A DNA stretch of 64,000 nucleotides from Rhizobiaceae bacterium. Its GTDB lineage: Bacteria; Pseudomonadota; Alphaproteobacteria; Rhizobiales; Rhizobiaceae. The stretch spans positions 3,507,501-3,571,500 of the forward strand of contig JAMLJB010000001.1 of NCBI GenBank assembly GCA_023953835.1, read 5' to 3'. Both the position numbers and the translations under genes were made by a program. Below the pieces are notes generated by a model. That model searched no databases and was not told the origin of the DNA. It worked only from the letters and a program-made list of their open reading frames with translations. Shown here piece after piece: positions 1-64,000 of the stretch; position 1 is the first letter of the stretch; each line of letters opens with the position of its first letter.

Positions 1-1
1 T

Positions 2-673
2 TCGCTGATATGGGGCGTCGGCAAGGTCTTTGCCGCCACGCTGGAGCAGGACGGCATCAAAACAATCGGCCAGATCCAGAACATGGAGCTGAACGATCTG
101 CTGCGTCGGTATGGAACGATGGGCAGCAGGCTTTACCACCTCGCGCGGGGAGTGGATGAGCGCTCGGTCCACCCAGAGCACGCCGCCAAGAACGTGTCGG
201 CTGAAACCACATTCAATTCCGACCTGTCGTCGCGGGCCGAGCTTGCGCCGATCCTGCGCGCGCTTTCAGAAAAAGTCTCCGCGCGATTGAAGAAATCCGG
301 AATTGCGGGGCGCACCGTGGTGCTCAAGCTCAAGACATCCGATTTCAGGATACGCACCCGCAATCGGCAACTGACGGCCCCTACGCAGCTCGCCGACCGG
401 ATATTCGAAACCGCCATGCCGCTTCTGGAAAAGGAGCTGGACGGCACCCGCTTCCGGCTGCTGGGTGTCGGCGTCCACGACCTTGAAGCGCCGGACAAGG
501 CCGACCCGCCGGACCTGATCGACACGCGCGCGACGCGACGTGCGAAGGCGGAGCAGGCAATCGACACGCTGTGCGAGAAATTCGGCAAGAAGGCAGTGGA
601 GACAGGCTATACGTTTGGCCGCTCGGCGCGCTTCGAGCCGCAGCAGCCGTCCGACCGCGAGGACGATTTTTGA
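2..673 (+). CDS. dinB: DNA polymerase IV, C-terminal part (5' end outside window)
   Basis: The reading frame is open from base 2 and stops at 671-673, giving about 223 residues of a protein whose N-terminus lies outside the window. The segment starts in the helix-hairpin-helix thumb region ([12 protein letters not shown]) and continues through the little-finger domain (SAETTF, then [10 protein letters not shown] and TRNRQLT), which is typical of Y-family translesion polymerases that extend past damaged template bases. The palm with the catalytic acidic residues is not visible. A DUF2155 gene runs convergently one base after the stop. The family call is firm; activity cannot be judged from this part. 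Confidence 0.9.
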
Positions 674-674
674 A

Positions 675-1385
675 CTAGTTCGTCTTGGCCTGTTCCGGCG
701 GCGGAATATCGGACTTTTGCTTGCAGGCTTTCAGCCATACATCGTAGACCGCATGCTCCACGGCGCTGATGCCCGGGCTTTCTGCAAACATCCAGCCGGT
801 GAATATGCGCCGGATCTTGCGGTCCAGCGTGATTTCATCCACCTCCACGAAGGAATCGGTCTTTGGTTCCTCGGCATCGGGCCGAGAGTAGCAGACCTTC
901 GGCGTGACCTGCAGCGCGCCGAACTGGACCGTTTCGTTGATATAGACATCGAAACTGGTGATGCGCCCGGTGATCTTGTCCAGCCCTGCAAATTCGGCCA
1001 CGGGATTGGTCACCCGTTCGACCTTCTTTTCCTTTTCCGGAACGATCTCCTCGACCGACTCGCCCGTCTGGGGCTGCGGCGGCGGCAATTGCTGGCCGGG
1101 TTGATCCGGCGGCGGTAATGGCTGCGCCTGTTGGGGCTGCGCCTGCGGGTCGGGGTTCAGCCAATCGGGCTCGGCCTGGGCCGGCGCTGTTTCCTCACCC
1201 GGCAACGGCAATTCGAGCGGGGGCCGCGGCGGGTCGAGCTCCTGCGATTCGACGGGCGGAAACGTGTCGATGGGAGGAAGCTCGTCCACGGCATCCTGCG
1301 CATGCGCCAGCGAAGCCGCAAAGCAGGCCGCGCCGATAAAGGCTGCGGCGCGGATCAGGGCGCGATTGCGTCTAGTTGAAATCAT
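675..1385 (-). CDS. DUF2155 domain protein, exported
   Basis: About 236 residues when read from the ATG at 1385 (MISTRRNRA). An upstream in-frame start at 1421 exists, but the shorter form puts a basic, hydrophobic signal peptide ending in AHA-Q at the N-terminus. A long Pro/Gln/Glu-rich linker follows (about residues 30-120). The C-terminal DUF2155 domain has the conserved GRITSFDVYINETVQFGALQVTPKVCY stretch in parts, one cysteine in KVCY, and a GWMFAESPG motif. The family is common in alphaproteobacteria and often lies near NDUFA12, as it does here. No molecular function is known to me; a periplasmic role is inferred. Confidence 0.85.
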   Translation of the reverse strand: MISTRRNRALIRAAAFIGAACFAASLAHAQDAVDELPPIDTFPPVESQELDPPRPPLELPLPGEETAPAQAEPDWLNPDPQAQPQQAQPLPPPDQPGQQLPPPQPQTGESVEEIVPEKEKKVERVTNPVAEFAGLDKITGRITSFDVYINETVQFGALQVTPKVCYSRPDAEEPKTDSFVEVDEITLDRKIRRIFTGWMFAESPGISAVEHAVYDVWLKACKQKSDIPPPEQAKTN

Positions 1386-1466
1386 GCGGTCGCGCTCGTC
1401 CCAAGCGTCTGTTCGAACCATGCGTAGCCGGAAATTGTGGCGGAAAACGCATGGCGCGCAAATGCG

Positions 1467-1865
1467 TCACCCGCCCGGCGTCCAGGCATCATAATCGCCG
1501 GTGACCTGCGGACGGTGGCCCGTACCGAGTATCGATCCCTTCGGATGATAGGCTTGCGCCGTGCCGGTCAGGTTCGGCTCGTGCGGCTTTTGCCAATCAC
1601 GCGGCTTGTAGTTCTCGGCAACCGGCGGCGTGTCCACCCGATGATGCATCCAGCCATGCCAACCGGGTGGAATGCGCGAAGCTTCAGACGTGCCGTTATA
1701 GATGACCCAGCGGCGCGTGCGCCCTTCGGAGTCCTTGCCGCCTTCGTAATAGACATTGCCCTGTTCGTCTTCGCCAACCCTGGTGCCAAAGCGCCAGGTG
1801 TGGAAGCGGGTGTTCAGGGTCTGCCCGTTCCACCACGTAAAGAACTGGGTGAAGAAGGTTTTCAT
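1467..1865 (-). CDS. NADH:ubiquinone oxidoreductase accessory subunit NDUFA12 family
   Basis: 132 residues, matching the NDUFA12/B17.2 family, an accessory subunit of respiratory complex I shared by mitochondria and alphaproteobacteria. Visible hallmarks are FFTWWNGQTLNT near the N-terminus, then GNVYYEGG, RRWVIYNG, the PPGWHGWMHH segment and a C-terminal AYHPKGS. It has no membrane segment and would sit on the peripheral arm near the membrane. It lies alone, not with the nuo operon, which is usual in this group. It follows the divergent CAP lipoprotein gene and precedes the DUF2155 gene on the same strand. Confidence 0.93.
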   Translation of the reverse strand: MKTFFTQFFTWWNGQTLNTRFHTWRFGTRVGEDEQGNVYYEGGKDSEGRTRRWVIYNGTSEASRIPPGWHGWMHHRVDTPPVAENYKPRDWQKPHEPNLTGTAQAYHPKGSILGTGHRPQVTGDYDAWTPGG

Positions 1866-1968
1866 CGCTTTCCTCGGCTCTCAACCGGCCTTTCGCCTTA
1901 TGGCTTTGCCAAGCCCATCTTGCAAGCGGTTAGAGTGTGCCCATGACCTGCAAAAAGCCATCTTTGGC

Positions 1969-2454
1969 ATGAAACCGCACAGCATGCTTCAATATAACCG
2001 CTTCCTTCTGAAATGCTTCAACCTGTTCGCTGTGGTCGCCTTTGTCGCACTGGCGGGCTGCGTGGCCGGTCCGGCCGGGAAAGGCTATGACGGCGCGACC
2101 TCGCTACCCGAAATCCGGGCGGAAAACGGATTGCTGCCGTTGACCAGTGACGCAGAACTCACCAGCGCGGCGGCGATGCAGGCCGCAAGCATGGCGCGGG
2201 CGGGGTCGATGAACCACACGACAGCGAACGGAGGTTCCTTCGCAGCGCGCATGAAGAAGGTCGACACACGCGGAGGTGCCGCGGAAAACATCGCCTATGG
2301 CGCGTTCGGAACCGATGAACTGTTCGTGCGATGGATGAACTCACCGCCGCACCGGCGCAACATTCTGAACCCCGCTTTCACGCGCTACGGGCTCGCATCC
2401 GCGCCTGCGGGCGATGGCAAGCGGCGCTACTGGGCGCTTGTGCTGGCGCGATAG
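1969..2454 (+). CDS. CAP (SCP/PR1)-domain lipoprotein
   Basis: About 161 residues from ATG 1969, or 156 from ATG 1984. Both give a hydrophobic leader ending in a lipobox (VALAGC), so the protein should be lipid-anchored in the envelope. The mature part carries CAP-superfamily hallmarks: RAENGLLPL, then MNHTT with the conserved His, GENIAY in the form AAENIAYG, and the SPPHRRNILNP block. The strand is opposite to the neighbouring NDUFA12 and gatB genes. The longer open frame starting near 1756 overlaps NDUFA12 antisense and is not credible as a start. Substrate and role of bacterial CAP proteins are mostly unknown. Confidence 0.85.
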   Translation: MKPHSMLQYNRFLLKCFNLFAVVAFVALAGCVAGPAGKGYDGATSLPEIRAENGLLPLTSDAELTSAAAMQAASMARAGSMNHTTANGGSFAARMKKVDTRGGAAENIAYGAFGTDELFVRWMNSPPHRRNILNPAFTRYGLASAPAGDGKRRYWALVLAR

Positions 2455-2462
2455 CCCCGAGC

Positions 2463-3962
2463 CTATTCCAGTCCGAGCTTGGCCTTCACCAGATCGTTGA
2501 CGGCCTGCGGGTTTGCCTTGCCTCCGGTTGCCTTCATCACCTGACCGACGAACCAGCCGGCAAGCGTCGGCTTGGCGCGCGCCTGTTCCACCTTGTCGGG
2601 GTTCGCGGCGATCACTTCGTCCACGGCTTTTTCAATCGCCCCGGTGTCGGTGACCTGCTTCATTCCGCGTGATTCGACCAGTTCCCTCGGATCGCCGCCC
2701 TCGTTCCAGACGATCTCGAACAAGTCCTTGGCGATCTTGCCCGAAATGGTGCCTTCCTTGATAAGGTCGACGATAGCGCCGAGCTGGTCAGGAGAAACGG
2801 GTGAATTTTCAATGGATTCTCCGGCCTTGTTCAAGCCGCCCATCAAATCGTTGATGACCCAGTTGGCCGCCAGCTTGCCGTCCCGCCCGACGGCGACCTT
2901 CTCGAAATAGTCGGCAATCGCCTTTTCCGACACGAGGACCGACGCATCATAGGCGGACAGGCCGAGATTGCTGACCAATCGCGCTTTTTTGTCGTCCGGC
3001 AGTTCGGGCAAATCCTTCGCCAGCGCATCCACATAGGCCTGATCGAACTCCAGCGGCAACAGGTCCGGGTCCGGGAAGTAGCGATAATCATGCGCCTCTT
3101 CCTTGGTACGCATGGAGCGCGTCTCGCCCTTGTTCGGATCAAACAGACGCGTTTCCTGATCGATCGCGCCGCCGTCCTCCAGAATGCCGATCTGCCTGCG
3201 GGCCTCGTATTCGATGGCCTGCCCGACAAACCGAATGGAGTTGACGTTCTTGATCTCACAGCGGGTGCCGAATTCCCCGCCGGGCTTGCGAACCGAAACG
3301 TTCACGTCGGCGCGCATCGAACCTTCGTCCATATTACCGTCGCAGGTCCCGAGGTAGCGGACGATGGTGCGCAGCTTGGTGAGATAGGCCTTGGCCTCGT
3401 CCGACGAGCGCATGTCCGGCTTCGACACGATTTCCATCAGGGCCACGCCCGACCTGTTCAAATCGACAAAGGACATTGTGGGGTGCTGGTCGTGCATCGA
3501 CTTGCCCGCATCCTGTTCCAGATGCAGCCTTTCGATGCCGACTTCGATGTCCTCGAAATTGCCTTTCGAATCCGGGCCGACCGAAACGGTGACCGTGCCT
3601 TCCCCGACGATCGGCTGCTTGTACTGGGAAATCTGGTAGCCCTGCGGGAGATCGGGATAGAAGTAGTTCTTGCGGTCGAAAACTGATTTCAGGTTTATCT
3701 GCGCGCGCAGGCCGAGTCCCGTGCGGATGGCCTGACGGACGCATTCTTCGTTGATGACAGGCAGCATGCCCGGCATTGCGGCGTCGACGAGGCTGACATT
3801 GTTGTTCGGCGCCGCGCCGAACGAGGTCGACGCGCCCGAGAACAGCTTCGAGTTGGACGTGACCTGCGCATGCACCTCCAGGCCGATGATGACTTCCCAG
3901 TCGCCCGTGGCGCCGGGAATCAACCGCTTCGGGTCGGGCGTGCGTGTGTCGACGATGCTCAT
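2463..3962 (-). CDS. gatB: Asp-tRNA(Asn)/Glu-tRNA(Gln) amidotransferase subunit B
   Basis: 499 residues, the full length for GatB. This subunit binds misacylated Asp-tRNA(Asn) or Glu-tRNA(Gln) and activates the side-chain carboxylate with ATP, while GatA supplies ammonia from glutamine. Hallmarks are the N-terminal [25 protein letters not shown] in parts, [24 protein letters not shown] and the C-terminal YqeY-like domain ([21 protein letters not shown]). gatC and gatA lie about 47 kb away, near 51-53 kb, so the complex is encoded at two loci. The gene is followed by the convergent CAP lipoprotein gene with an 8-base gap. Confidence 0.98.
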
Positions 3963-4037
3963 GTCAGTCCAGTTCGCGAATATCTTTCGGGAGGCAATTC
4001 CCGGAATTCGCTAGAGCAATCGTGCGCCGCTTGCAAC

Positions 4038-4469
4038 CTATGCCGTTGCTATGTAGTTGCGGATTTCCTCCGCCTCGCGCTCGACATCCTCGATGCGGCG
4101 CTTCACCACGTCGCCAATGGACACGATGCCGTCGAGCAGTCCATTCTTCTCGACGGGCAGATGGCGGAAACGTCCGCGCGTCATGATTTCCATGACTTCA
4201 TTGATGGTGTGGCTCTCATTGCAGATGTTGACCTTCGGGGTCATGGCATCGCGGATTGGATGGTCCATTGCCTCGACGCCGAATCGTGCAAGCGACCTGA
4301 CGATGTCACGCTCGGAGAGAATGCCGACGATCTTCCTGTCGCCATTGGTAATGACCAGAGCGCCCACACGATTTTCCGCAAGCACGCGCACTGCCTCGGA
4401 GAGCTTGGCATTGGGACCAAGCGTCAGGACATCGTGCCCCTTTTCCTCCAGAATCGACTTGACCGTCAT
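4038..4469 (-). CDS. CBS-domain-pair protein
   Basis: 143 residues consisting almost only of two CBS motifs: residues about 10-65 (VGALVITNGDRKIVGILSERDIV) and about 75-130 (MTRGRFRHLPVEKNGLLDGIVSIGDVV), followed by a short acidic helix (RRIEDVEREAEEIRNYI). Paired CBS domains form a Bateman module that usually binds adenine nucleotides and senses energy state. There is no attached catalytic domain, so its partner is unknown. It lies between gatB and the rhomboid gene on the same strand, 75 bases upstream of the gatB start. Confidence 0.92.
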   Translation of the reverse strand: MTVKSILEEKGHDVLTLGPNAKLSEAVRVLAENRVGALVITNGDRKIVGILSERDIVRSLARFGVEAMDHPIRDAMTPKVNICNESHTINEVMEIMTRGRFRHLPVEKNGLLDGIVSIGDVVKRRIEDVEREAEEIRNYIATA

Positions 4470-4543
4470 CCCTTCCTCCCTGTCCGGTACTCGGGCGGGA
4501 CGATCGCCCGATATTCACATGGTGCGCCGGGAATTGCGGGTTT

Positions 4544-5272
4544 TCAAGTGGTTGGAAACGGATCTGCAACAGGTCGATCAAACAGCCCGAGCAGAAGGAG
4601 GCCCGCCAGGAAGCCGCCAATATGCGCTTCCCATGCGATGCTGTCGGAAACGCCCGGCGCGCCGAGCAGCCCGATCAGCAAATTGCCGCCCATCCATACG
4701 GCCAGGAACACCAGCACCTGCCGCGAACGCAGAGTGACGGACAGAGGCAGCAGCGGCCCCGCATAGGCCGGGGTGCGAGAATGCCGGTCCACATGGAACA
4801 GATATCTCGGCGCAGCGGCCATCATGCCCGAAATGGCGCCCGAAGCGCCGACCAGCGGGACATCGTCGGTTGGATGCACCAGATAGTGCAGGCCGGCCGC
4901 CGCGGCGCCGCAGGCGATCCAGAACAGCAGAAAGCGCAACACGCCGATGCGGTTGGCCAGCGGCGTGCCCACGGCGGCGAGCCACGCCATGTTGACGCCC
5001 AGATGCACAAAACCGCCATGCAGGAAGGCATATGTGACGGGCGTGGTGAACGCATAGACATCGATGATGTATTCGCCCGAATAGCGCACCGGGATGAAGG
5101 CGGCGCGGATGATGAACGCAATGTTCTGGTTGGGCGTCAGGACATAGGATTGCACGAGCTGCACCGCCACACACACGGCGATCAGCGCCAGCACAACGGA
5201 GGGGATATTCAGCAAGGGCTCCCTGTTTGTCGGTGCCTGGCGCGGGCCGCGCCGCGCCGGTTCATCGCTCAT
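4544..5272 (-). CDS. rhomboid family intramembrane serine protease
   Basis: 242 residues with about six hydrophobic segments, starting with a short cytoplasmic N-terminus (MSDEPARRGPR). The serine nucleophile lies in VGASGAISGMMAA and the catalytic histidine in AHIGGFLAG, the two signatures of rhomboids, which cut transmembrane helices within the membrane. The intervening stretch FLHGGFVHLGVNMAWL matches the conserved His/Asn region. The ATG at 5272 gives a plausible cytoplasmic N-terminus. Just upstream, in its likely leader, lies an intrinsic-terminator-like hairpin (5350-5387), which could attenuate the gene. The substrate is unknown. Confidence 0.93.
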   Translation of the reverse strand: MSDEPARRGPRQAPTNREPLLNIPSVVLALIAVCVAVQLVQSYVLTPNQNIAFIIRAAFIPVRYSGEYIIDVYAFTTPVTYAFLHGGFVHLGVNMAWLAAVGTPLANRIGVLRFLLFWIACGAAAAGLHYLVHPTDDVPLVGASGAISGMMAAAPRYLFHVDRHSRTPAYAGPLLPLSVTLRSRQVLVFLAVWMGGNLLIGLLGAPGVSDSIAWEAHIGGFLAGLLLLGLFDRPVADPFPTT

Positions 5273-5349
5273 GCCCTGCCCTTTCCGCGAATCCCTTTGG
5301 AATCACGTGCACTTTGCTGGCCGCGCACGGCGCGATCAAGGCCGCAGGC

Positions 5350-5387
5350 AAAAAATCAGGCCGTCCAGGTTTACCCTTGAACGGCCT
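5350..5387 (-). terminator. intrinsic terminator-like hairpin in the rhomboid gene leader
   Basis: Read leftward, an imperfect stem built on GGCCGT/ACGGCC, with an inner AGG/CCT pairing, is followed by GA and six T residues (the six A residues at 5350-5355 on the plus strand). It faces the same way as the rhomboid gene and ends about 80 bases before its start, so it would terminate a leftward transcript starting in the 5390-5616 gap. It may be an attenuator or the end of a small RNA. The stem has a bulge, so strength is uncertain. Confidence 0.5.
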
Positions 5388-5423
5388 TCGAGAAATACCC
5401 GATAAAATGACTGGAAAGCTGCA

Positions 5424-5480
5424 TCACAATTCAGTTGCCGCCATCATGCCGATTGCACTTTCAAGCGCAACATAAACCAT
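5424..5480 (-). CDS. possible 18-codon leader peptide ORF
   Basis: An ATG at 5480 opens an 18-residue frame (MVYVALESAI then GMMAATEL) ending in TGA at 5424-5426, 37 bases before the terminator hairpin. AGGG lies seven bases before the ATG. It would fit a leader peptide for attenuation, but such short frames arise by chance, and its start codon overlaps a CtrA-like box that could serve the divergent PAS gene. The rest of the 5273-5616 gap shows no larger gene. Confidence 0.2.
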   Translation of the reverse strand: MVYVALESAIGMMAATEL

Positions 5481-5489
5481 CTGTTAACC
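5473..5489 (+). promoter_or_regulatory. CtrA-like box upstream of the PAS_5 gene
   Basis: TAAA-N7-TTAACC, one mismatch from the CtrA consensus TTAA-N7-TTAA(C). It is about 130 bases upstream of the PAS_5 gene and a similar TTAACCCTA half-site (6321-6329) precedes the PilZ gene. The consensus is established for alphaproteobacteria; binding here is inferred. Confidence 0.35.
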
Positions 5490-5616
5490 CTAACGATCCG
5501 TTGCGGTGAACAAGACTGCCCGGTGCTGGCACGCCACATGCTCCGGGAAGGTAGAAAGGAGCACGAACCGCTGATTCTGGGACAATTGCAGCAAATGCGC
5601 GGCGGAGTGTGACGAA

Positions 5617-6267
5617 ATGAAACAAGACGCATCAGTAGAGCTGTTTCACTATTGGAACCGCTTGCGCGATGGCCGCCCCGCGCCGAAACGCACGGAGGTC
5701 GAGCCCGCCGAAATAAAAAGCCTTTTGGCTGATACGTTCATCCTGGAGAAGGATACCAGGGGTGAGGCCGTATTCAGGCTTGCCGGCACGCGCCTTTGCG
5801 CGGCCTACGGGCGCGAGCTCAAGGGCTTCTCCTTCACCTCGCTTTGGCGTGCCCGCGACCAGCGCCTGCTGAAGCGCATGCTGGAAACGATCTTTACCGA
5901 GAATACAGTGGTGGTTGTGTCGTTCGACGGCATCAGCGCCGCCAACCGCTCATTGGCGTTCGAACTGGTCATCCTTCCGCTCGACAGCAGCAACGAAAGC
6001 GCGCGGGGCCTTGGACTGATTACGGCCTGCGAGCGAGCCTATTGGCTGGGCGCCGATCCGATCGTCGACGCGAACGTGATTTCGGCCCAGATTTTCGATC
6101 CATCGCGGGAACCGCTGACGCTGAAAACGCAACCGGAAATTCGCATCAACGACCGGCTCCAACCCTCACCGGACACACTCCAGATGGGCTTCGACACCAG
6201 CGCCAAACAAGCGATCAGCAAGCGGGTGCGGCACCTCCTCGTGCTCGATGGCGGGCGCTCGAAGTAA
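5617..6267 (+). CDS. PAS_5-family (MopJ-like) PAS domain protein
   Basis: 216 residues with a single PAS-like domain over about residues 5-160: FHYWNRLRDGRPAPKRTEVEP at the start (in parts), DTFILEKD, FRLAGTRLCAAYGRELKGFSF and a later FELVILPL. This is the pattern of the PAS_5 family, found mainly in alphaproteobacteria. The Caulobacter member MopJ supports accumulation of the cell-cycle regulator CtrA. There is no kinase, cyclase or other output domain, so it probably acts by protein contacts. The start has GGAG eight bases upstream. It is followed by the PilZ gene on the same strand after 122 bases. The family call is good; the MopJ role is by analogy only. Confidence 0.8.
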   Translation: MKQDASVELFHYWNRLRDGRPAPKRTEVEPAEIKSLLADTFILEKDTRGEAVFRLAGTRLCAAYGRELKGFSFTSLWRARDQRLLKRMLETIFTENTVVVVSFDGISAANRSLAFELVILPLDSSNESARGLGLITACERAYWLGADPIVDANVISAQIFDPSREPLTLKTQPEIRINDRLQPSPDTLQMGFDTSAKQAISKRVRHLLVLDGGRSK

Positions 6268-6389
6268 AATCAGGCATTAAGCCAAGCTGTATGGGTTGAG
6301 ATTACACGTTATTAACGTATTTAACCCTACTGTGATGGGGCGTACGCGATAGAAACCGGGCGGGTTATGCGACGCGCTGGCAGGTTGGT

Positions 6390-7013
6390 ATGTCTTCGAC
6401 GTCATTGGGAACGTATGCCCCATATGAACGCCGCGCTTTTGAGCGCGTGCGGGTGAAGCTGCACGGTCGCTTCATGCTGGAGGATCGTTCCGAACATGTC
6501 TGCCATGTCTACGACATGTCGCCGGGCAATATTTCCCTCCTTGCGGATCGCATCGGCGAACCGGGCGAAAGGGTCATCGCCTATCTCGATCATGTCGGAC
6601 GCATCGAAGGCGTGGTGACTCGCACCTTCGAGGACGGGTTCGCAATGACCGTCATGGCCAGCGAACGCAAGCGCGAGAAACTGGCGGCACAGTTGACCTG
6701 GCTCGCAAACCGCGAAGACCTCGGGCTGCCTGAAGACCGGCGCCACGAACGCGTTGCGCCGCGCAATCCCTTCAGCGCGCTGCATATGGACGATGGCCGC
6801 AGCTATGAATGCCGCATCATCGACCTTTCCCTTTCTGGCGCAGGAATCGAGATCGACGTTCGTCCGGCGCTCGGAAGCCAGGTCGTGCTTGGAACCATGC
6901 GCGGAACGGTCGTGCGCCATTTCGAAGAAGGCATCGCAATCGAGTTCGCAACGGTGCAGGAACCGGAGATATTCGACCAGCAGTTTTCCGAAACGGAAAA
7001 GCCGGCGGCCTGA
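6390..7013 (+). CDS. tandem PilZ domain protein (c-di-GMP effector candidate)
   Basis: 207 residues with two PilZ domains. The C-terminal one carries both c-di-GMP signatures: R117-R-H-E-R121 and D145-L-S-L-S-G150 (DxSxxG). The N-terminal one keeps R15-A-F-E-R19, but its second motif reads D42-M-S-P-G-N47, with Asn in place of the last Gly, so it may bind weakly or serve for dimer contacts. No membrane segment or enzymatic domain is present, suggesting an adaptor protein. It sits between a PAS_5 gene and a C93 peptidase gene on the same strand, with its own upstream TTAACC half-site. Confidence 0.85.
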   Translation: MSSTSLGTYAPYERRAFERVRVKLHGRFMLEDRSEHVCHVYDMSPGNISLLADRIGEPGERVIAYLDHVGRIEGVVTRTFEDGFAMTVMASERKREKLAAQLTWLANREDLGLPEDRRHERVAPRNPFSALHMDDGRSYECRIIDLSLSGAGIEIDVRPALGSQVVLGTMRGTVVRHFEEGIAIEFATVQEPEIFDQQFSETEKPAA

Positions 7014-7238
7014 CTTTCAGAAACAGATAAAAGGCAGTGTCGCGCATGCACATGCGGCGGCGGCTTGTCGCATGGATAAATTTGTCTTAAATTCATTATA
7101 AAACTTGGCGACAACTTATCTATATTTCATCTACTCTGTTCTTGGTGCTTCACGATATACGTTTAAAATTGCTTCGATATATTTTGCGGCGGGTAAATTT
7201 AATCGTGTCATCGTCTCTCGCATTGGGGAGACGACGCA

Positions 7239-7841
7239 ATGCGGACATACGGGTGGATGGCGCTTGCCATCTTGACGAACGTCGCTGTGGGAATTTCACA
7301 AAACGCGCTGGCTGCTGAGCTATCGATGAGCACCGGGGCGCGAACGACACAGCCCATAGGTCACTACGAATTCTGTAAGCGCCTGCCGGGCGAATGCAGG
7401 CCGAACGGGCACCTCGCCCAGCCGGCGAGGATGACCCGTGACCTGATGCAGCGGCTGAACGCGGTCAACTATGCGGTCAACGCGGCAGTGTCGCCCAAAA
7501 CCGACATGGAAGTGTGGGGCAAGGACGAAGTCTGGTCGTATCCCGACGGCGTGGGCGATTGCGAGGATTATGTACTCGAAAAGAGGCGCATTCTGATTTC
7601 CGCAGGACTGTCACCGTCCAACGCACTGATTACGGTAGTGCGCCAGCCCAATGGCGAGGGCCATGCGGTGCTGACGGTGCGCACGACTGCCGGGGACTAC
7701 ATCCTCGACAATCTCGAACCGGGCATCCATCGCTGGGACGAGACGGCATACACCTATCTCAAGCGGCAGTCGGAAAAGAATTCAGGCCAGTGGCTGTCCA
7801 TCACGGATGGTCGCGCGGACGCGGTCGCCAGCGTTCGCTGA
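7239..7841 (+). CDS. secreted transglutaminase-like cysteine peptidase (C93/BTLCP)
   Basis: 200 residues. A signal peptide (about residues 1-26, ending NALAAE) sends it to the periplasm. The catalytic triad is visible: Cys in GVGDCEDYVLEKR, His in GEGHAVLTV, and Asp in YILDNL, in the usual order of bacterial transglutaminase-like cysteine proteinases (DUF920/C93). LapG, which releases an adhesin under c-di-GMP control, belongs to the wider group, but this is the small rhizobial form with unknown substrate. GGAG lies eight bases before the ATG. The neighbouring PilZ gene makes a c-di-GMP link tempting but unproven. Confidence 0.88.
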   Translation: MRTYGWMALAILTNVAVGISQNALAAELSMSTGARTTQPIGHYEFCKRLPGECRPNGHLAQPARMTRDLMQRLNAVNYAVNAAVSPKTDMEVWGKDEVWSYPDGVGDCEDYVLEKRRILISAGLSPSNALITVVRQPNGEGHAVLTVRTTAGDYILDNLEPGIHRWDETAYTYLKRQSEKNSGQWLSITDGRADAVASVR

Positions 7842-7903
7842 CGCCGCAACAGGAAACCCGGTCGAAACCCCACCCTCCCCGTCCCCCAAACGACCGGGCT
7901 ACA

Positions 7904-7933
7904 GGAGCCGGCCCATGTCCCAGGGCCGGCTCC
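7904..7933 (+). terminator. strong hairpin after the C93 peptidase gene
   Basis: Perfect 11-bp stem (GGAGCCGGCCC with its complement) and an 8-base loop, located between the convergent C93 peptidase and carbonic anhydrase genes. The following T content is low (GCTCGTTT), so termination strength is uncertain; it may serve both strands. Confidence 0.55.
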
Positions 7934-7960
7934 GCTCGTTTCGGGCCTGTCTGGAGCGCG

Positions 7961-8482
7961 TCAGACGGCTTTCAGTTCGGTTCGGAAGCGGCGCGCATTG
8001 GCGACATAGTTCGCGGCGGACGAGCGAAGGCCCGCAATCGTCTTTTCATCAAGCTCCCGCACGACTTTCGCAGGCGAGCCGACGATCAGCGTTCCGTCGG
8101 GAAAGCTCTTCCCCTCGGTGACGAGCGCACCCGCTCCCACAAGGCAATTGTTGCCGATGCGCGCACCGTTCAGCACAATCGCGCCCATGCCGATCAGCGT
8201 GTTGTTGCCGATCGTGCACCCGTGAAGCAGGGCGCGATGGCCAATCGTGCAGCCCTTCCCGACCGTAGCCGGAAACCCCGGATCGGTGTGCACCATGGTG
8301 TGTTCCTGAAGATTTGAATCGTCGCCGATGGTGATGGGTTCATTGTCGCCGCGCAGCACCGCGCCGAACCATATGCCGACATTTTCGCCCAGCGAAACGC
8401 TGCCGATCACGCTCGCGCCGGGCGCAATCCAGACGGAATCGCCGAAACCCGGCGCACGGCCACCCAAAACATACGCTGTCAT
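7961..8482 (-). CDS. gamma-class carbonic anhydrase-like hexapeptide protein
   Basis: 173 residues from ATG 8482, with GGAGG ideally placed upstream; the longer open frame to 8575 is rejected. Repeated hexapeptides form a left-handed beta helix ([19 protein letters not shown] in parts, [35 protein letters not shown]). Zinc-ligand-like histidines are in [15 protein letters not shown]. This is the gamma-carbonic anhydrase/YrdA-PaaY group. Alphaproteobacterial members are related to mitochondrial complex I gamma-CA subunits. Carbonic anhydrase activity cannot be assumed. A C-terminal helical segment ([14 protein letters not shown]) is typical. Confidence 0.9.
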
Positions 8483-8495
8483 ATTGCCTCCGCTT

Positions 8496-8624
8496 TCAAG
8501 GGCGCGCGGCAAGCGCCGCGATATGAACCATGGCAATCGCAAGCGAGCATGTCCACACCAATGCCGTGAACACACAGGCGATCAGGAAGCGAGTCGAAAT
8601 ATTGCGATCCGCCCAGGCCTTCAT
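8496..8624 (-). CDS. possible 42-residue single-pass membrane peptide
   Basis: A minus-strand frame from ATG 8624 encodes 42 residues with charged N-terminus ([11 protein letters not shown]) and one hydrophobic helix (residues about 13-35, [12 protein letters not shown] then TCSLAIAMV). GAGG lies only two bases from this ATG, so the true start may be one of the in-frame ATGs at 8660 or 8684. It lies directly upstream of the carbonic anhydrase gene on the same strand. I do not recognise it. The remaining gap to 8912 shows only a promoter-like AT-rich stretch (ACCATTTACCATG near 8813) before the next gene. Confidence 0.4.
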
Positions 8625-8912
8625 CGCCTCGGGCGCAAGCGAACATGGGCCGGCAACCATGCCGCCGACGGGAATCGCCCGCATGTCGCAGCCGCGAACA
8701 CGGCGTCGGGCAGCGGCGACGGCGCGCCCGAGAGGCAGCCTGCCCAGATGCGACGCGGGACGCGACTCGTGATTTGCGACCGGGGATGCGGACTGCGACT
8801 GCATCTTTACGAACCATTTACCATGAAAGCGCAACTGTTTGCGCGATACATCGCAAGCGGCATGCCAGTTCAAGCTGTTTCGTCTTGAGACAACCGGGTC
8901 GCGGAGAAGCAA

Positions 8913-9644
8913 ATGACATTTGCAATCGCATTGGGTCGACGCAGGCGGCGCTCCTGGGCACCGCTCAGTTTGCCGATCCTGTTCAGCATTGCCGTGATTG
9001 CTCTGACCATCGCCATCAGCCTCGCGGGCCGATGGCTCGGCCACACGATTGCGCTTGGCGGTCACACGGACGACCAGACGGTCCACGAAATCGTTATCGG
9101 AAACAATGTGGTCGCCGCGCCGGCGAACATGATCCGCTATGCCAGGGACCGCCGCAGCGGAATCGCCGAGCGGCTGGAACTCTACATGAACTGGCCGGAC
9201 CTCGGCGGCTATTCGGCCGAAACCAGCGCCGCGTTCAACAATCTCGAAGCGAATGGAAGCATCATATTCCTCACCTTCGAGCCGCGCATGATGTCGCGCG
9301 ACATGAGCGCCCGCTTCGAACCGATCTATCGCACGCTGATCGAACAGCCCGGCAAGCCTGGTCCGGGCGATGTGACCTTCTATCGCTTCAAATCCGATTC
9401 CGGCTATGTGGAAGAGGAGCTGGCGGTCGCAAGCAGGCAGGGCGACACGCCGTTCGTCGCGCGTTGCCTCAAGGGCGAACAGGCCCGTCAATTGCTGGCG
9501 CAATGCCAGCGCGACGTCATCCTCTCCGAGGATTTGAGCCTGACCTACCGTTTTCCGATATCGCTGCTTTCGAACTGGCGCGCACTGGACGACGCAATAA
9601 CCGAGCGGGTCCGCCAGATGTTGCGAACCGGCGGGCGGCAATAG
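8913..9644 (+). CDS. conserved hypothetical membrane-anchored protein
   Basis: 243 residues. A very basic N-terminus (LGRRRRRSW) precedes one transmembrane helix (about residues 18-42, LPILFSIAVIALTIAIS), so the remaining 200 residues should be periplasmic with the N-terminus inside. The outer part has no motif I recognise; it includes two cysteines about ten residues apart (VARCLKG and AQCQRD) that could form a disulfide. GGAG lies upstream of the ATG with good spacing. It is convergent with the DUF3126 gene, with one base between the stops. It looks like a rhizobial conserved hypothetical; no function is proposed. Confidence 0.75.
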   Translation: MTFAIALGRRRRRSWAPLSLPILFSIAVIALTIAISLAGRWLGHTIALGGHTDDQTVHEIVIGNNVVAAPANMIRYARDRRSGIAERLELYMNWPDLGGYSAETSAAFNNLEANGSIIFLTFEPRMMSRDMSARFEPIYRTLIEQPGKPGPGDVTFYRFKSDSGYVEEELAVASRQGDTPFVARCLKGEQARQLLAQCQRDVILSEDLSLTYRFPISLLSNWRALDDAITERVRQMLRTGGRQ

Positions 9645-9645
9645 C

Positions 9646-9849
9646 TCAGTTCAGGTCTATGTCCAGAATTGCCATCGAGAAATTGTAGTCCCCCTCTTCC
9701 TCGTCCTTGTAGACGAGGCCGAGAAATTCCTCGCCGACATACACTTCGGCGGAGTCGTCCTTGCGTGGGCGCGCTTTGACCTGCAAATGAGGATTCTGGA
9801 ATACGCGCTTGAAATAGGCTTCCAGTTTCCTGATTTCTTCCGGTTTCAA
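9646..9849 (-). CDS. DUF3126 family protein (TTG start)
   Basis: 67 residues from a TTG at 9847-9849, chosen because GGAGG sits exactly six bases upstream and because the family usually begins at the KPEEIRKLE motif. Reading further upstream adds an unrelated arginine-rich tail. Sequence features are EIRKLEAYFKRVF, KARPRKDDSAEVYVG and a C-terminal FSMAILDIDL. Small, soluble and highly conserved in alphaproteobacteria, function unknown. It lies downstream of cysE on the same strand, with a gap of about 117 bases. Confidence 0.85.
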   Translation of the reverse strand: MKPEEIRKLEAYFKRVFQNPHLQVKARPRKDDSAEVYVGEEFLGLVYKDEEEGDYNFSMAILDIDLN

Positions 9850-9966
9850 GGATATCCTCCGATCGGATTCGTGTCGGGACGCTGCTTCTGGCACGCGTTT
9901 CCGCCCGAGTAAAGGCGCAAGGCCAAACTTGCCGTATGTGAGGCGCTGCGCCCTGAAACGCAACCG

Positions 9967-10812
9967 TCAGATGTCGTAGGTGACCAGATAGTCCAATACC
10001 TGCGCCGGGAGTGTCTGGTCCATCTGCCGCGACGGTTGTTCGCAGCCGGATTCGCCGACGATGCGCGCCGGAACACCTGCAACCGTCTTGTTGTGCGGCA
10101 CGGGGGCGAGCACGACAGAACCGGCGGCGATCTTCGAGCAATGACCCACTTCGATATTACCAAGGATCTTCGCGCCCGCCCCGATCAAAACGCCGTTGCG
10201 AATCTTCGGATGGCGGTCGCCGCCGGCCTTTCCGGTGCCGCCGAGCGTCACGCCGTGCAGGATCGACACATTGTCCTCGATCACCGCCGTCTCGCCGACA
10301 ACCAGGCCGGTCGCATGATCCACGAAAATGCCCTTGCCGACGCGCGCCGCCGGGTTGATATCGGTCTGGAACACCGATGACGACCGGCTTTGCAGATAAA
10401 GCGCGAAATCCCTACGCCCTTCCGTCCAGAGCCAATGCGCCAAACGGTGCGTCTGGATCGCATGAAACCCCTTGAAATAGAGCACCGGCATGATGAAGCG
10501 GTCGCAGGCCGGATCGCGGTCGTAATAGGCCTGAATGTCCACGCGAACGATTTCGCTCCATTCCGGCCATGCGCGGATCATCTCGTTGTAGGCCTGCGAG
10601 ATGAGATCGGCGCTGAGGTCCGAGTGGTCGAGCCGCTGAGCGACGCGATGAACCACAGCCTGTTCCAGGCTATCCTGATTAAGAATCGTCGAATAGAGGA
10701 ATGCCGCGAGCAAGGGATCGCGGTCAACGGCGATGGTCGCCTCGTCCCGGATTGCCTGCCAGATGGGATCGACAGGTTGGAGCTTGCTCGCCCTGACCGC
10801 AGGTTTGGTCAT
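9967..10812 (-). CDS. cysE: serine O-acetyltransferase
   Basis: 281 residues from ATG 10812 with AGGA upstream. It transfers acetyl from acetyl-CoA to serine, making O-acetylserine, the carbon skeleton for cysteine. The N-terminal helical domain (WQAIRDEA, DRDPACDRFIMPVLYFKGFHAIQTHR in parts) is followed by the left-handed beta-helix acetyltransferase domain (HATGLVVGETAVIEDNVSILHGVTLGGTG in parts, HPKIRNGVLIGAGAKILG). The chain ends in Asp-Ile; a C-terminal Ile is the residue CysE inserts into the CysK active site to form the cysteine synthase complex. A cysK-like gene lies about 13 kb away. Confidence 0.95.
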   Translation of the reverse strand: MTKPAVRASKLQPVDPIWQAIRDEATIAVDRDPLLAAFLYSTILNQDSLEQAVVHRVAQRLDHSDLSADLISQAYNEMIRAWPEWSEIVRVDIQAYYDRDPACDRFIMPVLYFKGFHAIQTHRLAHWLWTEGRRDFALYLQSRSSSVFQTDINPAARVGKGIFVDHATGLVVGETAVIEDNVSILHGVTLGGTGKAGGDRHPKIRNGVLIGAGAKILGNIEVGHCSKIAAGSVVLAPVPHNKTVAGVPARIVGESGCEQPSRQMDQTLPAQVLDYLVTYDI

Positions 10813-10952
10813 TTTCGTATCCTGTTTGTCTGCTTGGCCCGCAACATATATTGCTCCGCGCACCGCCGCACAATATGCCGGACGCGCTGGACATAGAACA
10901 CAATTCTTCTGAATCCAGCCTTAAGCGAATGCAACTTGTCGGGATCAGAAAA

Positions 10953-11732
10953 ATGCAGAACGCCGATGGCTTGAGCGCAACGCTTCAAGGAGCGGTCGGG
11001 ACGATCCGCTTCGACCGCCCCGCGCGCAAGAACGCGATCACGCTTGCCATGTGGCGCAGCCTGCCGGAACTCGTTCGCGAACTGAGCGCGTCGGCGCGCG
11101 TCATCGTCCTGACCGGGGCGGGCGACGATTTTTCCGCCGGGGCCGACATCGGCGAGTTCGATACAGAACGCGGCGACCCGACGCGTGCACGCAACTATGA
11201 GGACGCCAATGCGCGCGCATTCGCGGCGGTCAGGGAGGCGGAAGTCCCCGTCATTGCGGCCATACGGGGCATCTGCTTCGGCGGCGGCTTCGGGCTGGCA
11301 GCAGCGGCGGACCTGCGCGTGGCGACACGCGATGCGCGCTTCGCAGTTCCCGCCGCGCGGCTTGGGCTTGCCTATCCGGTCGAGGCAATGACCGACATCG
11401 TCGACAGTTGCGGCCCCCAGATGGCGCGGTATCTCACGATGTCCGGCGCGACCATGGATTCTGCGCAGGCGTTTCGCTGCGGCCTCCTGCTCGATGTCGT
11501 CGAAAATGACGCGCTGGAGACGCGCGTTGCCCAGATCGCGGAACGGATCGCGTCCAACGCGCCGCTTTCGATCCGGGCGTCGCGGCTCGCCATCCGCGCC
11601 GCCTTGCGCGGCGATGCGGCGCTGCACCAGCGTGCCCAGCAGGCCGGCGATAAGACTTTCCTCAGTTTGGACTATCTGGAAGGTCGGCGCGCCTTCAAGG
11701 AAAAGCGCACGCCGAATTTCACGGGAGAATAG
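10953..11732 (+). CDS. enoyl-CoA hydratase/isomerase family protein
   Basis: About 259 residues from ATG 10953; ATG 10929 and an ATG at 10875 are alternatives, and no start has a clear ribosome site. The crotonase fold is evident: IRFDRPARKNAIT, the oxyanion-hole segment FSAGADIGEF, IAAIRGICFGGGFGLAAAADLRVA in parts and ARLGLAYP. The glutamate positions of classical hydratases are not both clear, so hydratase versus isomerase activity is open. It is divergent from cysE, and its 3' end overlaps the convergent alpha/beta hydrolase gene by 14 bases. Confidence 0.85.
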   Translation: MQNADGLSATLQGAVGTIRFDRPARKNAITLAMWRSLPELVRELSASARVIVLTGAGDDFSAGADIGEFDTERGDPTRARNYEDANARAFAAVREAEVPVIAAIRGICFGGGFGLAAAADLRVATRDARFAVPAARLGLAYPVEAMTDIVDSCGPQMARYLTMSGATMDSAQAFRCGLLLDVVENDALETRVAQIAERIASNAPLSIRASRLAIRAALRGDAALHQRAQQAGDKTFLSLDYLEGRRAFKEKRTPNFTGE

Positions 11733-12492
11733 GGTGTTCGGAGAGGAAATCCAGAACCCTGGCCTTGAAGGACTTGTCCCCGACCGCGAGCATATGGTCC
11801 CTGCCCTCAATGTCGAAAGCGACGGCATTCGGCATGATTGCTGCCAGTTCGGACGGCGAGCCGCCGATGTCATCCTTCGTGCCAACAGCGATCAGCGTAG
11901 GCTGCGTGATGCGCGCCATCTGGCTTTCGCTCAACAATTCGCGTGAGGTCATGATGCAGGCCGCCAGAGCGCGCCGGTCGCTCTTCGTCTGATCGGCAAA
12001 GGAGCGGAAAGCGCGACCGCGCGCATGCGTGGTCCGCGACGGGTCATCCTCCAGCAGTGCCGCTGCAATCGGGTCCCAGTCGCCCACGCCATCCACCATG
12101 CCGATCCCAAGCCCCCCGAACACCAGCGTCGACACGCGGTGAGGCTCGGCAAGCGCCACGAACGCCGAAATGCGCGCGCCCATCGAATAGCCCATGACAT
12201 GCGCGGTTTCGATGCCGAGATGGTCGAGCAGCGCGACCGCATCGCCCGCCATCTTTTCAGGCGTGTAGGCAGCCGGGTCATAGCTTTTCGAGCTTTCGCC
12301 GTGCCCGCGATTGTCGAAGGCGATGGGACGGTATCCCGCATCCGCCAATGTCTTCATCCAGCCCGGCGAAACCCAGTTGGTGAAGTGATTGGACGCAAAT
12401 CCGTGAATCAACAGCACGGGTTTGGCGTGTCCGCGCTCCGGATGCCGGTCCACGAAGGCCAGTTCGAAACCGTCGTGCCTGAAATGCTTCAT
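11719..12492 (-). CDS. alpha/beta hydrolase
   Basis: 257 residues from ATG 12492; a GTG at 12498 would overlap the upstream stop by a few bases and is possible. Alpha/beta hydrolase hallmarks: oxyanion HGFASNHFTNW, nucleophile elbow GYSMGA with the Ser, acid in VGTKDDIGG, and catalytic His in GRDHMLAVG. The DNRGHGESS motif resembles epoxide hydrolase/esterase-type members. The substrate is unknown. It is translated just after the DUF192 gene (no real gap), so the two are probably co-transcribed. Confidence 0.88.
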   Translation of the reverse strand: MKHFRHDGFELAFVDRHPERGHAKPVLLIHGFASNHFTNWVSPGWMKTLADAGYRPIAFDNRGHGESSKSYDPAAYTPEKMAGDAVALLDHLGIETAHVMGYSMGARISAFVALAEPHRVSTLVFGGLGIGMVDGVGDWDPIAAALLEDDPSRTTHARGRAFRSFADQTKSDRRALAACIMTSRELLSESQMARITQPTLIAVGTKDDIGGSPSELAAIMPNAVAFDIEGRDHMLAVGDKSFKARVLDFLSEHPILP

Positions 12493-12494
12493 CG

Positions 12495-12989
12495 TCACTG
12501 CCCGCCGGATTTCCCGGCAATGAACGGATGGACCACCTCGTCGCCCGGACCTATGCCCAACCGCGCAGCCGTGCCCTGATTGAGTTCCAGCACGAATTTG
12601 GAGGGTACGCCCGGCGAGATGGGAGCTTCCGAAAACGGCGTGCCGGGAAGCACAGCCTGCACCACGCCTTCTTGATCGATGAAAACAAGATCAAGGGGAA
12701 GGATCGTGTTCTTCATCCAGAAGGCGAGCGGTTGCTGCTTCTGGAAAACGAACAGCATTCCGTGGTCCGCCGCCATTTCCCGACGGAACATCAGGCCGCG
12801 CGACCGCTCCGAACTGTCGTCGGCGACCTCGACCTTGAAGCTGGCCTGCTCGCTGCCCGCATCTATCACCAGCGGCGTCGGATCGACGGGCAGCATCATC
12901 GCCTCGTCTGCGCCCGCAGGGGCAATCGCCCAGCCTGCAATCACCGCGAGGATGGCGAACACGCGCGCGAAGAGCGTCATGGCTTGCAT
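12495..12989 (-). CDS. DUF192 family exported protein
   Basis: 164 residues from ATG 12989 with CAGGAG seven bases upstream. The N-terminus is a signal peptide (FARVFAILAVIAGWAI, cleavage near PAGADE). The DUF192 domain follows, with RGLMFRREMAADHGMLFVF in parts, the FWMKNTILPLDLVFID core and VLELNQGTAARLGIGPGD. It is a small conserved periplasmic or secreted beta-rich domain of unknown function. It sits 17 bases after the cold-shock gene and directly before the alpha/beta hydrolase gene, all on the minus strand. Confidence 0.88.
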   Translation of the reverse strand: MQAMTLFARVFAILAVIAGWAIAPAGADEAMMLPVDPTPLVIDAGSEQASFKVEVADDSSERSRGLMFRREMAADHGMLFVFQKQQPLAFWMKNTILPLDLVFIDQEGVVQAVLPGTPFSEAPISPGVPSKFVLELNQGTAARLGIGPGDEVVHPFIAGKSGGQ

Positions 12990-13006
12990 CGGCAATCTCC
13001 TGCCGG

Positions 13007-13600
13007 TCAATGTGAAACCGGCAAGGTGCCTATATCGGGGTGAATCTCGGCGGCCATAAGGCCCTTGTCGCCGCGCCCGTAGCGAACCAGAACCACCTGC
13101 CCCGGCCGCAACTCCGCAACGCCATAGCGGCGGAGCGTTTCCATATGAACGAATATATCCTCGGTGCCCTCGCCCCGCGTCAGGAAGCCGAAGCCCTTCG
13201 TTCGATTGAACCATTTCACCAGCGCGCGCTCCAGCCCGCTTTCCGGCGTGACCGAGACATGCGTTCGCGGCTCGCTCAGCTCCGCAGGGTGCAAAGCTGT
13301 GGAGTTATCCATCGAAACGACGCGAAATGCCTGCAATCCGCGGTCGCCGCGCTTTACGAGGCAGACAACACGTGCACCCTCAAGGGCTGTCTGGAATCCG
13401 TCACGCCGCAGGCAGGTCACGTGAAGAAGAATGTCGCCCAGAATACGTTCATCCGGCAGGATGAACCCATATCCCTTTGCGACATCGAACCACTTTATGA
13501 CACCGGAGACCTCCTGGAGGTCAACGTCGGTGCCGTCGTTCTTCCATTCACTATCTTGTGCATACTCACCATGCCCCGGCGGCGAGGATTTGTCCCCCAT
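13007..13600 (-). CDS. tandem cold-shock domain protein
   Basis: 197 residues with two cold-shock domains. Domain 1 (about 30-96) has [16 protein letters not shown] and DILLHVT; domain 2 (about 125-190) has [17 protein letters not shown] and DIFVHME. Both keep the RNP1 (KGYGF/KGFGF) and RNP2 motifs that bind single-stranded RNA or DNA. Double-CSD proteins are typical of alphaproteobacteria and act in RNA chaperoning or stationary/stress adaptation. The N-terminal 28 residues are acidic and probably disordered. A perfect CtrA-type box lies 35 bases upstream of the start. Confidence 0.93.
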
Positions 13601-13634
13601 CTCGCAGCACCTTTCCGAAACGCGCGACTGATTC

Positions 13635-13650
13635 TTAACATCGATTTAAC
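13635..13650 (-). promoter_or_regulatory. intact CtrA-type box upstream of the tandem CSD gene
   Basis: TTAA-CATCGAT-TTAAC: both half-sites with exactly seven bases between, matching the CtrA consensus without mismatch. It is 35 bases from the CSD gene start, a position that overlaps a promoter, and about 146 bases from the divergent glyoxalase gene. Consensus is established knowledge; binding is inferred. Confidence 0.5.
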
Positions 13651-13795
13651 GCAGCGTACCCCCGCTTGCGCAAGTACCGGGGTGTGTGTTCATGTCGTTT
13701 TACACACCGGACAGGGGTCTCATGGTTAACGCGGCGAACGAACGTGACGTTGCGGCAACAGTTCCACTCGCCCGGCTACATATACAGGAGTACTT

Positions 13796-14236
13796 ATGCG
13801 CTATCTGCACACCATGGTTCGCGTCAGCGACATCGATCAATCCCTCGATTTTTACTGCGGCAAGCTCGGGCTGAAGGAAGTGCGCAGGACCGAGAGCGAG
13901 AAAGGGCGCTATACGCTCATTTTTCTGGCCGCGCCGGGAGATGAGGACAGCGGACGCCAGTCGAAGGCCCCGCTTGTCGAACTCACCTACAACTGGGACC
14001 CTGAAGAATATAAGGGTGGGCGCAATTTCGGGCATCTGGCGTATGAGGTCGACAATATCTACGCGACCTGCCGCATGCTGATGGATGCGGGCGTGACGAT
14101 CAACAGGCCGCCGCGCGACGGCTATATGGCGTTCATCCGTTCGCCGGACGGCATTTCGATCGAATTGCTCCAAAAGGGCGCGGCGCTTTCGCCGGAAGAG
14201 CCCTGGTCATCGATGGCGAACACCGGAAGCTGGTAA
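13796..14236 (+). CDS. gloA: lactoylglutathione lyase (glyoxalase I)
   Basis: 146 residues with AGGAG five bases before the ATG. It converts the hemithioacetal of methylglyoxal and glutathione to lactoylglutathione. Metal ligands of the glyoxalase fold appear in order: His in RYLHTMVRV, Glu in VELTYNWD, His in FGHLAYEVD, and Glu in GISIELLQ. Length is typical of bacterial nickel-type GloA (about 135-145). It is divergent from the tandem CSD gene and 90 bases before the pccB-type gene. Confidence 0.95.
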
Positions 14237-14326
14237 TTGGTAGAAAGGTATTATTGCCAAGCCGCCAGCCACCGAATAGGGCTCAGCGCTGACCGGTCAA
14301 GTATCTGACGCCGCTGGAGACATGCG

Positions 14327-15859
<1,533 letters not shown>

Positions 15860-15895
15860 GGGGTCGGGTTTAACGCGCCGGCCCGCCGCGCGGGC

Positions 15896-16093
15896 TCAAC
15901 GTCTGCGGCGGGCTCGGCGCGGATATACGCCGATCACCTCATTGTATGTGTCGAGATCGACATAGAAGCTGCGCGTCAGCGCATCCAGCCATTCATCGAC
16001 CGGCACGCCATCGTCAGTGAGCCTCAGGATTTCCTGTGCAATCGCAACCCTGGAAATCAATCGCGGCTTTGGCTGGTCCGGGTCTGCGAACAT
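15896..16093 (-). CDS. small conserved hypothetical protein
   Basis: 65 residues from ATG 16093, or 69 from an in-frame GTG at 16105; neither has a clear ribosome site. The sequence is mixed charged with an amphipathic middle (ISRVAIAQEILRLTDDG, DEWLDALTRSFYVDLDTY in parts) and ends in an arginine cluster (YPRRARRRR), suggesting nucleic acid or membrane contact. It is convergent with the pccB-type gene, 36 bases apart. Its upstream region carries two palindromes with operator-like geometry. I do not recognise the family. Confidence 0.6.
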   Translation of the reverse strand: MFADPDQPKPRLISRVAIAQEILRLTDDGVPVDEWLDALTRSFYVDLDTYNEVIGVYPRRARRRR

Positions 16094-16120
16094 CCAGAAC
16101 GTCACTATTCATATCAGTTG

Positions 16121-16175
16121 ATCCTAAAATAGGATTGTACGAGTCGCGTTTAATTGCAAGCCAGTCTAAATTAGA
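16121..16175 (-). promoter_or_regulatory. twin palindromic operator candidates
   Basis: Palindrome 1, ATCCTAAAATAGGAT, at 16121-16135 and palindrome 2, TCTAAATTAGA, at 16165-16175, both followed by ATTGT-like bases, so they also form an imperfect direct repeat. Their centres (16128 and 16170) are 42 bp apart, four helical turns. On the minus strand a CTTGCA element lies between them, so they could bracket the promoter of the small gene at 15896-16093. The regulator is unknown. Confidence 0.45.
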
Positions 16176-16217
16176 TTGTGGTAATTTATTTGTGACGTCT
16201 TGACGCGCAGTCTCGAG

Positions 16218-18806
16218 TCAGCGTGCGCCGTCCAGCGTTTCCCTGACCACAGTGGCAAGCTGCTTCAACGTAAAGGGCTTCGGCAGGAAGCCGAATTGCG
16301 CATCCTCGGGCAGGTTCTTGGCAAACGCGTCCTCGGCATAGCCCGACACGAATATGAACTTCACGTCGGGCCTGATCTTGCGCACCTCGCCCAGAAGAGT
16401 CGGGCCGTCCATCTCGGGCATCACAACGTCCGATACGATAATGTCGACGGAACTACCCAATTCCTTGAATATTTCGAGCGCTTCGATGCCCGACGACGCT
16501 TCATGCACGGTGTAGCCGCGCGAGGTCAGCAGGCGCACGCCGCTCATGCGCACGCCATCCTCGTCCTCGACCAGCAGCACGGTTTCCGAACCGGAAAGGT
16601 CCTGCAGCGCCTCCGGCACCTTCTGGGAAAGCTGCGCGGGTTCGGACGATGCTGCCTGCTCGATGGCCGGTTCGGCCTTGGGCACATGGCGCGGCAGGAA
16701 GATGCGGAAGATCGTGCCTTTCCCCACCTCGGATTCGCAGTGGATCGATCCACCCGACTGCTTGATGATCCCGTACACGGTCGAAAGACCCAGCCCCGTG
16801 CCTTTCCCGACGTCCTTGGTCGTGAAGAACGGCTCGAAAATCTTTTCCCTTACATCGGCGGGGATACCCGACCCCGTATCCTCAAATTCGATCAGCACAT
16901 AGTCGGACGGATGCAGCTCCCTATAGCCGAAGGCCGGAACTTCCTCCGCCGGCACGTTGCGCGTGCGGATAAGGATTTCTCCGCCCTCCGGCATGGCATC
17001 GCGCGCATTGGCGGAAAGATTGACGATCACCTGCTCAAGCTGGCCGATATCGGCGTTGATCTGCCAAAGGTCGCGTCCGTGATCCATCGACAGTTTCACT
17101 TCGCTGCCCACAAGGCGGGTCAGCAACATGCGCAGGTCGGCAAGGACGTCCGTCAGGTTGAGCACTTCGGCGCGCAGCGTCTGCTTGCGCGAATAGGCAA
17201 GAAGCTGGCGCACCAGCGAGGCGGCCCGGTTGGCGTTCTGCTTGATCTGCATGATGTCGGGGAAAGAAGGATCGGACGGCTTGTGGTTCATCAGAAGCTG
17301 GTCCGAAGCCATCATGATGACCGTCAGTACATTGTTGAAATCATGCGCGATGCCGCCCGCGAACCGACCGACGGCCTGCATCTTCTGGGTCTGGGCCATC
17401 TGGTTTTCGAGCGCCTTCTGCTCGGTCGTATCTACCGCATAGACGATGGCCGCCTCTTCCGCGCCATCGCCCGATCCCTCGTCGGCAATCGCGTTTACAT
17501 AGACGCGGATATGCCTTTCCTCGTCGTTCGGCAGAACAGTGTCGATGGGCGCGATTTTCGCCTGACGCTCCCGCGCCTTGCGCAGGGCGTCGGCGAGCGC
17601 GGGCCGGTCCCGCTCGTGGACGATGGTTTCAAGGCGCACGCGGCGCTCCAGCGCATCATTGTCGACGATCGAGGAAAACAGGGAAAGGAACGGCGCGTTG
17701 GTGCGCAGGATCCTTCCTTCGCGGTCCACCCCGGCAATCGCCATCGGCGTGGAATTGAAGAACCTCGTGAAGCGCACCTCGGCGGCGCGCAGTTCGGCGG
17801 ACGCATCCTCGCCCTGCGTACGGTTGAGCACGATCGTGCGGGACGGACCGCCGACGCCGCCCTTGCTTGCGGAAATGCGGTGCATGAACCGCACGGGCAG
17901 AGCCTTGCCGCTCGACGTAAGCAGGTCGAGATCGAACACCGCATTGCGCGTGGAGCCCGGATCGGCCTTCACCGAGCGAACGAGCGCCATGCCGTCGCCC
18001 GCCACGATGTCCTGCAAGCGGATCGACCCCGGCGTGAAGCCTGCAAGGTCAATTCCGAGCCAGCCCGCAAGCGTCGCGTTCAAATAGGAAATTCGGCCCG
18101 ACTGATCCGTCGCGAAAAAGCCTGCCGGGGCCTGGTCGAGATGGTCGATGGCTTTCTGGAGGTCGAGGAAAAAGCGCTCCTGCTCCTCGCGCTCGCGCGA
18201 AATATCCGCAAGCTCCCAGATCGCCAGCGGCGCACGCTGGCCTGGAACCTTGAGATTGCGCGCGCCAATCTTGTACCAGCGAGCGCCCTGCTCCGCTCCG
18301 GGCCGTACGGATTGCGACAAGCGCACTTCGCCCTCGCCGGGCTTGCCGTCGCTCAAGCCGTTTGCCAGCCGGATGATCGTGGCGGATGCCTCCGGCATGT
18401 CCATCAGCAAACCTTCGATGGTCTTGGCCTCGGACGCAGACGCCGCGCCGGTCATCTCCGCATAGGCGCCGTTCACGTAGATGATGCGACCCTTCTGGTC
18501 GGTGACAACGATGCCCTGATCCATTGAATCAAGAAAAGCCTTGGACAGGTCGTCGCTGGCCGTGCGCGGCAGGAAATGAACGAAGCCAATTGCCGCCGCG
18601 AAAAGGAAGCCCACGCCGATCATCGCGAGAACGCCGAGCAGTCCGAGCAGGAACGGATCGCCGAGCTGGTGCCTATACATCGAGAAAAACACCGCCGCCG
18701 CAGTCAGCACGATCATCAATATGATCAGCCGCGTGATGGCGCTCGGTCGCCCGCTCCTGTCGATCAGCGGCGCGGTATAGATATCGGTGCGGTTGTCGCT
18801 CGTCAT
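16218..18806 (-). CDS. cckA: cell-cycle hybrid histidine kinase CckA
   Basis: 862 residues from ATG 18806; ATG 18863 is an alternative. Two N-terminal transmembrane helices (LIILMIVLTAAAVFFS; LGLLGVLAMIGVGFLF) anchor it in the inner membrane. PAS domains follow (DSMDQGIVVTDQKGRIIYVNGAY in parts, AGFFATDQSGRISYLNATL, and FFNSTPMAIAGVD). The kinase core has the phospho-His in GGIAHDFNNVL, the N-box SANARDAM, DTGSGIP and GTGLGLSTVYG. The C-terminal receiver carries its Asp in DIIVSDVVMPEMDG. CckA phosphorylates ChpT and through it CtrA and CpdR, controlling replication and division. It is divergent from fliO. Confidence 0.95.
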   Translation of the reverse strand: MTSDNRTDIYTAPLIDRSGRPSAITRLIILMIVLTAAAVFFSMYRHQLGDPFLLGLLGVLAMIGVGFLFAAAIGFVHFLPRTASDDLSKAFLDSMDQGIVVTDQKGRIIYVNGAYAEMTGAASASEAKTIEGLLMDMPEASATIIRLANGLSDGKPGEGEVRLSQSVRPGAEQGARWYKIGARNLKVPGQRAPLAIWELADISREREEQERFFLDLQKAIDHLDQAPAGFFATDQSGRISYLNATLAGWLGIDLAGFTPGSIRLQDIVAGDGMALVRSVKADPGSTRNAVFDLDLLTSSGKALPVRFMHRISASKGGVGGPSRTIVLNRTQGEDASAELRAAEVRFTRFFNSTPMAIAGVDREGRILRTNAPFLSLFSSIVDNDALERRVRLETIVHERDRPALADALRKARERQAKIAPIDTVLPNDEERHIRVYVNAIADEGSGDGAEEAAIVYAVDTTEQKALENQMAQTQKMQAVGRFAGGIAHDFNNVLTVIMMASDQLLMNHKPSDPSFPDIMQIKQNANRAASLVRQLLAYSRKQTLRAEVLNLTDVLADLRMLLTRLVGSEVKLSMDHGRDLWQINADIGQLEQVIVNLSANARDAMPEGGEILIRTRNVPAEEVPAFGYRELHPSDYVLIEFEDTGSGIPADVREKIFEPFFTTKDVGKGTGLGLSTVYGIIKQSGGSIHCESEVGKGTIFRIFLPRHVPKAEPAIEQAASSEPAQLSQKVPEALQDLSGSETVLLVEDEDGVRMSGVRLLTSRGYTVHEASSGIEALEIFKELGSSVDIIVSDVVMPEMDGPTLLGEVRKIRPDVKFIFVSGYAEDAFAKNLPEDAQFGFLPKPFTLKQLATVVRETLDGAR

Positions 18807-19026
18807 TCGGCTCTGCGGCACATTGAAATCGGATTGAATCACAAATTGTTGTGGGCGTTCCATGCCTATATGAAAAACTTCGGCGAATAAATCTCGCCCT
18901 TTCTTTCTCTCCGCTTCTCTACCGGTTTTCGCCTGTGCGCCACCGCTCATCTTAACTTGCGGGGCGTGGCGTCTTTGCTCTAGTGTCAAATTCAAGGCGT
19001 GCGGGTTTCTGTGTTGGGGTTTGCAA

Positions 19027-19713
19027 ATGAATCTGTGGCTCGAGAAAATCTTCGGCGCCGAATATGCCCAGCCTGCACTCTACGTGGCTGTCGCGTGCGG
19101 CGTTTTTGTCGTTCTTTGCCTTCTCTATCTTCTCTACAGACGCGCGCGGTCCGGCACCTATGTCGCCGGCGGCCGCAATCGCAAGGCGCGGCTGGCAATC
19201 ATGGACGCGACGGCGATCGACACTCACCGCAGGCTGGTTCTGGTTCGACGCGATGACGTCGAGCACCTGCTGCTGATTGGCGGCCACAGCGACATCGTTG
19301 TCGAGAGCGATATCAGCGTGCATGGCCATCCGAAGCGCCAATTGATCGTCAACGATGCACCGCAGTCCATCGAGGCCCAGCCCGTTCCGCACAAGGTGCA
19401 GCTTGCACGCACCGAAAACGCGCCACTGCCCCAATCTGCCCACCAGCACCTGCCGCCTCCGCCGTCCGCTCCGCGCCCGCAGCAGGCGCCAGCCGTGCGG
19501 CCCGTTCGCCAGCCTCACCCCGCGCAGCCTCAGAGGCCGGTGGCGGTTCCGCCGCCCGCACGGTCCAAGGACGAACTCGACACCGACCTGTTGAAGGAAC
19601 TCGAAACCGCGCTCGACATCACCGAGCCGGCTCCGCAGCCGGCAAAGCCGAAATCCACGCTCGACGAAGAAATGGCAAAGCTGCTCGGAGAGCTTTCGAG
19701 CCACAAGCGATAG
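19027..19713 (+). CDS. fliO: FliO-like flagellar biosynthesis protein
   Basis: 228 residues from ATG 19027. One transmembrane helix (about 17-38, ALYVAVACGVFVVLCLLYLLY in parts) is followed by a basic patch (RRARSG, GRNRKARL), then a FliO-type domain (AIDTHRRLVLVRRDDVEHLLLIGG in parts, DIVVESDI). A long Pro/Gln-rich tail and a short acidic C-terminal helix (DEEMAKLLGELSS) complete it. FliO helps assemble the FliPQR export gate. It is away from any flagellar cluster here and next to cckA. An alternative is a FliO-like protein with a general envelope role. Confidence 0.7.
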   Translation: MNLWLEKIFGAEYAQPALYVAVACGVFVVLCLLYLLYRRARSGTYVAGGRNRKARLAIMDATAIDTHRRLVLVRRDDVEHLLLIGGHSDIVVESDISVHGHPKRQLIVNDAPQSIEAQPVPHKVQLARTENAPLPQSAHQHLPPPPSAPRPQQAPAVRPVRQPHPAQPQRPVAVPPPARSKDELDTDLLKELETALDITEPAPQPAKPKSTLDEEMAKLLGELSSHKR

Positions 19714-19740
19714 AGCGCTTCTGCGAAATTCAGGCAAAAA

Positions 19741-19766
19741 GAAAGGCGGCCCTTGAGCCGCCTTTC
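19741..19766 (-). terminator. bidirectional intrinsic terminator between fliO and tuf
   Basis: Perfect 10-bp stem GAAAGGCGGC/GCCGCCTTTC with a 6-base loop. On the minus strand it is followed by five T residues (A residues at 19736-19740), fitting the tuf transcript; it may also stop fliO on the plus strand, where the tail is weaker. Confidence 0.85.
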
Positions 19767-19789
19767 TCAAATCATATTGGCTTCGAGCG

Positions 19790-20965
19790 TTACTCGATGA
19801 TGGAAGCGACGACGCCTGCGCCGACGGTGCGGCCGCCTTCGCGGATGGCGAAGCGCAGCTTCTCTTCCATGGCGACCGGCACGATCAGTTCAACATCGAC
19901 CGTCACATTGTCGCCGGGCATCACCATTTCAGTGCCTGCCGGAAGCGTCACGATGCCCGTCACGTCCGTCGTGCGGAAATAGAACTGCGGACGGTAGTTC
20001 GTGAAGAACGGCGTATGACGGCCACCCTCTTCCTTCGTCAGGATGTAGGCTTCCGCCTTGAACTTCTTGTGCGGCTTCACGGAGCCCGGCTTGGCCAGAA
20101 CCTGGCCGCGCTCCACGCCGTCACGGTCCACGCCGCGCAACAGCGCGCCGATGTTGTCGCCAGCCTGGCCCTGATCGAGCAGCTTGCGGAACATCTCGAC
20201 GCCCGTGCAGGTCGTCTTCGTCGTCGGGCGGATGCCGACGATCTCAAGCTCCTCGCCGACCTTGACGATGCCGCGCTCGACGCGACCCGTCACGACCGTG
20301 CCGCGACCCGAAATCGAGAACACGTCCTCGATCGGCATCAGGAACGGCTTGTCAACCGGACGCTCCGGCGTCGGGATGTAGCGGTCAACCTCTTCCATCA
20401 GCTTGCGGATCGCGTTCTCGCCGATCTCCTTGTTGCTGTCTTCCAGAGCGGCAAGCGCCGAACCCTTGACGATCGGAATGTCGTCGCCCGGGAACTCGTA
20501 CTTCGACAGCAACTCGCGAACCTCAAGCTCGACAAGCTCGAGAAGCTCCTCGTCGTCGACCTGATCGACCTTGTTCAGGAAAACCACAATCGCCGGAACG
20601 CCAACCTGGCGAGCCAGAAGAATGTGCTCGCGCGTCTGCGGCATCGGGCCGTCAGCAGCCGAAACCACGAGGATCGCGCCGTCCATCTGCGCAGCACCCG
20701 TGATCATGTTCTTCACATAGTCAGCATGGCCGGGGCAGTCCACATGCGCATAGTGACGGCTCGGCGTCTCATATTCCACATGCGCCGTCGAGATCGTGAT
20801 CCCGCGCGCCTTTTCCTCAGGCGCAGCATCAATCTGGTCATACGCCTTGAACTCGCCAAAATACTTCGTGATCGCCGCCGTCAACGACGTCTTGCCATGG
20901 TCAACGTGACCAATCGTGCCAACGTTCACATGAGGCTTCGTACGCTCAAATTTACCTTTTGCCAT
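19790..20965 (-). CDS. tuf: elongation factor Tu
   Basis: 391 residues. It delivers aminoacyl-tRNA to the ribosome with GTP. G1 GHVDHGKT, switch [15 protein letters not shown]3 DCPGHADY, G4 NKVD and domains 2-3 ([31 protein letters not shown] in parts, [18 protein letters not shown] in parts) are all intact. It is not in a str operon: there is no fusA upstream, and no tRNA-Trp/secE/nusG downstream, where a hairpin terminator and the convergent fliO lie. It therefore looks like an isolated copy with its own promoter. Confidence 0.98.
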
Positions 20966-21013
20966 CGTCTCTTTCCTTGGGCAGCCGTTTGCCGGGTTGT
21001 CAGCGATGCGGGG

Positions 21014-21043
21014 CGATTAGCGAGAACGGGCCAAAAAGACAAG
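21014..21043 (-). promoter_or_regulatory. tuf promoter candidate
   Basis: On the minus strand, CTTGTC (21038-21043) and TAATCG (21014-21019) are 18 bases apart, resembling the alphaproteobacterial CTTGAC/-10 type, about 50 bases upstream of the tuf ATG. AAGAGCTTGT repeats occur just upstream. AGGAAAGAG lies before the start codon. Confidence 0.4.
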
Positions 21044-21143
21044 CTCTTTCACAAGCTCTTTGAGCCCTTACGCAGGCGCCGCACCTTTCGGGGATGCAGG
21101 GAATATGGGTTTCGGCGGCAAAATTTCAATCGAGAGCGCTTGT

Positions 21144-21719
21144 TCAGCGCATGATAATGGACCTGCGTTGCGCGGGCGACAATGGCTGCACCATGACGTG
21201 CGATTGCCCGACCGGGCTGAAACCGAGCTTCTGGTAAAGCGGCAGCGCTGCCGGATGGTCCAGCGTGCAGGTCTGCACGATCACCGACGACGGATTGCCA
21301 GACGCCCAGGCGGCGGAGATTGCCGCACCGAGGAACCAGCGGCCCAACCCCCGCCCCGTCGCATGCGGCATGAGGCCGAAATAGAGCAGTTCGCTGCTTC
21401 CCGTGGGCGTTGGCGCGATTTCGTAGAACCCGGCCGGCGCGCCGTCGAGATAAAGTGTGGTGATGACCCTGCCCGGCTCCGCCAGCCTCGCATCCAGTTC
21501 GGCGTCGCTCAGCATCAGCATGTTGACCCAATGCCAGTGCCTGCCGACGCGGTCGATGAGATAGCGATAATAATGGCGAGGCATCGAACGCGCCGAAAGC
21601 AGCGCGATGTTCTGTCCAAGCGGCAGCGGTGGATAATGCGCGGGCGGCGCAGTCATCTCAAGATGCGTCACCGTGACGGGAATCGGTTCGTGCGACGTGC
21701 GCTTGCTTGTACGGGTCAT
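21144..21719 (-). CDS. GNAT family N-acetyltransferase
   Basis: 191 residues from ATG 21719, whose ATGA overlaps the sseA stop by four bases, implying translational coupling. The acetyl-CoA loop is MPHATGRGLGRWFLGAA, preceded by AGFYEIAPTP and LLYFGLMP and followed by the LDHPAALPLYQKLGFSPVGQ motif of GNATs. The N-terminal part (PRHYYRYLIDRVGRHWHW) is typical of a rhizobial subgroup. The acetyl acceptor is unknown. It is the last gene of the cysK-alaX-sseA-GNAT unit. Confidence 0.88.
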   Translation of the reverse strand: MTRTSKRTSHEPIPVTVTHLEMTAPPAHYPPLPLGQNIALLSARSMPRHYYRYLIDRVGRHWHWVNMLMLSDAELDARLAEPGRVITTLYLDGAPAGFYEIAPTPTGSSELLYFGLMPHATGRGLGRWFLGAAISAAWASGNPSSVIVQTCTLDHPAALPLYQKLGFSPVGQSHVMVQPLSPAQRRSIIMR

Positions 21720-22561
21720 TCGTCCTTGACCACCGGCGTATCCGGCAGGCTGCCCCACTCGGCCCATGAGCCGTCATAGAGCCTGTTGTCCGTGTGACCG
21801 ACCGTTTCGAGCGCGAGCGAGATGATCGCGGCCGATACTCCTGAGCCGCAGGACGTCACCACCGGCTTCGACAGGTCCAGCCCCGCCCCTTCCAGTATCG
21901 TCTTCAGCTCATCCTTGCCGACCATGTGTCCATCGCGCGAGAAGCCGGAGAATGCGATGTTGACCGCACCGGGCATGTGACCGCCGCGCAGGCCCGGCCT
22001 CGGCTCCGGATCGACACCCTTGAAACGGCCCGCTGGACGCGCGTCCGCCACCTGCGCCGACCCGCCAGCGACAATGGTGCGCATGTCGGCGAGCGAAGCC
22101 ACGCGTTCGGCCTTGAAGTCGGGGGTGAATACGTTCGGCGCAATCCTTGTCTGCTCGGTCGTCAAAGGCCGCCCTTCCCTTTTCCATCCGTCGAGGCCGC
22201 CGTCGAGAATAAACACCTTTTCTGCGCCCATGACACGGAACAGCCAGCGTGTGCGCGGTGCGGAGAAGAGTCCAAAGCCGTCATAGACGACGATGGTATC
22301 GGTTTCCGAAATGCCCATCGAGCCGGCGAACCGGGCGAAATTCCGGGGCGACGGCAAGGCGTGCGGAAGCTTCGATCCGGGTTCGACGACCGAGTCGTGA
22401 TCGAAGAAAACGGCACCCGGAATGTGGCCGGCATCATATTCGCCGCGCGCATCCCGCTTTTGCGAGGGCAGATACCAGGCGCCGTCGACGATCTTCAGGC
22501 CCGGTTCACCGAGATGTTTTTCCAACCAGTCCGCGCTGACAAAGGCGGGATTGTCGCTCAT
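21716..22561 (-). CDS. sseA: 3-mercaptopyruvate sulfurtransferase
   Basis: 281 residues with two rhodanese domains. The C-terminal active loop reads TSCGSGVSAAI, the CGSGVxA type that marks mercaptopyruvate sulfurtransferase rather than thiosulfate sulfurtransferase (CRxGxT). N-terminal features are VSADWLEKHLG, DGAWYLP and HIPGAVFFDHD; also ADARPAGRFKG and GGHMPGAVNI in the second domain. It moves sulfane sulfur from mercaptopyruvate, a cysteine breakdown product, to acceptors, fitting its place downstream of cysK and alaX. Confidence 0.94.
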   Translation of the reverse strand: MSDNPAFVSADWLEKHLGEPGLKIVDGAWYLPSQKRDARGEYDAGHIPGAVFFDHDSVVEPGSKLPHALPSPRNFARFAGSMGISETDTIVVYDGFGLFSAPRTRWLFRVMGAEKVFILDGGLDGWKREGRPLTTEQTRIAPNVFTPDFKAERVASLADMRTIVAGGSAQVADARPAGRFKGVDPEPRPGLRGGHMPGAVNIAFSGFSRDGHMVGKDELKTILEGAGLDLSKPVVTSCGSGVSAAIISLALETVGHTDNRLYDGSWAEWGSLPDTPVVKDE

Positions 22562-22575
22562 TCGCTCTTCTCCTG

Positions 22576-23313
22576 TCAGGCCGGCGGCGAACCGAAACGG
22601 ATACGGAAGCGGCGGTTTTCACGGCCCTTCTTTTCGATCTTGCCGATATGGATCTGCCCGATCTCGCCGGTCGAGGCCACATGCGTGCCGCCGCATGGCT
22701 GGCTGTCAACCGCGGCGTTCTCGCCGATGCAAACAAGCCGGATGCGCCCGGTACCCGATGGCGGGCGGACATTCTTCGATTTCACGAGGCCGGGATTGGC
22801 GGCAAGCTCGTCCTCGGTGATCCAGCGCGTAAACACCGGATGGTTGGCCTCGACCATTTCCATCAGGCGCGCTGTCGCGTCTTCCTTGCTGTACTCGCCC
22901 TCGGAGAAGTCGAAGTCGACGCGCGAATCGTCCTCGGAGACGGAAGCCCCGGTGATCGGATAGGGATAGATGACGGAAAGCAGATGGCAGGCCGTGTGCA
23001 TCTTCATCAGCTTGTAGCGGCGCGGCCAGTCGATCGCCAGTTGCAGCCGCTCGCCGATTTCGGGCAGCGATCCGCCGGGCGCAGGCACATGCACGATCTC
23101 GTCCTTTGTGTGTCCTGTCACGGTGGAAACAATGTCGATTGCCGCGCCGTCGCCGCGCAAGAGCTTGCCGGTGTCGCCCGGCTGTCCGCCGGAAGTGCCG
23201 TAGAAAATCGTGCGGTCGAGAAGAATGCCACGCTCATCGACAGCAACGACGCGCGCTTCGTCTTCCTTGCGATATGCGTCTTCGCGGAAGATCAACTCCG
23301 TCTGGGCGGACAC
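22576..23313 (-). CDS. alaX: alanyl-tRNA editing protein AlaX
   Basis: 245 residues, a free-standing relative of the AlaRS editing domain that removes Ser or Gly wrongly attached to tRNA(Ala). The zinc motif is HTACH (in MKMHTACHLL) paired with CGGTHVASTGEIG. The N-terminal FYGTSGGQPGDTG glycine-rich segment is the usual one. The start is a GTG at 23311-23313 that overlaps the cysK stop by one base (TAGTG on the minus strand); no other start exists before the zinc motif, so tight coupling to cysK is clear. Confidence 0.93.
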   Translation of the reverse strand: MSAQTELIFREDAYRKEDEARVVAVDERGILLDRTIFYGTSGGQPGDTGKLLRGDGAAIDIVSTVTGHTKDEIVHVPAPGGSLPEIGERLQLAIDWPRRYKLMKMHTACHLLSVIYPYPITGASVSEDDSRVDFDFSEGEYSKEDATARLMEMVEANHPVFTRWITEDELAANPGLVKSKNVRPPSGTGRIRLVCIGENAAVDSQPCGGTHVASTGEIGQIHIGKIEKKGRENRRFRIRFGSPPA

Positions 23314-24347
23314 TACGACACCTCTTCAAAGGGCACTTCGATAGCGCTCTTTTGATCCATCCACACAGGAACAGGCAAGCCCTTGCCGCGCAGAAATTCC
23401 GGATTGAACATCTTAGACTGGTAGCGCGTTCCGTAGTCGCACAGGATGGTCACGATGCGGTGGCCGGGACCCAGTTCCCGGGCAAGCCGGATCGCCCCCG
23501 CAATGTTGATGCCGGTCGAGCCGCCGAGACACAGCCCTTCCTCCTGAATGAGATCGAAAACAATCGGCAGCGCTTCCGAGTCCGTGACCTGAAACGAGAA
23601 GTCCGGCGTGAAGCCTTCGAGGTTCGCCGTGATGCGCCCCTGCCCTATGCCCTCGGTGATCGAACTTCCCTCGGCTTTCAGTTCGCCGGTCGTGTAGTAG
23701 CTGTAGAGTGCCGCGCCCAACGGATCGGCAAGCGCGATCCTGACATTGCGATCCTTCTCGCGAAGCCCATCGGCAACGCCCGCCAGCGTGCCGCCCGTGC
23801 CGACGGCGGAGACGAAACCATCAACCCGGCCTCCGGTCTGCTCCCAGATTTCCTGTGCCGTCGTGCGGATATGCCCGTCGCGATTTGCGACATTGTCGAA
23901 CTGGTTCGCCCAGATCGCGCCGTTGGCTTCCGTGCGCGCAAGCTGCGCGGCGAGGCGACCGGACAGTTTTACATAGTTGTTCGGGTCCTTGTAGGGCACG
24001 GCAGGAACTTCGATCAGTTCCGCGCCAAGCACCCGCAATGCGTCTTTCTTTTCCTGACTTTGCGTCTCGGGAATGACGATCACGGTGCGATATCCGAGCG
24101 CCTTGGCGACGACGGTCAAGCCGATGCCGGTGTTGCCTGCCGTGCCTTCCACGATGACCCCGCCTGGCCGCAGCAATCCCCGCGCTTCCGCGTCGCGTAT
24201 GATGAACAGCCCTGCCCGATCCTTCACGGACTGGCCCGGATTCATGAACTCGGCCTTTCCGAGTATTTCGCAGCCGGTTTCCTCGGAGGCGCGCCTCAGC
24301 CGGATCAGCGGCGTGTTTCCGATTGCGTCGATAACTGATTGATACAT
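23313..24347 (-). CDS. cysK: cysteine synthase A-like PLP enzyme
   Basis: 344 residues from ATG 24347; ATGs at 24353 and 24359 are in frame. Fold-type II PLP enzyme: the Schiff-base Lys42 lies in NPGQSVKDR and the phosphate loop is VGTGGTLAG. The substrate loop reads EGTAGNTGIG, where classical CysK has TSGNTG, so the Ser that helps bind the substrate carboxylate is Ala70. The C-terminal part (CDYGTRYQSKMFNPEFL) also differs from E. coli CysK. Cysteine synthesis from O-acetylserine is the likely role, but a related beta-replacement is possible. First gene of a coupled unit with alaX and sseA. Confidence 0.85.
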   Translation of the reverse strand: MYQSVIDAIGNTPLIRLRRASEETGCEILGKAEFMNPGQSVKDRAGLFIIRDAEARGLLRPGGVIVEGTAGNTGIGLTVVAKALGYRTVIVIPETQSQEKKDALRVLGAELIEVPAVPYKDPNNYVKLSGRLAAQLARTEANGAIWANQFDNVANRDGHIRTTAQEIWEQTGGRVDGFVSAVGTGGTLAGVADGLREKDRNVRIALADPLGAALYSYYTTGELKAEGSSITEGIGQGRITANLEGFTPDFSFQVTDSEALPIVFDLIQEEGLCLGGSTGINIAGAIRLARELGPGHRIVTILCDYGTRYQSKMFNPEFLRGKGLPVPVWMDQKSAIEVPFEEVS

Positions 24348-24447
24348 ATGCATGCCCATCCAATTCCGGCGCGACCGTATGAACACGGGCGGGAGGTTTC
24401 AAGAGACGTTTTACCGGCCCCGGCCCGCCGAACGCTCTCAATTTTGC

Positions 24448-24468
24448 GCCACAATCGCCGATTGTGGC
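24448..24468 (-). terminator. hairpin after the response-regulator-upstream gene cysK region
   Basis: Perfect 9-bp inverted repeat GCCACAATC/GATTGTGGC with a 3-base loop between the start of cysK and the end of the LuxR-type regulator gene. It follows the regulator gene in the reading direction and may end its transcript, but no T tract follows on that strand, so its role is uncertain; an operator is an alternative. Confidence 0.3.
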
Positions 24469-24504
24469 TTCCCGTGCCTCATCAGGCCCGAACGACGAAA
24501 ATGC

Positions 24505-25185
24505 TCAGAAGCTCGACTGGTCCCGAAACAGCTCGGCGTTATCGAGCTTCGACACTTCGATAACAGCCTGCGTGCGGCTGTAAACATTGAGCTTGCGCAG
24601 AATTTCGGAGACATGCGCCTTCACGGTCGTTTCGCCGACCTGAAGCTCATAGGCGATCTGCTTGTTCAGCAAGCCCTGACGCAGCATCTGGAGCACGCGC
24701 AATTGCTGCGGCGTGAGCGTGGCGAGCCGCTGCACCATCTTCGCACGGTCCTCGCGACCGGCGTCGGCGGGCTGTGGCCGGTAGTTTTCAGGCACGTGAA
24801 CCTCACCCTCCATCACCGAGCGGATGGCGTCGGCGAGGTCGGTCTTGCGCACCGATTTGGGGATGAAGCCCGCAGCCCCATAGGAAAGTGCTTCGGAAAT
24901 GATGCGCGGCTCCTCGTGGCCCGACACCACGACGACGGGAAGGCTTGGATGGCGCGTGCGCAACTGAAGCAGTCCCTCGAAGCCCTGCACGTCCGGCATG
25001 TTGAGATCGAGCAGGCACAGGTCGAAGCTGCCCGCTGCGAGCACGTCCAGCGCCTCGCTGATGGATTTCGCCTCGACGGTTTCAACGTCGGGATATGCGA
25101 CACGCACCGCGCCGTGCAGCGCATCGCGGAACAGCGGATGGTCGTCGATAATCAGAAAACGGACACGTTCACTCGTGGCGCTCAT
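24505..25185 (-). CDS. LuxR/NarL-family response regulator
   Basis: 226 residues from ATG 25185 (a TTG upstream is less likely). The receiver domain has acidic residues in FLIIDDHPLFRD, the phospho-acceptor Asp in LCLLDLNMPD and Lys in FIPKSVRK. After a short linker comes the LuxR helix-turn-helix (LTPQQLRVLQMLRQGLLNKQIA, VGETTVKAHVSEILRKLNVYSRTQ in parts). It is a DNA-binding regulator whose cognate kinase is not adjacent. Targets are unknown. Confidence 0.93.
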   Translation of the reverse strand: MSATSERVRFLIIDDHPLFRDALHGAVRVAYPDVETVEAKSISEALDVLAAGSFDLCLLDLNMPDVQGFEGLLQLRTRHPSLPVVVVSGHEEPRIISEALSYGAAGFIPKSVRKTDLADAIRSVMEGEVHVPENYRPQPADAGREDRAKMVQRLATLTPQQLRVLQMLRQGLLNKQIAYELQVGETTVKAHVSEILRKLNVYSRTQAVIEVSKLDNAELFRDQSSF

Positions 25186-25277
25186 GGTCTCCAACCGAAG
25201 GTTCGCCGCCGCATTCGCAACGGGGCCGAAAGGATAGGACGAGCAAGCCAGCCTGCCATAGCCAAATAGTACATGGC

Positions 25278-28200
25278 CTACTGGAACTCGAAAATATTGC
25301 GGAATATTCCCGGAGCAATCACAGAAAGCGGATTGATCTGAAGGCGCGGCGCGTTCACGTCTCCGGTCAGCCTGTATGTCACGCCGATCAAGCCGCGATC
25401 CTGCCCGTTTCCGAGTATCTGGCCGATCAGCGGCAATTCGCCGAACAGACGATTGAGGCCGTAGGCGGGCATGAAAGTGCCGGTCAGGTCCATCTGGTCG
25501 TTCTCGTCATAGACCGTCCCCCTGAAAGTAGTTCCGACCGCCGGCCCGCGCACGACGCCGTTGCGAACGCGAAGATAGGCCGGCCCCTTTTCGATGTCGG
25601 CGAAACCGCGCTCAAACTGGACGCGCGATGTATCGATGCGGCCCCGCACGGCCTCGTTCAGGCTTCTTGTGTCGGCCGAGGGAGCCGTCGAGACAATCGA
25701 ACCCAGCTTCGGCTCGTTGACGATCCAGAAATTGCGCAGGTCGAGCTGTCCCGCGTAATTGCCGCCGCTGGCAGCCATCGAAAGCGCCACCGTTCCGCCT
25801 TCCATGCGGCCATAGACGTCGAGGAAACGCAGCAGCGCACCGGCATCCTGTGCAGCCAGCTTGAAACGACGCCCCGCGCCGTCGGGCGAATTTGAAACCG
25901 TGACGGGACTGCCGTTGCCAAGCGTCGCGGCAAGCGAAAGGCCCGTCACGCTGGTCGCGGCAGAATAGGTGAGCGCAACGCGGCCAAGGCTGACGCCGTT
26001 GAACCCGATGATGCGGTCGACATTGGCCTTGAGGGTTATCGGCGTCGAAGAGCTTCCCGTATCGCCTTTCGGATCCGGCTGGGTGACGCGGCGGATCAGC
26101 GCCCGGGCATCAAGCGAGGCGCCTGACACACTCACAGCGTAGCCCTTTCCGGAGCGTTGCAGCGCGACGGCGACGTCATCGTCCCGCGTCAGGCGGAACC
26201 GGCTGAACTTCGCTGAGCGCAAGCCGCCGTCCGCGATGCTCATGTCTCCGGCGATGGCAAAAGCCGATCCAGAGAGATCGAAATTCGTAATCTGTATCTG
26301 GCCGGAGTCGGTCGCGATTTCAAAGCTGAGCTTTGCCGGTATCCCCTCGCCCTTGCTCCATCCGACCATTGGCAGGTTCAGCTTTGCGCCGGTGAGGTCG
26401 GCCGCCAAATGCCTGCGGCTGCCCTCCCCGTTCGTGACATCGAGCCTGATCGTCCCCGCTATAAACTCGTCCAGCCCGGGCGACAGCCGGGCCTGCGCGG
26501 CCTCATCGATAACAAGCACGATGTCGCGCTGGCGCGTCACGTCGCTTTGCGCCAGCGGTTCCGTCAGGGTCAGTTCTGCCGGAAAGCCGTTGAGCATGGC
26601 ATGCGCCTTGATGATGGCCTTCTGCTTGTCGAGCACGATCGTGCCGTCCGCATCCGTGATCTTCTGCCCTTCGACCGGCTCGGCAATCGACAGGTTTTCG
26701 AAGGCCAGATCGACATGCCAGTCCAGCAGCGATTTATCGATTCCCTTGTGCATCGGAATGCGGGCATCGACGGTGCCCCGCACCGGCCCGGACAGCGCCG
26801 CAGGCGCAATGCCGGTGCTCTTCATCGCATTGATCGGCTCAAGGGAGGCAAGCTCCGCAATCGCCGATGCGTCGCCGGCAACGTCGATCTTGAGGGTGCC
26901 GATCACAGGGCGCTTGCCGGCGTCCGTGATCGTCAGGCGGCCCGCGCTGGCGGACACGCTCTTGCCGTCTGACAGGAACACCTTGCCGCTGTTCAGGGTG
27001 ATGTCCACATCGTCGCCCGCGAAGCTTACCGTTCCCACCGCGTCGCGCACGGGCGGCAGCAGGCCGGCAATGTCGAACCGGGTCTGCGAGACCTGAAACT
27101 GGCCGTAAACCTCGGATTCGTTGAGCTTCTGTCCGTTTCCGAGTCGCCCCGGCACCACCGCGAAATGGATCGACCCGCTCGGCACCGTCCCACCAAACAG
27201 GTTTTCATTGACCCAGCGGCGCGCCGGTCCCGCCGAGAACCACGGCCACAATTGCTTGACATGCGAGACCGACATGTTCGAGACGCTCACATCCAGCGCG
27301 ATGCCAGGTGCACCGTGGTCGATAAGTGTGACGGCGGCATCGCCGAATGCCGTGCCGCTTGCGCTCGACAGGCCGATCTTGTCGACCTCGATGCGCCGGA
27401 TATTCGGGGCATATGAACCTTCGAGCGTGAGCGACAATTGCATGTCCGGTTCGTTCGTGTCCTCCGGCGCCAATGACGAATCCGGGCTGACAAGCTCGAA
27501 GCGATAAGAGGATTCCTGACCGGGCTCCGTCGGGCGCGGTGCGATTGCACCGGACATCTTGAACACGGACCGGCCAATCGTTGTGTTGAACCTGTCGAAT
27601 TCGAGTTTCCCGGAGCCTGCGGCAAGGGTGGCGAGAATATCGAGCTTGCCGGACAGGATGCCGCGCTTGCCCAGATCGACGGCGAGGCCATCCCCGAGAA
27701 TGGTCGCTTCAAGCTTTTCGACTTCTCCATGGCGCGGCGCATAACCGGCTATGGAAACAGTAGATTTCCCGAGCGAAATGCTTTGTCTTTCATCATCTTG
27801 CCTTATGGTGCTGAAAGACAGGTTGAAGCTCTCGGCAGAGCGATCCTGCTGGTTCGGGATGATCTCGGCGTGGAACTCCGCATTGTGACTGTCCGCGCTG
27901 GCGACGCCGTTCAAGGCAACGCGTCCCTCGTCGTGCTCGAACGTGGCGCGTTTTACCCCGATGATGCGGGTTGGGACACCTTCCGGCAATTCAAACTGGA
28001 CATCGCTGATTTCCACCTCGGGAACGCGGCCGCTGGAAAAGAGATGCGACGCGTTGTTTGCGGCATCGAAAACGAAGCGCAGGACCTTGTCCGGATCAAG
28101 CAACCCGTCGGGATTGAGCAGCCCCGACATCCAGGCCGCATTGCTTTGTCCCGGCATGGCCGCCACCACAATGCGGGCATTGTTCAGCGATGCGCCCGAC

Positions 28201-28664
28201 AGGCGCGGGACGCCCACCAGCAATGACCAGCTGTTCAGCCTGAGACGCAAGGTCTCCGCAGCAATTGCCACATCGTCCGAACCGCCTTTGGAAATGCGAA
28301 CATCAGAGAGATCGAGGGTCAGCGTACCCGGTCCGTGGACAGAAAAGCGCGCGCCCCCAATTGCAGCATCGATGTCCTGCCCGAAAAACGCGCGCAGTTC
28401 CGTCTGTGCGATCTGCGTGAGGCGTTGGGCGCCGAACCCGGAAAGGCCGAGCATCTGCAGGAAGGCCAAAAAGCCGAAAACCAGGGCGAAGAAAAGCGCG
28501 GCAAATCTGATGCTCCAGCGTGCTATCCTTCCCCCGCGTCGCAGCCTGCGCGCCGAAAACGGGATTCCGTCAGCGGAAGGCATGGCCGAAAGATCGACAA
28601 TCTCTTCCCTTCGGAATCGAATTTTCTCGTGTGTATCGTCGTTTTTTGCTGTCTGGTTCGTCAA
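25278..28664 (-). CDS. large AsmA/YhdP-like (DUF3971) envelope protein
   Basis: 1128 residues from a TTG at 28664 that has AAGGA about seven bases upstream; ATG 28583 is the alternative, but it would cut off a basic segment (EKIRFRREEIVDL) that looks conserved. One N-terminal transmembrane helix (RFAALFFALVFGFLAFLQML) anchors a very long periplasmic beta-rich part. The C-terminus has the AsmA-like signature ending (GLNRLFGELPLIGQILGNGQDRGLIGVTYRLTG in parts). The AsmA/TamB/YhdP superfamily forms lipid-carrying grooves between the inner and outer membranes; that function is inferred. It is divergent from the peroxiredoxin gene. Confidence 0.85.
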   Translation of the reverse strand: MTNQTAKNDDTHEKIRFRREEIVDLSAMPSADGIPFSARRLRRGGRIARWSIRFAALFFALVFGFLAFLQMLGLSGFGAQRLTQIAQTELRAFFGQDIDAAIGGARFSVHGPGTLTLDLSDVRISKGGSDDVAIAAETLRLRLNSWSLLVGVPRLSGASLNNARIVVAAMPGQSNAAWMSGLLNPDGLLDPDKVLRFVFDAANNASHLFSSGRVPEVEISDVQFELPEGVPTRIIGVKRATFEHDEGRVALNGVASADSHNAEFHAEIIPNQQDRSAESFNLSFSTIRQDDERQSISLGKSTVSIAGYAPRHGEVEKLEATILGDGLAVDLGKRGILSGKLDILATLAAGSGKLEFDRFNTTIGRSVFKMSGAIAPRPTEPGQESSYRFELVSPDSSLAPEDTNEPDMQLSLTLEGSYAPNIRRIEVDKIGLSSASGTAFGDAAVTLIDHGAPGIALDVSVSNMSVSHVKQLWPWFSAGPARRWVNENLFGGTVPSGSIHFAVVPGRLGNGQKLNESEVYGQFQVSQTRFDIAGLLPPVRDAVGTVSFAGDDVDITLNSGKVFLSDGKSVSASAGRLTITDAGKRPVIGTLKIDVAGDASAIAELASLEPINAMKSTGIAPAALSGPVRGTVDARIPMHKGIDKSLLDWHVDLAFENLSIAEPVEGQKITDADGTIVLDKQKAIIKAHAMLNGFPAELTLTEPLAQSDVTRQRDIVLVIDEAAQARLSPGLDEFIAGTIRLDVTNGEGSRRHLAADLTGAKLNLPMVGWSKGEGIPAKLSFEIATDSGQIQITNFDLSGSAFAIAGDMSIADGGLRSAKFSRFRLTRDDDVAVALQRSGKGYAVSVSGASLDARALIRRVTQPDPKGDTGSSSTPITLKANVDRIIGFNGVSLGRVALTYSAATSVTGLSLAATLGNGSPVTVSNSPDGAGRRFKLAAQDAGALLRFLDVYGRMEGGTVALSMAASGGNYAGQLDLRNFWIVNEPKLGSIVSTAPSADTRSLNEAVRGRIDTSRVQFERGFADIEKGPAYLRVRNGVVRGPAVGTTFRGTVYDENDQMDLTGTFMPAYGLNRLFGELPLIGQILGNGQDRGLIGVTYRLTGDVNAPRLQINPLSVIAPGIFRNIFEFQ

Positions 28665-28751
28665 CAGCGCGTCCTTGCCGGCGAACGATTCGCGCAGCTA
28701 GCTTTAGCGGTTCGCCCGTAGTTCGAAAAGTAAAGCATTGGAAATTACATC

Positions 28752-29243
28752 TTGGGCAAAACAGCTACTGAACTCGAACAGTCATCAAACCCCATTGCAC
28801 CCGATTTTGACTTGCCTGCGACAAGTGGAGCAAATATTCGCCTCTCCGACCTTCGCGGCAGATGGGTCGTACTCTTTTTCTATCCGCAGGACGGCAGCCA
28901 GACCTGCACCGCCGAAGCCGTCGCCTTTTCAGCGGCGGCGGGCGATTTCGAGGCCGCCGGAGCGGCGTTGTTCGGCATTTCGCCGGACAGCATCAAACGC
29001 CATGAAAACTTCAGGGCAAAGCATGCGTTGCGCGTAGACCTGATTTCCGACGAGCACCGCACCGCAATCGATGCCTATGGGCTCTGGATCGAAAAATCCA
29101 CCTTCGGTCACGCCCACATGGGGGTGGATCGATCGACATTCATCATCGACCCCGCCGGTCACATCGCGGCGAGTTGGCGCAAGGTCCGCCTCAAGGGTCA
29201 CGTCGACGAGGTCCTGGAGCGGCTCCGCGCCTTGCAGGTCTGA
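28752..29243 (+). CDS. bcp: peroxiredoxin (BCP/AhpC-TSA type)
   Basis: 163 residues from a TTG at 28752, the first plausible start after an in-frame stop at 28731; GGAA lies upstream. It reduces peroxides through a peroxidatic Cys in YPQDGSQTCTAEA, positioned as in the PxxxTxxC motif of BCP-type enzymes. APDFDLPATSG and VDRSTFIIDPAGHI are further hallmarks. A resolving cysteine four residues on, present in some BCPs, is absent, so it is 1-Cys-like. It is convergent with the DUF2059 gene with a 3-base gap. Confidence 0.9.
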   Translation: MGKTATELEQSSNPIAPDFDLPATSGANIRLSDLRGRWVVLFFYPQDGSQTCTAEAVAFSAAAGDFEAAGAALFGISPDSIKRHENFRAKHALRVDLISDEHRTAIDAYGLWIEKSTFGHAHMGVDRSTFIIDPAGHIAASWRKVRLKGHVDEVLERLRALQV

Positions 29244-29246
29244 CTA

Positions 29247-29816
29247 TCAGTTTTGGGGCTGGGTGCCTTCCGCCGGTGCAGGCTCCTGCGGAGCGGGTGC
29301 TGCCTTCCCGGCCGCCTTGTCCAACGCCTGAAGCTTTTCCCCGACGGCCTGTGCGAGATCGCGCGCGACGCCACGCTGCCAGATGTCAGCGGCCTTGATG
29401 ACTTCACGCGTCACGATGGGCGCTGTTTCGAGCAGTTTTTTGCCGGAATCGGAATTGTAGAAATTGGCTATATTGCGCAGGTCCTCTTCCGTCATGGCCT
29501 TGGCATAGACCTGGGCCGCTTCGCGTTCGAGATCGGTCCGGCGCGAGACAAGCTTGAGCGCTTCCTCATCCACCGTCTTGCTGATCGCGTCCTGCATGTC
29601 CGGGTTTTGCTGGATCAACTCCTGCTTCAGCGCGAATGCGGCCTGCGGCAGGATGTTGTCGTACATCGACGTGGCCTGGATGGCGGATACTGCATCGCGC
29701 GCCGCCTTAAGATGCGATTCGGAGATATCCTGCGCCGATGCCGGAATTACCGCAACCATCACCGCACCCGTCAGAAGGGCGGCGCGGGCAAACGAAAGCA
29801 AAGTCATAGCAGTCAT
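29247..29816 (-). CDS. DUF2059 exported protein
   Basis: 189 residues from ATG 29816 (AAGGAG is only two bases away) or 186 from ATG 29807, which has better spacing. A signal peptide (LLTGAVMVAVIPASAQ) directs it to the periplasm. The DUF2059 core is helical: LKAARDAVSAIQ, EAAQVYAKAMTEEDLRNIANFYNSDSGKKLLE in parts. The tail is Pro/Ala-rich (APAPQEPAPAEG). Function unknown. It lies 15 bases after rpiA on the same strand and is probably co-transcribed with it. Confidence 0.9.
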   Translation of the reverse strand: MTAMTLLSFARAALLTGAVMVAVIPASAQDISESHLKAARDAVSAIQATSMYDNILPQAAFALKQELIQQNPDMQDAISKTVDEEALKLVSRRTDLEREAAQVYAKAMTEEDLRNIANFYNSDSGKKLLETAPIVTREVIKAADIWQRGVARDLAQAVGEKLQALDKAAGKAAPAPQEPAPAEGTQPQN

Positions 29817-29831
29817 AACTCCTTGAAATTC

Positions 29832-30536
29832 CTACGATGCGCCAACAGGGCGGAGTGTTTCGATGCCGTTGCTGCCGGCAACGATGGCAATATCGGCCAG
29901 GTTGATGAAAAGTCCGTGTTCAACGACCCCCGGCACTGCATGCAGCGCGCTTGACAGCGCTCTTGTATCGGGAATGCGGCCAAAAGATGCATCCACGATT
30001 AAATGGCCGCCATCGGTCACGAAGGGTTCGCCGTCCCGCATGCGCAGCGTAAGCGGCCCGGAAAGGCCGAGCCCGCCGCTCTCGCGATGGATGGCATCGA
30101 TTGTCGCCTTGAGGCCGAAGCGGTTGACCTCGATCGGCAAGGCGAAGGCGCCCAGATGCTTCACGACCTTGGACCTGTCCGCGATCACCACCATCCGACT
30201 GGACGCAAAGGCCACGATCTTTTCGCGAAGTAGCGCGCCTCCCCCTCCCTTTGTAAGGGAGAGATCCGGGTCGATCTCATCGGCTCCGTCCACGGTCAGG
30301 TCGAGTTCCGGCGTCTCGTCGAGATTTGACATCGCGACGCCGAGTTCGCGGCAGAGCGCCTCTGTCCGCTCGGACGTGGCTACGCCCACCACGCGAAGAC
30401 CCTTCGCGACTGCGGCGGCAAGGAGCCGCACAAATTCCTCGGCTGTGGAGCCGGTGCCGATGCCAAGGCGCATTCCGTCCTCGACATAGCCAAGCGCAGC
30501 CCGCGCTGCCTCGATCTTAAGGGCCTTTGCATCCAT
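29832..30536 (-). CDS. rpiA: ribose-5-phosphate isomerase A
   Basis: 234 residues. It interconverts ribose-5-phosphate and ribulose-5-phosphate in the pentose phosphate pathway. Active-site signatures are present: [33 protein letters not shown], and the catalytic Glu in the [11 protein letters not shown] block. Length is normal. It sits between rseP and DUF2059 on the same strand, a place usually held by bamA and lpx genes downstream of rseP in related bacteria. Confidence 0.97.
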
Positions 30537-30612
30537 CAGCGAACAATTCCGGCGTGTTCAATGGCCGCGCTCGTACCATTTTTCCCGGCAAGGGCAAAGA
30601 ATTTATGGTCGA

Positions 30613-31752
30613 TTAGCAGCCGAACAGATCATTCCAGAACACGAACCCCATAAACATCAACACAAGGAAGAAACCGGCGCGGTAAACGGCTTCCATCGCC
30701 CGTTCCGATACGGGTTTGCGCAGCACCGCCTCAATTCCATAGAAAACCAGATGTCCGCCATCGAGCGGCGGGATGGGCAGCAGGTTCAGAAATCCGATGC
30801 CGACCGACAGCAAGGCGACAAGCTGCACCAGCCACTCAAAGCCGAGCTTGGCCGCCTGCCCGGAGATCTTGGCTATCTTGACCGGGCCGCCCAACTGGCA
30901 GCGATCCTCGCGCCCGACGACGAACCGCTTCATGAACTGGCCTGTCTGGCCGATGATCGAACCCGTTTCGCGCACGGCTTCGACCAAGGAGCCGGCAAGT
31001 CCGTAGTGCAGGACGCGCGGCTGGCCGAGCTTCTCGTCATTGACGACGCCGATGACGCCGACATTCACCTTGTTGCCGAGCGCGTCCTCCTGCTCCATGA
31101 CGCGCGGCGTGGCGACGATGCTGATTTCCTTGTCTGCGCGATGAAGGACAAAGACCAGCGGATCCCCTGCCCGACCCGAAACGAGGCGACGCACATCGGC
31201 AAAGGTCGTCACCGGCGTGCCGTCCACGCTGACGAAGCGGTCGCCCGGCATGAAACCCGCTTCCTGCGCAGGCGAATCGGGTTGCACCGAAGCGACCATC
31301 GGCTCGCTGACTGCGCGCCCATATGCGTAGAACATCACCGCGAAAACCGCGATTGTGAGCAGGAAGTTGAACAGCGGACCGGCAAACACGGTCAGGGCGC
31401 GCTTCCAGACAGGCTGAGTATGAAAAGCGATCTTGCGCTCGCCTTCCGAAAGCTTCTCCAGTTCGCCGCTCTCAGGCGTACTCGTGGCGTTCATGTCGCC
31501 CACGAACTTGACATAGCCGCCGAGCGGAATGGCCGAGAGCTTCCAGCGCGTGCCGTGCCGGTCGTTGAAACCCGCAATCTCGGGACCAAAGCCGATGGAG
31601 AACGCCTTCACGCCGATGCCGCACCAGCGACCCACGAGATAGTGGCCCATTTCATGCACGAACACGACAATGGTCAGGACGAATATGAACGGAACCAGCG
31701 TGCCGAACAGCACGCCGTCCATGCTGAATATTGAAGTCAAGAATTCGCCCAC
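30613..31752 (-). CDS. rseP: RIP metalloprotease RseP/MmpA
   Basis: 379 residues from a GTG at 31752; ATG 31722 is an alternative but would shorten the first helix. Zinc site HEMGH in FVHEMGHYL, a periplasmic PDZ domain (QEAGFMPGDRFVSVDGTPV in parts), and the LDG-type motif in LLPIPPLDGGHLVFY near the C-terminus mark a site-2 protease, which cuts anti-sigma factors or remnant signal peptides within the membrane. In alphaproteobacteria, MmpA also cuts PodJ in the cell cycle. It follows cdsA after 120 bases. Confidence 0.95.
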   Translation of the reverse strand: MGEFLTSIFSMDGVLFGTLVPFIFVLTIVVFVHEMGHYLVGRWCGIGVKAFSIGFGPEIAGFNDRHGTRWKLSAIPLGGYVKFVGDMNATSTPESGELEKLSEGERKIAFHTQPVWKRALTVFAGPLFNFLLTIAVFAVMFYAYGRAVSEPMVASVQPDSPAQEAGFMPGDRFVSVDGTPVTTFADVRRLVSGRAGDPLVFVLHRADKEISIVATPRVMEQEDALGNKVNVGVIGVVNDEKLGQPRVLHYGLAGSLVEAVRETGSIIGQTGQFMKRFVVGREDRCQLGGPVKIAKISGQAAKLGFEWLVQLVALLSVGIGFLNLLPIPPLDGGHLVFYGIEAVLRKPVSERAMEAVYRAGFFLVLMFMGFVFWNDLFGC

Positions 31753-31872
31753 CCGTTAGCCGGTCCAATCAACCGCCACATATATCGAGACTGCCTTACG
31801 CAAGGAACATGCCAAAGAAAAGGCATGACACGACCAACTCGACGTGATCGCTGCAACCTGCGGCACGATGAC

Positions 31873-32715
31873 TCAACTGAAAATTCCGTGCGCCGGAAAA
31901 TCCGGCCCTCCGGAAAGAGCGCCTGCAATGTACAGGACAATCGCGGCAGCCACGAGCCCGTCCACACGATCCATGACGCCGCCATGGCCGGGGATGATAT
32001 GGCTCGAATCCTTCACACCATGGCGGCGCTTGACCCAGGATTCGAAGAGGTCGCCTGCCTGCGACACGATCGAAAGAACAAGCGCCAGCACCCCATAGGC
32101 GAGCGGGCTGCCGAAGCTGAGCCACGACATCAGAAACAGCCCGGCCAGCACGCCGCCGACCGCGCCGCCGACCGCGCCGCTCTGCGTCTTGCCGGGCGAA
32201 ATCGCGGGCGCCAGCTTCGGCCCACCGAGCGCTCGCCCCACGAAATAGGCAAAAATATCGGTGGTCCACACCACCGCGAAAAGGAACAGGATCGCGGCGA
32301 GGCCGCGACCGTCATCGGCGCGCAGAAATGCAAGTGCGGTTCCCGAGAGCCCCGCATAGGCCAGTCCGGCAGTCGCCCACCGATCTACCCCCGAATAGAG
32401 CGCGTGAACAAATGTCACCGCTACTCCGAGCAGAAGCAGGAGCAGCACGAGCAGCGCCTGCATTCCGAGCAAAAGGGCAAGCATGGCGAGCGCGAACGGA
32501 ACGGCAGCGACGATCTGATTCAAGGCATTGGACGGGCTGCGCGCCATGCGGCACCATTCCATGAAGATCGCGACCGCAATGACGACGCTGAGAAGCCTGA
32601 AAGGCCCGCCGCCACGCCAGGTCAACAGCAGCACCAGCACCGCCAGCACGACAGCGGAAATGACCCTGAGCTGGAGATTGCTCATGGGGCGGCGTGGTTC
32701 ACTGGTCGCGCTCAC
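31873..32715 (-). CDS. cdsA: phosphatidate cytidylyltransferase
   Basis: 280 residues from a GTG at 32715 overlapping the uppS stop by four bases; ATG 32685 (MSNLQLRV) is possible. Membrane enzyme making CDP-diacylglycerol from phosphatidate and CTP, the branch point for phospholipids. About seven hydrophobic segments, with the CDP-transferase signature in the C-terminal third ([21 protein letters not shown] and [12 protein letters not shown], in parts). Between cdsA and rseP there is no dxr gene, unlike in many rhizobia. Confidence 0.95.
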
Positions 32716-33431
32716 GACGCGAGACCTCCGGCCTTGCGACCACCGAAACGGCGGTCCCGTTCGCTGAAAGTCCTGATCGCCTCCTCAAAATGCTGCGCAC
32801 CGAAATCCGGCCAGTAGCAAGGCATGAACACCAGTTCGGAATATGCGCTTTGCCACAAGAGGAAGTTGGACAACCGCATTTCGCCACTGGTGCGGATAAT
32901 CAGGTCGGGATCGGGCATGCCCGATGTGTCCAGTTCCGCGGCAAAGCGCTCCGCCGTGATGGCCGACGGCTCGATCTCGCCGCCGCGAGCTGCATCCGCG
33001 AGCTTGCGGGCCGCGCGCACAATCTCGTCACGGCCGCCATAGTTGAATGCAATGTTGAGGTTGAGCCGGTCATTGCCTGCCGTCAGCACCTCGGCCTCGC
33101 GCAGCAGCGCCAATATGTCCTGCTCCAAACCTTCGCGCGCACCGATGATGCGTACACGCACGCCCGCCTTGTGAAGTTCGGCGAGATCGCGGCGAATGAA
33201 CAGCTTGAGCAATCCCATCAGGTCGCTCACCTCCGACTGGGGGCGCGACCAGTTCTCCGATGAAAACGCATAGAGGGTCAGCCATTCCACGCCGAGATCC
33301 GGGGCCGCGCGCACAGTGGCGCGCAAGGCTTCGACACCGGCGCGATGCCCGGCGGCGCGAGGCAGCCCGCGCGCTTTCGCCCAGCGGCCGTTGCCGTCCA
33401 TGATGATCGCGACGTGAGCGGGCGTCCCCAT
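32712..33431 (-). CDS. uppS: undecaprenyl diphosphate synthase
   Basis: 239 residues. It adds isopentenyl units to farnesyl diphosphate to make the C55 carrier for cell-wall sugars. The P-loop [43 protein letters not shown] and [17 protein letters not shown] (in parts) are intact, including the catalytic Asp in MDGNGRW. It overlaps cdsA by four bases, so the two are translationally coupled, and follows frr after 39 bases. Confidence 0.97.
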
Positions 33432-33470
33432 ATTCCGCCTTCCTCCGCATTTCGAAGCGGAAGCCTGACC

Positions 33471-34025
33471 CTATACCTGCATAATCTCGGCTTCCTTGGT
33501 GGCAAGCAAGCTGTCGATCATATTGATTGTATCATCGGTGAGTTTCTGAACCTTTTCAGATTCGCGGCGATGATCGTCCTCGCTGATATCACCGTCCTTT
33601 TCGGCTTTCTTGAGATGATCCATCCCGTCACGACGCACGTGACGCGCGGCCACCTTGGCATTTTCGGCGTAACCATGCGCGATCTTCACCAGTTCCTTGC
33701 GGCGCTGCTCATTCAACTCGGGCAAGGGAATGCGCAGATTGTTTCCATCGACGATCGGGTTGAAGCCGAGATTTGCCTCGCGGATGGCCCGGTCGACCGC
33801 GCCGACCATAGATTTGTCCCAGACATTGACCGCCAGCATGCGCGCCTCGGGCACCGAAACCGTAGCAACCTGGTTGATAGGCATGGTCGAGCCGTAGGCG
33901 GGAACCTGGATCGCATCCAGCAGATTGCTCGACGCACGTCCGGTGCGCAGCGAAGCAAGATCGTGCTTGAACGCATTGATCGCGCCATCCATGCGGCGCT
34001 GTAGGTCGTTGAAATTGCCAGTCAT
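33471..34025 (-). CDS. frr: ribosome recycling factor
   Basis: 184 residues, the standard length. With EF-G it splits the post-termination ribosome. The family pattern is visible throughout: N-terminal [21 protein letters not shown] in parts, [15 protein letters not shown], the [26 protein letters not shown] block in parts, and the C-terminal [22 protein letters not shown] in parts. It lies between pyrH and uppS in the usual order. Confidence 0.98.
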
Positions 34026-34061
34026 TGTTTTCTCCCTGCCTGTGCGTTGCCCCGAAAGGGC

Positions 34062-34784
34062 CTATTCGTCGGAAACGACCGTGCAGCGCCCGCCACCGCG
34101 CAGGATTTCCCCCAGACCACCCTGCTCATGAATAGAATACACGATTATCGGAATGTGATTTTCACGCGCAAGCGCAATCGCCGCCGTGTCCATGATCGCA
34201 AGCCCGCGCTCGATCACCTGTTTGTGCGTGATATGCTCGAAGCGTGTCGCGGACGGCTCCTTTTTCGGATCGGCTGAATAGACGCCATCGACCTGCGTTC
34301 CCTTGAACAGCGCATCGGCTCCGATTTCGGCAGCGCGGAGCGCCGCTGCCGAATCGGTGGTGAAGAACGGATTGCCCGTGCCGCCCGCGAAGATCACCAC
34401 CTTGCCGGCGTTCATATAGGCGGTCGCCTGCCTTTGCGAGAAGCTTTCGCAGAGTTCGGGCATGGCGATTGCCGAAAGAACGACCGCATCGACGCCGATC
34501 TTCACCAGCGAGGTGCGGAGCGCCAGCGAATTGATGACAGTCGCCAGCATGCCCATATGGTCGCCGGTCACGCGGTCGCCGCCCTTGGATGCAACGGCGA
34601 CGCCCCGGAAAATATTGCCGCCGCCGATGACGACGCCCACTTCGACGCCCATGCGGCGGGCCGCCGCAATATCGGAAGCGATGCGATCCACGACGGAGAC
34701 GTCGATACCGAAATGCTGTTCGCCCATCAGCGCTTCGCCGGAGGCTTTGAGTAGAATGCGCCGGTATCTGGGCTTTTCCGCCAT
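34062..34784 (-). CDS. pyrH: UMP kinase
   Basis: 240 residues from ATG 34784 with GAGG upstream; the longer open frame is rejected. It phosphorylates UMP to UDP. Features are ILLKASGEALMG, VIGGGNIFRG, DHMGMLATVINSLAL, FAGGTGNPFFTTDSAAALRA in parts and the DGVYSADPKK motif. It follows a strong hairpin after tsf and precedes frr by 36 bases, so it probably has its own promoter in the 34876-34902 or tsf 3' region or depends on readthrough. Confidence 0.97.
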   Translation of the reverse strand: MAEKPRYRRILLKASGEALMGEQHFGIDVSVVDRIASDIAAARRMGVEVGVVIGGGNIFRGVAVASKGGDRVTGDHMGMLATVINSLALRTSLVKIGVDAVVLSAIAMPELCESFSQRQATAYMNAGKVVIFAGGTGNPFFTTDSAAALRAAEIGADALFKGTQVDGVYSADPKKEPSATRFEHITHKQVIERGLAIMDTAAIALARENHIPIIVYSIHEQGGLGEILRGGGRCTVVSDE

Positions 34785-34843
34785 TTCTATCCTCGATTGA
34801 TGATCGCTCGTCCGGCTCAGCCGGGACCGCAAGCCGGATACAC

Positions 34844-34875
34844 GACGGGCGCCGCGATGTCACGCGGCGCCCGTC
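34844..34875 (-). terminator. strong hairpin downstream of tsf
   Basis: Perfect 13-bp GC-rich stem (GACGGGCGCCGCG and complement) with a 6-base loop, 28 bases after the tsf stop and about 60 before pyrH. No T tract follows in the tsf direction, so it may act as a partial terminator or a 3'-end stabiliser that lowers pyrH relative to tsf. Confidence 0.6.
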
Positions 34876-34902
34876 TCAAAAGCAGAAGAAATGCCGGTTG
34901 CT

Positions 34903-35826
34903 TTACTTCTTGACCGCTGCTGCGACCTCGGCGGCGAAATCGCTCTCTTCCTTTTCGATCCCCTCACCCAGCGCGAAGCGGACGAAGCCGGTGATCTTCG
35001 CCGGGGCGCCGATTTCCTTCTCGGCGGCCTTGAGTGCGGCCTCGACGGTCAGGTCGGGATTCATGACGAAGGACTGCTTGAGCAGCACGACCTCCTCATA
35101 GAACTTGCGCAGACGGCCTTCGACCATCTTTTCGATGATGTTTTCCGGTTTGCCGGACGCGCGCGCCTGCTCTGAGAAGATAGCCTTCTCGCGCTCGATG
35201 GCGGCGGGGTCCAGCGCATCGACGTCGAGCGACAGCGGGTTGGTGGCGGCGACATGCATCGCGACCTGGCGACCGAAAGCCTTCGCCGCAGCCGCATCGC
35301 CCGTCGTCTCGACAGCGACCAGCACGCCAATCTTGCCAAGATTGTCGGTGACGGCGTTGTGCACATAGGTCGCGACATCGCCATGCTCGACGCCAAGGCG
35401 CGCGGCACGGCGGAAATGCATGTTTTCGCCGATGGTGCCGACGGCATCTTTGATGGTCTCGGTCACGGACTTGTCGGAATGCGGATAATTCGCCGCCGCC
35501 GTTTTCGCCGTGTCGCCGCCATGCGCCAGCGCGACCTTTGCCACGCTGCGGACGAGGTCCTGGAACGCGTCGTTGCGCGCGACGAAATCCGTCTCGGAAT
35601 TCACTTCCACGACCACTGCCTCGCGCAGGCCGGAATCGATGCCGATCAGGCCCTCGGCAGCGGTGCGCCCGGCCTTCTTGTCGGCCTTGGCGATGCCCTT
35701 CTTGCGAAGCCAATCCACTGCCGCGTCGATGTCGCCATTGGTTTCGGCAAGCGCCGCCTTGCAATCCATCATGCCCGCGCCGGTCAACTCGCGCAGTTCC
35801 TTAACCTGTGCAGCAGAAATGCTCAT
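34903..35826 (-). CDS. tsf: elongation factor Ts
   Basis: 307 residues from ATG 35826; the frame upstream is not part of the gene. It exchanges GDP for GTP on EF-Tu. The N-terminal UBA-like start ([20 protein letters not shown] in parts, [20 protein letters not shown]), the TDFVARND motif in [14 protein letters not shown], and the C-terminal coiled-coil and [25 protein letters not shown] in parts are all present. It lies 130 bases downstream of rpsB in the classic rpsB-tsf unit. Confidence 0.98.
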
Positions 35827-35956
35827 CTTTGCCTCTTCGTGTCTTGAATGCGCGAGCGCACCACCGGAAACCGATGATGCGCCGCACGTAACGCCGTCAG
35901 GCGTCAAATTGATGAAAGCCGAGGGCGAATGAACCCACCCCCGCAGACGCGGCGGC

Positions 35957-36745
35957 TTACGCCTCCGGCTTGTTGTCCTCGGCGGGCGCTTCTTCAAGCG
36001 CGGGCTCCACAGGAGCCTCGGCCGAAGCGCCGACATCGATGCCGAGGCCGCCCTGCTGACGTGCGATGCCGTCAACCGCGGCCTTCGCGATGAGGTCGCA
36101 ATAAAGCTGGATCGCGCGGGCCGCGTCGTCATTGCCCGGGATCGGGAAATCGATCTGGTCCGGATCGCAATTGCTGTCGATGACCGCCACGACCGGAATG
36201 CCGAGACGCTTGGCTTCCTGGATGGCGATCGCTTCCTTATTGGTGTCGATCACGAACATCAGGTCGGGCGTGGAGCCCATTTCCTTGATGCCGCCCAGCG
36301 CCTTGTTCAGCTTCTCGCGCTCGCGATCGAGATTCAGGCGCTCCTTCTTGGTGAAGCCCGAAGCGTCGCCGCCCGCGATGATTTCGTCCAGCTTGCGCAG
36401 GCGCTGGATCGAATTGGAGATCGTTTTCCAGTTGGTCAGCATGCCGCCCAGCCAACGCGCGTTGACATAGTACTGCGCGCTGCGCTGCGCCGCGTCGGCA
36501 ACGATGTCCGAAGCCTGGCGCTTGGTGCCGACGAAGAGCACGCGGCCACCGCGCGCCACGACGTCCGAAACCTGCTTCAACGCGTTGTGAAGCAGCGGAA
36601 CCGTCTGCGACAGGTCGATGATGTGGATGTTGTTGCGGGCGCCGTAGATGTAGGGCGCCATCTTCGGGTTCCAGCGATGCGTCTGGTGGCCGAAGTGAAC
36701 GCCAGCTTCCAGAAGCTGGCGCATGGAGAAATCTGGCAGAGCCAT
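35957..36745 (-). CDS. rpsB: 30S ribosomal protein S2
   Basis: 262 residues from ATG 36745, preceded by GGAAAGGAAAAC. It contains the family hallmarks [20 protein letters not shown] in parts, [43 protein letters not shown] and [20 protein letters not shown] in parts. The C-terminus extends into an acidic Ala/Glu/Pro tail ([20 protein letters not shown] in parts), common in rhizobial S2. A good promoter lies 150-180 bases upstream, leaving a long untranslated leader. Confidence 0.98.
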
Positions 36746-36895
36746 GCGTTGTTTTCCTTTCCGGTTGGCCTCCACGGACATCTGACGGTTTTGGTTCAGC
36801 CTGCGATTCCGCAGGTGAAGCCTTGCCGCCACCGGAGGTTTCCGCCGGATTTCTCCCGGTCGGACACCCAAAGCCCGTGTGTGGAATGGCGCGGC

Positions 36896-36924
36896 ATATA
36901 GAGGCATCGCGCCGGAAATGCAAG
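36896..36924 (-). promoter_or_regulatory. rpsB-tsf promoter
   Basis: On the minus strand, CTTGCA (36919-36924) and CTATAT (36896-36901) are separated by exactly 17 bases, a near-ideal alphaproteobacterial housekeeping promoter. Transcription would start near 36889 and give a leader of about 144 bases before the rpsB ATG, long enough for autoregulation by S2. It sits just before the eipB stop. Confidence 0.7.
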
Positions 36925-36929
36925 CGCGC

Positions 36930-37745
36930 CTATTTCGCGGCGCAGGAACCGGACTGCGGCAACAGCGCCAGATCGACCAGTTTTCCCTTCATGGAAAAGT
37001 CGCCATAGTCCATGACGAGGTCGCGCGTCATGCCGTTCGGGTGAAGCTTGAAGGAGATGCGATACTCCGGCAGTTCCTCGCCGCCCTGCCCTTCGAGGTT
37101 GAAATAGGCGATGTCGACCGGCCAGAATTTCTCCTTGGACAGAAGCGCGGAATCCGCCTTCACCTCGGGGTCGCCGACATCGGGAGCGGCTTCCCTGCCA
37201 ACCACCACGGTCGTGGTCATCACCTTGTCGCCGTCATCCGATCCGTCGAAAAGGTTCGTCTCAAAGAAGGTTTCGCCCTTGGCAGCCTTGTCCAGAAGCT
37301 CCAGCAGGTGCTGGGTGGGAAACTGGGTGGCCATCAGCTCCAGCGATTCCTTCTCCGGCTTGTCGATCTCGACATGCAGCCCGGTGGAGTCCTTGGTAGC
37401 GGTGCCGCGCAATTCCTTGTCGAGGCTGCGATCCACATAGGATTTGGTGACAAAACTGAACGTCTTGCCTTCCGCGTCCTCGAATGTCGTCGTCTGCTGG
37501 TCGGTCATGCGGCTGACCTCGCGCGTGTCGATGCGCGTCACGAAGCGGAAGTTGACCGTATAGCCTTCGCAAGGCGAACCGTTGAACTCATAGACCATGC
37601 GGCCCGTCAGCCCGGTGATGCCGGACCTTTCGGTTGCTTTGTCGAGCGCGAGGTCATAGACGGCGCGGTGGGGCGCGAGTTGAGGCGCAGCGGCGACCGG
37701 CGCGACGGAAGCGGCAAGAAGCAGGCAGGCAAACGCTTGGCGCAT
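36930..37745 (-). CDS. eipB: EipB-like envelope integrity protein (DUF1849)
   Basis: 271 residues from ATG 37745. A signal peptide ([17 protein letters not shown]) sends it to the periplasm. The DUF1849 domain has [34 protein letters not shown] in parts and [23 protein letters not shown] in parts. Two cysteines, in GSPCEG and in the C-terminal GSCAAK, match the disulfide described for Brucella EipB, a spiral beta-sheet protein needed for envelope integrity. The open frame upstream to 37928 is not credible. The identity is from family resemblance. Confidence 0.88.
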
Positions 37746-37884
37746 GATTTCTCCGGCAAGAGACCCGCAATCGTCGCGAGTCTGTGAATGTTCACGCATA
37801 GCGTAAAAAAAGTCGTGGCGTAAGCGAGGCAAAAAGAGCAGTTTCCGCTCCGACCGCACAGAATGACAACCGGACAGGAGCAGC

Positions 37885-38349
37885 ATGACCGACAAAACCG
37901 AAAAGCGCCTTGCCGAGCTTGGCGTCACGCTTCCGGCAGCCGCCGCGCCGGCGGCAAATTATGTGCCCTTCATGCAGTCAGGCAATCTCCTGCTGACCGC
38001 CGGGCAGCTTCCGCTGAAGGACGGCAAGCTTGCTGTGAGCGGCCTGCTCGGGCGTGATGTCGATGTCGCGGCGGGCAAAGAAGCCGCCAAATATTGCGCG
38101 GTCAACATTCTGGCGCAGGTCAAGTCGGCCCTCGGCAGCCTCGAACGCATCGGCAAGCTGGTAAAGATCACCGTGTTCGTCGCTTCCGATCCGGGCTTCA
38201 CCGAACAGCATCTCGTCGCCAATGGCGCGTCGGATTTCCTGGCCGATGTGCTGGGCGAAAAGGGCAAGCACGCCCGCTCCGCGGTCGGCGTGGCCTCGCT
38301 GCCCCTCAACGCATCCGTTGAAATCGAAGCCATCGTCGAAATCGCATAG
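37885..38349 (+). CDS. RidA family protein
   Basis: 154 residues with AGGAG before the ATG. The N-terminal stretch (KRLAELGVTLPAAAAPAANYVPF in parts) and long loop mark the RidA subgroup with an insertion, rather than the short 128-residue RidA. FMQSGNLLLTAGQLP, the NILAQVKSALGSLERI helix and HARSAVGVASLPLNASVEIEAI in parts are present; the Arg in KHARSAVG matches the substrate-carboxylate Arg of deaminating members. It may hydrolyse reactive enamine/imine intermediates. The phosphodiesterase gene follows after six bases. Confidence 0.9.
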   Translation: MTDKTEKRLAELGVTLPAAAAPAANYVPFMQSGNLLLTAGQLPLKDGKLAVSGLLGRDVDVAAGKEAAKYCAVNILAQVKSALGSLERIGKLVKITVFVASDPGFTEQHLVANGASDFLADVLGEKGKHARSAVGVASLPLNASVEIEAIVEIA

Positions 38350-38355
38350 GCCGAC

Positions 38356-39084
38356 ATGTCCATGACCGATCTTGCCTGGCTGACCGAGCGCCCCATTGCG
38401 CATCGCGGGCTGCACGACCTGAACCACGCGGCCTGGGAAAACACGCTGACCGCATTCAAGCGGGCGCGGAAGAAGGGCTTTGCGATCGAATGCGACGTGC
38501 ATCTGACCTCGGACAAAGAGGTGGTGGTTTTCCACGACAACACGCTTGGACGGCTGACCGGCACGGACGGCTTCATCTGGCAGCGCAGCGCCGCAGAACT
38601 CGCGGCCTTGCGGATCGGCGGCACCAGGGACCATCCACCCCGGCTGTCGGAGGTCCTCGATGCGGTCGACGGCAAGGTTCCGCTCATCATCGAGTTGAAG
38701 GGCATCCCCGGCTACGACGACGGTCTCGTGGAAGCGGTCGGTCGCCTTCTGGCAAGCTATCAGGGCAAGGTCGCCATCATGTCCTTCGATCACTGGCTGG
38801 TCAGGCAGTTTTCGAAACTGCCCGAGATCCCGGCGGGACTGACCGCGCTCGGCACCGACAACAAGGATTTCGAGGCGCATTTCTCGATGCTCGGCCACGG
38901 CATCGACTTCGTGTCCTATTGCCTGGCGCATCTGCCGAACCCGTTCGTCAGCTATATTCAGTCGCGGCTCGACATGCCGCTGGTCACCTGGACGGTTCGC
39001 GACGAGGCAGCGCTGCGCCTCAGCCAGCAGCATCGCGGGCAGATCACCTTCGAAGGGTTCGATCCCGACATTGCGGCGGCCTGA
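38356..39084 (+). CDS. glycerophosphodiester phosphodiesterase
   Basis: 242 residues. It splits glycerophosphodiesters to glycerol-3-phosphate and alcohol. Catalytic features of the GDPD TIM barrel are IAHRGLHD, PENT-like WENTLTAF, the metal site IECDVHLTSDKEVVVFHDNTLGRLTG in parts with both His residues, IIELKG and the later FDHWLVRQF. There is no signal peptide, so it is cytoplasmic. It is six bases after the ridA-like gene and likely in one transcript. Confidence 0.92.
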   Translation: MSMTDLAWLTERPIAHRGLHDLNHAAWENTLTAFKRARKKGFAIECDVHLTSDKEVVVFHDNTLGRLTGTDGFIWQRSAAELAALRIGGTRDHPPRLSEVLDAVDGKVPLIIELKGIPGYDDGLVEAVGRLLASYQGKVAIMSFDHWLVRQFSKLPEIPAGLTALGTDNKDFEAHFSMLGHGIDFVSYCLAHLPNPFVSYIQSRLDMPLVTWTVRDEAALRLSQQHRGQITFEGFDPDIAAA

Positions 39085-39124
39085 CACCTTGTCAGCGCCG
39101 CATCCGGGTGCCACCTATTAACGC

Positions 39125-40330
39125 ATGGACGACGCGGCTCCCGGCAAGCAAGACGACGTGAACCACACGGTTCGGGTCGCCGCAAGCATCGGCGCCTTTA
39201 CGCGGGAGGAGTGGGAACGCCTCGAAGCTACCTCGCGCGATGATTCGGCAAACGCTTATAATCCCTTCATTTCATATGATTTTCTGACCGCGTTGGAAGA
39301 GTCCGGCTGCGCGGTGTCAAAGACAGGATGGCAAGGCTGCCATTTGAGGCTCGAAGCGGCTGACGGTTCGTTACAGGGCGCGGTCGTCGCTTATGCCAAG
39401 TCGCACAGCCAGGGCGAATATGTGTTCGATCACGGTTGGGCCGATGCGCTGGAGCGGGCGGGCGGCAGCTACTATCCGAAGCTCCAAGCCTCCGTTCCGT
39501 TCACGCCCGCTACCGGGCCAAGGCTGCTCGCGCGGCGCGACGCCGACAGGCCCGCCATCAAGCGCATGCTTGCCGCCGCGCTCAGAAACGCAACCGGCCA
39601 GTTCGGCGTCTCCTCCGCGCATGTCACCTTTGCGCAGGATGCGGATATGGACGCACTCGTCCAGACCGGATTTCTGGAGCGCATCGATCACCAGTTCCAT
39701 TTTTTCAATCGCGGCTACGACAGCTATGACGACTTTCTGTCGGACCTCGCTTCGCGCAAGCGCAAGGCGCTGAAAAAGGAAAGGCGGGAGGCGCTGTCAG
39801 CCGGAATCACCATCGAATGGCTGACCGGCAAGGACATCACCGAAGAAGCATGGGACAGCTTCTTCCGGTTTTACATGGATACTGGCGGGCGAAAATGGGG
39901 CCGCCCCTATCTGAACAGGCGCTTCTTCGCGCTGATCGGCGAAAGAATGCCGGAGGATGTGCTTCTCGTGATGGCGCGGCGCGGCGGTCGATACATCGCA
40001 GGCGCGATCAATTTCATCGGATCGGACCGCCTGTTTGGCCGCAATTGGGGCTGCATCGAGGATCACCCCTTCCTGCATTTCGAGGTCTGCTACCATCAGG
40101 CCATCGACTTTGCGATCGCGCGCAAGCTCGATGTCGTGGAAGCGGGCGCTCAAGGCGAGCACAAGCTTTCACGCGGCTACCTGCCCGTGGCGACACGCTC
40201 CGCCCACTATATCGAGCATCCGGGCCTGCGCCGCGCCATTGCCGACTATCTGGCGCGCGAACGGCGCGACGCCGAGGCCTCCTCCTCCTATTACAGCGAG
40301 CACAGCCCGTTCAGGCAGGAAACGCCGTAG
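39125..40330 (+). CDS. FemAB/peptidogalycan-type GNAT protein (DUF482)
   Basis: 401 residues of the FemAB-like GNAT family once called peptidogalycan biosynthesis protein. Features are YNPFISYDFLTALEESG, the HGWADALERAGGSYYPKLQASVPFTP block in parts, FEVCYHQAIDFAIARKLDVVEAGAQGEHKLSRGY in parts near the C-terminus. Such proteins may move amino acids or acyl groups to envelope or lipid targets; the real substrate is unknown. No clear ribosome site precedes the ATG, which lies 40 bases after the phosphodiesterase. It is convergent and directly abutting the SMR transporter gene. Confidence 0.85.
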   Translation: MDDAAPGKQDDVNHTVRVAASIGAFTREEWERLEATSRDDSANAYNPFISYDFLTALEESGCAVSKTGWQGCHLRLEAADGSLQGAVVAYAKSHSQGEYVFDHGWADALERAGGSYYPKLQASVPFTPATGPRLLARRDADRPAIKRMLAAALRNATGQFGVSSAHVTFAQDADMDALVQTGFLERIDHQFHFFNRGYDSYDDFLSDLASRKRKALKKERREALSAGITIEWLTGKDITEEAWDSFFRFYMDTGGRKWGRPYLNRRFFALIGERMPEDVLLVMARRGGRYIAGAINFIGSDRLFGRNWGCIEDHPFLHFEVCYHQAIDFAIARKLDVVEAGAQGEHKLSRGYLPVATRSAHYIEHPGLRRAIADYLARERRDAEASSSYYSEHSPFRQETP

Positions 40331-40666
40331 TCAATGCGCGACGGATTTCGAGAACAGGTTGATGATCGCGACGCCCGCGATGATGAGCGCAATCCCGATC
40401 AAGGCCGGCATGTCGAGCGCCTGCCGGAACACCACCCAGCCTATCGTGGCGATGCACACGATGCCCGCGCCCGACCAGACAGCATAGACCACTCCCATGG
40501 GCAGAGTTCTCAGCGTCAGCGAAAGGAAATAGAAGGCGAAACCGTATGTCACCAGCGTAAGAATCGACGGCCAAAGGCGGGTGAAGCCCTGTGTCTCCTT
40601 GAGCGCCGAGGTGCCGATCACCTCAAGACCAATGGCAACGATGAGCCACATATAGGTCGGGTTCAT
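40331..40666 (-). CDS. small multidrug resistance (SMR) transporter
   Basis: 111 residues from ATG 40666, four transmembrane helices. The functional Glu is in the first helix (LIVAIGLEVIGTSALK), as in EmrE/SugE/Gdx, which exchange protons for cationic drugs or guanidinium. YAVWSGAGIVCIATIGWVVF and IIAGVAIINLFS are typical helices 3 and 4. EmrE-like versus Gdx-like cannot be settled by eye. It is convergent with the FemAB-like gene and divergent from the HIT gene. Confidence 0.94.
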   Translation of the reverse strand: MNPTYMWLIVAIGLEVIGTSALKETQGFTRLWPSILTLVTYGFAFYFLSLTLRTLPMGVVYAVWSGAGIVCIATIGWVVFRQALDMPALIGIALIIAGVAIINLFSKSVAH

Positions 40667-40748
40667 GTTATTTTCGCTTTCAGGACGGTTGACGCGGGCG
40701 CTTCGGCAGCAAATGAGTGGTGTCGGGAAATTGCATGCCGAGGTTGAG

Positions 40749-41177
40749 ATGACTGCGAAAGAATATGATTCCGGCAATGTTTTCGCCAAGATTCTGCGGG
40801 GCGAGATGCCAGCGCACAAGATTTACGAAGACGAAGAGACATTTGCGTTCATGGATATCATGCCGCGCGGTCCCGGTCATTGCCTCGTGATTCCGAAGCG
40901 CCCTGCCCGCAACATTCTCGACATCGAGCCTGACAGCCTGGCCGCCGTCGCGAAAAGCGCGCAAAAGCTCGCCCGGGCCAGCATGAAGGCGTTCGACGCC
41001 GACGGCGTCACCGTCCAGCAGTTCAACGAGAGCGCTGGCGGGCAGATCGTATTCCACCTCCACTTCCACGTCATCCCCCGCTTCGAGGGCGTGGCGCTCA
41101 AGCCGCCCGGCGGACCGATGGAGGATCACGCCGTGCTTGCGGCTAACGCCGAAAAACTCCGGGCCGCGCTCGGCTGA
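40749..41177 (+). CDS. HIT family protein
   Basis: 142 residues from ATG 40749 with GAGG nearby; the frame upstream overlaps the SMR gene antisense and is rejected. The histidine triad is HLHFHVIPR, preceded by FAKILRGEMPAHKIYEDE and FMDIMPRGPGHCLVIPKRP in parts and QQFNESAGGQIVFH. HIT enzymes hydrolyse or transfer nucleoside phosphoramidates and dinucleotides. It is convergent with azlD (10-base gap). Confidence 0.93.
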   Translation: MTAKEYDSGNVFAKILRGEMPAHKIYEDEETFAFMDIMPRGPGHCLVIPKRPARNILDIEPDSLAAVAKSAQKLARASMKAFDADGVTVQQFNESAGGQIVFHLHFHVIPRFEGVALKPPGGPMEDHAVLAANAEKLRAALG

Positions 41178-41186
41178 CAGGGCCGG

Positions 41187-41534
41187 TCACGGCAACAGCA
41201 TTCCGGCGATGAGGACCGCCTCCGCAACGGCGATGCCCACGACGATGCTGCGCCGGATCAGCAGATATGCGGCAAATCCCGCTAGCATGGCCCCGACGCG
41301 CAGGACAACCGACGTGTTCGCCAGTTCTCCGCTCGGAAAAACGACCAGATTGCCAATGACTGCCGCAACGAGCGCAGTTGCGACGCAGCGTACAAAAACG
41401 ATGCTGTCGGAATTCTCGGCAACCCGCCCGCCGAAATACACGCCCAGAAAGCGCCACGTGTCGGTGGCGAGCCATCCCCCAACGAGGATGAAAAGATACT
41501 GCCACCACCAATGATCTATTGAATGAAAGGTCAT
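41187..41534 (-). CDS. AzlD family branched-chain amino acid transport subunit
   Basis: 115 residues with about four hydrophobic helices and no signal peptide. YLFILVGGWLATDTWRFLGV, VRCVATALVAAVIGNLVVFPSG in parts fit AzlD, the small partner of AzlC in exporters of branched-chain amino acids or their analogues. Its ATGA overlaps the azlC stop by four bases, confirming the pair. Substrate not determined. Confidence 0.9.
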   Translation of the reverse strand: MTFHSIDHWWWQYLFILVGGWLATDTWRFLGVYFGGRVAENSDSIVFVRCVATALVAAVIGNLVVFPSGELANTSVVLRVGAMLAGFAAYLLIRRSIVVGIAVAEAVLIAGMLLP

Positions 41535-42271
41535 GCGGCGCGTTTCCCGACCCTTGCCTTGTGCCAGGCAAATGCGAGCGTTCCACCGATCAAGCCCGCG
41601 ATCAGCAGGTCAAAGCCCGGAAAGGCGATATGCGCGAGCGGCCCGATGACCATGCCGAGGATCATTGCGACATAAGTCGCCTTTTCGCGCGCCGACCCCC
41701 ACAAGGAAGTGAGGAAATAGATCGGGGTGAGCAGCAGCAGCGCCGCCATGACAATGGGCGGCAAGGCGCCGGCCAGAACATAGACGACACCGACCAGCAC
41801 CATGTTGGCGATGACCAGTGTGCTGCCCAGACCGGCATAGTAGCTGGTGCGCATTTCCCGCGGCACGTTGCGCAACTGCTCCATCGCCAGCACCCATGAC
41901 GTCACCGCCACGAAATGGGAAAGCAGATAGAGCACCCAGCGCGGTGTGCGCTCGCTGCGCATTTCCGGCACCAGCGCCACAACCATCGGCATTAGCCGGA
42001 TCGAAGACAACGCGACCGCGAACGCAGCCGCCGGAAGCGATGCGCCGGACAGGATCGCTCCTATCAGCACGACCTTGGCGGGCAGCGCCCACACCACACC
42101 GACCATGAACACGCTTTGCATCAGCGTCAGCCCGGCGGCTTTGGCCAAACCCGCAAAACCAACAAAGGCGCTGGAGAGTATCAAGCCTGGAATCGAGAAC
42201 GCCGCCCGTGCTCCCCGCGAATACCAATGGGGGCGGCTGTGTTCCGATTCATGCTGGAGCGGCAAGGTCAT
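41531..42271 (-). CDS. AzlC family transport protein
   Basis: 246 residues from ATG 42271; ATG 42283 is equally possible, neither with a clear ribosome site. Multiple membrane helices with AzlC signatures: IPGLILSSAFVGFAGLAKAAG in parts, the LSSIRLMPMVVALVPEMR motif and STLVIANMVLVGVVYVLAG. It is the larger half of a LIV-E-like exporter with the downstream AzlD. It is divergent from the cyclase gene. Confidence 0.9.
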   Translation of the reverse strand: MTLPLQHESEHSRPHWYSRGARAAFSIPGLILSSAFVGFAGLAKAAGLTLMQSVFMVGVVWALPAKVVLIGAILSGASLPAAAFAVALSSIRLMPMVVALVPEMRSERTPRWVLYLLSHFVAVTSWVLAMEQLRNVPREMRTSYYAGLGSTLVIANMVLVGVVYVLAGALPPIVMAALLLLTPIYFLTSLWGSAREKATYVAMILGMVIGPLAHIAFPGFDLLIAGLIGGTLAFAWHKARVGKRAA

Positions 42272-42437
42272 TTTGGGCCGCATACCATGCTGCCAAGCAT
42301 GAGTCAGTATGGTTGTGCCCATGCCCTCGCAATAGGATCAAATTCCTTGCGGGCGGTCATATGTTCCCGTATTGTTCCTTTTCAGATTTGAGGCCGGTCC
42401 TCAAACGAACATCCCGAAATCAGGAGCAAGAATTGCG

Positions 42438-43226
42438 ATGCACGCGATACGCACCCACAGTTCCGTTGCGCACATCGGCATGTCTTCGGAACTGCCTGCG
42501 GTGAAGCGCAGGTTGACCACCGTACTTTGCGCGGATGCATGCGGCTATGCAGGTCAGATGCAGGTCGACGAAACCGGCACGCTGGAACGGCTGCGCCGCT
42601 ACAGGTCGATCATGGGCGAATGCTTCTCACACCATGAGGGGCGCATGGTGAATACCTGGGGCGATGCGATCATCGCAGAGTTCGCATCGGTGGTAGAGGC
42701 TGTGCGTTGCGCCGTCGAGATTCAGACTGCCATCGGCGCGGAGAACGCCGACCTCTCGCCTCAGCGGCGGATGCATTTTCGCATCGGCATCAATCTCGGC
42801 GACGTGATCGAGGACGGCAACGACATCTACGGCGAGGGAGTGAACGCAGCGGCCCGCCTCGAATCGCTTGCTCAACCCGGCGGCATCATGGTTTCGGACA
42901 CGGTCTACGCACTGACGCACAAGCAACTGCCCCTCGCGTTCGATTTTGCCGGATCGCGTCAGGTCAAAGGACGGGAAGCGCCGGTAGCGGGGTATCGAGT
43001 GCGATTGACGGATGCCCGCGTCGCTTCACACACCGTCAATGCGTCTGCCCACAGCGGGCGTGCCGGGTTGATCCGGTGCCGGTCGAGCCTGCTTCTGCCT
43101 GCGGCAGCGGTCGGGCTTTTGCTCTGCATCAATCTGTTTGCCGGGATTAGGGAGCTCTGGGTCATTTACCCGGCGGTACCCATATTGGCGCTAGCAGTGG
43201 TTCGATTTCTGCGTTGCCGAAAATAA
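42438..43226 (+). CDS. class III nucleotidyl cyclase with C-terminal membrane anchor
   Basis: 262 residues from ATG 42438 (CAGGAG eleven bases upstream); ATG 42480 is an alternative. The catalytic domain carries both metal Asp residues, D33 (CADACGY) and D76 (NTWGDAIIAEF), and the IYGEGVNAAARLESL motif. The residue that usually is Lys and selects adenine (KT-GD) is Asn72 here, so ATP specificity is uncertain. Two transmembrane helices at the C-terminus (LLLPAAAVGLLLCINLF; VIYPAVPILALAVV) anchor it, the reverse of most membrane cyclases. Confidence 0.85.
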   Translation: MHAIRTHSSVAHIGMSSELPAVKRRLTTVLCADACGYAGQMQVDETGTLERLRRYRSIMGECFSHHEGRMVNTWGDAIIAEFASVVEAVRCAVEIQTAIGAENADLSPQRRMHFRIGINLGDVIEDGNDIYGEGVNAAARLESLAQPGGIMVSDTVYALTHKQLPLAFDFAGSRQVKGREAPVAGYRVRLTDARVASHTVNASAHSGRAGLIRCRSSLLLPAAAVGLLLCINLFAGIRELWVIYPAVPILALAVVRFLRCRK

Positions 43227-43228
43227 AA

Positions 43229-43254
43229 AAGCCGCCGGCTTTGACCGGCGGCTT
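43229..43254 (-). terminator. bidirectional intrinsic terminator between cyclase gene and clpA
   Basis: Perfect 10-bp stem AAGCCGCCGG/CCGGCGGCTT with a 6-base loop. On the minus strand it is followed by a T tract from the A run at 43221-43230, fitting clpA. It begins three bases after the cyclase stop and can serve both convergent genes. Confidence 0.85.
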
Positions 43255-43275
43255 TCGCATGAGTTGAACGATACT

Positions 43276-45723
43276 TCAGGATTTGCGCGGAAGCTGCGGA
43301 ACGAGGCTGCGCTTCTTGCCGCCGCTGTCCTTGGCCTTTGGCGAAGCTGCCTTCTTTGCGGCAGGCTTGCGAACGGCCTTCTTTCGTGGCGCCTGCTCCA
43401 CCTCTTCCTTCTTCGGCTTGACCGGAATCTCGTCCGCGATGCTTTCGAGCTTGAGGCCCGTCTCGCCGGTTTCCTTCTTCTCGACCGTGACGCGAACAGT
43501 GCCGCCCTTCTTGAGCTTTCCGAAGAGCACCTCTTCCGCAAGCGGCTTCTTGATGTGCTCCTGAATGACCCGGGCCAGAGGCCGCGCGCCCATGCGCTCG
43601 TCATAGCCCTTGTCGGCCAGCCATTCGATTGCCTCCTGAGACAGATCGAAAGTGACGCCGCGCTCCGAAAGCTGGGCTTCGAGTTGCATGACGAACTTCT
43701 GCACAACCTGATGCACGACAGGAACGGGCAAGGACCCGAACGGGATGATCGCATCCAGACGGTTGCGGAACTCCGGCGAGAACAGGCGGTTGATCGCGTC
43801 CATGTCGTCGCCTTCACGCTTCGACGACCCGAAGCCGATGGCCGCCTTCGCAAGATCCGACGCGCCCGCATTGGTCGTCATGATGAGAATCACATTGCGG
43901 AAGTCGATCGACTTGCCGTTGTGATCGGTCAGCTTGCCGTGATCCATGACCTGCAACAGAATGTTGAACAGGTCCGGATGTGCTTTCTCCACCTCGTCAA
44001 GCAACAGCACGCAGTGCGGATGCTGATCGACGCCGTCGGTCAACAGGCCGCCCTGGTCGAACCCGACATAGCCGGGAGGCGCACCGATGAGCCGCGAGAC
44101 CGTGTGCCGCTCCATGTACTCGGACATGTCGAAGCGCAGTAGCTCGACACCCAGCGAGGCAGCCAACTGCTTGGCAACCTCCGTCTTGCCGACGCCCGTC
44201 GGACCGGAGAAAAGATAGCAGCCGATCGGCTTTTCCGGCTCGCGCAATCCGGCGCGGGCGAGCTTGATGGACGAGGCCAGCGCGGTGATCGCGGTATCCT
44301 GACCATAGACCACGCGGCGCAGCTCCGTTTCCAGACCAGCTAGCACCTGCTCGTCGTCCGCGGAAACCGTCTTCGGCGGAATGCGGGCCATCGTAGCGAT
44401 GGTCGCCTCGATCTCCTTGATGCCGATGGTCTTCTTGCGCTTGCCTTCGGGCAGCAGCATCTGGGACGCGCCGGTCTCGTCGATCACGTCGATGGCCTTG
44501 TCGGGCAGCTTGCGGTCGCTGATATAGCGGGCCGACAATTCGACCGATCCCTTGATCGCCTCGCTCGTGTACTTGACCTTGTGGAACTCCTCGAAATAGG
44601 GCTTCAGCCCCTTCATGATCTCGATTGCGTCCTCGATTGACGGCTCGTTGACATCGATCTTCTGGAACCGGCGCACAAGCGCGCGATCCTTCTCGAAGAA
44701 CTGGCGGAACTCCTTGTAGGTGGTCGAGCCGATGCAGCGGATCGCGCCGGACGAAAGCGCCGGCTTGAGCAGGTTCGACGCATCCATCGCACCGCCCGAT
44801 GTGGCGCCCGCGCCGATCACCGTGTGGATTTCATCGATGAAGAGCACCGCGCCCGGATATTCCTCAAGCTCCTTGACGACCTGCTTGAGCCTTTCCTCGA
44901 AATCGCCGCGATAGCGTGTCCCGGCAAGCAGCGTTCCCATGTCGAGCGCGAAGATCGTGGCGTTCCTCAGAACTTCCGGGACATCGCCCTCGACGATGCG
45001 CTTGGCCAGACCTTCGGCAATCGCGGTCTTGCCCACGCCGGGATCGCCGACATAAAGCGGATTGTTCTTCGAGCGCCGGCACAGAACCTGAATCGTCCGG
45101 TTGATTTCCGACGCCCGTCCGATCAGCGGATCGATCTTCCCGGAACGGGCCTTCTGGTTGAGGTTGACGCAATAGGCCGTCAGCGCGTCCTGCTGCTTCT
45201 TGCCCTTGCTGGTCTCTTCCTCATTGCTCTGTTCCGGCTGCTCCTCCTCCGCACCGCGCGGGGTGCGGCGCTCGGACGAGCCGGGGCGCTTGGCGATGCC
45301 GTGCGAGATGTAGTTCACCGCGTCGTAGCGGGTCATCTGCTGTTCCTGGAGGAAATAGGCGGCATGGCTCTCGCGCTCGGCGAAGATGGCAACGAGCACG
45401 TTGGCGCCCGACACTTCTTCCCGACCCGAGGACTGCACATGAATGACCGCGCGCTGGATCACGCGCTGGAAACCGGCGGTCGGCTTGGAGTCCTCGTCAT
45501 ATCCGGTGACGAGATTGTCCAGCTCGGTTTCGATGTAGTTCAGGACCGTCTGGCGCAGTTCTTCGAGATCGACATTGCAGGCACGCATGACGGCGGCCGC
45601 GTCCGGATCGTCGATGAGCGCAAGCAACAGATGCTCCAGCGTCGCGTATTCGTGATGGCGTTCATTGGCGATCGTCAGCGCCTGATGAAGCGCCTTTTCA
45701 AGCCCCTGGGAGAATGCGGGCAT
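43276..45723 (-). CDS. clpA: ATP-dependent Clp protease ATP-binding subunit ClpA
   Basis: 815 residues. The unfoldase feeds substrates, including those given by ClpS, to ClpP. N-domain ([25 protein letters not shown] in parts), AAA-1 with Walker [14 protein letters not shown] and Walker [15 protein letters not shown]-2 with Walker [13 protein letters not shown] and [13 protein letters not shown] charged Ala/Lys/Pro-rich tail ([24 protein letters not shown] in parts) extends beyond the E. coli length, common in alphaproteobacteria. It lies eight bases after clpS. In Caulobacter, ClpA/ClpS degrade flagellar and cell-cycle proteins. Confidence 0.97.
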
Positions 45724-45730
45724 TAGAACC

Positions 45731-46060
45731 TCACTTCTTTTCCATCACGCATTGAAGCGGATGCTGGTTCTGGCGGGCGAAATCCATGACTTGCGCCACT
45801 TTGGTTTCGGCCACCTCGAAAGTGTAGACGCCACACTCGCCCACACCATGATTGTGAACATGAAGCATAATGCGCGTGGCTGTCTCGCGGTCTTTCTGAA
45901 AGAACCGCTCGAGCACCACGATCACAAACTCCATGGGGGTATAGTCGTCGTTCAGGATCAGCACACGATACAGGCTGGGCTTGCGGGTGCGCGTCTTGGT
46001 TCGGGTGATCACCGCGGTGCCGCGCCCGGAACCGCCGCTGCGCCGCTCATCATCCTGCAT
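45731..46060 (-). CDS. clpS: ClpS adaptor protein
   Basis: 109 residues from ATG 46060, giving the usual length; an ATG at 46183 would add 41 residues without known counterpart, so it is less likely, though neither start has a strong ribosome site. ClpS binds N-degrons and hands them to ClpA. Signature: [21 protein letters not shown] in parts, [24 protein letters not shown] in parts, and CVMEKK at the end. The N-terminal 30 residues are flexible as expected. It is just upstream of clpA. Confidence 0.93.
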
Positions 46061-46240
46061 ACGAATCGTATAGCTGCTTTTTATGCCAGTCTCGCCGGTT
46101 TTCACCCCGACATTCCCTTTCGCCGAATCCTCGCCCGAACCGTCATGTAGGTCACCATAGACCGATTGTAAGGGCTTCGCCATTACACTCAATATGCAAC
46201 AAGCCTATTCCGATTGAATTATTAGCAATGTGAAAATGCG

Positions 46241-46274
46241 AAAGACCCGACCGTCGGTGAACGGTCGGGTCTTT
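46241..46274 (-). terminator. terminator-like hairpin downstream of phasin gene
   Basis: Perfect 13-bp stem (AAAGACCCGACCG and complement) with an 8-base loop, 25 bases after the phasin stop in its reading direction. The following bases are CGCATTTTCA, a partial T tract. Confidence 0.65.
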
Positions 46275-46298
46275 CACGCGATGCCCTGCCCGGGATCT

Positions 46299-46628
46299 TT
46301 ATTTTACCTTGGCGAGCGCGCCCTCGAACGGCTTGTAAGCGTCCTTGGCGAGATCGGCATAAAGGCCGCTGAGCTTGGTGGCCTCCGCGACGAGCGCCTC
46401 ATAGGAAGTCTTCGCATAGGACGTCTGGATTTCGACGGCCTTTTCGAACGATTTCGCCGAAAGCATCCCCTGGAAAGCCGACGCACCATCTTCCAGAGTC
46501 TTTTTCGTGTACTCGCCCGTTTCGACGGCGATGGCCTGCGCGCCCTTGGAGAAAGCCGCAAACGCCTTCAAGCCGTTGTCCAGCGTGTCTTTGGCGAATG
46601 CATTGAGGTCCTCAAAATTCTTGCTCAT
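46299..46628 (-). CDS. phasin family protein
   Basis: 109 residues from ATG 46628. Phasins coat polyhydroxybutyrate granules and control their number and size. The sequence is almost wholly amphipathic helix: FEDLNAFAKDTLDNGLKAF, QAIAVETGEYTKKTLEDGASAFQGML in parts, AKSFEKAVEIQTSYAKTSYEAL in parts, ending FEGALAKVK. This fits Phasin_2-type proteins. Its promoter contains a palindromic operator placed between -35 and -10, consistent with repression by a PHB-sensing regulator of the PhaR/AniA type. The synthase genes are not in the window. Confidence 0.93.
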   Translation of the reverse strand: MSKNFEDLNAFAKDTLDNGLKAFAAFSKGAQAIAVETGEYTKKTLEDGASAFQGMLSAKSFEKAVEIQTSYAKTSYEALVAEATKLSGLYADLAKDAYKPFEGALAKVK

Positions 46629-46650
46629 AACGCAACCTTTCGCATTTCCA

Positions 46651-46694
46651 TTGTGCAATGCGATAAATATTGTGCACTGCACAAAAAATGTCAA
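46651..46694 (-). promoter_or_regulatory. phasin promoter with palindromic operator
   Basis: Minus strand: TTGACA at 46689-46694, 17-base spacer, AATATT at 46666-46671. The spacer holds the perfect palindrome TTGTGCA-C-TGCACAA (46670-46684). A degenerate second copy, TTGTGCAATGCGATA, lies at 46651-46665, 19 bases on. This architecture suits a repressor such as PhaR, whose sites are TGC/GCA-rich; that assignment is inferred. Confidence 0.65.
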
Positions 46695-46761
46695 GGTCCG
46701 TGCCTCGCGAGAATTTGAACCGAATGCGCTTCAACTGCGGCCCAATTTATGAACGCGCCGC

Positions 46762-46782
46762 TTACCATAAACGGATTGGTAA
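46762..46782 (+). promoter_or_regulatory. inverted repeat upstream of the D,D-carboxypeptidase gene
   Basis: TTACCA-N9-TGGTAA, both arms perfect, about 90 bases upstream of the GTG start of the carboxypeptidase. No regulator is known to me for this exact motif; it is a plausible dimer-binding site. Confidence 0.35.
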
Positions 46783-46870
46783 CGCCGACGCCCTAACCTG
46801 AACGCTCACTCGGTCACGGACCCTTTGCCGTATCGAGTTTTGCAATCGTAACAATCATAGGGTTGGTAGC

Positions 46871-48205
46871 GTGTATTCTGGTTTGAGTTGGCGGACGCCG
46901 GTCGCATTTGTGGTTTTCGCGGCGTTGGTCGCAACCTCGCTTCTGGCAACATCAGGGTCGGCCGCAGCCGCGTCTTCGAAATACGCAGCTATCGTCGTCG
47001 ACGCGAGGTCCGGCAAGGTCCTCTACTCCGCGAACGCCGATTCACGTCGCTACCCTGCGTCGCTCACGAAGATGATGACGCTCTACCTCACCTTCGAAGC
47101 GCTGAATTCCGGAAAGATTCGCAAGAACAGCCCGGTGGCCTTTTCCGCCCAGGCGGCGGCGCAGCCTCCGACAAAACTCGGCGTGAAGGCCGGCAACTCG
47201 ATCACGGTCGAGCAGGCAATCTATGCCCTGATTACCCGGTCCGCCAATGATGCGGCCATGGCGCTTGCCGAAACGCTCGGCGGCTCTCAGCAGCGCTTTG
47301 CGATCATGATGACCCAAAAGGCGCGTTCGCTTGGCATGCGCAGCACCGTTTTCCGCAATCCGAACGGCCTGCCCGACAGCGGCCAGTTCACCACGGCACG
47401 TGACATGGCCACGCTGGGCATCGCGCTGCGCGAACATTTTCCGCAGTATTATTCGTATTTCTCGGTGCGGTCCTTCACCTATGGACGCCAGCGCATAGCC
47501 AACCACAACAAGCTGCTCGGGCGCGTTCGCGGCGTGGACGGCATCAAGACCGGCTATACCCGCGCTTCCGGTTTCAATCTGGTCTCCTCGGTTACGGACG
47601 GCAATCGCCGCATCGTTGCGGTCGTCATGGGAGGCCAGTCGGGCCCGTCCCGCGACAAGCAGATGACACAACTGATCGCATCCTACATGCCGAAGGCAAC
47701 CAATCGCGGCGGCGGTGCGCTTGTTGCCCGCAGCAATGACAAGCCTTCGCGCGCGCTGGCCGCCATGATGCTGCCCAAGACGGACATCCCGACCCCGAAC
47801 GCCCGGCCCGACCTGTCAAACACGAACGGCGGCGACCAGCTTGCCGCGATGATCGAGGACTCCGAACCTGCTGCAAGCGAAATCAGCGCGCAGGCCTATG
47901 CCGAAGAGCCTGAGGCCGAAGGCGACACCGAGCCGGGCGCCGCTTCCGCAACCGAGGCAGGCCGGTGGGTCATTCAGGTCGCTTCGTCGCCAAGTGCGAA
48001 GGAAGCGCAATCCATCCTTTCCCGGACGCGCAGCGCCGCGACCGTCCTTGCGGATGCATCGTCCTACACGGTGCCCTTCGTGAAGGACGGCACGACCTAT
48101 TATCGCGCGCGATTCGGCGGTTTTGAATCGCAGGTTGACGCTTCGAAAGCGTGTGGGGCGCTGAAGCGCAAGAAGATCCCCTGCTATGCCACGCAGCAGG
48201 ATTGA
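46871..48205 (+). CDS. D-alanyl-D-alanine carboxypeptidase with SPOR domain
   Basis: 444 residues from a GTG at 46871. A signal peptide (AFVVFAALVATSLLATSGSAAAA in parts) is followed by the penicillin-binding domain: SxxK in ASLTKMMTL, SxN in RSANDAAM, and KTG in GIKTGYTRASG. It trims the terminal D-Ala from peptidoglycan. A Pro/Ala/Glu-rich linker (about 290-360) leads to a C-terminal SPOR domain (WVIQVASSPSAKEAQSIL; YYRARFGGFES) that binds denuded glycan at the division site, so septal action is likely. The 88-codon gene downstream may be co-transcribed. Confidence 0.94.
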   Translation: MYSGLSWRTPVAFVVFAALVATSLLATSGSAAAASSKYAAIVVDARSGKVLYSANADSRRYPASLTKMMTLYLTFEALNSGKIRKNSPVAFSAQAAAQPPTKLGVKAGNSITVEQAIYALITRSANDAAMALAETLGGSQQRFAIMMTQKARSLGMRSTVFRNPNGLPDSGQFTTARDMATLGIALREHFPQYYSYFSVRSFTYGRQRIANHNKLLGRVRGVDGIKTGYTRASGFNLVSSVTDGNRRIVAVVMGGQSGPSRDKQMTQLIASYMPKATNRGGGALVARSNDKPSRALAAMMLPKTDIPTPNARPDLSNTNGGDQLAAMIEDSEPAASEISAQAYAEEPEAEGDTEPGAASATEAGRWVIQVASSPSAKEAQSILSRTRSAATVLADASSYTVPFVKDGTTYYRARFGGFESQVDASKACGALKRKKIPCYATQQD

Positions 48206-48241
48206 GTAAGCGTACGAGTAAGGCGTTCGAGGAGACGGGGT

Positions 48242-48508
48242 ATGAGTTCCGAGTTTGATATCCAGCGTGACACGGCCGCAATGTCGCTGTCGCGTTCAGA
48301 CGATCCCGGCGTGCAGGCGCTCTACCATGCCGCCAGCCGCCTCGCAGACGCAAGGCGCGGCGCGCCCCGGTTCAAGACGCGAGATCTGGTGAGCCTGCTT
48401 CTCAGCCACGGCGCGCGTACATGGCGCAACAGCCAACCTCGCGCCTTCGTGCGGCTCAGGGTCCGCTCGCCGGAAGGGCGGCTTGCGGTCCGCATCAACT
48501 TCCACTGA
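48242..48508 (+). CDS. small hypothetical protein
   Basis: 88 residues with an excellent ribosome site (GGAG seven bases before ATG 48242), 36 bases downstream of the carboxypeptidase on the same strand. The sequence is soluble and basic toward the C-terminus: VQALYHAASRLADARRGAPRF, TRDLVSLLLSHGARTWRN, VRLRVRSPEGRLAVRINFH. I do not recognise the family. Its stop directly abuts the convergent DUF1489 gene. Confidence 0.7.
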   Translation: MSSEFDIQRDTAAMSLSRSDDPGVQALYHAASRLADARRGAPRFKTRDLVSLLLSHGARTWRNSQPRAFVRLRVRSPEGRLAVRINFH

Positions 48509-48946
48509 TTACAAAAGGCCGAGTTCGGCGAGTTCCTGCCGCAGCTTGGGCGGCATTTCCATGACCGCGCGCTCGCGCTTGCCGAGGTCGGCGGGAGCAT
48601 CTTCCGGCTTGAGGTAACGCCATCCCTGGAAGGCGCGGCGCGGTTGCCAGACAGTCCTGTGCACCTTCGGCTCCAGCACCAGATGGCAGCGCGAAATGCC
48701 CTCGCCATCGACAAACGGGCGGATGTCGAGCAGTTGCTGCCTGCACTGGACATTGCCCTTGATGACCCAATAGAGCGAACCCTCGCCCACAAGTTCCTGA
48801 ATCCGGCTCGGCACCATGCGCGTGGTGTGCCATTGCTCCGCAGGTTCACCGGCACGGCGGCGCTCATCGAGCCGGAACGCGATCCATTCCTCAAGGTCCT
48901 CGACGCTGTCGCAGCCGACGCAAAGCTTTATGAGATTGAGTGACAT
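48509..48946 (-). CDS. DUF1489 family protein
   Basis: 145 residues matching DUF1489, an alphaproteobacterial family of unknown function. Features are LNLIKLCVGCDSVEDLEEWI in parts with the CVGC pair, MVPSRIQELVGEGSLYWVIKGNVQCRQ in parts, RCHLVLEPKVHRTVWQPRRAFQGWRYL in parts. The two N-terminal cysteines plus the later Cys in QCRQ and RCHL could bind metal. No signal peptide. Convergent with the 88-codon gene and 61 bases from sdaA. Confidence 0.93.
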   Translation of the reverse strand: MSLNLIKLCVGCDSVEDLEEWIAFRLDERRRAGEPAEQWHTTRMVPSRIQELVGEGSLYWVIKGNVQCRQQLLDIRPFVDGEGISRCHLVLEPKVHRTVWQPRRAFQGWRYLKPEDAPADLGKRERAVMEMPPKLRQELAELGLL

Positions 48947-49007
48947 GGCCAGACCGTAGCCCGCGCGCCGCCGAGGTCAACAGAAAGCGCTGTTCTCCAC
49001 AGGACGT

Positions 49008-50408
49008 TCAACATTCGACAACGTTGACCGCCAGTCCACCCTGACTTGTTTCCTTGTACTTTTCACTCATGTCGAGCCCCGTCTGGCGCATCGTCTCAAT
49101 CGCCGCATCCAGTGGCACGAAATGCGTTCCGTCACCCTTGATGGCAAGCGAGGCGGCCGTCACCGCCTTGACCGCGCCCAGCGCATTGCGCTCGATGCAC
49201 GGCACCTGCACCAGTCCGCCGACGGGATCGCAGGTCATGCCGAGATGGTGCTCCAGCGCGATCTCGGCAGCGTTTTCCACCTGCTCCGGCGTGCCACCCA
49301 TCACCGCGCACAAGCCGGCGGCGGCCATTGCCGAAGCAGACCCCACCTCTCCCTGGCACCCGACCTCCGCGCCCGAAATCGAAGCATTGGTCTTGATGAT
49401 CCCGCCGATTGCGGCCGAGGCAAGCAGGAAATCGCGAATGCTCGACTGGTCCGCCTCGGGGTGGAAATGCAGCCAGTAGCGCAGCACCGACGGAACGACA
49501 CCCGCCGCGCCGTTCGTGGGCGCCGTGACGACGCGCCCACCCGCGGCGTTCTCCTCATTCACCGCCATCGCGTAGATCGAAAGCCAATCATTGGCGAGCA
49601 GCGGATTCGGCCTGTTGCGCTGCCAGTCGTCCTGGAGCTTGTCGTGGAGCTGGCGCGCACGGCGGCGAACCTTCAGCCCGCCCGGCATGATGCCATCCTT
49701 TGTCAGGCCGCGTTCGATGCACCCCTTCATCGCCAACCAGATGGCGTCGAGCCCCTCATCCAGTTCGTCACGCGTCACGAATACCTCCTCGTTGGCGCGT
49801 TTCATTTCGGCAATTGAAAGGCCGCTCTTCGCCGCCATGGAGAGCATCTCCTTCGCAGATGCAAAGGGATACGGCACCTTGCGGGATGGCTTTTCCGGCC
49901 CTCGTGCTTTCATGCGCTGCAATTCCTCGTCTGAAACGACGAACCCTCCGCCAATCGAGTAATAGACCCGCTTGAGCAACAGCCGCTCGTCGGCATCGTA
50001 GGCGTAGAACTGCATGCCGTTGGCATGGCCCGGCAGCGGCGTTTTCTTGTCCAGGACGAGGTCCTTGGCCGGATCGAATCGATAGGTCGGATGTCCCTGC
50101 GGCGTGACGCGCTTTTCGCGCGAGATGCGCTCGATGATCTCGTCCGCCGTGTCGGGGTCCACAGTCGTCGGCGTCAGTCCTGCCAATCCAAGCACCACGG
50201 CGCGGTCGGTTCCGTGCCCGATGCCTGTGAAGGCCAGCGAGCCGTGCAGGCTCGCGCCAAGCGAGGCGATCTCGACACCGCGCGGACGCGGCCATTCTCC
50301 GTTCAATATTTCATCGAGGAATCGCGCACCCGCAGTCATCGGTCCCATCGTGTGGGAACTCGATGGACCAATACCGATTTTATAAAGATCGAAAACCGAG
50401 AGAAACAA
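49008..50408 (-). CDS. sdaA: L-serine ammonia-lyase (iron-sulfur)
   Basis: 466 residues, the single-chain type. It deaminates serine to pyruvate with a 4Fe-4S cluster. The beta domain starts [23 protein letters not shown] in parts, with the substrate-binding PSSSHTMGP. The alpha domain has [20 protein letters not shown] in parts, then [18 protein letters not shown] with two cluster cysteines, and a C-terminal Cys (NVVEC) used as the tail ligand. All are intact. There is no regulatory ACT domain. Confidence 0.97.
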
Positions 50409-50515
50409 GTCGCATCCTCATGGCAATTGCCATGCTGATCTAGCGCGTCCTCACAGACAAATCCATTTCAACCGCCGACGAACGCTGGCGCGCCCGCGAC
50501 GTGCGGGCCTGCCTC

Positions 50516-50650
50516 TCAGCCCGCAGTGGCCAGCACTGCGCCCGTGTGGGCGCCTCCGCCGACCAGCCATGTCAGCAGCAGCAAGGCGGCAATGACGACA
50601 AGGCACTTCGCGGTCAAACCCCAACAGGATTGGCTGTTTTCTTGATCCAT
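50516..50650 (-). CDS. unannotated 44-residue membrane peptide candidate
   Basis: ATG at 50650, TGA at 50516-50518, 44 residues: a polar N-terminus (MDQENSQSCWGLTAKC) followed by one hydrophobic helix (LVVIAALLLLTWLVGGG) and a short AHTGAVLATAG tail, a clear single-pass or signal-anchor profile. A GTG at 50668 would add six residues (MTAARK). Neither start has a good Shine-Dalgarno sequence. Its upstream region holds an operator core shared with the phasin promoter (50697-50713). It lies between sdaA and gatA on the same strand. The rest of the 50409-50929 gap shows no other gene. Confidence 0.45.
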   Translation of the reverse strand: MDQENSQSCWGLTAKCLVVIAALLLLTWLVGGGAHTGAVLATAG

Positions 50651-50696
50651 TTTGCGGGCAGCGGTCACTTGGTTGACGGAGCGTTAACGGGGCAGA

Positions 50697-50713
50697 TTTT
50701 GCACTGCACATAA
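50697..50713 (-). promoter_or_regulatory. phasin-type operator upstream of the 44-residue peptide gene
   Basis: TTTTGCACTGCACATAA contains the 11-base core TGCACTGCACA, identical to the centre of the phasin promoter palindrome at 46670-46684. Its centre is 54 bases upstream of the peptide ATG; in the phasin gene the distance is 49. The similarity is visible directly; a shared regulator is inferred. Confidence 0.45.
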
Positions 50714-50929
50714 AACGAAAAATGCGGCGTGACAAGCCCGAAATAAGGCATATTCGTGACGGGCATCTGAGGAAATTGCCTGCTACAACTTCGCAAATAT
50801 CTTCCGAATCAACATGTTATGTCTATATATTGCAGTTTACGCTTCGTAAGCGCATTGGGCGAAAGTATGGCGGCGCACCCGTCTCCCGAGTGCAGCCGGA
50901 TAAACAATTGAAGCTTTGTCGCGTGGCGC

Positions 50930-52411
50930 CTACCACCACTTTTGAGGCTGGAAGCGGCCGGCAGCCTGCTCCACCACATACGCGGCCTGGAACAGGGTTT
51001 CCTCGTCAAATGGCCGACCGATCAACTGGAGTCCCAGCGGCAGGCCGCGGCCATCGACACCGGCAGGCACGGCAATGCCCGGCAGGCCCGCCATGTTGAC
51101 CGTCACCGTGAACACGTCGTTGAGATACATTTTGACGGGATCGCTGTTCATGTCCTGATCCGCAACGCCGAAGGCCGCCGACGGAGTGGCAGGCGTCAGA
51201 ATCACGTCCACGCCATCAGCGAACACGGTCTCGAAATCGCGCTTGATGAGCGTCCGCACTTTCTGGGCCTGGAGATAGTAGGCGTCATAATAGCCCGCAG
51301 AGAGCACATAGGTGCCGATCATGATGCGGCGCTTGACCTCACGGCCAAAACCTGCGGCGCGCGTGTTCTCGTACATCTCAATGATGTCCCGGCCCGGAAC
51401 GCGCAGGCCAAAGCGCACGCCGTCATAGCGCGCGAGGTTCGACGACGCCTCGGCAGGCGCGACGATATAATAGGCCGGCAGCGCATATTTCGTGTGAGGC
51501 AGGGAGATGTCGACGATCTCCGCGCCCGCTTCGCGCAGCCATGCGATGCCCTTTTGCCAAAGCGCCTCGATCTCCTGCGGCATGCCGTCCATCCGGTATT
51601 CCCTCGGAATGCCGACCTTCATGCCCTTCACAGACTTGCCGAGCGCGGCCTCGTAGTCCGGCACCGGACGGTCCACGGACGTGGTGTCCTTGTCATCGAC
51701 CGACGCCATCGAGCGGAGCATGATCGCGGCATCGCGAACGTCGCGCGCAATCGGCCCCGCCTGGTCGAGCGAGGACGCGAAGGCGACGACCCCCCAGCGG
51801 GAAACGCGCCCATAGGTCGGCTTGATGCCGACCGTGCCGGTCAGCGCCGCGGGCTGGCGGATCGAGCCGCCCGTATCCGTCGCGGTCGCCGCCGCGCACA
51901 GGAAGGCAGACACCGCCGCCGCCGAGCCGCCCGACGAGCCGCCCGGAACGAGCTGCGCATTGCTGCCCGAAGCGCGCCACGGATTGACCACCGGGCCGTA
52001 ATAGGAGGTTTCGTTGGACGAACCCATGGCGAACTCGTCCATGTTGAGCTTGCCGAGCATCACCGCGCCGTCAGCCCACAGATTCGCGGTGACGGTGGAA
52101 TCATAGCGCGGTTTGAAGCCATCGAGCACATGGCTGCACGCCTGCGTGTGCACACCTTCCGTCGCGAACAGGTCCTTGATGCCGAGCGGAATGCCTTCCA
52201 GAGCCCCGCCCTCGCCCTTGGCAAGGCGCGCGTCCGACACCTTCGCCATGTCACGCGCCCTGTCATGCGTCACCGCGACATAGGCGTTGAGCGCGCCGTT
52301 GGCCGCGTCGATTGCGGCCAGATAGGCGTCGGTTAACTCAAGCGCGCTGAATTCGCGCGCCTTCAGCTTTTCGCGCGCCTCGGAAATCGTGAATCTCGTC
52401 AGGTCGGTCAT
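50930..52411 (-). CDS. gatA: Asp-tRNA(Asn)/Glu-tRNA(Gln) amidotransferase subunit A
   Basis: 493 residues from ATG 52411, the standard GatA size. The amidase-signature glutaminase frees ammonia from glutamine for GatB. The Ser-cisSer-Lys triad is present: Lys in [11 protein letters not shown], Ser residues in [13 protein letters not shown] and [30 protein letters not shown] is also intact in parts. ATGA overlap of four bases with the upstream GNAT gene shows coupling; gatC is the first gene of the unit. Confidence 0.98.
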
Positions 52412-52875
52412 GCAAGTATCTTTTCGTAAAATCGGGAAAAGCCGGAGTCCGGATAGTCGAGAACGGCGCCGCAAACCGAAAAGCCGCCGCGCTCATAGAC
52501 GCGCCAGGCCGGCTCGAAGCCCGGCGCCTCGCCCGTTTCCAGCACCAGCCTGCCAATGGATTTGCCGCGCGCCGCCTCTTCGATGTGTTCGAGCAGCCGT
52601 GCGCCGATCCGCGCGCCGCGCACCTGTGGAAAGGTGTACATGCGCTTCACCTCGCCCAGACCATCACCGTGGTCCTTGAGCGAACCCATTCCGAGCGGCT
52701 GGCCTTCTTCGTCTCGCGCCACGAACACCGTGACGCCCGGCTCGGCCATCTGCTCGACCGTAAGCTGGAACTGGAACTCGCGCGGCGTGAGCGGAATCAG
52801 ATAGTCGTTCAACTCCGCGACCATGCGGCGCACATCGTCCTGCAAAGGCGTTTCGGCGGCAATGGTGACGGTCAT
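52408..52875 (-). CDS. GNAT N-acetyltransferase inserted between gatC and gatA
   Basis: 155 residues from ATG 52875. The GNAT fold is clear: [45 protein letters not shown] in parts (acetyl-CoA loop QVRGARIG), [10 protein letters not shown] and [15 protein letters not shown]. It follows gatC after five bases and overlaps gatA by four, so it is locked in the same transcript and translation unit. A target in translation is tempting but unproven; related genes are often just called N-acetyltransferase. Confidence 0.9.
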
Positions 52876-52880
52876 CGGCC

Positions 52881-53168
52881 CTACTCGACAACCTTCGGAA
52901 CGAGGAAGAAATTCTCCTCGGTGGCAGGCGCATTCGCGACGATGTCGGCGGCCTTGTTGCCATCGGTCACCACATCCTGCCGCTTCTTCATGGCCATCGG
53001 CGTCACAGAAGTCATCGGCTCTACGCCGCTGACATCCACCTCGTTGAGCTGTTCCACAAATCCGAGGATCGTGTTCAGTTCGCCGGTCATGCGTTCGGCG
53101 TCCTCCTCGCTCACGGCGATGCGGGCAAGACGCGCGACGCGCTTTACGGTTGCGATATCCACTGACAT
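52881..53168 (-). CDS. gatC: Asp-tRNA(Asn)/Glu-tRNA(Gln) amidotransferase subunit C
   Basis: 95 residues from ATG 53168. GatC wraps around and stabilises the GatAB interface. Hallmarks: [20 protein letters not shown] in parts, [22 protein letters not shown] in parts, and the C-terminal [17 protein letters not shown]. First gene of gatC-GNAT-gatA. An in-frame ATG at 53192 would add eight residues and is less likely. Confidence 0.97.
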
Positions 53169-53243
53169 GAAGAAACTCCAAATGCCGGCCAAGGGCCGTG
53201 CGGGCTATAGCGAGGCTGCCGCCGCAGCGCAATATTGCGCTGT

Positions 53244-53948
53244 CTAGAGAGAGAAAGCTTCTCCGATTTTCGGCACCAGAACCTTCGTGCCGGTCCCGTC
53301 CAGCCCCTCGACAAACTTGTCCGGTGTCTGGTCCAGCATCGGAAAGGTCAAATAGTGACAGGGTATGACCGTCTCGAAGTTGAAATAGCGTCGGCAGGCC
53401 AGTGCGGCCACCGCACCTCCCATGGTGAAGCGGTCGCCGATGGGAACGATGCCGATGGCGGGCTCGTGCAGTTCGTTGATGAGCGCCATGTCGCCGAAAA
53501 TATCAGTATCGCCCATATGGTACAGCGTCTTGTCTTCGGGGAAATGGAGCACGAGGCCGAGAGGATTTCCCAGATAGGTGTTCGAGCCGTCGCCGGTGCT
53601 GAAGGATGACGAGTGCAGCGCCTGGACGAAGGTCGTCGTGAACCCGCCGCAATCCACCGTGCCGCCGGTGTTACCCGGATTGATCCGCGAAGAATCAGCG
53701 CCCTGCCCGACAAGGAACATGCAGATCTCGAAATTGGCGACCAGTTGGGCGCCGGTCTTCTTCAGAATATCGAGCGTATTGCCGACATGATCGTTGTGGC
53801 CATGGGTCAACAGCACATGGGTTATGCCTTCCGCCGGTTTCTCCCAGCCGCCCGACCAGAGCGGATTTTCAAGGAACGGATCGATCAATATCGCCTTTCC
53901 CGCAGCCTCGACGCGAAAGGCCGACTGCCCATACCAGGTGATCTTCAT
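53244..53948 (-). CDS. UPF0173 metal-dependent hydrolase
   Basis: 234 residues of the metallo-beta-lactamase superfamily, UPF0173 type. The metal motif is [12 protein letters not shown] (HxHxDH), followed by [28 protein letters not shown] and the C-terminal [10 protein letters not shown] with another His. [22 protein letters not shown] (in parts) is the family start. The substrate is unknown. It is on the same strand as gatC but 75 bases upstream and may be separate. Confidence 0.92.
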
Positions 53949-54017
53949 TTCATGCTCCTTGGTTCAAACGTGCCGGCAGGATAGAAGCGGGAACGTCGGA
54001 GTCAAAAGGAAAGCGCC

Positions 54018-54488
54018 ATGGCCGTTGTCAACATCGACGATCTTCCGCCGCTCCTGCTTTCCGGCAAGGTGCTGGCCGGCCTCGACCTCGGCGAAAAGAC
54101 CATCGGGCTGGCCATATCCGACCGCGGCCTCTCCTTCGCGCATCCAAGGCCGGTCATACTGCGGAAGAAATTCACGCGCGACGCCGATACGCTGATCGCA
54201 GCGCTGAAGGCGGAAAATGTCGCGGCGGCGGTGATTGGTCTGCCGCTCAACATGGACGGAACGGAAGGGCCGCGCGCGCAGGCGACCCGCGCATTCGTGC
54301 GCAATATGGACCGCCTGACCGAACTTCCTTTTGCCTATTGGGACGAGCGTCTGTCGACCGTCGCGGCCGAGCGAAGTCTGATCGAGATGGATGTTTCGCG
54401 CAGGAAACGGGACCAACGGATCGATTCCGCCGCCGCCGCCTTCATCCTCCAGGGTGTGCTGGATCGGCTGCGCTCTGCACAGCGATAG
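54018..54488 (+). CDS. ruvX: Holliday junction resolvase-like protein
   Basis: 156 residues with AAGGAAAG upstream of the ATG. The RNase H fold of RuvX/YqgF is visible: [19 protein letters not shown] with the catalytic Asp, [14 protein letters not shown], and [15 protein letters not shown] with [16 protein letters not shown] near the end. In bacteria it takes part in pre-16S rRNA 5' processing and/or recombination. Its last 47 bases overlap the convergent DUF6105-like gene. Confidence 0.94.
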
Positions 54489-54780
54489 GCGCGTCAGCCA
54501 GCCGTTCTCTGCGCGCCCGCCACCATGCGCCGATTTCGCGGCGTCGGCGGAATGCCCAGATCGCGGCGATCAACAGCGTGTCAAGAATGCACGCCTTGCC
54601 CACCATCCACGGAATGACGGCGGGGTCCATGCCCAGGATCTGGCCGTAAATGTTGAACACCAGCTCGTTGCCGGAACGCGAAAGCATGAAGTAGTCGCCG
54701 AACAGGCTGTTGTACGAAACGAAGTACCAGCCCCAGAAGGCGCCCATGGGGATCGCCCAGGCAAAGAACACATATTTCAT
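54442..54780 (-). CDS. small membrane protein (DUF6105-like)
   Basis: 112 residues from ATG 54780. Two hydrophobic segments: [20 protein letters not shown] and the one around [21 protein letters not shown], then a basic stretch ([15 protein letters not shown]). The central [32 protein letters not shown] segment resembles a rhizobial family I recall as DUF6105; the name is from memory and unsure. It overlaps the 3' end of ruvX by 47 bases in convergent orientation. Confidence 0.75.
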
Positions 54781-54937
54781 GCGGACCCGCCCCTGGAGCC
54801 GCTTCGAAATTGAACCGCAATTATTGGAATAATCGACATCGCTTGCCCGCCTTCCCAAACTTTGAAGGCGAACCGCGCAGCCCGCAACGGAAACCAATTG
54901 TTAAGGTTAATTTCCGTCAAGCCTGTGGATGACCTCG

Positions 54938-56560
54938 TCAGGCGGGGAAAAGCGAATCCACGATCAGCGCGGGATCATGGCGAGGGCCGAGCATGCCGTA
55001 GGTGGACCTCCATTGGCCGCCAAGCCGCGTGGCGACAAAGGCGTCGGCAATGCGGCCTGCCCCGAGCCGCCGCAATTCGGCTCCGGCGGCGGACAGGGCA
55101 AGCTGCTCCGCGAAAATGCGGGCCGACCCCTCGTCCGATGCCGCGACGTCGCGCGCGGCGCGAAGCACCACGGATGTGCCCTCGGCCTCCTTGCCGAGAC
55201 TGGCTTCGATGTCGCCCAGCACCTCGTCCAGGATTGCCGGCGCGCGCGCCATGACGCGCAGCAGATCGAGCGTCATCACATTGCCCGAACCTTCCCAGAT
55301 CGCATTGACGGGAGCCTCGCGATAATAGCGTGCAAGCGGACCTTCCTCGATGTAGCCGTTGCCGCCAAGGCATTCCATCGCCTCATAGACCAGCGACGGC
55401 GCGGTCTTGCACACCCAGTACTTGACGACGGGCGTCATGATGCGCGCGAACGAGGCTTCCGTCCTGTTCTGCGCGGCGAGATCGAACGACCGCGCAAGGC
55501 GCATGGACAGCGCCGTCGCCGCCGCCACGTCGAGCGCCATGTCGGCCAGCACGCGGAGCATCAGCGGCTGGTCGATCAGCGTCTTGCCGAAAGTCTGCCG
55601 ATGCCGCGCGTGGTGAACGGCCTCCGCGACGGCTGCGCGCATCAGGGCAGCGGACGCCAGCGCGCAATCGAGACGGGTCAGCGTCACCATGTCCATGATC
55701 GTCTTGATGCCCGCGCCCGGATCGCCGACCAGTTCGCCCAGCGCGCCTGAATATTCCACCTCCGCCGAGGCATTGGAGCGATTGCCGAGCTTGTCCTTGA
55801 GCCGCTGGAACCGCAGCCCGTTCATGCTGCCGTCACCGAGAATGCGCGGCACGAGGAAGCATGAAAGCCCTTCGGTCGTCTGCGCCAGCATCAGGAACGC
55901 GTCCGACATCGGCGCGGACATGAACCATTTGTGGCCCGTCAGCCGGTACACCGCACCGCCCGCGCGCTCGGCATGCGAGCTGTTTGACCGCACATCCGTG
56001 CCGCCCTGTTTCTCCGTCATGCCCATGCCGAGCGTCAGCCCGGTCTTTTCGACCGGCGGCTTCTGCGTCGAGTCATATTTGCGGCTGGTGATGCGCGGTG
56101 CCCACTCCCGAAAAAGCTTGGTGCTCGACATCAGTGCGGCAAGGGAGGCGCTGGTCATCGTGACCGGGCACAGATGGCCGCATTCGAGCTGCGCCGTCAG
56201 GAAGTAGCGGATGGCCCGCACCTGGTGCCGGCGGTTGGTCTCGGCCTGGGCATTTTCCCAGATGGAACTGTGCAGGCCGTTGGCGATCGAGCGCCGCATG
56301 AGCGCGTGGTAGGCGGGGTGAAATTCGACCAGGTCGATGCGCCTGCCCTGTCGGTCATGCGTTTTCAGCCGTGGCGTTTCGACATTGGCGAGACGTGCTA
56401 GCTCCTGCGCATCCGTGGACAGCACAAACCTTCCGATGGCGTCGAAGTCCTTGCGAATTTCTTCCGGGTAGTCTTCCGCGATCTGGACCAGCAAAGGGTC
56501 GTTGCGCCAGGCGCTGCCTCCACTCATCGGCGGTGTCTGGTTGGTCACTTCATGCGTCAC
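54938..56560 (-). CDS. AidB-like acyl-CoA dehydrogenase
   Basis: 540 residues from a GTG at 56560 with GGAG five bases upstream; the frame begins further up, but without a ribosome site. Length and features place it in the AidB/isovaleryl-type acyl-CoA dehydrogenases: GHLCPVTMTSASLAAL, GMGMTEKQGGTDVRSN, TGHKWFMSAPMSDAFLMLAQ in parts, FSCFLVPR-like LSCFLVPRIL, and RQTFGKTLIDQPLM. MECLGGNGYIEEGPLAR contains the position of the catalytic acid. FAD binding is expected. AidB-type proteins may also bind DNA. Confidence 0.9.
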   Translation of the reverse strand: MTHEVTNQTPPMSGGSAWRNDPLLVQIAEDYPEEIRKDFDAIGRFVLSTDAQELARLANVETPRLKTHDRQGRRIDLVEFHPAYHALMRRSIANGLHSSIWENAQAETNRRHQVRAIRYFLTAQLECGHLCPVTMTSASLAALMSSTKLFREWAPRITSRKYDSTQKPPVEKTGLTLGMGMTEKQGGTDVRSNSSHAERAGGAVYRLTGHKWFMSAPMSDAFLMLAQTTEGLSCFLVPRILGDGSMNGLRFQRLKDKLGNRSNASAEVEYSGALGELVGDPGAGIKTIMDMVTLTRLDCALASAALMRAAVAEAVHHARHRQTFGKTLIDQPLMLRVLADMALDVAAATALSMRLARSFDLAAQNRTEASFARIMTPVVKYWVCKTAPSLVYEAMECLGGNGYIEEGPLARYYREAPVNAIWEGSGNVMTLDLLRVMARAPAILDEVLGDIEASLGKEAEGTSVVLRAARDVAASDEGSARIFAEQLALSAAGAELRRLGAGRIADAFVATRLGGQWRSTYGMLGPRHDPALIVDSLFPA

Positions 56561-56667
56561 ACGCTGTCTCCAATCTGCGCACACCCGGTACGACGAAACA
56601 CTGCATCAGAACATAGTCATATGAACAAATAATCTGTTGAATCAGAAAATTGTCCTTCGCAGCCTGA

Positions 56668-56696
56668 CTTGCGGCATTTGCGCACCCCTTCTATAG
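56668..56696 (+). promoter_or_regulatory. pyrB promoter candidate
   Basis: CTTGCG (56668-56673), 17 bases, CTATAG (56691-56696), only 12 bases before the pyrB ATG, so the leader would be only a few bases long. No attenuator or PyrR-binding hairpin is visible. Confidence 0.5.
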
Positions 56697-56708
56697 CAAT
56701 TCGCTCAG

Positions 56709-57671
56709 ATGACCCGATCTGACGCTCTGCCGCTCTTCCGACATCGCCATTTACTTGGCATACGCGACCTGTCCCCGCAGGACATCGAGGACCTGCTGGA
56801 CCGGGCCGACGATGCGGTGGCCATATCCCGACAGGCCGAGAAAAAGTCCGCCGTGCTGCGCGGGCGTACGCAGATCAATCTGTTCTTCGAGGCGTCGACC
56901 CGCACGCAATCCTCATTCGAGCTTGCCGGCAAGCGGCTCGGCGCGGATGTCATGAACATGTCGGTCGCCAGTTCCTCGGTGAAAAAAGGCGAGACGCTGA
57001 TCGACACGGCGATGACGCTGAATGCGATGCGCCCGGACATTCTCATCATCCGCCACCAGTCCGCCGGGGCCGCCGCATTGCTCGCCCAGAAAGTCGGCTG
57101 TTCGGTCGTCAATGCCGGCGATGGCGCGCATGAGCATCCCACGCAAGCGCTGCTCGACGCGCTGACGATACGCCGCGCCAAGGGGCGGGTTGCGGGGCTG
57201 GTGGTCGCGATCTGCGGCGACATCCTGCATTCGCGCGTGGCGCGCTCCAACATCATCCTGCTCAACGCGCTCGGCGCGCGGGTGCGCGTCGTCGCCCCGT
57301 CAACGCTGCTGCCGTCCGGGATCGCGGATATGAGCGTCGAGGTGTGCCGCACCATGCAGGAAGGATTGAAGGGCGCCGATGTCGTCATGATGCTGCGCCT
57401 GCAACGCGAGCGCATGGCAGGCTCTTTCGTTCCCTCGGTGCGGGAATATTTCCGCTACTACGGGCTGGACGCCACCAAGCTCGCGCATGCCAAGCCGGAC
57501 GCGCTGGTCATGCATCCCGGGCCGATGAACCGTGGCGTGGAGATCGCCTCCGAGATCGCGGACGGGCCGCAAAGCGTTATTCAGGAACAGGTTGAAATGG
57601 GTGTCGCCGTGCGCATGGCGGTCATGCAGGCGCTGCTCGACCCACGCCGCAACGCGGAGGCCGGCCAATGA
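56709..57671 (+). CDS. pyrB: aspartate carbamoyltransferase
   Basis: 320 residues. It condenses carbamoyl phosphate and aspartate, the first committed step of pyrimidine synthesis. The carbamoyl-phosphate motif is [25 protein letters not shown] and [14 protein letters not shown] are further conserved sites, along with [10 protein letters not shown] and [10 protein letters not shown]. No regulatory chain gene (pyrI) follows; instead a dihydroorotase-like gene overlaps it by four bases, as in bacteria where ATCase binds an inactive DHOase. Confidence 0.98.
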
Positions 57672-58954
57672 TCGTCACGGTCTTCGAGCATGCGCGGATC
57701 GTCGATCCGTCGCGCGGCATGGACGAAATCGGCACGCTGATCGTCGAGGGCCGCAAGATTGCCGCGAGCGGCAAGGGCGCGCTCAACCAGGGCATTCCCG
57801 AAGGGGCGACGCGCATCGATTGCCGGGGCCGGACGATCATTCCCGGCCTTGTCGACTCCCGTGTCTTTATCGGTGAGCCGGGCGCGGAGCACCGCGAGAC
57901 AATCGCCTCGGCGAGCGAGGCCGCCGCTGCCGGGGGCGTGACCTCCATCGTCATGATGCCCGACACAGATCCCGTGATCGACGATGTAGCGCTGGTGGAA
58001 TTCGTGCTCAGGACGGCCCGCGATACCGCGAAGATCAACGTCTTTCCCGCCGCGGCCATCACGAAGGGGTTCCACGGCAAGGAACTGTCGGAATTCGGCC
58101 TGCTGCGCGAAGCGGGCGCGGTCGCCTTCACCGAGGGACGCCACACCATTTCGAACTCGCTCGTCATGCGGCGCGCGCTGACCTATGCCCGCGACTTCGG
58201 GGCGATGATCGCCCACGAGACACAGGATGCGGACCTGTCATCGTCGGGCGTGATGAATGAGGGGCTGTTCGCCAGTTGGCTGGGGCTTTCCGGGATCCCG
58301 CGCGAGGCCGAGACTATCCCGCTGATGCGCGACCTGATGCTCGCGCGCCTGACGCGCGGCTCATATCACGCCGCGAAGATTTCCACCGGCCTCTCTGCGC
58401 AGACAATTGCGCGCGCAAAGCAGGAGGGAGTGACGGCGACTGCGGGCGTCTCGATCAACAATCTCAGCCTCAACGAAAACGATATCGGCGAATACCGCAC
58501 CTTCTTCCGCCTCGATCCGCCGCTTCGCGCGGAGGAGGACCGGCTCGCCATAGTCGAGGCGCTGCGTGACGGCACCATTGATGTCATTGTCTCGTCGCAC
58601 GACCCGCAGGACGTGGACACCAAGCGCCTGCCCTTCTCGGATGCGGCGGCGGGCGCAATCGGGCTGGAGACCCTGCTCGCGGTCGCCTTGAGGCTGCATC
58701 ACAGCGGCGAGGTTCCGCTGCTGCGCCTGATCGAAACGCTTTCGACCGCGCCCGCCCGCCTGTTCGGGCTGCCTGGCGGCACGCTCAAGCCAGGTGCGAT
58801 TGCCGACCTCGCGCTTGTCGATCTGGACGAGCCGTGGATCGTGCGCGAAAAAGACATTCGCTCGCATTCGAAGAACACCTGTTTCGAGGACGCGCGGCTT
58901 CAGGGCAAGGTCTTGCAAAGTTGGGTCGCCGGTCGCAAGGTATTCGGCCAGTGA
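57668..58954 (+). CDS. dihydroorotase homologue lacking metal ligands (PyrC'-type)
   Basis: 428 residues, overlapping pyrB by four bases. The sequence aligns with class I dihydroorotases over its length, but metal and catalytic residues are missing: DxHxH reads D63-S-R65-V-F67, the TDDG Asp region reads FTEGR, HVS reads KIS, and DHAPH reads SHDPQ. Only the His in IAHETQD is kept. Carbamoyl-lysine chemistry is therefore unlikely. In Pseudomonas and others such a PyrC' supports ATCase structure. An active dihydroorotase should lie elsewhere. Databases usually label such genes dihydroorotase. Confidence 0.85.
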
Positions 58955-58966
58955 GGGGGAAATGCC

Positions 58967-59548
58967 GTGATTGTTCTGGCGGCGCTTATTTTCGGTTATC
59001 TTCTGGGTTCCATCCCGTTCGGGCTGTTGCTGACGCGCGCCGCCGGTCTCGGCGACGTGCGCTCGATCGGCTCGGGCAATATCGGCGCGACCAATGTGCT
59101 GCGCACCGGCAACAAGGGCTTGGCGGCGGCGACATTGCTGCTCGACATGCTCAAGGGCACCGTGGCGGTGCTGATCGCCGGACGCTTCGGCCTTGAGCCG
59201 GCGATGGCGGCGGGCTTTGCCGCCTTCATCGGGCACATCTTCCCCGTGTGGCTCGGCTTCAAGGGTGGCAAGGGCGTCGCGACCTATCTCGGCGTGCTGC
59301 TTGGCTTCGGTATCAACCCGGCGCTCGTTTTCGGCGTTGTGTGGGTCGCGATGGCGGTGATGTTCCGCTTTTCGTCATTGGCGGCACTTTCCGCCGCGAT
59401 CATCGTTCCGGTCTCACTCTGGTACATGGGCATGTTTCCCGTCGCCCTGATGTTCGCGGTGATGAGCGTCATCGTCTTCTGGAAGCACCGCGCCAACATC
59501 CAGCGGCTGGCTGCCGGAACCGAAACGAAGATCGGTTCCAAAGGCTAA
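58967..59548 (+). CDS. plsY: acyl-phosphate glycerol-3-phosphate acyltransferase
   Basis: 193 residues from GTG 58967, after GAGGGGG. It acylates glycerol-3-phosphate with acyl phosphate in the inner membrane, the first step of phospholipid synthesis. The three family motifs are intact: [29 protein letters not shown] in parts and the [12 protein letters not shown]-loop-like site, with five or so membrane helices. It is between pyrC' and dprA on the same strand, 12 and 3 bases away. Confidence 0.96.
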
Positions 59549-59551
59549 GCA

Positions 59552-60670
59552 TTGTCTCCACGACTTTCCGACCGCCAGCGGGTGCAATGGCTGCGTCTTA
59601 TCCGCACGCAGAATGTCGGCCCCGCCAGTTTTCGCGCGCTGATCAACCGCTACGGCTCTGCCGAGAATGCCCTTGAGATGCTGCCTGAACTGGCTGCGCG
59701 CGGCGGGGCGCGCAGTGCGTCACGCATCCCGTCTGTCGCCGAAGCGCAGGCCGAAATCGATGCCGCCGCGCGCATCGGCGCGCGTCTCATTGCCATCGGC
59801 GAGGCCGACTATCCGGCCTTTCTCGCACAATCGGACAATCCGCCGCCGCTGTTGACCCTGCTGGGGCATGCGGAGCCTATGGCGCGGCCCTCCATTTCGA
59901 TTGTGGGCGCTCGCAATGCCTCGCTTGCGGGAATGAAATTCGCCCAGAAGCTCGCGCTCGATCTCGGCGGCCATGGCTGGACCATCGCCTCTGGCATGGC
60001 GCGCGGCATCGATACGGCGGCGCATCGCGGTGCGCTGGAAAGCGGCACGGTGGCTGTGCTCGCGGGCGGTATCGACCGTCCCTACCCGCCAGAAAATGTG
60101 CCGCTCATGCACCAGATCGTCGAAAAAGGCGGCGCGGTGATCTGCGAGATGCCGTTTGGCTGGGAGCCCCGCGCGCAAGACTTTCCGCGCCGCAACCGCA
60201 TCGTCGCCGGGCTTTCGCTGGGCCTCGTGGTGGTCGAGGCGGCGATGCGCTCCGGCTCCCTCATCAGCGCGCGCATGGCGGGCGAACTCGGCAGGATCGT
60301 CTTCGCCGTGCCCGGCTCTCCGCTCGATCCACGCGCCGGGGGCACCAACAATTTGTTGAAGCAGGGGGCGATTCTGGTCACCGACGCGCGGGATGTGCTG
60401 GACCATCTGGAGCCGATGCTCGGGCGCGAGCGGGCGACAACGCCCCGGCTCGATGAGCCGGTGGACTTTACGGGCGCGCCGTCTCACAGCGACGAGGACA
60501 GGGAAACCATCGTGGAGCTACTCGGACCCGCGCCGGTCCCGGTCGATGATCTCATTGCCCATTCGGGGATACATCCCGCGAATGTTCATCTGGTTCTGCT
60601 CGAACTCGACCTTGCCGGAAGGCTGGAACGGCACCCCGGCGGTCTGGTTTCCCTAGTTTCTGACTGCTAG
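59552..60670 (+). CDS. dprA: DNA-processing protein DprA
   Basis: 372 residues from a TTG at 59552, three bases after the plsY stop. It loads RecA on incoming single-stranded DNA during transformation. A short helical start ([23 protein letters not shown] in parts) leads to the Rossmann-like core with [13 protein letters not shown] and [18 protein letters not shown] in parts, [15 protein letters not shown] and [18 protein letters not shown] in parts, then a C-terminal winged helix ([32 protein letters not shown] in parts). Its end overlaps the small convergent gene by 18 bases. Confidence 0.95.
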
Positions 60671-60859
60671 CGGCGGCAACACCTTTATCTGCGTCGCCGT
60701 TTCGCTCGCTTCGATCTGCGCCATGTCAATCAGATAGGCCAGTACGTGCAATTCCTTGCTCTGGGCCATCAAACGCAACTGACTCAACATCGCCGCGATA
60801 TATTCAATTGCCAGCAATTGTTCGTGCCTGTCGTCGCTGTCCATGCTGTCGTCCGCCAT
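60653..60859 (-). CDS. small conserved hypothetical helical protein
   Basis: 68 residues from ATG 60859; ATG 60844 and an upstream TTG at 60880 are alternatives. It is mostly one long helix: [43 protein letters not shown] in parts, with no cysteines and no membrane segment, the kind of small protein often seen near dprA-topA in rhizobia. Function unknown. It overlaps dprA convergently by 18 bases. The 60860-61088 gap holds only AT-rich promoter-like DNA. Confidence 0.65.
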
Positions 60860-61088
60860 TGCCGGATGCAGTTCTTCCAATTAGCTATCGCGCAAATGAG
60901 AGCCTTGCAACCACAATTCCATATACAATCACTATATTTATTTTAAGTTGTTAATATATCCACGGGAAAAAATCCAACCCGACCCTTGACCGGGCGGAAA
61001 AGCAAAGCCATTTGACGATCCTTCTGCGTTTTTGAGCGCACCGCCCCGCCACCCTGCCCCGCAGCATGGCCAGAAAGAATCGAGACAA

Positions 61089-63653
61089 ATGGACGTTGTC
61101 GTCGTCGAATCGCCCGCCAAGGCCAAGACCATAAACAAGTATCTGGGCCGCAATTATAAGGTGCTCGCCTCGTTCGGCCACGTGCGGGACCTGCCCGCGA
61201 AGGACGGCTCCGTGCGTCCGGACGACGATTTTTCCATGTCCTGGAGCGTCGATGCCGCATCCGGCAAGCGGCTGACCGATATTGCCAAGGCGTTGAAGGA
61301 TGCAGACGGCCTTATCCTCGCAACCGACCCCGATCGCGAGGGCGAAGCGATTTCATGGCATGTGCTTGAAGTGCTCAAGCAGAAGCGCGTCGTGAAGGAC
61401 AAGCCCGTCAGTCGCGTTGTGTTCAACGCCATCACCAAGCAATCGGTGCTCGACGCGATGGCGCATCCCCGCCAGATCGACGCACCGCTGGTCGAAGCCT
61501 ATCTCGCGCGGCGCGCGCTGGACTATCTGGTCGGGTTCACGCTCTCCCCGGTCCTGTGGCGGAAATTGCCGGGCGCGCGCTCGGCGGGGCGAGTGCAATC
61601 GGTTGCGCTGCGCCTCGTGTGCGACCGCGAAGCCGAGATCGAGCGGTTCGTCCGCGAGGAATATTGGCAGATCGCCGCCACGCTGCGCACGCCGCGCGCG
61701 GAAAGCTTCGAGGCCCGGCTGACCGAATTCGAAGGTCGGAAACTGCAAAAGCTGGACATCAAGACCGGCCAGCAAGCCGATGATATCAAAGGGATGTTGA
61801 ACGGCGCTGCCTTCAAGGCCGCATCCGTCGAGGCCAAGCCGACGCGGCGGAACCCGGCCCCACCCTTCACCACTTCGACGCTCCAGCAGGCAGCCTCCTC
61901 GCGACTCGGCTTTTCCGCGAACCGCACGATGCAGGTTGCGCAGCGGCTCTATGAAGGCATGGACATTGGCGGAGAGACGGCCGGCCTGATCACCTATATG
62001 CGTACCGATGGCGTGCAGATCGCACCCGAAGCCATAACTTCCGCACGCGACGTGATCGAGCACGAATTCGGCACGAAATACCTGCCTGAAAAGCCGCGCT
62101 ACTACGCCAACAAGGCGAAGAACGCGCAGGAAGCGCACGAGGCCATTCGCCCGACCGATTTTTCGCGCCTGCCGCAGGACATGAAGAAATATCTCGATGC
62201 CGACCAGGCACGGCTTTACGAAATGATCTGGAAGCGGGCCGTCGCGAGCCAGATGCAGCCGGCGGAAATCGAGCGCACGACGGTCGAAATCGACGCGGCC
62301 AATGGCAGCCGCACGGCAAGGCTGCGCGCGGTCGGCTCGGTCGTCAAGTTCGACGGTTTCATCGCTGCCTATACGGACGTGAAGGACGAGGATTCGGAGG
62401 ACGAGGAGAACAGGCGCCTGCCGGAAATTCATGCCGGCGAAGGGCTGGAGCGCGAATCGGTCAACGCCACGCAGCATTCCACCGAGCCGCCGCCCCGCTA
62501 TTCCGAAGCCTCGCTCATCAAAAAGATGGAGGAATTGGGGATCGGTCGCCCGTCCACCTATGCCGCCACGCTCAAGACGCTGGAAGACCGCGAATATGTG
62601 GTGATCGACAAGCGCAAGCTCATCCCGCATTCGCGGGGCCGCATCGTCACGGCCTTTCTGGAAAGCTTCTTCGACAAGTATGTCGAATATGATTTCACCG
62701 CCGACCTTGAGGAAAAGCTGGACGAAATCTCGGATGGCAAGCTCGAATACAAGGTGGTCCTGCGCGATTTCTGGCGGGATTTTTCCGCCGCCGTGGAAAG
62801 CATCAAGGAGTTGCGCGTCACCGACGTTCTGAACGCGCTGAACGACGACCTCGCGCCGCTTTTGTTCCCCGCCCGGGAAGACGGCAGCGACCCCCGCGTC
62901 TGCCCGAAATGCGGGACTGGAACGCTTTCGCTCAAGCTCGGCAAATATGGCGCATTCGTCGGCTGCTCGAACTATCCCGAATGCGGCTTCACCCGGCAGT
63001 TGGGAGACGCGTCAGGCAATGGCGAAGCCGAATCCGTGGAAGACGGCACGAAGGCACTAGGCACCGATCCTTACACCCAGGAAGAGATCACGCTTCGGTC
63101 CGGGCGCTTCGGCCCCTATGTCCAGCGTGGAGAGGGCAAGGAAGCCAAGCGGTCGAGCCTGCCCAAGGGCTGGACCGCCGAATCCGTCGACCACGAAAAG
63201 GCGCTCGCCCTGCTGTCGCTGCCGCGCGACGTTGGCAAGCACCCTGAAACGGGCAAGATGATTTCCGCCGGGCTCGGGCGCTACGGTCCGTTCGTGCTGC
63301 ATGACGGCACCTACGCCAATCTCGAATCGATCGAGGACGTGTTCTCCATCGGCCTCAACCGTGCTGTGTCGGTCATCGCAGAAAAGCAGCAGAAGGGGCC
63401 TCGCGCGCGCGGCGGCACGCCTGCGGCAATCAAGGACCTCGGTGCGCACCCCGATGGGGGCGGCACGATCACTGTTCGCGACGGGCGCTATGGTCCCTAT
63501 GTCAACTACGGCAAGGTGAACGCCACGCTTCCCAAGGGTAAGGACCCGGCGAGCGTGACGCTTGAGGAAGCGCTTGCGCTGATCGCCGCGAAGTCCGAAA
63601 AGGATGCGGCGAACGGCGGCAAGAAGCCATTCCGGCGTGGAAAGAAGGCATAG
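61089..63653 (+). CDS. topA: DNA topoisomerase I
   Basis: 854 residues from ATG 61089. It relaxes negative supercoils. The TOPRIM start is VVVESPAKAKTINKYLG; LATDPDREGEAISWH carries the DxDxE-like acidic residues; the active Tyr lies in GLITYMRTDG. Downstream are a CPKCGTGTLSLKLGKYGAFVGCSNYPECGF zinc motif (in parts) and repeated TopoC-like segments (LRSGRFGPYVQ, GRYGPFVLHDG, GRYGPYVNYG) ending in a basic tail (KKPFRRGKKA). rnr begins two bases later. Confidence 0.98.
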   Translation: MDVVVVESPAKAKTINKYLGRNYKVLASFGHVRDLPAKDGSVRPDDDFSMSWSVDAASGKRLTDIAKALKDADGLILATDPDREGEAISWHVLEVLKQKRVVKDKPVSRVVFNAITKQSVLDAMAHPRQIDAPLVEAYLARRALDYLVGFTLSPVLWRKLPGARSAGRVQSVALRLVCDREAEIERFVREEYWQIAATLRTPRAESFEARLTEFEGRKLQKLDIKTGQQADDIKGMLNGAAFKAASVEAKPTRRNPAPPFTTSTLQQAASSRLGFSANRTMQVAQRLYEGMDIGGETAGLITYMRTDGVQIAPEAITSARDVIEHEFGTKYLPEKPRYYANKAKNAQEAHEAIRPTDFSRLPQDMKKYLDADQARLYEMIWKRAVASQMQPAEIERTTVEIDAANGSRTARLRAVGSVVKFDGFIAAYTDVKDEDSEDEENRRLPEIHAGEGLERESVNATQHSTEPPPRYSEASLIKKMEELGIGRPSTYAATLKTLEDREYVVIDKRKLIPHSRGRIVTAFLESFFDKYVEYDFTADLEEKLDEISDGKLEYKVVLRDFWRDFSAAVESIKELRVTDVLNALNDDLAPLLFPAREDGSDPRVCPKCGTGTLSLKLGKYGAFVGCSNYPECGFTRQLGDASGNGEAESVEDGTKALGTDPYTQEEITLRSGRFGPYVQRGEGKEAKRSSLPKGWTAESVDHEKALALLSLPRDVGKHPETGKMISAGLGRYGPFVLHDGTYANLESIEDVFSIGLNRAVSVIAEKQQKGPRARGGTPAAIKDLGAHPDGGGTITVRDGRYGPYVNYGKVNATLPKGKDPASVTLEEALALIAAKSEKDAANGGKKPFRRGKKA

Positions 63654-63654
63654 C

Positions 63655-64000
63655 TTGAACCAGGACATTCCGGGAGGCCGAAAAGGTGGCGGATCGAATT
63701 CCGGCGACACCGGCTCCCGGAAACAGGGCATTCGGCCAAGCCGTGATGATATAATAAAATATATCTCCGAGAACCCGGATGGCGCAGCCAAGCGTCAGAT
63801 CGCCAAGGCCTTCTCGTTGAAGGGCGATGACCGCCTCTGGCTGAAGGACCTGCTGAGGGATTTGCAGAAGGAGGGCTTCCTGCGCAGGCGCAACAAGCGT
63901 CTCGTGAAGCCCGGAACACTGCCCCATGTAACCGTGCTGGACATTTTCGGGCGCGATTCCGACGGCAGCCTGCTTGGGCGCCCCACGGAAGCGCGAGACG
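63655..64000 (+). CDS. rnr: ribonuclease R, N-terminal part (3' end outside window)
   Basis: A TTG at 63655, one base after the topA stop, opens a frame that runs off the window after about 115 residues. A Gly/Arg-rich start is followed by the RNase R N-terminal helix-turn-helix: IIKYISENPDGAAKRQIAKAF in parts, WLKDLLRDLQKEGFLRRRNKRLV in parts, and then LPHVTVLDIFGRDSDGSLLGRP in parts, the start of the cold-shock-like region. Nuclease residues lie outside. topA-rnr order is common in rhizobia. Confidence 0.85.
   Translation, partial: MNQDIPGGRKGGGSNSGDTGSRKQGIRPSRDDIIKYISENPDGAAKRQIAKAFSLKGDDRLWLKDLLRDLQKEGFLRRRNKRLVKPGTLPHVTVLDIFGRDSDGSLLGRPTEARD

Follow-up and report, generated by a model that had tools for sequence, protein, structure and literature searches.

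A conserved small membrane protein gene of the Rhizobiaceae with a predicted PhaR operator at its promoter in one genus

The 64,000-nucleotide stretch of Rhizobiaceae DNA analysed here (the window) contains, upstream of the L-serine deaminase gene sdaA, a 44-codon frame that, judged by its conservation in relatives, is a genuine and previously unannotated protein-coding gene. We consider it probable, taking the parts together, that it is an old gene of the family encoding a conserved small membrane protein, that a PhaR operator was added to its promoter within the genus, and that the task of the protein is not specific to PHB. The gene (MDQENSQSCWGLTAKCLVVIAALLLLTWLVGGGAHTGAVLATAG, 50516..50650, minus strand) starts with ATG, and its product has a polar head followed by a 19-residue stretch with a mean hydropathy of 2.39, the single-helix layout that a preliminary description had reported for the frame from 50650 to 50516 and that is present exactly as claimed. 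A GTG in the same frame at 50668 is a less likely start, because all orthologues align at the Met encoded by the ATG. The absence of a Shine-Dalgarno (SD) sequence had also been remarked on, which is correct for the species of the window; an SD-like 4-mer occurs in 35 of 80 named orthologue loci. The peptide matches no Pfam family, and against NCBIfam it gives sub-threshold matches only (YoaK, 17.3 bits versus a cut-off of 32). On the same strand, gatA is the neighbour upstream, and the next gene downstream is sdaA (49008..50408, minus strand, TTG start), which is followed by a DUF1489 gene. We predict a single-pass inner-membrane protein whose head is probably cytoplasmic, with translation and membrane insertion both part of the prediction.

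A search with the single sequence covered the window's own genome and 60 relatives and found the peptide in 23 of these 61; a profile built from the 23 sequences found orthologues in 172 of 248 family genomes and 81 of 109 genera, as a rule in one copy per genome. The profile found no match in about 30% of the family genomes, and among 289 genomes drawn from the class it matched one other genome only, and weakly. A scan of named genomes located the peptide in records of Mesorhizobium, Aminobacter, Nitratireductor, Chelativorans, Ensifer, Hoeflea, Pseudovibrio and Stappia. The alignment shows no variation at M1, S8, C9, and W10, the last three forming an SCW motif, and the start Met is aligned in 23/23 rows. 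The C-terminal tail is dispensable: short forms of ∼33 residues stop after the helix and consist of just the head and the membrane helix. The mean pN/pS is 0.37 over 2485 pairs, codon position 2 is the least variable and position 3 the most variable, and within the genus of the window dN is 0.08-0.17 versus a dS of 0.59-0.97. The preliminary description had proposed looking for the frame in relatives, and there it is kept under purifying selection. In S. meliloti Ak57, an unannotated orthologue lies upstream of the L-serine ammonia-lyase gene, with an SD-like sequence and its own terminator. The S. meliloti orthologue at L158:6001-6102 has 33 residues.

In 76 of 80 loci, sdaA follows, and an intrinsic terminator lies 3′ of the peptide stop in 64 of 82 non-redundant orthologues, versus 9.2 expected from shuffled sequences. 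Upstream of the orthologues we find a family promoter of the form TTGC[GA]-N17-TA, with the T present in 41 of 66 and the A in 51 of 66; TTGC served as the anchor, so that only the TA counts as independent evidence. We read TTGC[GA] and TA as the putative −35 and −10 elements of the peptide core promoter. Loci in which no adjoining sdaA was found (L018, L022, L024, L107, L112, and L114) still have the peptide and its terminator. Because the gene has its own promoter and terminator and is kept where no sdaA was found next door, we take it to be normally a unit of its own rather than a leader of sdaA; the co-occurrence of the two genes is itself uninformative, since SdaA is encoded in 240 of 248 genomes. 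In relatives, the peptide would then be made from its own transcript of roughly 250 nt, comprising the core promoter, the ORF, and the terminator, just upstream of sdaA. An element upstream of most orthologues, TTTTTGCANTTGCGAA, was at first taken for a diverged PhaR palindrome, a reading that was dropped because its usual spacing is 4, against 3 in all phasin operators found in this family; given that a TA sits 17 nt behind TTGC[GA], the −35 of the core promoter is the better reading.

In the window itself, the promoter region carries a near-palindrome, AGATTTTGCACTGCACATAAA, at 50694..50714, which resembles a PhaR operator and is centred 54 bases from the ATG. It was scored with a matrix built from 25 phasin-promoter sites of other genera, with the window's own genus left out, and applied to the 64-kb window and to individual further stretches only. 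The phasin operator in the window scores 31.4 bits, the peptide site 23.45, and the next best position 12.6, so that the phasin and peptide sites are the only two above 13 bits. The probability of the peptide site by chance is ∼6e-9 (at 60% GC) to 3e-8 (at 50% GC) per position, and the site is an exact match to the S. meliloti PhaR consensus WNWDDNYGCRNYGCRNHHWNW. The preliminary description had drawn attention to TTTTGCACTGCACATAA at 50697-50713, stating that its core is the same as the centre of the phasin palindrome (46670-46684) and that the two lie at nearly the same distance from their starts; both statements hold, with centre-to-start distances of 54 bases for the peptide and 49 for phasin. 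It had also called for a genome search for such sites: TTGTGCANTGCACAA, with at most two mismatches, occurs 24 times versus 3 for the reversed control. The S. meliloti IUPAC pattern, found 36 times genome-wide versus 30 in the control, is too loose to count sites. The third-best position in the window (43204-43224, 12.6 bits) is probably no operator, because it falls within an adenylate-cyclase-like ORF (42372-43226), at its 3′ end; this ORF is convergent to clpA.

By eye, the peptide promoter has a likely −35, TTGTCA (50730..50735, minus strand), 17 nt from a likely −10, TATGTG (50707..50712, minus strand), which falls inside the operator; the distance matches the 17-nt spacing of the family, and in the two congeners the corresponding −35 place is taken by TTGCCA and TTGCAA. 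The −10 is weak (3/6 to TATAAT), and a consensus promoter scan did not report the two hexamers. As the operator overlies this plausible −10 (TTGTCA-N17-TATGTG), bound PhaR would block the peptide promoter.

The reference member of the PhaR regulon is the phasin gene (Phasin_2, Pfam E 2.6e-22; 46299..46628, minus strand), whose operator, ATATTGTGCACTGCACAAAAA (46667..46687), lies between TTGACA (46694-46689) and AATATT (46671-46666); a weaker second operator, CCATTGTGCAATGCGATAAAT, is found at 46648..46668 (11.4 bits). A palindrome with three-base spacing (N3) is present in 22 of 23 phasin promoters of the family and order, and the phasin promoters of the group (upstream regions L135-L157) often have two PhaR-like sites ∼20-30 bases apart. 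PhaR itself is encoded in the genome (PF07879, 102.9 bits), next to a phaA-like thiolase gene, and a PhaR-like site lies in the phaR/phaA intergenic region. The genome also encodes two PhaC and a second phasin, which has an operator of its own. The PhaR site published for Bradyrhizobium is TGCRNYGCASMA (PMC6201568), and that for S. meliloti is WNWDDNYGCRNYGCRNHHWNW (PMC12542648). The sites described here share with the PhaR (AniA) regulons of S. meliloti (PMC12542648) and B. diazoefficiens (PMC6201568) the pattern YGCRNYGCR, AT-rich arms, and the 3-base spacing between GC pairs, and in both published regulons phasin is a prime target and the operators overlap or lie near −35/−10 elements, as here. 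Further PhaR-like sites lie at G000:C1:610177 (L033), 2873182 (L029), 3496058 (L044), 2025106 (L039), 3230265 (L042), 1476385 (L035), and 1749812 (L037). Their neighbourhoods are those of the second phasin, a gene of the creatinase/Xaa-Pro aminopeptidase type, an Rrf2 regulator, the phaR/phaA intergenic region, a pyridine-nucleotide oxidoreductase, rimP, and ftsK; the set may be regarded as a candidate PhaR regulon.

The operator does not reach far in the family. One congener has it at the same position with 20.0 bits, and in the other it has decayed to 8.75 bits. Only 5 of 75 non-redundant orthologue promoters exceed 12 bits, the genus of the window included, and three of these lie outside the genus; other family members, S. 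meliloti included, have a plain promoter at the operator's place. Selection for the operator is thinly shown, because it is a genus-level feature already decayed in one of three congeners. Unlike the window, S. meliloti has an orthologue promoter that lacks a PhaR site, in a species in which PhaR targets have been mapped, and the peptide is absent from the target list in the main text of that study (PMC12542648). Within the genus of the window, the best reading is that the peptide likely belongs to the PhaR (storage-polymer) regulon, with PhaR binding predicted. The operator would have arisen in the genus over the −10 region of the peptide promoter. When there is little PHB, PhaR would be expected to block RNA polymerase at this promoter, and PHB granules would titrate PhaR away and release it, as at the phasin gene; at the peptide promoter, we infer both the binding of PhaR and the direction of control.

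An alternative that we rate as possible, at less than an even chance, is that the main target of the operator is sdaA: the two genes would share one message, PhaR would couple serine-to-pyruvate flux to the PHB pool, and the peptide would be a passenger or partner. No intrinsic terminator was found between peptide and sdaA in any of the three congeners (50408-50516 in the window; L006 and L007), where the gap is 110, 106, and 116 nt, even though 64 of 82 orthologues have one, and the gap contains no good promoter for sdaA. With the terminator lost in this genus, sdaA may therefore be under PhaR too, and many central carbon genes around pyruvate are among the PhaR targets published for S. meliloti (PMC12542648). 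Against this, the message could still be terminated by Rho or by hairpins that lack T-runs, and the PhaR targets listed in the main text of that S. meliloti study do not include sdaA (PMC12542648). A version in which PhaR has been wired onto a rearranged peptide-sdaA unit, with the terminator lost, the operator over the −10, and both genes under the PHB pool, is tentative and, we think, rather doubtful.

It is improbable that the operator match is a coincidence and that PhaR does not touch the peptide promoter. The degenerate IUPAC consensus is indeed nearly as frequent as its control, and the operator is not conserved outside the genus, but the chance probability per position (∼6e-9 to 3e-8), the lack of any third site above 13 bits in 64 kb, and the same position in a congener all argue for a real site.

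A dedicated protein of the PHB cycle, or a granule-linked membrane protein, is very improbable, although the strong PhaR-type operator in the genus and the phasin gene that lies close by, both in the window and in several relatives, would fit such a role. PhaR is encoded in 219 of 248 family genomes. Among the PhaR-less genomes examined, 14, in six genera, have a peptide match, and PhaC is found in none of them; leaving aside one broken copy, 13 genomes in six genera have an intact peptide without PhaR and PHB synthase. It follows that the protein is not bound to PHB. Three of the 13 are reduced genomes of 1.5-1.6 Mb in which the peptide still precedes sdaA. The broken copy, in the remaining one of the 14 genomes (G103, locus L168, around position 1500, minus strand), has a stop codon inside the SCW motif, which suggests that it is decaying. 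The operator is also missing from nearly all other orthologues, Pfam finds no phasin domain in the peptide, and the short forms of 33 residues offer nothing beyond the head and the membrane helix. Of the preliminary proposal that the peptide belongs to the same storage-polymer regulon as phasin and could be a membrane or granule-linked protein, the regulatory half stands as the best reading within the genus, by virtue of the predicted PhaR-type operator, and the granule or PHB half is unlikely in view of the 13 genomes lacking PhaR and PhaC. Because the operator is essentially limited to the genus and the peptide is kept without PhaR and PhaC, we favour a small membrane protein of old standing that came under PhaR only recently.

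Least likely of all is that the ORF is only the leader peptide of an attenuator controlling sdaA, for although it is short and in most relatives precedes a metabolic gene, with a terminator ∼50 nt beyond the ORF, it shows purifying selection at the amino acid level and a conserved membrane helix, persists with a terminator in the six loci named above in which no adjoining sdaA was found, and has neither a run of serine codons nor an Rfam match.

As for the role of the protein, the most likely kind is that of a small subunit, accessory or regulatory, that serves a housekeeping membrane protein. CydX, KdpF, and AcrZ are small single-helix accessory proteins of 30-50 residues with a polar head and one helix, and the peptide resembles them in size, polar head, and single helix. 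It differs from them in that it has no partner gene in an operon, is largely confined to one family, and carries the SCW motif. Novel small proteins found by Ribo-seq in S. meliloti include the membrane proteins SEP16 and SEP6, conserved in Hyphomicrobiales (PMC10117765); these share with the peptide the organism group, the size class, and the predicted membrane location. A search of the literature for small membrane proteins encoded next to serine dehydratase in Rhizobiales gave no result.

These findings describe a conserved small membrane protein that has no Pfam or NCBIfam family and has gone largely unnoticed, and at least one record of S. meliloti leaves it unannotated. Its sharp SCW motif and ready-made transcription unit make it testable in rhizobia. 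The predicted operator is a clear example of how a promoter enters the PhaR regulon inside a single genus, in which the congeners stand at different stages of gain or loss. If the coupling to sdaA is real, a storage-polymer regulator would recently have captured a housekeeping small-protein gene and would control both a family-wide small membrane protein and the flux from serine to pyruvate.
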